NCBI GenBank assembly: GCA_019690055.1
Contig: JADGGF010000003.1
Coordinates: 1 to 32,242, forward strand
Direction of reading: 5' to 3'
Source of the DNA: Micromonosporaceae bacterium
GTDB taxonomy: Bacteria; Actinomycetota; Actinomycetes; Mycobacteriales; Micromonosporaceae
Length of the DNA: 32,242 nt
Program-made: the position numbers and the translations under genes
Part shown: one piece after another, positions 1 to 32,242 of the stretch
Layout: every line of letters begins with the position of its first letter
Position numbering within the stretch: the stretch's first letter is position 1
Notes under the pieces: generated by a model
The model's database searches: none
Seen by the model: the letters and a program-made list of their open reading frames with translations, nothing else
Told to the model about the DNA's origin: nothing

Positions 1-906
1 CCTCCGGCCCGCTCCGGTCCGGGTCGGCCCGGCCGGAGCCGTGGCCGTTCGGCCCGCCCGCGGTCCCGGGAGCCGAAGGAGGAGTCCGGGCCGGTCGTGC
101 CGGTTCGGCGCATGCTCTCGCTGGCGATCGGCGGGTTCGCCCTGCTGCTCGCCTTCGGCATCGTGATCGGGTCTCAGGCGACGCAGACCGGGTTCACGCT
201 GGTCGTGTTCGGCGCCCAGATGCTGTTCGTGCTCGCCTGGACGGTGGCGAGCCGGCCCCCGAGCCCGGGGGTCGTTGCCGTGGTCGGCCTGCTCGCCGCC
301 GCCGGTTCGGGTATCGCGGTGAACCTGCCCGTCCAGGCCTCGCTGTACCCCATCGCGTACGTCATCGCCGGCGGCTTGTTCGCGGCCGTGATCGGTCAGC
401 TCGCCCTCCGCGGGGGCCGGGCCGGCGTGACCGAGTCGCTGGGCGTGACCGTGGTGGTCGTCGTCGGCGTGTGCGCCTTCGCCTGCCTGCCGGTGCTCTC
501 GCGCCAGCCGTTGGGTGACCAGGTCCTGCTCACGGCGATGGCGGCGGTCGGCGTCGGGATCGCCACCGCCCGCTGGTGCGACGTCATCGCCGCGGCGCCC
601 CGTATCTCTCCGCAGGTCCCGCGCGGATCGACGGGTGTCATAGCCGGCGCGATGACCGGCACCGCGGCGGGGGCGGTGGCGGGCGGCCTCGTCGATGGCC
701 TCAGCACCCTCAACGGCGCGCTCACCGGCATGGCGGTCGTGCTCGTCGCCGTGATCGTCGACCTCGGCACCGGCTACGCGGAGGCCGGGCGCCAGCTCGA
801 GGGCGATGCCCCGTTCATGTGGCTCGCCCGGCACCTGCAGGGCCCGCTCGGCGCGTTCGCCTTCGCCGCCCCGGTCACGTATGTGGTGACCGCGATCCTG
901 CGCTAG
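1..906 (+). CDS. Multi-pass membrane protein, 5' end cut by window edge
   Basis: The frame is open from base 1. Its first ~32 codons encode a Pro/Arg/Gly/Ser-rich cytoplasmic-looking stretch that leads into hydrophobic segments, so the gene probably starts before the window. A GTG at 97 with AAGGAGGAG 12 nt upstream (76-84) is an alternative internal start giving 269 aa. From residue ~10 of that shorter form there are about seven hydrophobic Ala/Val/Gly/Leu-rich segments separated by short loops, ending in a membrane segment at the C terminus. No catalytic motif or known family was recognised. It lies 161 nt before the LmeA-like gene on the same strand, with a hairpin between them, so it is likely a separate transcript. 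Confidence 0.7.
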   Translation, partial: PPARSGPGRPGRSRGRSARPRSREPKEESGPVVPVRRMLSLAIGGFALLLAFGIVIGSQATQTGFTLVVFGAQMLFVLAWTVASRPPSPGVVAVVGLLAAAGSGIAVNLPVQASLYPIAYVIAGGLFAAVIGQLALRGGRAGVTESLGVTVVVVVGVCAFACLPVLSRQPLGDQVLLTAMAAVGVGIATARWCDVIAAAPRISPQVPRGSTGVIAGAMTGTAAGAVAGGLVDGLSTLNGALTGMAVVLVAVIVDLGTGYAEAGRQLEGDAPFMWLARHLQGPLGAFAFAAPVTYVVTAILR

Positions 907-930
907 GCGGCCCGGCGCCCGTGCATCGTG

Positions 931-951
931 GGGCGCCGCCGGATGGCGCCC
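931..951 (+). terminator. Hairpin after the first membrane protein gene
   Basis: GGGCGCC (931-937) pairs perfectly with GGCGCCC (945-951) around a 7-nt loop, 25 nt after the stop codon. There is no T-tract, which is common for actinobacterial terminators. Function is inferred from position. Confidence 0.4.
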
Positions 952-1067
952 GGCGTGCCCGGTACGACGCCCGGTGTGGCGCGGAACTCGTACGGTCGGC
1001 CCAACCGGGTGTGTGATGAAGCGTGGTGATCGACGCAGCCAGGGGAACACCGAGCCAGGGGGACACA

Positions 1068-1859
1068 GTGGCGGGACCGAGCGTGGGGCACCGGCGCCGG
1101 CCGGGCCGGTGGCAGGCCGTCCTCGGCATCGTCCTGATCCTGGCCGTGGTGCTGGTCGTCGCCGACCGGGCGGCCTCGGCGGTCGCGGCGAACCAGCTGC
1201 AGGCGCGGGTGGCCCAGGAGCTGCAGGCCCGGCAGGTCGGCTACGCCTCGCTGGACGTGACGGTAGCGGGCGTGCCGTTCCTGACGCAGGTCGCGCGGGG
1301 CCGTTTCGAGTCGATCAGCATCGACATGACCGATGTCCGGCTGCACTCCGGTGACCTCGAGGCGACGCTTCCGGCGCTACACGTGGTGGCCACGGAGGTG
1401 CAGGCCAACGCGGCGGCGGTGGCTCGTGGCGACGCCTCCGTCGTGGCCGAGCGGGTCGTCGGCCGGGCGGTCGTCTCGTACGCCGGGCTGACCGGCCTGG
1501 TCGACCTGCAGGAGTACTCCATCAGCGACGTGACGTTCGCCGAGAGCGCGGGCGCGTTGCGCGCGAGCGCGACCGTGAATGTCGTCGGGTTGAGCCTGCC
1601 CATCGAAGCGACGGCGGAGGTGTCGTTGCAGGACGGGCAGATCAACCTGCGGTTTCGGGACGCCGGGGCGGTGGGACTGGAGGTCCCGGAGGCCGCGTTG
1701 GGCATCCTGGACGCGCTGGCCAACGCGGTCATCGTCGTGGCCATGCCGCCCCTGCCCTTCGACATCACGCTCGACACGCTCGAGGTGACCCCGGGTGGGC
1801 TTCGCATCGGCGCCATCGGCCGCGACATCACGCTCGTCCAGCCGGCTCGCGCGGGGTGA
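1068..1859 (+). CDS. LmeA-like DUF2993 phospholipid-binding protein
   Basis: 263 aa from GTG 1068, preferred over GTG 1023 because AGGGGG lies 5-10 nt upstream (1057-1062). An Arg-rich N terminus (HRRRPGRW) is followed by one membrane anchor or signal segment (about residues 17-35). The rest is an extracytoplasmic beta-rich domain typical of DUF2993, with VTVAGVPFLTQVARGRFESI and repeated alternating hydrophobic strands. The family includes mycobacterial LmeA, a periplasmic lipid-binding protein that affects lipomannan maturation. Known lmeA genes sit near cysA2/sseC genes in mycobacteria, and the same neighbourhood occurs here. Substrate in this organism is unknown. Confidence 0.8.
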   Translation: MAGPSVGHRRRPGRWQAVLGIVLILAVVLVVADRAASAVAANQLQARVAQELQARQVGYASLDVTVAGVPFLTQVARGRFESISIDMTDVRLHSGDLEATLPALHVVATEVQANAAAVARGDASVVAERVVGRAVVSYAGLTGLVDLQEYSISDVTFAESAGALRASATVNVVGLSLPIEATAEVSLQDGQINLRFRDAGAVGLEVPEAALGILDALANAVIVVAMPPLPFDITLDTLEVTPGGLRIGAIGRDITLVQPARAG

Positions 1860-1987
1860 CGGCGACCAACCCGCGCGGTGCCACCACCCGCTGGCGGCGC
1901 CCTCGGCCCGCCCGACCGGGGTCGTCACTCACCGTCGATGAGTTCTCACCATCCGGTCAGCTTGGTGGCCATGGTGGCGGGCGCTGG

Positions 1988-1993
1988 TAGCCT
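1988..1993 (+). promoter_or_regulatory. -10 box of the leader peptide transcript
   Basis: TAGCCT ends 8 nt before the ATG at 2002, the spacing expected when transcription begins at or next to the start codon. No convincing -35 box at optimal spacing; TTGGTG at 1962 is 20 nt away. Confidence 0.5.
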
Positions 1994-2001
1994 GCTCTGT
2001 C

Positions 2002-2076
2002 ATGGGCACCCTGCTCACCAAGCGGCGCGCGGTCGACCTGTGCCGTGTGGCCACGTGCCTGTGTCCCCGCCACTGA
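2002..2076 (+). CDS. Cys-containing leader peptide for sulfur operon
   Basis: A 24-codon ORF (ATG 2002, TGA 2074-2076), too short for normal gene calling. It contains the core RAVDLCRVATCLC, with Cys at positions 14, 19 and 21 near the C terminus. This core is a recurrent pattern in small ORFs upstream of sulfur-assimilation and sulfurtransferase genes in actinobacteria. Leaderless Cys-rich uORFs before mycobacterial cysA2/sseC operons are known to act as cysteine-responsive attenuators. Here the ORF lies 200 nt before a CysA2-type gene and has a -10 box suited to leaderless start. Inference: when Cys-tRNA is scarce, ribosomes stall on the Cys codons and change folding or Rho access downstream. 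Confidence 0.85.
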   Translation: MGTLLTKRRAVDLCRVATCLCPRH

Positions 2077-2276
2077 GGGCGGTGTCGCGCGGCTGAACCG
2101 CGCGTGATCTCTATCCGACGATCGTTCGTCGTCTGTGCCCACGGAGATCCTCCCACTCGCCACGCTCAGCCTGATGCGGCTGGCCGTCCGCTCGGCTGCG
2201 TTCGTTCTGCAAATCCACGTTCATCCATCTCAATGACCATCCGTACCCGACCATCAGCACCAGCGAGGGAGTCAGC
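2077..2276 (+). promoter_or_regulatory. Structured C-rich leader (attenuator region)
   Basis: Just after the leader stop, CGCGCGG (2086-2092) pairs with CCGCGCG (2098-2104). A second hairpin, CGACGA (2116-2121) with TCGTCG (2126-2131), has a 4-nt loop. From about 2210 to 2262 the top strand becomes C-rich and G-poor, which is striking in this genome and resembles a Rho loading site. The region ends in the ribosome binding site GAGGGAG (2265-2271) of the sulfurtransferase gene. The attenuator role is inferred from the leader peptide and these structures; no alternative-fold calculation was possible. Confidence 0.55.
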
Positions 2277-3125
2277 ATGAGCCGCGAGAACGCGCTCGTC
2301 AGCGCCGACTGGGCCGAGAAGAACCTCGGCGCGGCCGGCATCGTCTTCGTCGAGGTCGACGAGGACACCACCGCCTACGACGCCGGACACATCCCCGGCG
2401 CCGTGAAGCTCGACTGGAAGAAGGACCTGCAGGACCCGGTGCGCCGGGACTTCGTCAACAAGCAGCAGTTCGAGGCGCTGCTCTCGGCGCGGGGCATCAG
2501 CAACGACGACCTCGTGATCCTCTACGGCGGCAACAACAACTGGTTCGCCGCGTACGCGTACTGGTACTTCAAGCTCTACGGCCACGAGAAGGTGCGGCTG
2601 CTCGACGGTGGCCGCAAGAAGTGGGAGCTGGACAACCGTCCGCTGACCACGGAGGTGCCGACGCGGCCGGCCACCACGTACGTCGCCGCCGAGCCGGACC
2701 TGTCCATCCGCGCCTTCCGCGACGAGGTGGTGGCGGCCATCGGAACCAAGAACTTGGTCGATGTTCGCTCGCCCGACGAGTACGCCGGTCGACTGCTGGC
2801 CCCGGCGCACCTGCCGCAGGAGGTGGCGCAGCGGCCGGGCCACATCCCGACCGCGATCAACGTTCCCTGGTCGAAGGCCGCCAACGAGGACGGCACCTTC
2901 AAGTCCGACGAGGAACTGCGGGCCCTCTACGAGGCGGCCGGTCTCGACGGGTCCAAGCCGACCATCGCCTACTGCCGGATCGGTGAGCGCTCGTCGCACA
3001 CCTGGTTCGTGCTGCGGGAGCTGCTCGGCCACCAGGACGTGAAGAACTACGACGGTTCCTGGACCGAGTACGGCTCGCTCGTGGGCGTTCCCGTGGTGCT
3101 CGGCGACCAGCCCGGCACGGCCTGA
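2277..3125 (+). CDS. cysA2: Thiosulfate sulfurtransferase (tandem rhodanese)
   Basis: 282 aa with two rhodanese domains, about residues 6-125 and 145-275. The C-terminal domain carries the active-site loop CRIGERS with catalytic Cys233. The N-terminal domain has LYGGNNNW at the equivalent loop and lacks the Cys, as is normal for this family. It would transfer sulfane sulfur from thiosulfate or another donor to cyanide or protein acceptors in the cytoplasm. The sequence closely resembles mycobacterial CysA2/CysA3 (for example the segment WFAAYAYWYFKLYGHEK). ATG 2277 has GAGGGAG 5 nt upstream. sseC follows after 17 nt, as in mycobacteria, so the two are cotranscribed behind the Cys-containing leader peptide. 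Confidence 0.95.
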   Translation: MSRENALVSADWAEKNLGAAGIVFVEVDEDTTAYDAGHIPGAVKLDWKKDLQDPVRRDFVNKQQFEALLSARGISNDDLVILYGGNNNWFAAYAYWYFKLYGHEKVRLLDGGRKKWELDNRPLTTEVPTRPATTYVAAEPDLSIRAFRDEVVAAIGTKNLVDVRSPDEYAGRLLAPAHLPQEVAQRPGHIPTAINVPWSKAANEDGTFKSDEELRALYEAAGLDGSKPTIAYCRIGERSSHTWFVLRELLGHQDVKNYDGSWTEYGSLVGVPVVLGDQPGTA

Positions 3126-3142
3126 ACTACTGGAGGATGTCC

Positions 3143-3499
3143 ATGTCTGTGAGCACGACCTCCCCCGCCGCGGGGCTCGCCTCCGCCGCCGACGCGAGCT
3201 GCGGCGCCCCGGCGCAGGACCTGCCCCTGCCGTCGAGCGTCGATCTGACCAAGGAGACGGTGATCAGCGGCGTGGTGACCGTGGGCGACCAGCCGGTCCC
3301 CGGCGCCTACGTGCGGCTCCTCGACGCGACCGGAGAGTTCGCGGCTGAGGTGGTCACCTCGGCCGCCGGCCAGTTCCGGTTCTTCGCGGCGCCGGGCACA
3401 TGGACGCTGCGGGCGCTGTCCCGCGCCGGCACCGGTGACATCCAGGTGACGGCCGACCGCGGCATCACCGAGGTGACGCTGGCCCTGGCCGCGGCCTGA
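3143..3499 (+). CDS. sseC: SseC-like DUF1416 protein
   Basis: 118 aa. ATG 3143 is chosen over ATG 3137 because GGAGG at 3132-3136 abuts the first ATG but is 6 nt from the second. The core matches the SseC/DUF1416 family: SSVDLTKETVISGVV, then a beta-sandwich-like carboxypeptidase-regulatory fold with YVRLLDATGEF and FRFFAAPGTWTLRALS. SseC is coupled to CysA-type sulfurtransferases in many actinobacteria. A role in sulfur transfer is assumed but no catalytic residues are evident, apart from a single Cys near residue 20 of the variable N terminus. It is the last gene of the operon and is followed by a strong hairpin. Confidence 0.9.
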   Translation: MSVSTTSPAAGLASAADASCGAPAQDLPLPSSVDLTKETVISGVVTVGDQPVPGAYVRLLDATGEFAAEVVTSAAGQFRFFAAPGTWTLRALSRAGTGDIQVTADRGITEVTLALAAA

Positions 3500-3524
3500 C
3501 CGTACGGTCACATCCGGGCGCCGG

Positions 3525-3560
3525 CATCAGTCCGGGGGCTGGCACCGATCCGAGGGCTGG
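3525..3560. repeat. 18-nt tandem repeat, two copies
   Basis: Two adjacent imperfect 18-mers (3525-3542 and 3543-3560), each starting CAYCRRTCCG and ending GGGCTGG, lie between sseC and its terminator hairpin. Part of a window-wide pattern of short tandem duplications. Confidence 0.65.
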
Positions 3561-3562
3561 TT

Positions 3563-3599
3563 CGTGGGAGCCCGACGGTCCGCCGTCGCGGCTCCCACG
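3563..3599 (+). terminator. Strong terminator of the sulfur operon
   Basis: CGTGGGAGCC (3563-3572) pairs with GGCTCCCACG (3590-3599), and inside it CGACGG (3573-3578) pairs with CCGTCG (3583-3588) around the tetraloop TCCG. That gives 16 base pairs with a single bulged C at 3589. There is no T-tract. It lies 63 nt after the sseC stop. Confidence 0.75.
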
Positions 3600-3721
3600 A
3601 GCATGCCGGCCCGTCGCGGGCGTCCGCGACCGTACGCCGTACCCGTCGGGAGCTTCGGTGACGCCCGTCATGGCTGCGGTGCATGGCGCGTCGGCCCGCC
3701 CGGGGTCGGCGCAGCCCGTGG

Positions 3722-3727
3722 CAAGAT
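3722..3727 (+). promoter_or_regulatory. Possible -10 box, leaderless start at 3734
   Basis: CAAGAT ends 6 nt before GTG 3734. It matches the spacing of the clearer leaderless promoters in this window, but the first base deviates from TAnnnT. Confidence 0.35.
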
Positions 3728-3733
3728 GAGCGC

Positions 3734-4573
3734 GTGACGCCACCCGCCAGCGATTCGTGGACACCGCGCCCGTCCACGGATCGACGAGCATCGCGCGGGT
3801 GGCTCCGGGCCCTCGGTGTCGTCTGGTTGGTGGTGCTGCTGGTCAGCGGGTGGTGGGGGCTGACCCACCCCTCGCCCACCGACCGGGAGCAGACGACCGT
3901 GACGGCCGCGCGGCCGGTGGTGGACGAGGCGATCGCCCGGGTGGCCGCCGCCGCGACGACGAACGGCGGCGGGGTGGTGGCGGTCGCCGGCTTCGAGCGC
4001 ATCGGCACGTGCGACGTCAGCGTGTTCCGGGAGGGTGCGCGCTACCGGCGGGTGCTCGTGGCGGTGGTCCCCCCTGGTTCGGAGGCCGACCTGCTGGTCC
4101 GGGTCGCGGATGCCCTGCCGGCCAGCTACCGGGCGGTGGTCAGTCGCGGGGACAGCCCCCGGCTGACCGCCGACGCCGGGTTCTGGGTCCTGCTCACCGG
4201 CCGCGTGGTCGCGCCGGGCGAGGTCAGCTTCGTTGCCGACACCGGCGACTGCCGGCCCGCTGGTGACCCCGACACCGCCGACCCGGTCCCGTCCGTGCCG
4301 GCCGCGGCGATCACGCAGGTGCTGTCCCGGTTGGGTCTGGGGACCGGCACCCGGACGACCGCCTCGGTGGCCTGTGTGGACGGCGGGTCGTTCGGCACGG
4401 TCGAGGTGCGCGCCGACCCGTACGGCGGCAACCTCGTCGACGCGTTGGCCGACCTGGACGTCACGGTGGTCGTACGGTCGCCGCGCCTGTACGCCTTCCG
4501 CAGCGGGGACACCCAGGTCGCCATCCGCGCGCACGACAACGCCACCGTGGTCACCGCCACCACCGGGTGCTGA
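3734..4573 (+). CDS. Membrane-anchored secreted protein, function unknown
   Basis: 279 aa from GTG 3734. An upstream in-frame ATG at 3683 would add 17 Arg-rich residues but lacks a ribosome site. A short polar N terminus is followed by one membrane segment (LGVVWLVVLLVSGWWGL, about residues 25-42), then an extracytoplasmic region of about 235 residues with mixed alpha/beta character. Four Cys in the exported part (GTCDVSVF, GDCRPA, SVACVDGG and the last residue) could make two disulfides. No known family was recognised. It is convergent with the DsrE-like gene 56 nt downstream and separated from the sulfur operon by a terminator. Confidence 0.7.
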   Translation: MTPPASDSWTPRPSTDRRASRGWLRALGVVWLVVLLVSGWWGLTHPSPTDREQTTVTAARPVVDEAIARVAAAATTNGGGVVAVAGFERIGTCDVSVFREGARYRRVLVAVVPPGSEADLLVRVADALPASYRAVVSRGDSPRLTADAGFWVLLTGRVVAPGEVSFVADTGDCRPAGDPDTADPVPSVPAAAITQVLSRLGLGTGTRTTASVACVDGGSFGTVEVRADPYGGNLVDALADLDVTVVVRSPRLYAFRSGDTQVAIRAHDNATVVTATTGC

Positions 4574-4629
4574 CCCTGACCCGAGTCCCCTGACCGGTCC
4601 CCCGACCGACGCTGTCGCCCGCCGGTGGC

Positions 4630-4995
4630 TCAGTACACCAGGGCCTGCGCGCCGTCGGCGGTGATCTCCTCAACGAACGTGGTCGATCCGGCGATCCGGA
4701 TGCCCGGGATCACGGCGTCCGCGGTGATCTGGCGTCGCGCCGCGCATTGCGTGCACAGCGTGACGGTGCCCGCCTCCAGTACGGCCGCGAGCAGATCCGG
4801 CAACGGCGCGGCGTGCGGGAGCGTGAACGTCTCGGCTCGACCGGGCAGCGCGAACCACGACGCCTCCCCGGTCAGCCACAGTGAGACGCTGATGCCCGAC
4901 GCGGCCGCCGTGGCGGCTACCGTGAACGCCTGGGAGCAGCGCTCGGGTGCGTCGGCACCGGCCGTCACCTTCACCACCAGGGACCGTGTCGCCAT
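4630..4995 (-). CDS. DsrE/DsrF-like family protein
   Basis: 121 aa. ATG at 4995 is preferred over a TTG 18 nt upstream because TAGGCT lies 7 nt before it, the leaderless spacing seen elsewhere here. The sequence fits the small DsrE-like alpha/beta fold: an opening strand SLVVKVTAGADAPERCSQAF, a central SGISVSLWLTGEAS, and a late strand TVTLCTQCAARR whose Cys pair sits where sulfur-carrier DsrE proteins carry their active Cys. Such proteins are proposed to bind or relay sulfur, which fits the nearby sulfurtransferase genes, but function here is an inference. Transcribed divergently from the small genes at 5039-5210. Confidence 0.8.
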   Translation of the reverse strand: MATRSLVVKVTAGADAPERCSQAFTVAATAAASGISVSLWLTGEASWFALPGRAETFTLPHAAPLPDLLAAVLEAGTVTLCTQCAARRQITADAVIPGIRIAGSTTFVEEITADGAQALVY

Positions 4996-5002
4996 GGGGT
5001 CC

Positions 5003-5031
5003 AGCCTAGGCAATGCCGGCCAGCCTAGACT
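5003..5031. promoter_or_regulatory. Divergent leaderless promoters
   Basis: On the minus strand TAGGCT (complement of 5003-5008) lies 7 nt before ATG 4995. On the plus strand TAGACT (5026-5031) lies 7 nt before ATG 5039. Both boxes sit in a repeated CAGCCTAG (5002-5009 and 5021-5028). The two predicted start points are only about 44 nt apart, so their -35 regions overlap. Confidence 0.55.
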
Positions 5032-5038
5032 CCTGCGT

Positions 5039-5068
5039 ATGACTGAGATCGGGCCTGTCCATGACTGA
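5039..5068 (+). CDS. Nine-codon leaderless uORF from duplicated start
   Basis: ATG 5039 lies 7 nt after TAGACT and reads MTEIGPVHD before TGA at 5066-5068. It is the upstream copy of the 22-nt duplication and is out of frame (+22) with the next gene's ATG at 5061. Its stop lies just past that ATG, so a terminating ribosome would be placed on the second start and could reinitiate. Whether the peptide matters is unknown; it may be only a by-product of the duplication. Confidence 0.45.
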   Translation: MTEIGPVHD

Positions 5069-5082
5069 GATCGGGTTTGTCA
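5039..5082. repeat. 22-nt tandem duplication of a gene start
   Basis: 5039-5060 and 5061-5082 are adjacent copies matching at 19 of 22 positions; both begin ATGACTGAGATCGGG. The copy number change places two start codons 22 nt apart in different frames. Confidence 0.9.
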
Positions 5083-5210
5083 GCCTGCTCGTGGCGGGGT
5101 TTGGCGCGCTGGCGGGCGCGCTGGCCTACCTCGGTGTCCGTTTCGCCACGCACTCGGCCGCGGGGCGGCCCGTCGGGCGGGCCCACGACGCCGGGCAGGG
5201 CCGGCCGTGA
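5061..5210 (+). CDS. Small single-pass membrane protein
   Basis: 49 aa, not long enough for routine gene callers. The protein has one hydrophobic helix (residues 5-27, FVSLLVAGFGALAGALAYLG) followed by a short basic Gly/Arg-rich tail. Its TGA (5208-5210) overlaps the GTG of the nitrobindin-like gene at 5207, a coupling arrangement that supports it being real. It has no Shine-Dalgarno sequence of its own. Its predicted promoter would make the upstream duplicate ATG (5039) the first codon of the mRNA, so its translation may depend on reinitiation. No family was recognised. Confidence 0.65.
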   Translation: MTEIGFVSLLVAGFGALAGALAYLGVRFATHSAAGRPVGRAHDAGQGRP

Positions 5211-5791
5211 CCGGCGCTCCTCCGTCCTATTGGGATGCTCCCGATCCCGGCGACTACCCGTACCCGGACTCGCATGACCTGCGGGTCGGTCCACCGCTGC
5301 ACAAGGCGGTGCAGCGTCTGCTGCCGTTCATCGGCGTGTGGCGCGGTCGCGGTGGCGGGGAGTATCCAACGATCGAACCATTCGAGTATGCGCAGGAGAT
5401 TCGCATCAGTCACGACGGGCGGCCGTTCGTCGCCTACGAGTCGCGGGCCTGGCTCGTGACGCCGGACGGCGAAAAGATCCGACCCGCCGCGCGGGAGGTC
5501 GGCTGGTGGCGGCCGGTCCTGGACGCCAACGGCAACGCGACCAACGAGATCGAAGCTCTCTTCTGCACGCCGAACGGCATCATGGAGTTCTACATTGGAC
5601 GCATCGACGGTGTGAAGCTGGAGATGGCGACCGACGCCGTGATCCGCACGGCCACGGCCAAGGAGGTCACCGCCGGGCAGCGCCTGTACGGCATCGTCGA
5701 TCGGGATCTGCTCTACGCCCAGGACATGGCTGCCGTGGGCCAGCCCATGTCCACCCACCTGGCCGCCCGCCTGCGCCGCATCGCCGGCTGA
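5207..5791 (+). CDS. Nitrobindin-like heme-binding FABP-family protein
   Basis: 194 aa, DUF1794/THAP4-like beta-barrel family. The signature GVWRGRG (residues 43-49) followed by GEYPTI matches the GxWxGxG loop of bacterial nitrobindins. Near the C terminus, His184 in THLAARL is at the position of the proximal heme ligand in this family. Family members bind ferric heme and react with NO or peroxynitrite. In mycobacteria the FABP-like relative lies beside sseC/cysA and pabC-like genes, as here. GTG 5207 overlaps the stop of the preceding small ORF. It is convergent with the MscS-related gene. Confidence 0.88.
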   Translation: MTGAPPSYWDAPDPGDYPYPDSHDLRVGPPLHKAVQRLLPFIGVWRGRGGGEYPTIEPFEYAQEIRISHDGRPFVAYESRAWLVTPDGEKIRPAAREVGWWRPVLDANGNATNEIEALFCTPNGIMEFYIGRIDGVKLEMATDAVIRTATAKEVTAGQRLYGIVDRDLLYAQDMAAVGQPMSTHLAARLRRIAG

Positions 5792-5803
5792 CCCCGTCGG
5801 GGT
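5791..5803. terminator. Small bidirectional hairpin
   Basis: ACCCC (5791-5795) pairs with GGGGT (5799-5803) around GTC, between the convergent nitrobindin-like and MscS-related genes. Short, so weak evidence. Confidence 0.35.
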
Positions 5804-5813
5804 GGTCAGGACG

Positions 5814-6674
5814 TCACTTGCGCTCGGCCTGGCCCTCCGGCCGGTTGGTGGCCGCCTGGGGCTGCCCCTCCGGCCGGGTGGTTGCCGCCTGGGGGCGCGC
5901 GTCGGACGGCATGGTCCGGCCGTACGCCGGCTGACCGAACTCGGCCGGTTCGTTGCGGTCCCGCTCGCTCGGGGGCGCCGACGGCCGGCGATTCGCGCGG
6001 ACCCGGCCGGTCGCCATTGACGTCTCCATCTCGGCACGGTTGAGCATTCGCTCCCATCGGTGCTGCATGGGTTTGATCAGGCCACCGCCGAGACCGACCA
6101 CGATCACGCCGACGATCGCGGCGAGCAGCGCCCAGAGTACGGGCGTGATCACCGCGTTCGCCACATCGATCTGGGTGAGCGCGGCGAAGAGGCCGAGAAC
6201 GATGACGGCCGCCTGGGCGGCCGTGGCGATCGCCCGACCGTAGCTGACGCCGCCCAGGACGCCGGAGATCGCGTCCTTGACCCAGCCGGCGATCGCGGCG
6301 GCGACTACCACGATCACGATGGCGACGAACAGTTTCGGCAGCCACTCGATCACGCGGGAGATGAGATTGCTGATGGGGTTCGGCCCGAAGATGCCGAAGG
6401 CGAGCTGGAGCACGAGCAGCAGGAAGGCGAGCATCACCAACTGGGCGGTGACGTCGCTGGCGGTCCGCTGGCCCAGCATCCGGTTCAGCCCGCCGCGCTC
6501 GGCTGCCCGGTCGTAGCCAACCCGACGCAGGAGGGCGCCGAGGAGCTTGCGGATCCACCGGGCAACGAGCCAGCCGAGCCCGATGATCGCCAGGAAGATG
6601 ACGACCTTGATGGCGACGTTGACCACGTTGTCGACGACGCCTGCGACCCCACCGCCGTCCGCTGCGTACACCAT
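5814..6674 (-). CDS. MscS-related TM-helix membrane protein
   Basis: 286 aa. About four membrane segments are visible: VVNVAIKVVIFLAIIGLGWL, a Leu/Val-rich segment near residues 78-95, LFVAIVIVVVAAAIAGWV, and ALLAAIVGVIVVGLG. The pattern, with amphipathic KLLGALLRRVGYDRAAE after the first segment and Gly-rich VKDAISGVLGG, fits the conserved TM-helix family found in mechanosensitive-channel-related proteins. The soluble MscS beta domain is absent. The cytoplasmic C-terminal tail (from about residue 215) is polar and ends in two copies of PQAATxRPEGQ. ATG 6674 has TACGCT 6 nt upstream, suggesting a leaderless mRNA. Channel activity is not certain. Confidence 0.75.
   Translation of the reverse strand: MVYAADGGGVAGVVDNVVNVAIKVVIFLAIIGLGWLVARWIRKLLGALLRRVGYDRAAERGGLNRMLGQRTASDVTAQLVMLAFLLLVLQLAFGIFGPNPISNLISRVIEWLPKLFVAIVIVVVAAAIAGWVKDAISGVLGGVSYGRAIATAAQAAVIVLGLFAALTQIDVANAVITPVLWALLAAIVGVIVVGLGGGLIKPMQHRWERMLNRAEMETSMATGRVRANRRPSAPPSERDRNEPAEFGQPAYGRTMPSDARPQAATTRPEGQPQAATNRPEGQAERK
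5829..5894. repeat. 33-nt in-frame tandem repeat
   Basis: Two 33-nt copies (5829-5861 and 5862-5894) encode the duplicated PQAATxRPEGQ segment in the tail of the MscS-related protein. Confidence 0.8.
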
Positions 6675-6680
6675 GCGGTC

Positions 6681-6686
6681 AGCGTA
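6681..6686 (-). promoter_or_regulatory. -10 box, leaderless start at 6674
   Basis: TACGCT on the minus strand ends 6 nt before ATG 6674. The short gap to pabC also holds two small inverted repeats (GGGCC/GGCCC and AGGGG/CCCCT), which could end pabC transcription. Confidence 0.45.
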
Positions 6687-6734
6687 GGGCCGATGGCCCG
6701 GGTTCAGGGGGGATTGCCCCTTATGAGGAGTTGG

Positions 6735-7613
6735 TCAGCTCGTGGCCGCGGGCTCGGGCGGAAGCGGGAAGCCGAGCAGCGTACGGATGCGGGCCGTGAC
6801 GTCGGGGTCGTACGGCAGTGGGGTGCCGTCCAGCGTCCGGATCGGCGCCGGCCCGCGGACCGACGAGGTGAGCCAGGCCCCGTCGGCCGACTGGAGCTCG
6901 GCCGGGGTGACGAGCGCCTCGTCGGCCGCCAGGCCGATCTCCCCGGCGTGGGCCAGCAGGTACGCCGCCGTGGTGCCGGCGAGGATCCCGGTCTGTTTCG
7001 CGGGCACCGTGTAGAGCGTCGACCCCTGGCGCCAGACGAGCGACGAGATCGGCCCCTCCAATGCGTACCCGTCCGAGGAGACCCACAGCACGTCGTCGGC
7101 CCCGCTGGCCTTCGCCCAGCGCAGCGAGGCCATGTTCGTCGCGTAGGACAGGGTCTTGGCCCCACCGAGCAGCCAGGGGGTGTCGGGGCGGAGCCGGGCC
7201 GGCAGGCCGAGGGTCGCGGTGAGCACGTGCAGCCCGTCGCGCCGGGCGCGGATGCTCTCGGGGGCGATGGCGAAAACAGTGGCGTAGACCGTCGGATCGC
7301 CGCCCGCCTCCGGACCGCGGGTGCAGACGAGACGCAGGGCGCCCTCGACGTGGGCCGGCCAGGCGGTGACCGCCTGATCGACCAACTCGACCAGGGCCGC
7401 GCGCGGGGGCACGGCGAGTTCCATGCGGGCGGCCGATCCGGCCAAGCGGTTGAGGTGCTCCTCGAGCAGCCACGGGCGCCCGGCACGGACGTGCATGACC
7501 TCGAAGATGCCGTCACCGCGCACGATACCCAGGTCGTCGCCCCGGACGAACGGGGTATCGGCCGGAACGACCCCCCGGCCGAGGACGGCCAGCACACGCG
7601 TCGGGTCGCTCAC
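6735..7613 (-). CDS. pabC: 4-amino-4-deoxychorismate lyase, class IV PLP enzyme
   Basis: 292 aa from GTG 7613, chosen because TAGGCT lies 8 nt upstream; longer in-frame starts add an Arg/Pro-rich stretch of low quality. It belongs to the branched-chain aminotransferase/PabC fold. The PLP lysine is Lys153 in GGAKTLSYATN, followed by the family Glu in ALEGPISSL and the phosphate-binding TGILAGTTA. The N-terminal RGDGIFEVM is typical of PabC. It would convert aminodeoxychorismate to 4-aminobenzoate and pyruvate for folate synthesis. A D-amino acid or branched-chain aminotransferase is the main alternative. It is divergent from the Fur-family gene. Confidence 0.85.
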   Translation of the reverse strand: MSDPTRVLAVLGRGVVPADTPFVRGDDLGIVRGDGIFEVMHVRAGRPWLLEEHLNRLAGSAARMELAVPPRAALVELVDQAVTAWPAHVEGALRLVCTRGPEAGGDPTVYATVFAIAPESIRARRDGLHVLTATLGLPARLRPDTPWLLGGAKTLSYATNMASLRWAKASGADDVLWVSSDGYALEGPISSLVWRQGSTLYTVPAKQTGILAGTTAAYLLAHAGEIGLAADEALVTPAELQSADGAWLTSSVRGPAPIRTLDGTPLPYDPDVTARIRTLLGFPLPPEPAATS

Positions 7614-7621
7614 GCCCCGGG

Positions 7622-7627
7622 AGCCTA
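7622..7627 (-). promoter_or_regulatory. -10 box of pabC, leaderless
   Basis: TAGGCT on the minus strand ends 8 nt before GTG 7613. Confidence 0.5.
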
Positions 7628-7683
7628 CCCGCGGTCCGCGGCCGCAGCGGGGCCGGGTGCGCGCCCGCCGGTCCGGTCCCCGG

Positions 7684-7751
7684 GGGCTCGCGACGGCCGG
7701 TCTCCGCGGGCTCGTGACGACCTGTCTCGGGGCTCGTGACGGCCGTCGGCC
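7684..7751. repeat. 22-24 nt tandem repeat, three copies
   Basis: Three imperfect copies, each beginning GGGCTCGYGACG (at 7684, 7708 and 7730), fill the divergent pabC-fur interval. Confidence 0.65.
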
Positions 7752-7808
7752 AGTCCGGACCGCGTGGGCGTCGCCCGCACAGGAGCGGAGCGCGGGAAGC
7801 CGGCGAAC

Positions 7809-7814
7809 TAGCAT
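7809..7814 (+). promoter_or_regulatory. -10 box of the Fur-family gene, leaderless
   Basis: TAGCAT ends 7 nt before GTG 7822. No good -35 box was found 16-18 nt upstream. No clear Fur/Zur-type palindrome was seen here, so autoregulation is not evident. Confidence 0.55.
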
Positions 7815-7821
7815 TGCAGCC

Positions 7822-8268
7822 GTGTCGCCGTCTGCCCGCCTGCACGCCAGCCAGCCGTCGCTGGCCGATACGTTGCGCGCCCGGGGGCTGCGCCTGACGG
7901 CCCAACGTCAGCTCGTGCTCGAGGCCGTCTACCGGCTCGGCCACGCGACGCCCGACCAGGTGCACAGCGAGGTGGCGCGGACAGCGGCAGGTATCAATAT
8001 TACAACGGTCTATCGTACGTTGGAGCTGCTCGAGGAGCTGGGTCTGGTGACCCACACCCACCTCTCGCACGGTGCGCCGACGTATCACGGGGTGTCCGAG
8101 GAGCAGCACGTGCACCTGGTCTGCCGCAGTTGCGGCGGGGTGGATGACGTCCCGGCCGGCGTGCTCGACGCGCTCGCGCAGACCCTGGAGAAGGAGAAGT
8201 CGTTCTTCGTCGACCGGGGGCACGTCGCGCTGTTCGGGGTCTGCGGTCTGTGCGGAGGCGAGGAGTGA
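7822..8268 (+). CDS. Fur-family metal/redox-responsive repressor
   Basis: 148 aa. The winged helix (about residues 11-85) includes LRLTAQRQLVLEAV and the recognition-helix segment INITTVYRTLELLEELGLV. The dimerisation domain has HVHLVCRSCG (metal-site His96/His98, Cys101/Cys104) and a second CxxC, CGLC (141-144), which together form the structural zinc site. The sequence does not decide between iron, zinc, manganese or peroxide sensing. GTG 7822 is set by the leaderless -10 box; the open frame upstream is non-coding-like. The TGA overlaps the ATG of ygfZ (TGATG), so the two are translationally coupled. Confidence 0.93.
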   Translation: MSPSARLHASQPSLADTLRARGLRLTAQRQLVLEAVYRLGHATPDQVHSEVARTAAGINITTVYRTLELLEELGLVTHTHLSHGAPTYHGVSEEQHVHLVCRSCGGVDDVPAGVLDALAQTLEKEKSFFVDRGHVALFGVCGLCGGEE

Positions 8269-9422
8269 TGTCGGCGGGCACGGCGGGTTCCGCCGCAGGG
8301 GGTGGAGCGGGCTTCGCCGTACCCGGGGCCGTCGCCGTCGAGGCGATCGACCCTGCCGACCTCGACCGTGGTGTGGCGGCGCACTACGGCGACCCGGTTC
8401 GGGAGCAACGGCAGCTGGCCGCGGCGGCCGGGGTGGTCGACCGGAGCAACCGGGGCGTGCTCGCCATCGCCGGCGAGGACCGGCTGACCTGGCTGCACAG
8501 CCTCACCACCCAGCACCTGTCGGGGCTGCCGCCGATGACCGGCACCGAGCTGCTGGTGCTCTCCCCGCACGGCCACGTCGAGCATCACGCGGTCGTGCTG
8601 GATGACGGCACGACCACGTTTCTCGATGTCGAGCCCGGTACCGCGGGGGCGCTGCTGGAGTTTCTGACCCGCATGCGGTTCCTGATGCGCGTCGAGCCGG
8701 CCGAGGTCACCGACGCCTGGGCCGTTCTGTCGGTGGTCGGGCCGGCCAGCGCCGAGGCGGTCGCCCGGCTGGGCGTGCCGTCGCTCGAACCCCCCGTGAT
8801 CGCGCCCGTTCCCGGTCCCAAGTTCGCCAGCGGCGCGGTGGCGAAGGCGGCGAGCGCCCGCTACGCCGTGGCCGCAGTTGCGTCCGGCGGGTACGCACGG
8901 CGGATGCCGTACGGCTTCGACCTCCTTGTGCCGCGGTCGACAGTGTCCACTGTGGTGGATTCCCTCGGCCTGCGGCCCGCCGGCCTGTGGGCGTTCGAGG
9001 CGCTGCGCGTCGCCGATCGCCGGCCCCGGCTCGGCAAGGAGACCGATCACCGGACGCTGCCGGCGGAGGTGGGCTGGCTCGCGGGAGCCGTGCACCTCGA
9101 CAAGGGCTGTTACCGGGGGCAGGAGACCGTGGCGCGGGTCCACAACCTGGGTCGACCGCCGCGCCGGCTGGTGCTGCTGCACCTGGACGGCATATCCACC
9201 GATGAGCTGCCGGCGCCCGGTACGCCGGTCACGACGGACGACGGCCGGGCGGTGGGTTTCGTCGGAACGGCGGCCCGCCACTACGAGCTCGGGCCGGTGG
9301 CGCTCGCGGTTGTGAAGCGTACGGTCCCCGACGACGCGACCCTGCGCGTGGGACCAGCGACCGCAGCCATCGATACGGAGCCGGACGGCGCCGCGGCGCC
9401 AGCGGTGGGGGAGGATGCATGA
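8268..9422 (+). CDS. ygfZ: YgfZ/GcvT-domain folate-binding protein
   Basis: 384 aa. The YgfZ signature is clear: KGCYRGQE at residues 279-286, with the functionally important Cys281. A GcvT-like folate-binding N-terminal region includes DRSNRGVLAIAGEDRLTWLHSLTTQ. YgfZ proteins bind tetrahydrofolate and help build or repair certain iron-sulfur enzymes. ATG 8268 overlaps the Fur gene stop; AGGAG at 8261-8265 gives a ribosome site 2 nt away, so coupling is likely important. The protein is longer than E. coli YgfZ. Downstream, its TGA overlaps the BKACE start (ATGA). Folate dependence fits pabC on the divergent side. Confidence 0.93.
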   Translation: MSAGTAGSAAGGGAGFAVPGAVAVEAIDPADLDRGVAAHYGDPVREQRQLAAAAGVVDRSNRGVLAIAGEDRLTWLHSLTTQHLSGLPPMTGTELLVLSPHGHVEHHAVVLDDGTTTFLDVEPGTAGALLEFLTRMRFLMRVEPAEVTDAWAVLSVVGPASAEAVARLGVPSLEPPVIAPVPGPKFASGAVAKAASARYAVAAVASGGYARRMPYGFDLLVPRSTVSTVVDSLGLRPAGLWAFEALRVADRRPRLGKETDHRTLPAEVGWLAGAVHLDKGCYRGQETVARVHNLGRPPRRLVLLHLDGISTDELPAPGTPVTTDDGRAVGFVGTAARHYELGPVALAVVKRTVPDDATLRVGPATAAIDTEPDGAAAPAVGEDA

Positions 9423-10255
9423 CCGACGCGACGCTGATCACCGTGGCCCCCACCGGGGCCGAGGTCGACAAGGCGCAGGTTCCGGCGCTGCCGGTGACGC
9501 TGGCCGAGCTGGTGGCGACCGCCACGGAGTGCGAGTCGGTCGGCGCCAGCGTCATCCACGTACACATTCGTGACGATCAGACCCAGCCGACGCTGGACCT
9601 CGGCCGGCTGCGGGAGACCGTGGCGGCGTTGCGGGAGGCGACCGACCTCATCGTGCAGCTCTCCACCGGCGGCGCGGTCACCGACCCTGAGTCAGCCCGT
9701 CTGACCGTCCTCGAGGCCGCGCCCGAGATGGCCTCCTGCACGATGGGGACGGTCAACTTCGGCGACGACGTCTTCCTCAACCGGTGGGAGTTCATCGTCG
9801 AGCTGCACACGCGCATGCAGGAGCGCGGCATCGTGCCGGAGTACGAGATCTTCGATCTGGGCCACCTGGCGGCGTTGGAGCGCCTGCTCGACCGCTATGG
9901 CCTGCCGGTCGGCGGGCACGTCCACGTCGATCTCGTGATGGGCGTGCCCGGGGGCATGCCGGGCACGGCCGACGCGCTCGTGGCCTGCGTCAATGCCCTG
10001 CGCAACCTGCCGGCCGGGACGACGTTCTCGGCCACCGGCATCGGGCGGGCGACCCTGCCGGTCATGCTCGCCTCGCTGTCCGCGGGTGGGCATCTGCGGG
10101 TCGGCATGGAGGACACGATCACGTACGCCAAGGGCCAGCCGGTGGAGAGTAACGCGCAGCTCGTCGCCCGCGCCGCCGCGCTGGCCCGCCTCGCCCAGCG
10201 TCCGCCGATGACCCCGGCCCAGGCTCGCGAGCTGCTCGCCATCCCCGGTCGCTGA
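9419..10255 (+). CDS. BKACE (DUF849) beta-keto acid cleavage enzyme
   Basis: 278 aa TIM-barrel enzyme of the 3-keto-5-aminohexanoate cleavage (Kce) family. Metal ligands are recognisable: His47 and His49 in IHVHIRDD, and Glu231 in RVGMEDT. QLSTGG (residues 80-85) and HVHVDLVMGVPGG (167-179) are further family segments. The family condenses a beta-keto acid with acetyl-CoA to give a CoA ester plus acetoacetate; the substrate varies between members and cannot be told here. ATG 9419 overlaps the ygfZ stop, so fur-ygfZ-BKACE form one unit. A link to YgfZ is not obvious. Confidence 0.92.
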   Translation: MTDATLITVAPTGAEVDKAQVPALPVTLAELVATATECESVGASVIHVHIRDDQTQPTLDLGRLRETVAALREATDLIVQLSTGGAVTDPESARLTVLEAAPEMASCTMGTVNFGDDVFLNRWEFIVELHTRMQERGIVPEYEIFDLGHLAALERLLDRYGLPVGGHVHVDLVMGVPGGMPGTADALVACVNALRNLPAGTTFSATGIGRATLPVMLASLSAGGHLRVGMEDTITYAKGQPVESNAQLVARAAALARLAQRPPMTPAQARELLAIPGR

Positions 10256-10319
10256 CGGGTCGGCGAACCGGGAAGTGCCGCGACATCCGCACTCCCCGGT
10301 CGCCCTATGAATCGAGCCG

Positions 10320-10373
10320 GATCGACGAATTCGCCCTGATCGATAGATTCGTTCTGATCGACGCATTCCAGCC
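10320..10373. repeat. 18-nt tandem repeat, three copies
   Basis: Three adjacent 18-mers (10320, 10338, 10356) share GATCGAnnnATTC. They are noticeably AT-richer than their surroundings and lie between the BKACE gene and the XRE promoter. Confidence 0.75.
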
Positions 10374-10447
10374 GGATGACGCGTTATCCATCGACGCTTG
10401 CCGGCCCGTCCCACACCATCACCGCTGGCGACGGTGAGCAGACTCAC

Positions 10448-10487
10448 GCTTGCCGGTGTTAGCGCCGTGCTTGCAATTGTTAGCGCC
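10448..10487 (+). promoter_or_regulatory. Direct-repeat operator candidate before XRE gene
   Basis: Two 19-mers, GCTTGCnnnTGTTAGCGCC (10448-10466 and 10469-10487), are identical except for the three n positions and are spaced 21 nt apart, two helical turns. The second copy contains the -35 box. A protein dimer or tetramer bound here would block RNA polymerase; the XRE protein encoded downstream is the obvious candidate. Confidence 0.65.
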
Positions 10488-10499
10488 CCGGCCTAGCGT
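10471..10499 (+). promoter_or_regulatory. Promoter TTGCAA-17-TAGCGT, leaderless
   Basis: TTGCAA (10471-10476) and TAGCGT (10494-10499) are exactly 17 nt apart and the -10 box ends 7 nt before GTG 10507. It is the best-formed promoter in the window. Confidence 0.7.
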
Positions 10500-10506
10500 G
10501 TGAGGT

Positions 10507-11055
10507 GTGCAGCGCCCGACCGACCTGCCCCGCGACATCGGCGGATTCATCCGCGACCTGCGTAACAACGCGCGCATCTCGCTGCGTGAGCTCGCGGCCC
10601 GGGCCGGCGTCTCCAATCCGTACCTGAGCCAGATCGAGCGCGGGCTGCGGCGGCCGTCCGCCGAGGTGCTGTCGCAGATCGCGGGCGCGCTGCGGGTGTC
10701 GACCGCGCTGATGTACCTGCGGGCCGGTCTGCTGCCGGACAAGGACGGTCACTCCGTGCTCGGGGCGATCGCCGCCGACCCCGATCTCACCGCCGCCCAG
10801 AAGCAGTCGTTGACCCAGATCTATGAGACGTTCCGTCGCGAGAACGCGCACGCGCGGGCCGCTACCGATCGCGCCGCTACCGATCGCGCCGCTACCGATC
10901 ACGCGGCGACCGATCACGCCGCCACCGATCACGCCAGCGTGGGCAGGGCTGCCCGCCGGGCGGTCCGAAGCGACCAGGCCGGTGCCCGCCCCCGGCGGGT
11001 CCGGCGCGAGACCGTGTCCTCGCCGCGGGGGCGCGCCAACCAGGGAGAGGAATAA
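10507..11055 (+). CDS. XRE-family transcriptional regulator
   Basis: 182 aa. A Cro/CI-type helix-turn-helix spans about residues 12-68: IGGFIRDLRNNARISLRELA, AGVSNPYLSQIERGLRRPS, then LSQIAGALRVSTALMY. It is followed by a helical linker, five copies of AATDR/H (residues 118-142) and a basic, disordered tail. The gene lies directly before an HbhA-like gene, the same arrangement as mycobacterial Rv0474-hbhA. GTG 10507 is supported by the leaderless promoter. The two direct repeats over its promoter suggest autoregulation. The pentapeptide repeat probably varies in copy number between strains. Confidence 0.9.
   Translation: MQRPTDLPRDIGGFIRDLRNNARISLRELAARAGVSNPYLSQIERGLRRPSAEVLSQIAGALRVSTALMYLRAGLLPDKDGHSVLGAIAADPDLTAAQKQSLTQIYETFRRENAHARAATDRAATDRAATDHAATDHAATDHASVGRAARRAVRSDQAGARPRRVRRETVSSPRGRANQGEE
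10858..10932. repeat. 15-nt coding minisatellite, five copies
   Basis: Five adjacent 15-nt units (10858, 10873, 10888, 10903, 10918) encode AATDR, AATDR, AATDH, AATDH, AATDH in the XRE regulator. The unit length is a multiple of three, so copy changes keep the frame. The first two units are identical at the DNA level. Confidence 0.95.
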
Positions 11056-11061
11056 ACGATC

Positions 11062-11493
11062 ATGACAACGACGGACGCTACTGACACCATCCGGCTGCCG
11101 AAGCCGATCTACGCCGTCGCCGGCGCGGGTGAGATCGCCTACCGCCGGCTGCGGGCGCTGCCCGAGCGGGTGGAGGCCCTGCGCGAGCTGGTCGTGCCCC
11201 GGGTGCGCACGCTGCGGGCTGAGCTGCCCGGCCGGGTCGAGACCCTGCGCACCCAGCTACCGGCGCGGGTCAGCATGCTCGTCACCGAGGCCCGTGAGGT
11301 CTACGGTGGCCTGGTCGCCCGTGGTGAGGAGGTTGTCGACGCGGCCCGCGCCCGCCGGCGCACCACCGCGTCACCCGTCGCCGCGTCGGCGAAGGTTGCG
11401 GCCGCTTCGGCGAAGGCCGCCGCTGTCTCCGCCAACGGCGTGCGGACCGTGGCCAAGAAGGCCGTGAAGAAGGCGGCACCGACGAAGGGCTGA
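11062..11493 (+). CDS. HbhA-like coiled-coil, Lys/Ala-tailed protein
   Basis: 143 aa. After a short polar N terminus, residues ~30-95 form an amphipathic helix with Leu-Arg-rich heptads (RVEALRELVVPRVRTLRAEL and RVETLRTQLPARV). The C-terminal ~45 residues are Ala/Lys-rich and end in VAKKAVKKAAPTKG. This coiled coil plus basic tail is the plan of mycobacterial heparin-binding hemagglutinin, and gene order (XRE, this, DUF2516) matches. It is shorter than mycobacterial HbhA, and adhesin function should not be assumed. No signal peptide. ATG 11062 has GAGAGG 11 nt upstream and lies 6 nt after the regulator's stop, so they are cotranscribed. Confidence 0.75.
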   Translation: MTTTDATDTIRLPKPIYAVAGAGEIAYRRLRALPERVEALRELVVPRVRTLRAELPGRVETLRTQLPARVSMLVTEAREVYGGLVARGEEVVDAARARRRTTASPVAASAKVAAASAKAAAVSANGVRTVAKKAVKKAAPTKG

Positions 11494-11522
11494 CGCTACG
11501 GCTGACGGCCAGAGCCGTTGGC

Positions 11523-11528
11523 TAAGCT
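11523..11528 (+). promoter_or_regulatory. -10 box, leaderless start at 11536
   Basis: TAAGCT ends 7 nt before GTG 11536, which favours that start over TTG 11518. Confidence 0.55.
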
Positions 11529-11535
11529 GGTGGCC

Positions 11536-11865
11536 GTGGCTCTGGCCGTGCTGTTCTTCCTCGACGTGCAGAAGTACCTCGACCTTGTCATCACGTACGC
11601 GCTGCTAGTAATTGAGGTCTTTGCATTGATAAATTGCCTGACGCAGCGGGCTGACGCGTTTCCGGTCGTGGGGAACCTGTCGAAGAACCAGTGGCTGGGT
11701 ATCCTGCTGGGCGCGGTGGTCGTGACCACCATGTGCGGCCTGCTCCTGCCGGTCTTCCTCTTCCGCATTGTCTTCCTGATGGCGGCGATCACGGCTGCGG
11801 CCGTCTACCTGCTGGACGTGCGGCCGGCGCTGCGAGACGTGACGAACGGACGCGGCGGCTGGTGA
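11536..11865 (+). CDS. DUF2516 family membrane protein
   Basis: 109 aa from GTG 11536. Three hydrophobic segments are seen: LVITYALLVIEVFALINCL, WLGILLGAVVVTTMCGLLL, and IVFLMAAITAAAVYLL. The central loop TQRADAFPVVGNLSKNQWL is characteristic of DUF2516, a small actinobacterial membrane family of unknown function. It often follows hbhA, as here. It has its own predicted promoter but may also be read from the XRE promoter. Its TGA overlaps the GTG of the hydrolase gene. Confidence 0.85.
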   Translation: MALAVLFFLDVQKYLDLVITYALLVIEVFALINCLTQRADAFPVVGNLSKNQWLGILLGAVVVTTMCGLLLPVFLFRIVFLMAAITAAAVYLLDVRPALRDVTNGRGGW

Positions 11866-12749
11866 AGACATTTCGTTGGCCGCCGCCCCCCGAGGGCAAA
11901 TCGAAGCGGTGGCCCGCGCCGCGCGGCCGGGACGAACCCGGCCGGCCGCTGCTCAGCCTCATGCCGACCCAACGACGCCCGATGCCGCACGGCGCGACAC
12001 TGGAGTATCTGGTGGCGGGGGAGGGCGACCCGACCACCGCGTTCGCCCACGGTATCGCCGGCGGCATCGCCGACACCCGTCCGCTGGGTAGCGGCGTCGC
12101 CGGGCGCAAGGTGTTCTTCCAGTTCCGGGGCCACGGCCGCTCCGACCCGCCGGCGGGGGAGATCACGTACGCGGACCTGGCCGCCGACCTGCGGGCGGTG
12201 GCCGACGAGTTCGGCGCCACCCGCGCGCTGGGTGTGAGCCTCGGCGCCGGCGCGCTGTGCCGGCTGCTCGCCCAGACGCCCGACCGGTTCGAGAAGGTGG
12301 TCTTCTATCTGCCGGCCGTGCTCGACGAGGTGCGCCCCACCACCGCGGCCACCCGCACCAAGGCGCTGTTGGAGGCGGTGCAGGCCGAGGACGCGGCCGC
12401 GATCGCCACGCTTCTGTCGGCGGAGATTCCGGTCGCGCTGCGGGACCGGCCGGCCGCGTGGCGCTACATCCGCGAGCGCATGGACGCGCTGCTGCGCGAC
12501 GGTCTCGCGCCGGCGATCGCCGACCTGCCCGGCCAGGCCGCTCTGCCCGACCGCTCGGTGCTGGCCGGCGTCACCGCCCCGGCCCTGGTGATCGGCTGCC
12601 GGGGCGACGCGACCCACCCGCCCCAGGTCGCCGAGCAACTGGCCGAGGTGCTGCCCAACGCGACCCTGCACATCTACGATCAGCCGGCCGTGCTCTGGAC
12701 CAACCGCGCCGACCTCCGGCTCCGGATCAGCGAATTCCTCAACAGCTAG
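11862..12749 (+). CDS. Alpha/beta hydrolase, catalytic His not evident
   Basis: 295 aa from GTG 11862, overlapping the DUF2516 stop (GTGA). The frame is open further upstream but that part lies inside DUF2516. A basic, Pro-rich N terminus (1-40) precedes an alpha/beta-hydrolase core: HG oxyanion motif FAHG (61-64), FRGHGRSD (88-95), nucleophile elbow GVSLG with Ser126, and acid candidate Asp249 in GCRGDATHPP. The usual C-terminal His after the last strand is missing: that segment reads YDQPAVLWTNRADLR. His252 or His270 might substitute, or the protein may be non-catalytic. Substrate unknown. Confidence 0.85.
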   Translation: MKTFRWPPPPEGKSKRWPAPRGRDEPGRPLLSLMPTQRRPMPHGATLEYLVAGEGDPTTAFAHGIAGGIADTRPLGSGVAGRKVFFQFRGHGRSDPPAGEITYADLAADLRAVADEFGATRALGVSLGAGALCRLLAQTPDRFEKVVFYLPAVLDEVRPTTAATRTKALLEAVQAEDAAAIATLLSAEIPVALRDRPAAWRYIRERMDALLRDGLAPAIADLPGQAALPDRSVLAGVTAPALVIGCRGDATHPPQVAEQLAEVLPNATLHIYDQPAVLWTNRADLRLRISEFLNS

Positions 12750-12788
12750 GCGGGTCGGCCGGGCGCTGGGTCGGCCCCGCCCGGGCGG

Positions 12789-12794
12789 TAAGGT
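12789..12794 (+). promoter_or_regulatory. -10 box, leaderless start at 12802
   Basis: TAAGGT ends 7 nt before GTG 12802. Confidence 0.5.
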
Positions 12795-12801
12795 GGCCGC
12801 C

Positions 12802-13554
12802 GTGGGTGTCACGCACCATGGGCGCACCGAGCGCCTCGACCTCGTTGACCCGACCCTGCGCGAGTGGGAGTGCACGGTCGTCTGGTCCGACCCGGCCGAC
12901 CCCGAGGCGGGCATTGTGCTGGACCGGTCCGCCTTCTACCCCGGTGGTGGCGGACAGCCGCCCGACCATGGCGTGCTGCTGTGGGGCGGGGTGGAGACGC
13001 ACATCATCGGCACTCGCAAGGGCGACGATCTCTACCTGATCCCGGCGCCGGGCGACCCGGTGCCGCCGCCCGGCACGGCGGTGCGGGGTGCGGTCGCCGA
13101 CGAGCGGCGCAGCCTGCTCATGCGGACCCACTCGGGCCTGCATGTGCTGTGCGGGGTCGTGTTCCGCGACTTCGGGGCGCTGGTCACCGGCGGGAACATG
13201 GAGCCCGGCGAGGCCCGGATGGACTTCAACCTCCCGGAGATCCCGTCCGACTTCAAGACCCGGCTGGAAGAGGCGGTCAACGCGGAGGTCGTCGCCGACC
13301 GCCGCATCGACGTGCGAGTGCTGCCCCGCGAGGAGGCGCTCGCCCTGCCCGACATCATTCGGACCCAGGCCAACCTGATCCCCCCGGACGAGCAGGAGAT
13401 CCGCATCGTCGACATCGTTGGTCTCGATCAACAGGCCGACGGTGGTACCCACGTCGCCTCGACCCGCCAGATCGGCCGCGTCAGCGTGGTCAAGGTGGAG
13501 AGCAAGGGCAAGGCCAATCGCCGCGTACGGATCCGGCTCGCCGACGGGACCTGA
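12802..13554 (+). CDS. AlaX-like alanyl-tRNA editing protein
   Basis: 250 aa, AlaRS-editing-domain homologue standing alone. AFYPGGGGQPPD (residues 44-55) is the AlaRS/AlaX barrel motif. Zinc ligands His110 and His114 are seen in HSGLH. The second zinc motif, usually CxxxH, reads DGGTH (213-217): His217 is present but the Cys position is Asp213. The family removes Ser or Gly from mischarged tRNA-Ala in the cytoplasm. The Asp may still bind zinc, or reflects a subfamily; this should limit confidence in the exact activity. GTG 12802 is supported by the leaderless box; GTG 12793 is an alternative. Convergent with pth. Confidence 0.85.
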   Translation: MGVTHHGRTERLDLVDPTLREWECTVVWSDPADPEAGIVLDRSAFYPGGGGQPPDHGVLLWGGVETHIIGTRKGDDLYLIPAPGDPVPPPGTAVRGAVADERRSLLMRTHSGLHVLCGVVFRDFGALVTGGNMEPGEARMDFNLPEIPSDFKTRLEEAVNAEVVADRRIDVRVLPREEALALPDIIRTQANLIPPDEQEIRIVDIVGLDQQADGGTHVASTRQIGRVSVVKVESKGKANRRVRIRLADGT

Positions 13555-13599
13555 CACGTCGGCCGCGGTCGCGGGTGATGAAGCGGGAGGACCTCGCCG

Positions 13600-14181
13600 C
13601 TACGGCGTGGCGTGGTAGACGTTCTGGGTCGCATCGAGACCGACCCGGATCAGCGACTCGACGATGTCGGCGGCTCGGTCCACGAGGTAGTCGAGGTCCT
13701 TGCGCTCAGCCGCGGTGAAGTCGGACAGCACGTAGTCGGCCGGGTCCTGCCGGCCGGGGGGACGGCCGATGCCGAAGCGTACGCGCAGGTAGTCCCGGGT
13801 GGCCAGGGCCTGGCTGATGGAGCGGAGGCCGTTGTGACCGCCCTCGCCGCCCCCGATCTTGGTCCGCAGGACTCCGAACGGAAGATCCAGCTCGTCGTGC
13901 ACGGCGATGATCCGCTGCGCGGGCACCTTGTAGAAGTTCGCGAGCGAGGCCACCGGCCCGCCCGAGAGGTTCATGTACGACATCGGCTTGACCAGCACCA
14001 GCGCGGGCGCGTCGAGGCCGACCCCGAGTCGGGTCTCGGCGACCTCGGCCACGGCCCGCCGGTGCCGGCCAAACCGCGAACCCGTACGCCGGGCGAGCAG
14101 GTCCACGATCATGAACCCGACGTTGTGGCGGTTGTGCTCGTACGCGCGGCCGGGATTGCCCAACCCGGCCACGAGCCACAC
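13600..14181 (-). CDS. pth: Peptidyl-tRNA hydrolase
   Basis: 193 aa, the standard length. All catalytic positions of bacterial Pth are visible: Asn9 in GLGNPG, His19 in NRHNVGF, Asn71 in SYMNLSG, Asp96 in HDELD and Asn117 in GGHNGLRSI. It recycles peptidyl-tRNA released from stalled ribosomes. The GTG start at 14181 lies 15 nt after the rplY stop, so the two form an rplY-pth operon, a common bacterial arrangement. No strong Shine-Dalgarno was seen in the short gap; coupling to rplY is likely. Confidence 0.97.
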
Positions 14182-14196
14182 GGGCGTGACCCCCGA

Positions 14197-14862
14197 TCAG
14201 ACGCCGGCCTGGGCCTCGGCCAACGGGGCGCCCGCCTCGCCTTCGGCGGCCCGCTCCGCCTCCTCGGCCTCCTCCGCCTCGGAGGGCGCCGGGGCAACGG
14301 CGCCGAGCTGCTCGGCCGTCGGCTCCGCGGTGATCACCGCGAGGATCTGCTCCGGGTCCCCGGCGAGGGCCACGCCGGACGGCAGCTTCACGCTGCCCGC
14401 GGTCACGTGAGCCCCCACCTCGAGGCCCTCGATCGACGCCTCCAGCTGCTCGGGCAGGTGCATGGCCTCCGCGGTGACCGCGACCCGGTCGTGCTCCACC
14501 ACGACGAGCGTGCCCTTGGCCGCCTCGCCGACCAGCTGAACCGGCACCTCGACGGTGACCCGCTCGCCCCGCCGCACGACAACCAGGTCGACGTGCTCGA
14601 TGGTGTCCTTGACGGGGTTGCGTTGGATGGCCTTGGTCAGTGCGAGCGTCTGCGTGCCGTCGGCGAGGGCGATGTTGAAGATCTGGTTCATCCCGCCGTG
14701 GCGAATCGCCGCCGCGAACTCTCGGGTGGGCAACGCGATGTGCTTGGGTGGCTCACCGTGCCCGTACAGCACGGCCGGCACCTTTCCGGCCCGACGGGTA
14801 CGGCGGGCGCCGCCCTTGCCGAACTCGGTGCGCAGTTCGGCGCTGATCTTTACCTCGGACAC
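14197..14862 (-). CDS. rplY: Ribosomal protein L25 (general stress protein Ctc)
   Basis: 221 aa from GTG 14862, with AGGAG about 9 nt upstream. The N-terminal L25 domain (about 1-90) includes ELRTEFGKGGARRTRRAGKV and PAVLYGHG; the C-terminal Ctc domain (about 95-185) follows. The last ~40 residues are an Ala/Glu-rich acidic tail. The protein binds 5S rRNA in the large subunit. Longer in-frame starts upstream lack a ribosome site. A candidate minus-strand -10 box (TAAGCT, complement of 15025-15030) would give a ~150-nt leader. Confidence 0.96.
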   Translation of the reverse strand: MSEVKISAELRTEFGKGGARRTRRAGKVPAVLYGHGEPPKHIALPTREFAAAIRHGGMNQIFNIALADGTQTLALTKAIQRNPVKDTIEHVDLVVVRRGERVTVEVPVQLVGEAAKGTLVVVEHDRVAVTAEAMHLPEQLEASIEGLEVGAHVTAGSVKLPSGVALAGDPEQILAVITAEPTAEQLGAVAPAPSEAEEAEEAERAAEGEAGAPLAEAQAGV

Positions 14863-15140
14863 GGGGTAACTCCTGCACGTTTCGTAGCTCGGTAGGTGGG
14901 CGGTGGCCCGGACGAGGGCGCGTCGGAGCGGTGTCCGGGGCACCGCGTCGAATCACGGCAGCTACCCACACGAGCCCCGCCCGGTGCGCGCGCAGGCGCT
15001 GCCCTCGCCGTGGCAACGCCGATCAGCTTACCGGAAGCCGACTGACCGCTTGACAGCCTCCCCCTCCCCCGAACCCGTCGAACGGCCGAGCGGCGTCGGC
15101 GGGTGGCGACTACGGATGGCCGGTCATGAAAGTGAGCTGG

Positions 15141-15158
15141 CCGGCTAGGCCTAGCCGG
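15141..15158. repeat. Perfect 18-bp palindrome with no loop
   Basis: CCGGCTAGG is followed directly by its reverse complement CCTAGCCGG. A loopless palindrome folds poorly as RNA and is more like a binding site for a dimeric protein. It contains two CTAG tetranucleotides, uncommon in high-GC actinomycete DNA. It lies 36 nt before the TAGCCT box of the downstream gene. Confidence 0.6.
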
Positions 15159-15193
15159 CTGGCACCGTCGATGGAGGTCACCAGCCGGTGCGT

Positions 15194-15199
15194 TAGCCT
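15194..15199 (+). promoter_or_regulatory. Possible -10 box for gene at 15231
   Basis: TAGCCT here would give a short leader carrying GGGAGG (about 15218-15223), 7 nt before ATG 15231. No clear -35. Confidence 0.35.
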
Positions 15200-15230
15200 G
15201 CGCTGGACGCCCGGGGCGGGGAGGTTATCG

Positions 15231-16860
<1,630 letters not shown>

Positions 16861-16922
16861 GCCCGCTTCGCCCGGGTTGAGCTGTCCCGCTCGTTTCGAC
16901 CGCACGGGCCGGGGCGGTGGGG

Positions 16923-16928
16923 CATGAT
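16923..16928 (+). promoter_or_regulatory. Possible -10 box, leaderless start at 16935
   Basis: CATGAT ends 6 nt before GTG 16935; first base deviates from consensus. Confidence 0.35.
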
Positions 16929-16934
16929 CCGGGC

Positions 16935-17867
16935 GTGGACCTCGGCAGCGTGGCGGCCAGGTTCGGGCGCGCGGTGGCGACGGCGCGAGCGCGGTCGGGG
17001 CTCGCGGACCACGTGTGGCGGGCCGGTGAGCGGTTCAGCGAGGTGCTCGGCGGGCGCCTCGCCGCGGCGATCTCGTACTACGCGTTCTTCGCGGTGTTCT
17101 CGCTCGGCGTGCTGCTGTACTCGATCGTGGGGCGGCTGCTCCGACCCGCCGAGGCCGGCGCGGTCTCGGCGGTGAGCGACTACCTGCAGGCGAACCTGCC
17201 CTGGGTCGCGCCGACCGCCCGCGAGGTCGGCGGGGGCGGGGTGACCGTGCTGGCCAGCCTCGCGCTGCTGATCTCCGGGATCGGCTGGGTGGAGGCGCTG
17301 CGCTCCTCGCTGCGCGCCGTCTGGCTGGTCGACCAGCATCCCGGCCACTGGCTGCTGCGGCGCCTGGTGGATCTCGGGATGCTCGTGGGGCTGGGCCTGC
17401 TGCTCGGGGCCTCCCTGGCCACCACCAGCGCGATCGACGCGTTGGTGACGCGGCTGGCCCCCGGGTCCCGGGTCGTGACGGTGATCGTCGGTCCCGTGCT
17501 GGAGCTGATGATCAACCTGGCTCTGGCCGCCGCGATGCTCACCGGCGTCTCGCGGCTGCGGCTGAGCCCGCGGCGGCTGGTGCCGGCGGCGCTTCTCGTG
17601 GCCGTAGGTATCCAACTGCTCAACACGGTCGGGCGCCTGTTCATCGCCCGCGCCGAGCACCGGGCGGCGTACGCCGTGGTGACCGGCGCGGTCGGCCTGC
17701 TCGTCTACCTCTACGCGCTCAACCAGGTGATCCTCTTCGGGGCCGCGTTCGCGGCCACCGCCCGCTCAGGCGCCGCGGTCGACATCGGGCGGGGCCTCGC
17801 CGGCATCCGCCTGGCGGGCCGGGAGGTCGAGCCGGGCAGCCGCGTGGGCCGGAGCGACGTGCCGTAG
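16935..17867 (+). CDS. YihY/BrkB-family inner membrane protein
   Basis: 310 aa from GTG 16935. Family marks are GRLAAAISYYAFFAVFSLGVLLYSIVG near the start, a middle segment LLISGIGWVEALRSSLRAVW, and a late LLVYLYALNQVILFGAAF, the typical YihY/BrkB ending where the last helix carries Asn and Gln. About six membrane helices are expected. The family was once called ribonuclease BN by mistake; its true role is unclear, with transport or envelope functions proposed. The C-terminal ~35 residues are a polar tail. An open frame upstream by 18 nt offers another GTG but without support. A strong terminator follows. Confidence 0.88.
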   Translation: MDLGSVAARFGRAVATARARSGLADHVWRAGERFSEVLGGRLAAAISYYAFFAVFSLGVLLYSIVGRLLRPAEAGAVSAVSDYLQANLPWVAPTAREVGGGGVTVLASLALLISGIGWVEALRSSLRAVWLVDQHPGHWLLRRLVDLGMLVGLGLLLGASLATTSAIDALVTRLAPGSRVVTVIVGPVLELMINLALAAAMLTGVSRLRLSPRRLVPAALLVAVGIQLLNTVGRLFIARAEHRAAYAVVTGAVGLLVYLYALNQVILFGAAFAATARSGAAVDIGRGLAGIRLAGREVEPGSRVGRSDVP

Positions 17868-17905
17868 GTTGCCAATACTTCGATAGCCGTCCAGGCGGCC
17901 GGGAA

Positions 17906-17956
17906 CGGGCCCGGTCCGATCCGGGGCGTGGCTGGTCCGGGATCGGACCGGGCCCG
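17906..17956. terminator. Bidirectional terminator, 17-bp perfect stem
   Basis: 17906-17922 is perfectly complementary to 17940-17956 (arms CGGGCCCGGTCCGATCC and its reverse complement) with a 17-nt loop. It lies between the convergent YihY gene (stop 17867) and the acidic-protein gene (stop 17983), so it would serve both strands. Confidence 0.8.
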
Positions 17957-17982
17957 GAAGGCCGGTTGTCGGACCGTGCGGG

Positions 17983-18417
17983 TCAGACGGCGGCGAGGCG
18001 GTTGGCGATGCGGACGAAGCCGGCCCGGATCTCGTCGGGCGACGGCGGCGGAGTGGCCTCCACGACGGGGATCTCCTCCTCGTCCGCCTCGAGCGAGATG
18101 TCGACCTCGCTCTCCTCGTCGTACGCGGCGTCGTCGGCCTCCAGATCGGCGGCCTCCAGCTCGTCGGCGTCCAGTTCGTCTTCCAGTTCCTCAATCTCCC
18201 GGGCCGCCGCGATCGACTCGTTGATCGCGGCGTGGATCTCGTCGACCGAGGCGTGGGGATAGACCGGCTCGACGACCGCCAGCAGGTCCTCGTCGGCGAC
18301 GACCGTCTCGGCGAGCGACAAGGCGTGCGCCCGCTCGTAGGGGCCGCATACCACGGGTTCCCAGGACTCGTCGTCGTGGAGAGGCTCGAACGTGATGATC
18401 CAGGGCATCGCCTGCAT
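17983..18417 (-). CDS. Acidic protein of unknown function
   Basis: 144 aa from ATG 18417, chosen because GGAGGA (complement of 18425-18430) lies 7 nt upstream. In-frame GTGs at 18450 and 18459 would lengthen it by 11 or 14 residues. The N-terminal ~60 residues look folded (MPWIITFEPLHDDESWEPVV and HALSLAETVVADEDLLAVVE). The middle and C-terminal parts are an unusually Glu/Asp-rich helix (EIEELEDELDADELEAADLE) and acidic linker, ending in a short basic helix (FVRIANRLAAV). No family recognised. Convergent with the YihY gene. Confidence 0.75.
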   Translation of the reverse strand: MQAMPWIITFEPLHDDESWEPVVCGPYERAHALSLAETVVADEDLLAVVEPVYPHASVDEIHAAINESIAAAREIEELEDELDADELEAADLEADDAAYDEESEVDISLEADEEEIPVVEATPPPSPDEIRAGFVRIANRLAAV

Positions 18418-18600
18418 CGGAGAATCCTCCGGCAGGTCCAGGGTTACCACATCTCCCACGGGCGTACCTTTCGCTCGGCCTGCTTGGCTCGGCGTGCTAT
18501 CGCCGCGACGGCGGTTACCCGAGGTCACCGACGCCGTGCGCTCATCATCGCCGCAACGGGCGCCCGGACCCGTGCGGCTCGCCGATACCGGTCGTTGTGG

Positions 18601-18606
18601 CAGGAT
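18601..18606 (+). promoter_or_regulatory. Weak -10 candidate before 18615
   Basis: CAGGAT ends 8 nt before ATG 18615. Weak match, listed because no Shine-Dalgarno is visible for this gene. Confidence 0.25.
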
Positions 18607-18614
18607 GCGGCGGC

Positions 18615-18956
18615 ATGGATACCCTCCGGCTGATCCTGCTCTACGCCCACCTGGTGGGTTTCGCGGTGCTGCTCGGTGCCGCGGTCGCGCAGTACGTCGT
18701 CAAGCCCGTGCGGATCAACGCGCCCATGATCTGGGGCGCTGGGGCTCAGCTCGTCACGGGCGTCGCGCTGAGCGCTCCGTTCCCGCGGCCGTACGAACTG
18801 GACCCGGCCAAGCTCGTGGTCAAGTTCGTGCTCGCCCTGGCGATCTTCGTGATGGTGTTCTTCTCCCGCAAGCGCGACGTGGTCAGCTCGGGCCACTTCC
18901 TCGCGATCATCGGACTCACGCTGGTCAACGCAGCGGTGGCGGTCTTCTGGCGGTAG
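18615..18956 (+). CDS. Small four-helix membrane protein
   Basis: 113 aa from ATG 18615. Four hydrophobic segments: LILLYAHLVGFAVLLGAAVA, PMIWGAGAQLVTGVALS, LVVKFVLALAIFVMVFF, and FLAIIGLTLVNAAVAVFW. His12 in the first helix and a central Lys in helix three are the notable polar residues; an early His in a four-helix membrane protein is reminiscent of DUF/CopD-like heme-associated proteins, but that is speculative. It has no operon partner: the acidic gene diverges upstream and a 269-nt gap follows. Confidence 0.7.
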   Translation: MDTLRLILLYAHLVGFAVLLGAAVAQYVVKPVRINAPMIWGAGAQLVTGVALSAPFPRPYELDPAKLVVKFVLALAIFVMVFFSRKRDVVSSGHFLAIIGLTLVNAAVAVFWR

Positions 18957-19225
18957 GTGGCCGTCGTCTGGCGGGACGGTCATCTGGCGGTGACGCTGCG
19001 TGATGGCCCGCCGGTCGAGGGTCGGTTGGTCTGACGGGTGGGTCCGAGCCCGCTGGTGCGTGCGGCTTGTGATCTCTGTCGCCCGCCCGGACACGGAAGG
19101 GTCACGACCGCATAACGCCGTGGCGCCGCCCTATTGCGCAAGGGTGGAGTGGCCATTTCCGCGGCGTAATCTGCCGACCGTGGCATCGCCGCGTGTGGTG
19201 CGGTGATGGGAGGAAGGAGATCATC
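18957..19225 (+). promoter_or_regulatory. Upstream region of the nucleoside uptake operon
   Basis: The 269 nt carry no gene. A possible -10 box TAATCT (19167-19172) with a poor -35 (TGGAGT, 16 nt upstream) would give a ~50-nt leader. An 8-bp palindrome TTGCGCAA (19134-19141) just upstream could bind a regulator. AAGGAG (19214-19219) is the ribosome site of the BMP gene. Confidence 0.4.
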
Positions 19226-20305
19226 TTGCGCACAGCGCGAGGGATGAAGGTTGTTGCTGTCGCGGTGGCCGGCGGGCTGGCGCTGGCCGCGTGCGGCGAG
19301 GCACCTCAAGAGACGCCGGGCAACCAGTCGTCGGCCGGTACCTATCAGGCCTGCATGGTGACCGACATCGGCGGTATTGATGACCGCTCATTCAACACGT
19401 CCGCGTTCAAGGGCCTGACCAACGCTGCGGCCGAGAGCGACCTGTTCGCCGAGCCGGTCAACACGTCGTCCGAGTCTGAGGCCGACTACGAGCCGAACCT
19501 CACCCAGTACGCGCAGGGTGACTGCGACTTCATCCTGGCGGTGGGTGGCCTCATGGGCGACGCCACCAACAAGGTCGCCGCGCAGTTCCCCGACAAGCAG
19601 TTCGCGATCGTGGACTTCAAGGCGACGCCGAACAACGTCTTCTCGATGCAGTTCGACACCGCTCAGGCCGCTTTCCTCGCGGGCTACCTCGCGGCTGGCT
19701 ACAGCAAGACCGGCAAGGTGGCGACCTACGGTGGCCTGAACATCGACCCGGTCACGATCTTCATGGACGGCTTCGTCGACGGCGTGGCCTACTACAACGA
19801 GCAGAAGGGCACCAACGTCGAGGTGCTCGGCTGGGACAAGGCGTCGCGGAGCGGCACGTTCGCGGAGAGCTTCATCGACCAGGCCCGCGGCAAGGCGATC
19901 TCTGACGCCTTCGTCGCCCAGGGCGCCGACGTGATCATGCCGGTTGCCGGTGGTACCGGCCTCGGCACGGCCGCCGCGGCCCAGGCCTCCAACGGCCAGT
20001 ACGTGGTCATCTGGGTCGACATTGACGGCTGCGAGAGCGCGCAGCAGTACTGCAACGTGTTCCTCAGCACGGTCGTGAAGAACATTCCGGACCTCGTGAA
20101 GGAGGCCGCGCTGAAGGCCTCGACCACGAACGGCCTGCTCACCGGCGGCACGATCGGCACGCTGGCGAACAACGGAGTCTCGCTCGCCCCGTACCACGAG
20201 TTCGACGACGACATCCCCGCCGAGCTCAAGTCCGAGATCGAGCAGCTCAAGCAGGACATCATCTCCGGCAAGGTCAAGGTCGAGTCTCCGGCGCAGCCGA
20301 AGTAG
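19226..20305 (+). CDS. BMP/PnrA-family nucleoside-binding lipoprotein
   Basis: 359 aa from TTG 19226, which has AAGGAG 6 nt upstream; ATG 19244 is possible but lacks one. A lipoprotein signal ends in the lipobox LAAC with Cys23. The mature protein is a BMP-family periplasmic-binding fold: VTDIGGIDDRSFNTSAFKGL, GLMGDATNKVAAQFPDKQFAIVD, FDTAQAAFLAGYLAA, GADVIMPVAGGTGLGTAAAA. Characterised members (TpPnrA and relatives) bind purine or pyrimidine nucleosides. The linked cytidine deaminase and thymidine phosphorylase genes support nucleoside as ligand. A hairpin between it and the ATPase gene probably makes the binding protein more abundant than the transporter. Confidence 0.93.
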   Translation: MRTARGMKVVAVAVAGGLALAACGEAPQETPGNQSSAGTYQACMVTDIGGIDDRSFNTSAFKGLTNAAAESDLFAEPVNTSSESEADYEPNLTQYAQGDCDFILAVGGLMGDATNKVAAQFPDKQFAIVDFKATPNNVFSMQFDTAQAAFLAGYLAAGYSKTGKVATYGGLNIDPVTIFMDGFVDGVAYYNEQKGTNVEVLGWDKASRSGTFAESFIDQARGKAISDAFVAQGADVIMPVAGGTGLGTAAAAQASNGQYVVIWVDIDGCESAQQYCNVFLSTVVKNIPDLVKEAALKASTTNGLLTGGTIGTLANNGVSLAPYHEFDDDIPAELKSEIEQLKQDIISGKVKVESPAQPK

Positions 20306-20333
20306 TCCTGACCGGCGGTAGGTAGTGACATTG

Positions 20334-20374
20334 GGCCGGCCCCCGTGGTGAGATCATCGCCGTGGGGGCCGGCC
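20334..20374 (+). terminator. Hairpin between BMP and ATPase genes
   Basis: GGCCGGCCCCC (20334-20344) pairs perfectly with GGGGGCCGGCC (20364-20374); within the loop GGTGA and TCGCC can add more pairs. No T-tract, so partial termination or mRNA 3'-end protection of the BMP message is likely. Confidence 0.65.
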
Positions 20375-20400
20375 TCTGTTGAGAAATGCCTCTGTTGAGA
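20372..20400. repeat. 13-nt direct repeat, period 16
   Basis: GCCTCTGTTGAGA occurs at 20372-20384 and 20388-20400. The first copy overlaps the hairpin's 3' arm and the second ends right before the ATPase start codon, supplying GAGAG. Confidence 0.8.
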
Positions 20401-20401
20401 G

Positions 20402-21928
20402 GTGATTGCGCTGAGACTCGAACTGCGTGGCATCACCAAGCGCTTCGGGGACCTGGTGGCCAACGATCACATCGATCTCACCGTCGAGCCGGGCGAGATC
20501 CACGCCCTGCTCGGTGAGAACGGGGCCGGTAAGTCGACGCTCATGAACGTCCTCTACGGCCTGTACCAGCCTGACGAGGGCGAGATCCTGGTCAACGGCG
20601 AGGCGGTCCGCATCCGGAGCCCGCGCGACGCCATCGCCCACGGCATCGGCATGGTGCACCAGCACTTCATGCTCGTGCCGGTCTTCACGGTCGCCGAGAA
20701 CGTGATGCTCGGTCACGAGTCGACGCGCGGCGGTTTGCTCGGGATGCTCGACCGGCGCCGGGCCCGGCGCGAGGTCATTGAGGTGTCGGAGCGGTTCGGG
20801 CTCGCGGTCGACCCCGACGCCACGATCGAGGACCTGCCGGTCGGCGTGCAACAGCGCGTCGAGATCATCAAGGCGTTGACCCGCGACGTCGAGCTCCTCG
20901 TCCTCGACGAGCCGACCGCGGTGCTCACCCCCCAGGAGACCGACGAGCTGCTCGAGGTCATGCGCACTCTCCGGGCCGCCGGGAAGTCGATCATCTTCAT
21001 CACCCACAAGCTCAAGGAGGTCAAGGCGATCGCGGACCGGATCACGGTGCTGCGCCGCGGCCGCGCCGTCGGGACCGCCGAGCCGTCGGCCAGCGAGGCC
21101 GAGCTCGCCTCGATGATGGTGGGCCGCTCGGTGCTGCTGCGTGTGGACAAGCAGCCGGCCAAGCCCGGTGAGGTGGTCCTGGAGGTCGCCGGGCTCGTGG
21201 TCAACGACGAGCGGGGGCATCGGGCGGTCGACGGCGTGGACCTCAGCGTGCGCAGCGGGGAGGTCCTTGGCATCGCCGGCGTGCAGGGCAACGGCCAGAC
21301 CGAGCTGGTCGAGACGATCATGGGGCTCCGCCGGCCCATCGCCGGGTCCGTGACGCTGGCCGGGGAGTCCCTGGCCGGCCGCACCACCAAGCAGATCCTC
21401 GCGGCCGGCGTGGGTTACGTGCCCGAGGACCGCAGCGTCGACGGCCTGGTCAAGGACTTCACCGTCGCCGAGAACCTGGTGCTCGACCTGTACGACCGGC
21501 CACCCTTCGGGACCCGGTTCACGCGGGACCTCGCGGCGGTGGACCGGTCCGCGCGCGAGCGCATCGAGCAGTTTGATATCCGAACCCCGTCGCACGACGT
21601 TCCGGCGGCCACTCTCTCCGGGGGTAACCAGCAGAAGGTCATCGTGGCCCGCGAGTTCTCCCGGCCGCTCAAGCTCTTCGTGGCCGCCCAGCCGACGCGG
21701 GGCGTCGACGTGGGCTCGATCGAGTTCATCCACCGGCAGATCATTCACGAACGCGACATCGGAACGGCGGTGCTGTTGGTGACGAGCGAACTGGACGAGG
21801 TGGTCGCGCTGGCCGACCGGATCGCGGTGATGTACCGCGGCCGGATTCTGGCCATCGTGTCGCCGGAGACACCGCGCGACCAGCTGGGCCTGCTCATGGC
21901 CGGGGTGACCAGCGGAGTCGCGGCATGA
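20402..21928 (+). CDS. Nucleoside ABC transporter ATP-binding protein
   Basis: 508 aa with two fused ABC domains, as in the sugar/nucleoside (BMP-linked) import class. Domain 1: Walker [10 protein letters not shown] (38-46), signature VGVQQRVEI (a variant of LSGGQ), Walker [12 protein letters not shown]. Domain 2: degenerate Walker [10 protein letters not shown], signature LSGGNQQKV, and Walker B-like [12 protein letters not shown], with Gln in place of the catalytic Glu; such asymmetry is normal in this class. GTG 20402 has only an overlapping GAGAG and no well-spaced ribosome site. Its stop overlaps the permease ATG (ATGA). Resembles YufO/NupO-type subunits. Confidence 0.95.
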
Positions 21929-23238
21929 CCGCCGACGCTGTCCCGCCGACCCGCGGCCAGGCGGGCGACGCCCCCTCCGCGGCCGAGCCGTCCGGCCCTG
22001 CCGGGCCGGAGCCGTTCGCCGCCCGGTTCCTGCGAGGGCTGTGGCGCAGCAACACGGTCACGATCACCGTGCTGGCGATCGTGCTCGCCATGGTGGTCGG
22101 GGCGCTCCTGATCATCATCTCCGATGCCAAGATCCGCGCGATGTACGGCTACTTCTTCGCACGGCCGTCGGACGCGCTCTCGGCGAGTTGGCACAAGGTC
22201 AGCGACGCGTACGCCAACCTCTTCAAGGGATCGATCATCAACCCGGACACGGTGGCGCTGACCCTGCGCGGGCAGCCCGGCGGCGGCTGGGACCGCGTGT
22301 TCTTCCCGATCTCCGAGACTCTGACCTACGCGGCCCCCTTGGCCTTCACGGGTCTGGCGTTCGCGCTCGCCTTCCGTGGCGGTTTGTTCAACATCGGCGT
22401 CCAGGGCCAGGCGATCATGGGTGCGATCGGGGCCGGGCTCACGGGCTTCCTGCTCCCGCTGCCGGTCGGGGTGCACCTGGTGGTGGCGCTGCTCGCCGGG
22501 GCCTTCGGAGGTGCGTTGTGGGGCTTCATTCCGGGTTTCCTGAAGGCCCGGACGGGCGCCCACGAGGTCATCACCACGATCATGCTCAACTACGTGGCCC
22601 TGTACTTCCTGGGCTGGCTCATCATCCAGAACGGCATCCGGATGACCGGCCGCACTGACGCGATCAGCGAGCCGGTCGACCGCTCGGCGGCGTTGCCCCG
22701 CCTGCTCGAGCCGCTCGGCCCGAGCCTGCGGATGAACCTCGGCATCGTGGTCGCGGTCCTCGCCACCTGGGCCGTGGCCTGGCTGCTACGCCGCTCGACG
22801 TTCGGCTTCGAGCTGCGTGCGGTCGGGCTGAACCCTGACGCCTCCCGCACCGCCGGCATCAGCGTCGCCGTCACCACCACGCTGGTCATGACGGTCGCCG
22901 GTGCGCTCGCCGGGCTGGGTGGTTCGGCCATCGTGCTCGGCACCGCGTTCAGCCTGACCAACGCGGTCGTGGGCAGTGTCGGTTTCGACGGCCTGCTGGT
23001 CGGCCTGCTCGGCCGGGCCAAGCCGTGGGGGGTGCTGCTGGCCGCCCTGTTCTTCGGCGCCCTGCAGGCCGGCGGGAACCGGATGCAGTCGGTTTCCAAC
23101 ATCTCGCTGGAGCTGGTCAACGTGATCCAGGCGGTCATCGTGGTCTTCGTCGCGGCGCCCGCGCTGGTGAGCGCGGTCTTCCGCCTGCGCGCGGCAACGG
23201 CCGCGGACCTGCAGACCGGCATGGCGAAGGGCTGGTGA
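21925..23238 (+). CDS. Nucleoside ABC transporter permease 1
   Basis: 437 aa, BPD_transp_2 family (RbsC-like), larger subunit of the BMP-type system. A polar N terminus (1-45) precedes the first helix ([21 protein letters not shown]), then a long extracytoplasmic loop and about eight further helices. The family core is clear: [47 protein letters not shown], and [17 protein letters not shown] (cytoplasmic coupling loop). Overlaps the ATPase gene by 4 nt and is followed 1 nt later by permease 2. Confidence 0.95.
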
Positions 23239-23239
23239 C

Positions 23240-24523
23240 ATGACCTCGACGACGGTAGATGACCCGACGGTCGCCGAGCCGGTGCGGTTCTGGACCCGGC
23301 AGCGCCGCGTCGGGCTGGGCTTCGCGATCGCGGGCGTGCTCGCGGCGTCGATCTTCGGGCCGCTCGCGACCGAGCGGCAGGCCCGGATCACGTTGGCGGA
23401 GACCGTGGCGGGGACCTCGGTGGGCATCACGGGTACGGTCGGTGCCGTCCTGTTTGGACTGATCGCCGCAGCCGCCGGAGTGGCGATCTTCGTGGGTGTC
23501 CCGCGTCGCTGGTTCGCGGTGCTCGTCGGCCTGGGCATCGTGGCGGTGGTGCTGGCGTTCCTGTGCTGGCAGATCTCGCAGGCGCCCGAGGGTCGCAACA
23601 TCATGCCGCTGGGCGACGTGGCGCGCACGACGCTGTTGCTCGCCCTGCCGTTGATCCTCGGCTCGCTCGCCGGCGTGCTGTGCGAACGGTCGGGCGTCAT
23701 CAACGTGGCGATCGAAGGCCAGTTCCTCATGGGCGCCTTCGGCGCGGCGCTGGGCGCCACCGTGGCCGGGACGGTCTGGGTGGGCCTGATCGCGGCGGCC
23801 ATCGGCGGCCTGGTTATCGCCGCGATGCTCGCCGTGCTGGCGATCCGCTACCTGGTCGACCAGGTCGTGCTCGGCATCGTGCTCAACGTCTTCGCGCTCG
23901 GGCTCACGGGCTTCCTCTACAAGCAGATCATGGCCCACGACCAGACCGCCTACAACCAGCCGTCGCGGGTGCCGACGTGGGACATTCCGGTCCTGTCCGA
24001 CATCCCCCTTCTCGGCCCGGTGCTGTTCCGGGCCAACGTCTTCACGTACGGAGCGCTGGCCCTGGTCGTGATAGTCCACTTCGGACTGACTCGGACCCGG
24101 TGGGGCCTGCGGACGCGAGCGGTCGGGGAGCACCCGACCGCAGCCGACACGGTCGGCGTGAAGGTGCTCGCGCTGCGCTACCGCAACGTGCTGCTCGCTG
24201 GTCTGGTGGCGGGATTCGGCGGCGCCTACTTCACCCTGTGGTCGACGACGAACTTCAACCTCGGCATGACCAACGGCGCCGGGTTCATCGCGCTGGCGGC
24301 GATGATCTTCGGGCGGTGGACTCCGATCGGGGCCCTGCTGGCGTCGCTGTTCTTCGGCTTCAGCAGCGCGCTCGCGTTCTTCCTGGGCGCGATCGCGAGC
24401 CCGATCCCCAGCCAGTTCCTCAACATGCTGCCCTATGTCGCCACGATCATCGCGGTGGCCGGGCTGGTCGGACGGGTGCGCGCGCCGGCGGCCGACGGAC
24501 GACCGTACGTGAAGGGACAGTAG
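23240..24523 (+). CDS. Nucleoside ABC transporter permease 2
   Basis: 427 aa, second BPD_transp_2 permease. About three helices in the N-terminal third precede the conserved core LLLALPLILGSLAGVLCERSG with VINVAIEGQFLMGA, then VDQVVLGIVLNVFALGLTGF, the coupling loop TRAVGEHPTAADTVGVKV, and AGFIALAAMIFGRWTPIGAL. The N-terminal addition (about 100 residues, including a second hydrophobic pair) makes it longer than many partners. It would form the channel with permease 1. It starts 1 nt after permease 1 and its TAG is 2 nt before cdd. Confidence 0.95.
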   Translation: MTSTTVDDPTVAEPVRFWTRQRRVGLGFAIAGVLAASIFGPLATERQARITLAETVAGTSVGITGTVGAVLFGLIAAAAGVAIFVGVPRRWFAVLVGLGIVAVVLAFLCWQISQAPEGRNIMPLGDVARTTLLLALPLILGSLAGVLCERSGVINVAIEGQFLMGAFGAALGATVAGTVWVGLIAAAIGGLVIAAMLAVLAIRYLVDQVVLGIVLNVFALGLTGFLYKQIMAHDQTAYNQPSRVPTWDIPVLSDIPLLGPVLFRANVFTYGALALVVIVHFGLTRTRWGLRTRAVGEHPTAADTVGVKVLALRYRNVLLAGLVAGFGGAYFTLWSTTNFNLGMTNGAGFIALAAMIFGRWTPIGALLASLFFGFSSALAFFLGAIASPIPSQFLNMLPYVATIIAVAGLVGRVRAPAADGRPYVKGQ

Positions 24524-24525
24524 GC

Positions 24526-25245
24526 GTGTCCTCAGTGGACTCGTCGGCGTCAGTGGACTGGTCCGCGTTGCGGGCCGCGGCGACCGAGGCGATGTCGCGG
24601 GCCTACGCGCCGTACTCGAATTTCCCGGTCGGCGTGGCCGGCCTGGTCGACGACGGCCGGGTCGTGGTCGGCTGCAACGTGGAGAACGCCTCCTACGGCG
24701 TGACGCTCTGCGCCGAGTGCGGGTTGGTCAGCTCCCTGATCGCCACGGGCGGCGGACGCCTCGTGGCGGTGGCCTGTGTGGACCGGACCGGCGCGCCGCT
24801 GATGCCGTGCGGCCGCTGTCGCCAGCTGCTCTGGGAGCACGGCGGCCCGCAGTGCCTGGTCGACCACCGGGACGGCCCGCTTCCCTTGTCGGCCCTGCTG
24901 CCGCACGCCTTCGGCCCGGACGACCTGCACGAGCCGCTGCACCCACCCGCCCTGCCGCCTCGGCTGCGCCAGTATCACGGCCAGGGCACCGTGTTCGTGC
25001 ACCCCGACGTCGACCGCGGGCAGCAGGTGTGGACGGCGTACTGGGAACGATCCGCCGGGCCGCAGGACGGCCGCGGCATCCTCGAGGAGGGTCCGATGTG
25101 GACTGACGTGGCGGACGGCGTGGCCTGGGGCCGGGCCCGCACGCCGCGCGTGATCGTGGTGGACGCCGATGGTGAGCTGGCCTGGGCCGGCACCGGTCCA
25201 GCTCCGGCCGAGATCGGTCGGGTCTGGTCGGAGGAGGGCGCATGA
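24526..25245 (+). CDS. cdd: Cytidine deaminase with C-terminal extension
   Basis: 239 aa from GTG 24526, 2 nt after the permease 2 stop. Residues ~12-135 are a full cytidine deaminase: AYAPYSNFPVGVAGL, CNVENASYG, the catalytic CAE (62-64), PCGRC (94-98), and the usual ending LLPHAFGPDDL. Stand-alone enzymes end here at about 130-140 aa. Another ~100 residues follow, with a Pro-rich linker (HPPALPPRL) and a region containing VFVHPDVDRGQQVWTAYWER, MWTDVADGVAWGRARTPRVI and VVDADGELAWAGTGP, which look like a small beta-rich domain that I do not recognise. Converts cytidine/deoxycytidine to uridine forms. Its TGA overlaps the deoA ATG. Confidence 0.92.
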   Translation: MSSVDSSASVDWSALRAAATEAMSRAYAPYSNFPVGVAGLVDDGRVVVGCNVENASYGVTLCAECGLVSSLIATGGGRLVAVACVDRTGAPLMPCGRCRQLLWEHGGPQCLVDHRDGPLPLSALLPHAFGPDDLHEPLHPPALPPRLRQYHGQGTVFVHPDVDRGQQVWTAYWERSAGPQDGRGILEEGPMWTDVADGVAWGRARTPRVIVVDADGELAWAGTGPAPAEIGRVWSEEGA

Positions 25246-26678
25246 CCGCGGATGGCCGTGGCACAGCCGGGCGGGCGGCCCAGACCGTACGGTCAGCCCA
25301 GACCGTACGGCCGACCACCGCGACGTCGCGGCGACGGCCGCGCGTTGAGCCGTTTGCCGCGGTCGATGTCATCGCCACCAAGCGGGACGGCGGGCGGCTG
25401 TCGGACGAGCAGATCGACTGGGTCATCGACGCCTACACCCGCGGCGTGGTGGCCGACGAGCAGATGTCGGCGCTGGCCATGGCGATCCTGCTGCGGGGGA
25501 TGACCGACGCCGAGGTGGCCCGGTGGACGGCCGCCATGGTGGCCTCCGGTGATCGGCTGGATCTGTCTGCTGTGGACCGACCGACCGTGGACAAGCACTC
25601 GACGGGGGGAGTGGGCGACAAGATCACCCTGCCACTGACCCCGCTGGTCGCGGCCTGCGGGGCGGCCGTGCCCCAGCTGTCGGGGCGGGGCCTCGGTCAC
25701 ACCGGTGGCACGCTGGACAAGCTGGAGTCGATCCCCGGCTTCCGGGTGGCGCTGACCAACCGGCAGTTCGTGCGACAGCTCCGCACCGTCGGGGCGGCGA
25801 TCTGCGCCGCTGGCGAGGGGCTGGCCCCGGCCGACCGCAAGCTCTACGCCCTGCGCGACGTCACCGCGACCGTCGAGTCGATACCGCTCATCGCCAGCTC
25901 GATCATGAGCAAGAAGATCGCCGAGGGCACGAGCGCGCTGGTGCTCGACGTCAAGGTGGGCACGGGCGCCTTCATGAAGTCCCTCGACGACGCCCGGGAG
26001 CTGGCCCGCACGATGGTGGACATCGGCACCGCGCAGGGCGTCCGGACGGTGGCCCTGCTCACCGGTATGTCCACCCCGCTCGGCCACGCCATCGGCAACG
26101 CGGTCAAGGTCGCCGAGTCGGTCGAGGTGCTCGCCGGCGGTGGACCGGCCGACGTCGTCGAGCTCGTGCTCACCCTGGCCCGCGAGATGCTGGGCTGCGT
26201 CGGACTGTCCCATGTGGACCCTGCGGACGTGCTGGCCTCGGGGAAGGCGATGGATACCTGGCGGGCGATGGTGCGCGCCCAGGGCGGTGACCCCGACGCG
26301 CCGCTGCCGGAGGCCCGCGAGCGCGAGCTGGTGCGGGCGACGAAGGCGGGGTTCGTGACGGCGGTCGACGCCTACGCGATGGGGGTGGCGGCGTGGCGGC
26401 TCGGCGCGGGCCGGGCGCGCAAGGAGGACCCGGTCAGCCCGGCTGCGGGCATGGTGCTGCACCGCCGCCCCGGCGATCGGGTCCGGCCGGGCGACGTGCT
26501 CTACGAGCTGCGGGCCGATGACGCGTCCCGCATTCCCGCCGCGGCGGAGGTCGCCGCGACGGCGGTGACGATCGGCCGGACCGCCCCGCCGCCCGCCCCG
26601 CTGGTGCTGGACCGGGTGGCCGCGCCGGAGCACCCGCGCGGCGGAGGTGGGCGTCGCCGGCGGGCCGGTTCGGGCTAG
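25242..26678 (+). CDS. deoA: Thymidine (pyrimidine-nucleoside) phosphorylase
   Basis: 478 aa. The catalytic and phosphate-binding segment KHSTGGVGDK is at residues 118-127, followed by SGRGLGHTGGTLDKLESIPG, the family signature, then SIMSKKIAEG and LDVKVGTGAFM. The C-terminal PYNP domain contains GMVLHRRPGDRVRPGDVLYEL. It splits thymidine and related nucleosides with phosphate into base and sugar-1-phosphate. The N terminus is about 35 residues longer than E. coli DeoA and carries a duplicated AQTVRx, so a later start may be used, although ATG 25242 overlaps cdd (ATGA). The C-terminal Gly/Arg tail is also extra. Confidence 0.95.
   Translation: MTADGRGTAGRAAQTVRSAQTVRPTTATSRRRPRVEPFAAVDVIATKRDGGRLSDEQIDWVIDAYTRGVVADEQMSALAMAILLRGMTDAEVARWTAAMVASGDRLDLSAVDRPTVDKHSTGGVGDKITLPLTPLVAACGAAVPQLSGRGLGHTGGTLDKLESIPGFRVALTNRQFVRQLRTVGAAICAAGEGLAPADRKLYALRDVTATVESIPLIASSIMSKKIAEGTSALVLDVKVGTGAFMKSLDDARELARTMVDIGTAQGVRTVALLTGMSTPLGHAIGNAVKVAESVEVLAGGGPADVVELVLTLAREMLGCVGLSHVDPADVLASGKAMDTWRAMVRAQGGDPDAPLPEARERELVRATKAGFVTAVDAYAMGVAAWRLGAGRARKEDPVSPAAGMVLHRRPGDRVRPGDVLYELRADDASRIPAAAEVAATAVTIGRTAPPPAPLVLDRVAAPEHPRGGGGRRRRAGSG
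25278..25313. repeat. 18-nt in-frame tandem repeat in deoA N terminus
   Basis: 25278-25295 and 25296-25313 are adjacent 18-mers with the same first 15 bases, encoding AQTVRS and AQTVRP. Each contains the palindrome CCGTACGG or a near copy. Confidence 0.85.
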
Positions 26679-26716
26679 AGTTCGCAGGCAGCCTGGAAGT
26701 TCGCAGGTCGCCTGGA
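26679..26716. repeat. 19-nt tandem repeat after deoA
   Basis: AGTTCGCAGGCAGCCTGGA (26679-26697) is followed directly by a copy differing at two positions (26698-26716), and a third partial GTTCGCA starts at 26717. TAGAGT at 26676-26681, covering the deoA stop codon, resembles a -10 box. Confidence 0.8.
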
Positions 26717-26786
26717 GTTCGCACGCCGGGCGCCTGTGGTGTCCTGTGAGGACGGGCCGCGACGACCACCACTGGGGGTGCCTTCC

Positions 26787-27479
26787 GTGACCGTTCCCGC
26801 ACCCGACCCGCATCGGGTTCGAGCCGCCAGCATCGAGACACTTCGCCAGCTCGACCTGCCGTCGCCGCCACCGCAGTTTCGGCTGCTCTGGCAACCGGGC
26901 GACCGCGTCGAGCTACGGCCGCCGAGCGAGATCGAAGGCCGTGCCGCGATCCTCAACGTCGTGTACGCCCGCTGCTACGGCATGCCCAGCCAGGCGGCGA
27001 TGAGCTGGCTGCTCGACGCGCACCTGCTGGACCACCTCACCAAGCCCGAGTGGAGCTTCCTCGCCGCCGAGGACAGCCCGGACGTGGTGCAGCACCCGTC
27101 GTTCACGCTGCACCTGGAGGCGATCTACGCACTGGCCTGGCTGCTGGGACTGGTGCCCGAGATCGACCCGCGGGAGCCGGCACCGAGCGAGTTGATCGAG
27201 AAGCTGCCGCACCTGCCGTCCAAGGAGTCGTTCTCGGACTGGCGCACCCGGGCCAACCCCACACTCGCCCCCGCGTCGGAGGCCGCCGCCGCGCTGGACC
27301 TGATCTACTGCCTGGACTGGGCCTACCTGGAGGCGGAGCGGCGCCGGATCCGACTGCCCGGGCTCGTGCACTCCAAGCTCATCGCCCAGCGCCGGTGGGC
27401 CCTGGCCTGGTCGGTGATCTTCCGCGGCCCCTACCAGGAACCCCCGCGGGGCTGGGAAGAGATCGACCTCGACGTGTAA
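26787..27479 (+). CDS. DUF4272 domain protein
   Basis: 230 aa from GTG 26787, with a G-rich stretch (26774-26778) 8 nt upstream as ribosome site; GTG 26778 and 26736 are in-frame alternatives. The domain (about residues 45-200) shows IEGRAAILNVVYARCYGMP, AAMSWLLDAHLLDHLTKPEWSFL, LHLEAIYALAWLLGL and, near the end, ALDLIYCLDWAYLEAER. DUF4272 proteins are widespread soluble helical proteins of unknown function. It follows deoA by 108 nt on the same strand, but the intervening repeat and -10-like box make a separate transcript possible, so a role in nucleoside metabolism is not established. Confidence 0.8.
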   Translation: MTVPAPDPHRVRAASIETLRQLDLPSPPPQFRLLWQPGDRVELRPPSEIEGRAAILNVVYARCYGMPSQAAMSWLLDAHLLDHLTKPEWSFLAAEDSPDVVQHPSFTLHLEAIYALAWLLGLVPEIDPREPAPSELIEKLPHLPSKESFSDWRTRANPTLAPASEAAAALDLIYCLDWAYLEAERRRIRLPGLVHSKLIAQRRWALAWSVIFRGPYQEPPRGWEEIDLDV

Positions 27480-27480
27480 C

Positions 27481-27520
27481 TCCTCGACGGCGACTCCTCG
27501 GCGGGCGATTCCTCAGCGGG
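27481..27520. repeat. 14-15 nt tandem repeat, three copies
   Basis: Three imperfect units starting TCCTCRRCGG (27481, 27495, 27510) follow the DUF4272 stop codon and sit between convergent genes. No stable hairpin terminator was found in this gap. Confidence 0.65.
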
Positions 27521-27532
27521 TACGTGGCGGCG

Positions 27533-28375
27533 TCAGGCGTCGGCCGGGTGGGGACGCCAGGTGGTCACGTCGACGGAGATCGTCACGGTCACCGGTTCGC
27601 TCATCGCCGCGAGCCGGTCGCCGAGCTCGGCCTCGGTCGTGTGCCAGGCGCTGGGCCCCATCGCGACGAACCGGGCGACCTCGGGCCGGGCCAGGCGCAG
27701 GGCGTACGACACCTCGTGGTGCCGTACCGGGGCGAACCAGCGGCCGAGACGGCCCTGCAGGCGGTCGCGTTTGTCCGGGTCCACCGTGAGCAGCCCCAGC
27801 GGTGCGATCAGCTCGGCGAGGTGTCGCCGGGTCGGGGTCACCACGAGCAGCGTGCCGCCGGGGCGCAGGATGCGGTGGAACTCCGCCCCGTTGCGGGGAG
27901 CGAAGACGTCGAGGATGACGTCGGCGCAGGCGTCCGCCAGCGGCAGGCGTCGCCACACATCGGCCACGACCGAGCCGATGGCGGGGTGGGCCCGGGCGTT
28001 GCGGCGAGCCGCCGCCTTGGAGACGTCCACGGCGACGCCCACGCTGCCGGGGCGGGCCGCCAACACGGCGGCCAGGTGGTGTCCCGTGCCCGCCCCTACG
28101 TCAACCACGGTGGCGACGGTCGGCGGGAGCTGGGCCACGATCGCCGCGGTGAGCGGGGCGAGGTGACCGGCGTCGTGCAACTGCGACCGCGCCGCCACCA
28201 TCGCGGGAGTATCCGTGCCCGCGGGGACGCGGCCGACCAGCAGGTTCACGTACCCGTGCCGCGCCACGTCGAACGCATGGCCCGCCGGGCAGCGCAGCCC
28301 GCCCGGTGACCCGGCTCGCCCCAGCCTGGCCCCGCAGACCGGGCACGTGAGCAGGTCGAGCACCTCGTCGAGCAT
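27533..28375 (-). CDS. rlmA: RlmA-like 23S rRNA guanine-N1 methyltransferase
   Basis: 280 aa. An N-terminal zinc finger is formed by CPVC (11-14) and CPAGH (Cys29, His33). The SAM-binding Rossmann domain starts at VDVGAGTGHH (91-100), with AVDVSKAAARRNARAHP as motif II and VFAPRNGAEFHRILRPGG as the post-IV segment. This fits the RlmA/TlrB/MyrA family that methylates N1 of G745 or G748 in hairpin 35 of 23S rRNA. The G748 enzymes give resistance to tylosin-type macrolides; the sequence does not decide which guanine is used. ATG 28375 has GGAGGA about 10 nt upstream, inside the 18-nt repeat array. Divergent from add. Confidence 0.85.
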   Translation of the reverse strand: MLDEVLDLLTCPVCGARLGRAGSPGGLRCPAGHAFDVARHGYVNLLVGRVPAGTDTPAMVAARSQLHDAGHLAPLTAAIVAQLPPTVATVVDVGAGTGHHLAAVLAARPGSVGVAVDVSKAAARRNARAHPAIGSVVADVWRRLPLADACADVILDVFAPRNGAEFHRILRPGGTLLVVTPTRRHLAELIAPLGLLTVDPDKRDRLQGRLGRWFAPVRHHEVSYALRLARPEVARFVAMGPSAWHTTEAELGDRLAAMSEPVTVTISVDVTTWRPHPADA

Positions 28376-28387
28376 GGCCGCCGTTCC

Positions 28388-28441
28388 TCCGATCGTCCGG
28401 TTACGTCCGATCGTCCGGTTACCTCCGATCGCCAGTTCCCT
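28388..28441. repeat. 18-nt tandem repeat, three copies, in divergent promoter
   Basis: TCCGATCGTCCGGTTACG (28388-28405) is followed by a copy with one change (28406-28423) and a diverged third (28424-28441). They fill the rlmA-add divergent region, and their edge supplies the rlmA ribosome site. Confidence 0.85.
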
Positions 28442-28466
28442 CGGATCGTCGGGGCCGTGATCTGAC

Positions 28467-28472
28467 TAGTGT
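28467..28472 (+). promoter_or_regulatory. -10 box of add, leaderless
   Basis: TAGTGT ends 6 nt before ATG 28479. No Shine-Dalgarno precedes this start. Confidence 0.55.
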
Positions 28473-28478
28473 CGGCCC

Positions 28479-29600
28479 ATGACGATGTGGGGTTCGGAAT
28501 CTTCGCCCTCAGCCCGTACCGCGCCGACGCTCGACGAGATCCGGCGCGCGCCCAAGGCACTGCTGCACGACCACCTCGACGGAGGTCTGCGGCCGCAGAC
28601 GGTCCTCGAGCTCGCGGACGTCATCGGCCACCCTCTGCCCGCCTCCGACGAGCCGGCGCTGGGCGACTGGTTCCGCCAGGCGGCGACGTCGGGCTCGCTG
28701 GAGCGCTATTTGGAGACCTTCGCCCACACCGTGGCCGTGATGCAGACCGCCGAGGCGCTGCACCGGGTCGCGCGGGAGTGCGCGCTCGACCTCGCGGCCG
28801 ACGGGGTGGTCTACGCCGAGGTGCGGTTCGCCCCGGAGCTGCACGTGCGCCACGGGTTGGCGTTGCCGGAGGTGGTCGAGGCGGTGCTGGCCGGCCTGGC
28901 CGACGGGTCCGCGCAGGCCGCGGCCGCCGGCACCCCGATCCGTACGGCCGTGCTGCTCACGGCGATGCGGCACGCCGCCCGGTCGATGGAGATCGCGGAG
29001 CTGGCCGTGCGGTACCGGGACGTCGGCGTGGTGGGGTTCGACATCGCCGGGGCCGAGGCGGGCCACCCGCCGACCCGCCACCTCGACGCGTTCGAGTACC
29101 TGCAGCGGGAGAACTTCCACTTCACCATCCACGCGGGCGAGGCGTTCGGGCTGCCCTCGATCTGGCAGGCGATCCAGTGGTGCGGCGCGGACCGGTTGGG
29201 CCACGGGGTGCGCATCATCGACGACATCGACACCACGGACCCGAGCGCACCTCGGCTCGGCCGCCTCGCGGCCTACGTGCGGGACAAGCGTATCCCGCTG
29301 GAGATGTGCCCCTCGTCGAACGTGCAGACGGGGGCCGCCCCCTCGATCGCCGAACATCCCATCGGGCTGCTGCGCGACCTGCGGATGCGGGTCACGGTGA
29401 ACACCGACAACCGGCTGATGAGCGGTACCTCGATGTCGCGGGAGATGGCCCTGCTCGTCGACGCGTTCGGGTACGGCTGGGCGGACCTGCAGTGGTTCAC
29501 GATCAACGCGATGAAGAGCGCGTTCATCCCGTTCGATGAGCGGCTCGCCATCATCGACACCGTGATCAAGCCCGGTTACGCGGCGTTGATGACGTCGTGA
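28479..29600 (+). CDS. add: Adenosine deaminase
   Basis: 373 aa amidohydrolase. Zinc and catalytic residues are in place: HDH (His30/His32 in [10 protein letters not shown]), HAGE (218-221), the GHG segment in [18 protein letters not shown], and the late Asp310 in [13 protein letters not shown]. It deaminates adenosine or deoxyadenosine to inosine forms in the cytoplasm. Together with the upstream nucleoside importer, cytidine deaminase and thymidine phosphorylase it completes a salvage set, although it has its own promoter and is separated by rlmA on the other strand. ATG 28479 is favoured by the leaderless -10 box. Confidence 0.96.
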
Positions 29601-29904
29601 CGGGAGTTGCTTGGTTGGCTGACGGGCGTTGATGGCCGGGTGACGGGTCTGTACGATCCCACCGTTCCGGCTCCGGAGCGATCCATCGTGACGGCGGAGT
29701 GTCACAGTCTCGTTACGCATTGATACGGGACGTACCTGGGCTTTCTCTTTGCCACGTGGCGTGATGGAATCTGGCGTGGTCACGTTCGGCGACGCCCGCG
29801 GTGCCGGACTGACGTGACACTGCCGCGCGGTCACTCGGCGGCACGGTGACCGATGCCTCCAGGCGGCGATGCTGTCGGTGGGCACCGGTACGGAGGGTGG
29901 TGAG
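29601..29904 (+). other. Intergenic region before the sensor kinase
   Basis: 304 nt with no gene seen. It contains a 10-bp palindrome GCTCCGGAGC (29670-29679), and an AT-richer patch around 29713-29755 that may hold the kinase promoter, though no well-spaced -35/-10 pair was found. GGAGGG (29892-29897) is the ribosome site of the kinase gene. Confidence 0.4.
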
Positions 29905-32242
29905 GTGAGCAAGAACCCCAGCGCGCCGGGCACGTCCTCACGGTTCGCCGGGCCCGCCCGGTTTATCCGGGATCTGCCCATCTGGACCAAGCTCGGCCTC
30001 ATCATGATCGTCCCGACCATCGCGACGATCGTGGTCGGTACGGCCGGGTTGCTGGACCAGGTCGAGCAGGCGAGCGCCGCCGAACGGGCACGCGCGCTCA
30101 CTGTCCTGTCAGGCGACGCTGGCGCACTCGTGCACGCCCTGCAGGCCGAGCGCGCCGCGGCGGTGACGCTGCTGTCCTCTCCGCAGGAGGCGATCCAGTC
30201 GGCCACGGCGGCCTACACGGCGCAGCATGAGGCCACCCAGCAGGCCCAGACCCGGTTCCTCACCACATGGTCCACGATCACCGATGTTCCGGCGAACTTC
30301 CGGTCGCACCTCGAACGCGTCGAGAACCAGCTGGGACAGCTCACGCCGCTGCGCCAGCAGGTCACGGCCCTCAACCAGGTGTCGATGAGCGTCGCCGAGG
30401 CCCGGTACGAGGAACTCATCAGCGACCTGTTGGAGATCCGCACCTTCTCGGCCCAGCTGACGGGCAACACCTCGCTCGGTGACCGTATCCGCGCCGCCCA
30501 TGCCGTGGCCATGCAGAAGGAGTTCCTGGCCCGGGAGACCGTGCTCGTCGCGAAGGCCCTGATCACGGGAGAGTTCTCCACGGCGGAGCGCAACGCGTAC
30601 GTGCTGGCCGTCCAGAATGCGCGACAGGCCGAGAACGAGTTCCGCTCGGTCGCCACCCCGACTCAGATCGACTACTACGAACGTGTGCTCACCGGCGCGA
30701 TCCTGCGCGACGTGCTGCAGCTGGAGGGTTCGCTCGACGGGCTTCAGCCGAACGAGCTCCCGGCGAACGTCATCAACCCGGCCGAGTGGCAGCGGGCGAC
30801 CAGCGGTCGGGCCGAGCTGCTCTACCAGATCGAGTCTGAGCTCAACAGCCAGGCCCTGAACGCCGCCGAGACGCAGGGCGCGGCCGTGCAGCGGCGCGTG
30901 CTCGTGGAGACCGGCGTCCTGCTGCTCACGCTGCTGGTCGGGGTGCTCTTCGCCTGGCTCGTGGCCCGCTCCATGGCCCGCTCGCTGCGTGACCTGCGGC
31001 AGGGTGCGCTGGCGGTCGCCAAGTTCGGCCTGCCCCAGGCCGTGGCAAAGCTGAAGGACCCGTCGCTGTCGGCGAACCTCTCGCCCGCCGGGGTGGCCCT
31101 GCAGATCGCCGAGCCCCTGCCCGTGCGCAGCAACGACGAGTTCGGCCAGGTGACGGAGGCGTTCAACGCCGTCCACCTCGAGGCCGTGCGGACGGCGGCC
31201 GAGCAGGCAGCGCTGCGGGCCTCGGTTGCGCAGATGTTCGTCAACCTGGCCCGCCGGAGCCAGATCCTGGTCGACCGGCTCATCGGTCACCTGGACCGCC
31301 TGGAGCGCGGCGAGCAGGACCCGGACCGGCTGTCGGAGCTGTTCCAGCTCGACCACCTGGCGACCCGGATGCGCCGCAACGACGAGAACCTGCTGGTGCT
31401 CGCGGGCGCCGACTCGACCCGGGTCCAGCGGGAGCCGGCCGCGCTCATCGACGTGCTGCGGGCCGCCCAGTCCGAGGTGGAGCAGTACACCCGGGTCGAG
31501 CTCACCGCGGTCGACCCGGACATCGAGATCGCTGCCCACGCGGTCAACGACCTGGTGCACATGATCGCGGAGCTGTTCGACAACGCGACCTCGTTCTCCC
31601 CGCCCGACACGGTGGTCCGGGTGGAGGCGCGCCGCAGCGGTGACCGAGTGCTGCTGCGGGTCGAGGACCGCGGTATCGGCATGACGGCCGAGCAGTACGC
31701 CGAGTTGAACGAGCGCCTGGCCACGCCGCCGGACGTGGACGTGACCGTGTCCCGGATGATGGGCCTGGTCGTGGTCGCCCGGCTGGCGAACCGGCACGGC
31801 GTCACGGTCACGCTGCAGCCGGCGCCGCAGGCCGGGCCGCAGCGGGGCACGCTCGCCGAGGTGGTGCTGCCCAGCGGTGTCCTGGTGCCGCGTGCTCTGG
31901 CCGGTCGCGCGCACACGCCGACCGGGTTCCCGGCCGTACGGCCCGAGCCGACCCCGGTCGGGGCCGGTTCGCGCTCGCCCTTCGGTCCGCCGCTGGCGCT
32001 GGAGAGCGGCCCGCGCGGTCCGTTGCCGGCTCCGAGCCTCGGCGCCACCGAACCGGCCACCGGCGGTGTCCCCGTCCCGGCCTTCGGCGGCGGTGGTGGG
32101 CCATCCGTCGGCGCCCCGCCTCCGTTCGGTCCTCCGTCGTACGAGGCCCCCTCGGCACCGGAGCCCGCGCCCGCGTTCGGCGCGGCCGCGGGCGGAGCCG
32201 TCGCGGGGGCCGCCGCCGGTGGTCTCGGTGCGGCCGTGACCA
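29905..32242 (+). CDS. NIT-domain sensor histidine kinase, conservon type, 3' cut
   Basis: Runs off the window end; 779 complete codons are visible. GTG 29905 has GGAGGG 7 nt upstream; ATG 29869 is an in-frame alternative. Order: membrane helix (about 32-52), a long helical extracytoplasmic nitrate/nitrite-sensing-like domain (HALQAERAAAVTLLSS near its start), a second helix (about 335-355, VLLLTLLVGVLFAWLVARSM), HAMP (to about 430, with DEFGQVTEAFN), a dimerisation region with LDHLATRMRRNDENLLVLAG, and an ATPase domain with N box AELFDNATSFSPP and G1 box EDRGIGM. A Pro/Gly/Ala-rich tail follows. This is the CvnA plan, so roadblock, DUF742 and GTPase genes are expected just beyond the window. 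Confidence 0.92.
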   Translation, partial: MSKNPSAPGTSSRFAGPARFIRDLPIWTKLGLIMIVPTIATIVVGTAGLLDQVEQASAAERARALTVLSGDAGALVHALQAERAAAVTLLSSPQEAIQSATAAYTAQHEATQQAQTRFLTTWSTITDVPANFRSHLERVENQLGQLTPLRQQVTALNQVSMSVAEARYEELISDLLEIRTFSAQLTGNTSLGDRIRAAHAVAMQKEFLARETVLVAKALITGEFSTAERNAYVLAVQNARQAENEFRSVATPTQIDYYERVLTGAILRDVLQLEGSLDGLQPNELPANVINPAEWQRATSGRAELLYQIESELNSQALNAAETQGAAVQRRVLVETGVLLLTLLVGVLFAWLVARSMARSLRDLRQGALAVAKFGLPQAVAKLKDPSLSANLSPAGVALQIAEPLPVRSNDEFGQVTEAFNAVHLEAVRTAAEQAALRASVAQMFVNLARRSQILVDRLIGHLDRLERGEQDPDRLSELFQLDHLATRMRRNDENLLVLAGADSTRVQREPAALIDVLRAAQSEVEQYTRVELTAVDPDIEIAAHAVNDLVHMIAELFDNATSFSPPDTVVRVEARRSGDRVLLRVEDRGIGMTAEQYAELNERLATPPDVDVTVSRMMGLVVVARLANRHGVTVTLQPAPQAGPQRGTLAEVVLPSGVLVPRALAGRAHTPTGFPAVRPEPTPVGAGSRSPFGPPLALESGPRGPLPAPSLGATEPATGGVPVPAFGGGGGPSVGAPPPFGPPSYEAPSAPEPAPAFGAAAGGAVAGAAAGGLGAAVT

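Follow-up and report, generated by a model that had tools for sequence, protein, structure and literature searches.

A Ms5788A-type cysteine-rich leader ORF and a candidate attenuator upstream of cysA2-sseC in Micromonosporaceae

The leader ORF and its operon

The window, which is the whole stretch of 32,242 nucleotides analysed here from a Micromonosporaceae bacterium, carries a short upstream ORF (uORF) followed by a sulfurtransferase operon. The following features were found at this locus:

1988 to 1993, + strand: TAGCCT, a -10-like box 8 nt 5' of the ATG of the uORF, predicted to give a leaderless start
2002 to 2076, + strand: leader peptide ORF of 24 codons (MGTLLTKRRAVDLCRVATCLCPRH)
2041 to 2043, + strand: Cys codon 14 (TGC)
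2056 to 2058, + strand: Cys codon 19 (TGC)
2062 to 2064, + strand: Cys codon 21 (TGT, a rare codon)
2265 to 2271, + strand: Shine-Dalgarno (SD) sequence of cysA2, GAGGGAG
2277 to 3125, + strand: cysA2-like rhodanese sulfurtransferase (Pfam PF00581)
3137 to 3499, + strand: sseC-like DUF1416 protein (Pfam PF07210)

The stop codon of the uORF lies 200 nt upstream of the cysA2 ATG at 2277, and both this distance and the 24 codons with three Cys codons agreed exactly with the original prediction made from the DNA letters. The ORF scored 53.6 bits against NCBIfam NF042933, the Cys-rich leader peptide of the Ms5788A family (curated cut-off of 45), and 39.8 bits against NF042934 (cut-off of 27), and it is placed 5' of a cysA2 sulfurtransferase operon, as are the leaders described by NF042933. 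Judged by these profiles, the ORF is far above chance as a Ms5788A-type leader peptide and is a member of a leader family already annotated by NCBI. In mycobacteria, ribosome profiling demonstrated that the uORF preceding cysA2/Msmeg_5788 is occupied by ribosomes (Shell 2015, PMC4633059), and for M. smegmatis an attenuation that responds to cysteine was reported (Canestrari 2020, doi 10.1111/mmi.14498, as cited in passages of PMC13236596, PMC9094748 and PMC9031893). The window shares with this family the peptide core LTKRRAVDLCRVA, the Cys codons near the end of the ORF, the sulfurtransferase operon and the predicted leaderless start.

The leader proved to be nearly universal in the family, since matches to NF042933 were found in 147 of the 151 sampled Micromonosporaceae genomes, in 42 of 44 genera, and in none of the 14 controls. 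Among 297 genomes drawn phylum-wide, 17 presented a match; Mycobacteriales were among them, as was a Streptomyces-like genus (names inferred). In the Micromonosporaceae loci that were read, cysA2 was found behind the leader and a TAnnnT box was placed 6-8 nt from the leader start, a box spacing present in 103/104 leaders versus 3.6% of shuffles. This conserved spacing is consistent with a leaderless transcript, whose start site is predicted. The profile scores, together with the conservation in Micromonosporaceae, therefore place the ORF in a known kind, the leaderless leader ORFs that would respond to cysteine, and it is very likely a cysteine-sensing leader ORF. The proposal of a Cys leader peptide, probably leaderless, upstream of cysA2-sseC, homologous to the mycobacterial one and preceded by a TAGCCT box, was supported, and for the window itself the result amounts mostly to annotating, in an uncultured lineage, a leader family that was already known.

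In the search for CysA2 relatives, Micromonosporaceae ranked first, and the CysA2 tree grouped the window with divergent lineages in a clade of 12 members (support of 0.92), with locus L027 as its nearest, weakly supported neighbour. By eye, the window has no DUF4395-like gene between the uORF and cysA2, unlike the mycobacterial Ms5788A loci, and such a gene was observed immediately 5' of cysA2, as in mycobacteria, in some members of the family (L052, L066, L071 and L075, also by eye). In L045, what seems to be a decayed remnant of a DUF4395-like gene was seen by eye between the uORF and cysA2. A DsrE-family (sulfur-relay-like) protein is encoded near the operon of the window, at 4630-5013 on the - strand.

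Cysteine codons and codon choice

Codons were counted in 105 distinct Micromonosporaceae leaders, and the cysA2 genes at the same loci were used for comparison. The position of codon 14 was occupied by Cys in 104/105 leaders, that of codon 19 in 95/105 and that of codon 21, the last one, in all of them. This last codon was always TGT, in which the leaders differ from the cysA2 genes, where TGC was used in 113/113 cases; the first and the second Cys codons were TGC in 90 leaders each. The invariant TGT is a new detail. A second preference was found at the Lys codon preceding RR in the LTKRR motif, which was AAA in 63/98 leaders, whereas cysA2 of the same genomes used 1% AAA and 99% AAG. Both preferences indicate that synonymous sites of the leaders are under selection. 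The AAA codon possibly keeps the leaderless 5' end free of structure. RNA pairing was considered as the cause of TGT and set aside: leaders contained the reverse complement of TGT plus the next codon in 35/74 cases when this was TGTCGC and in only 1/23 when it was TGTTGC, counts that make codon selection likelier than pairing. With TGT invariant in the leaders and TGC the sole Cys codon of cysA2 in these genomes, the tuning of the sensor by codon choice could be tested cleanly.

The spacing of the Cys codons differed by group, being C-x4-C-x-C in Micromonosporaceae, C-x7-C in Streptomyces-like leaders and a contiguous run in mycobacteria. The original prediction had taken the three spaced Cys codons of the window as a departure from the mycobacterial leader; given the counts above, this spacing is the norm of the family, so that of the earlier interpretation the homology of the leader peptide stands and the reading of the spacing as a departure was discarded. 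The contiguous Cys codons that define polycysteine leaderless attenuators were absent from the window and from the Micromonosporaceae leaders. The Streptomyces-like leader MKRQADLTKRRAVDLCRVAAMLCRPF, also placed before cysA2, has the core, the operon and the last Cys codon TGT in common with the window, but contains only two Cys codons.

An alternative is that the ORF encodes a small protein with a function of its own, or is a coding sequence devoid of any regulatory role. The peptide motif TKRRAVDLC was conserved as strongly as the Cys codons, which speaks for this alternative; however, the position of the ORF, its Cys content, its link to the operon and its unvarying last codon point to regulation in cis, and the mycobacterial homologue is described as a cis regulator in passages of PMC13236596 and PMC9031893. 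This alternative is considered very improbable.

Predicted RNA structures between the uORF and cysA2

The region between the end of the uORF and the SD sequence contains the following elements in the window:

2067 to 2082, + strand: P1, candidate hairpin across the uORF stop (2067-2071 with 2078-2082; -9.4 kcal/mol)
2077 to 2088, + strand: 5' arm of P2, candidate antiterminator, pairing with 2176-2180 and 2183-2189 (12 bp; -20.8 kcal/mol)
2086 to 2104, + strand: perfect 7-bp hairpin
2116 to 2131, + strand: perfect 6-bp hairpin, within a longer stem (2106-2112 with 2143-2149)
2167 to 2208, + strand: terminator-like hairpin (stem 2167-2198; -15.1 kcal/mol) with the U-containing tail CGTTCGTTCT
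2176 to 2189, + strand: predicted 3' arm of P2, within the terminator-like stem
2184 to 2262, + strand: C-rich, G-poor linker

The two perfect hairpins after the uORF stop had been noticed beforehand and are indeed present. A perfect hairpin of at least 7 bp arose in 5.7% of shuffles, and two perfect hairpins like those of the window in that stretch in 0.3%. What relatives conserve is the hairpin across the uORF stop together with the partners competing with it, and not the hairpins at 2086-2104 and 2116-2131. The comparative alignment that had been suggested as a check recovered conserved Cys codons and covarying helices in relatives, but not these two hairpins as the conserved parts.

The whole leader of the window did not fold better than its shuffles (z of +0.82), and an unusual overall stability was discarded. 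P1 reached a z of -1.2 in the window, with a median of -2.6 over all leaders, and P2 was not stronger than in shuffles (z of -0.4). The post-stop arm finds its best partner within the terminator-like hairpin, and P2 would, by predicted pairing, disrupt the stem at 2167-2198. A terminator-like match was found in 1.3% of shuffled leaders and in 5/104 natural ones, the window included, which indicates that the terminator is not conserved. For the window, P1, P2 and the terminator were predicted from a single sequence, its genus being represented by one genome in the sample, and they weakly suggest the layout of a classical attenuator, in which antiterminator and terminator would exclude each other.

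A predicted structured RNA in Micromonosporaceae relatives

Competing and covarying helices were found in an alignment of the leaders of 57 relatives. In this alignment, an arm located just 3' of the uORF stop has two possible partners, the uORF end (P1) and a conserved block further downstream (P2); this block can alternatively pair further 3' (P3), and the P3 loop can pair with a later segment (P4), an arrangement that is probably a pseudoknot. P1 and P2 have one arm in common and P2 and P3 overlap by three bases, so that the helices compete. The covariation of P2 was 0.122 versus 0.069 in shuffled alignments (0/500), and that of P3, its inner stem and P4 was 0.163 versus 0.132 (0/500), with double changes at 11 pairs; the pairs were chosen from these same related sequences, so that the counts are not independent events and the comparisons with shuffles are inflated by relatedness. 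P1 showed weak column covariation because its register shifts, and its support came from the individual sequences, as given by the median z above.

A covariance model built on P3/P4 retrieved only one of the 297 phylum-wide genomes, which was a member of Micromonosporaceae. In the window, its best score was 5.8 bits, which is the chance level, and no match was found in the window's own genome. No covariance model of the Rfam leaders and riboswitches (T-box, SAM and others) matched positions 1700-3600 of the window, and in five relatives only three matches were obtained, all below the gathering score and from unrelated families; the identity as an Rfam riboswitch or T-box was discarded for the window and these five relatives.

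Ribosome-binding site or transcription

In the mycobacterial type of translational attenuation, reported for M. smegmatis by Canestrari (2020, as cited in PMC13236596 and PMC9031893), the ribosome-binding site of cysA2 is occluded by leader RNA and becomes free once a ribosome stalls at the Cys codons. In accordance with this mechanism, 23/27 poly-Cys leaders, taken as a positive control, had the best partner of the cysA2 SD sequence overlapping their Cys tract, versus 29/99 Micromonosporaceae leaders; this contrast is suggestive only, considering that the Fisher p of 2e-7 is uncorrected for relatedness and that overlap is easier in the shorter poly-Cys leaders. The distance from uORF to gene is 200 nt in the window and 189 nt in the family median, and most poly-Cys leaders have a shorter one, of about 90-145 nt. 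By eye, GCGAGGGAG at the ribosome site of the window is also a possible pairing partner of the segment CTCCCACTCGC (2151-2161). However, the best partner of the SD sequence in the window misses the Cys tract, unlike in the mycobacterial Ms5788A leaders, and pairing between SD and leader was not enriched in duplex energy, with a z of -1.0 in the window and a median of +0.46 over all leaders. The predicted SD accessibility over the leaders, computed for half of them with 10 shuffles each, equalled that of shuffled leaders, and masking the RNA to mimic a stalled ribosome left it unchanged. In the window, with 100 shuffles, the SD sequence was predicted to be more accessible than in 95% of shuffled leaders (0.39 versus 0.21), and a simulated stall did not free it. 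The sequestration of the ribosome-binding site that characterizes polycysteine attenuators was thus not predicted for the window, anti-SD pairing was left unsupported by either measure, and translational attenuation is considered unlikely at this locus.

The long C-rich segment had led to the suggestion of a Rho-dependent mechanism, in which Rho would load on the C-rich, G-poor stretch past the uORF stop and, if neither a stalled ribosome nor P2 stood in its way, terminate transcription. The unusual composition was confirmed: by C minus G, the best 70-nt segment of the stretch (2184) ranked among the top 0.8%, and the segment poorest in G (2187) was equalled by only 0.03% of the 70-nt segments taken from the two strands of the 32 kb. 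C exceeds G in relatives too, a C-rich, G-poor region is what a Rho attenuator calls for, and most relatives are devoid of a U-tract terminator. In M. tuberculosis, moreover, early termination was reported to be shaped by Rho and translated uORFs (D'Halluin 2023, as cited in PMC13236596). On the other hand, translation, too, would lead one to expect G-poor unstructured linkers 5' of a ribosome site, and the terminator-like hairpin of the window lies just 5' of the C-rich stretch. Rho is a candidate here, and its participation is considered unlikely.

Proposed mechanism and relation to known attenuators

The reading preferred here, with moderate confidence, is that the leaderless ORF serves as a sensor of Cys-tRNA and regulates cysA2-sseC in cis through a switch among P1, P2 and a stop structure. 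When cysteine is plentiful, the ribosome would read to the stop codon and depart, and P1 would fold over this codon, permitting the folding of the downstream stop structure (the hairpin 2167-2208 in the window, P3/P4 in most relatives), such that little cysA2 mRNA would be completed. When Cys-tRNA is scarce, the ribosome would stall at codons 14-21 and block P1, and the post-stop sequence would then pair with its downstream partner in P2, allowing expression of the operon. The target of attenuation would probably be transcription, and not the ribosome site. Against this model for the window stand the failure to detect the RNA element of the relatives in it and the scores of P1, P2 and SD pairing, each insignificant alone.

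Classical amino-acid attenuators of transcription (trp, leu and ilv type; also ilvB1 of M. tuberculosis, in the account given by PMC13236596) have regulatory codons in a short ORF and competing helices in common with the window, whose terminator-like hairpin also resembles theirs. Unlike them, the relatives do not conserve a U-tract terminator and present instead the probable P3/P4 pseudoknot. The RNA switch behind the leader in Micromonosporaceae seems to be built differently from the mycobacterial one. We tentatively propose, as a possibility that falls somewhat short of probable, that an undescribed Micromonosporaceae RNA (P1/P2/P3 with the P4 pseudoknot), which is not in Rfam and was unseen outside the family in the sample, replaced the mycobacterial anti-SD switch behind the same leader peptide, with the rare UGU as its last sensor, and that the lineage of the window swapped again, to a hairpin terminator. 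The same sensor peptide apparently being wired to different RNA switches across actinobacterial families, attenuator evolution becomes directly testable.

Two further short ORFs were observed. A second Cys-rich leader candidate with a GTG start, MFTATEVLLVVRRHVDYRRVCSAVCGRC, occurs in the window's own genome (C538:6457-6513, - strand; L003, 1489-1575), about 105 nt 5' of a cysH-like gene (PAPS reductase, named by eye), and scored 18.4 bits, below the NF042934 cut-off. A short ORF of the RRRHVDYGRV type with one Cys codon (TGT) was found in the same genome (C461:11092, + strand; L005, 1489-1569), about 160 nt 5' of a gene resembling a winged-helix regulator.
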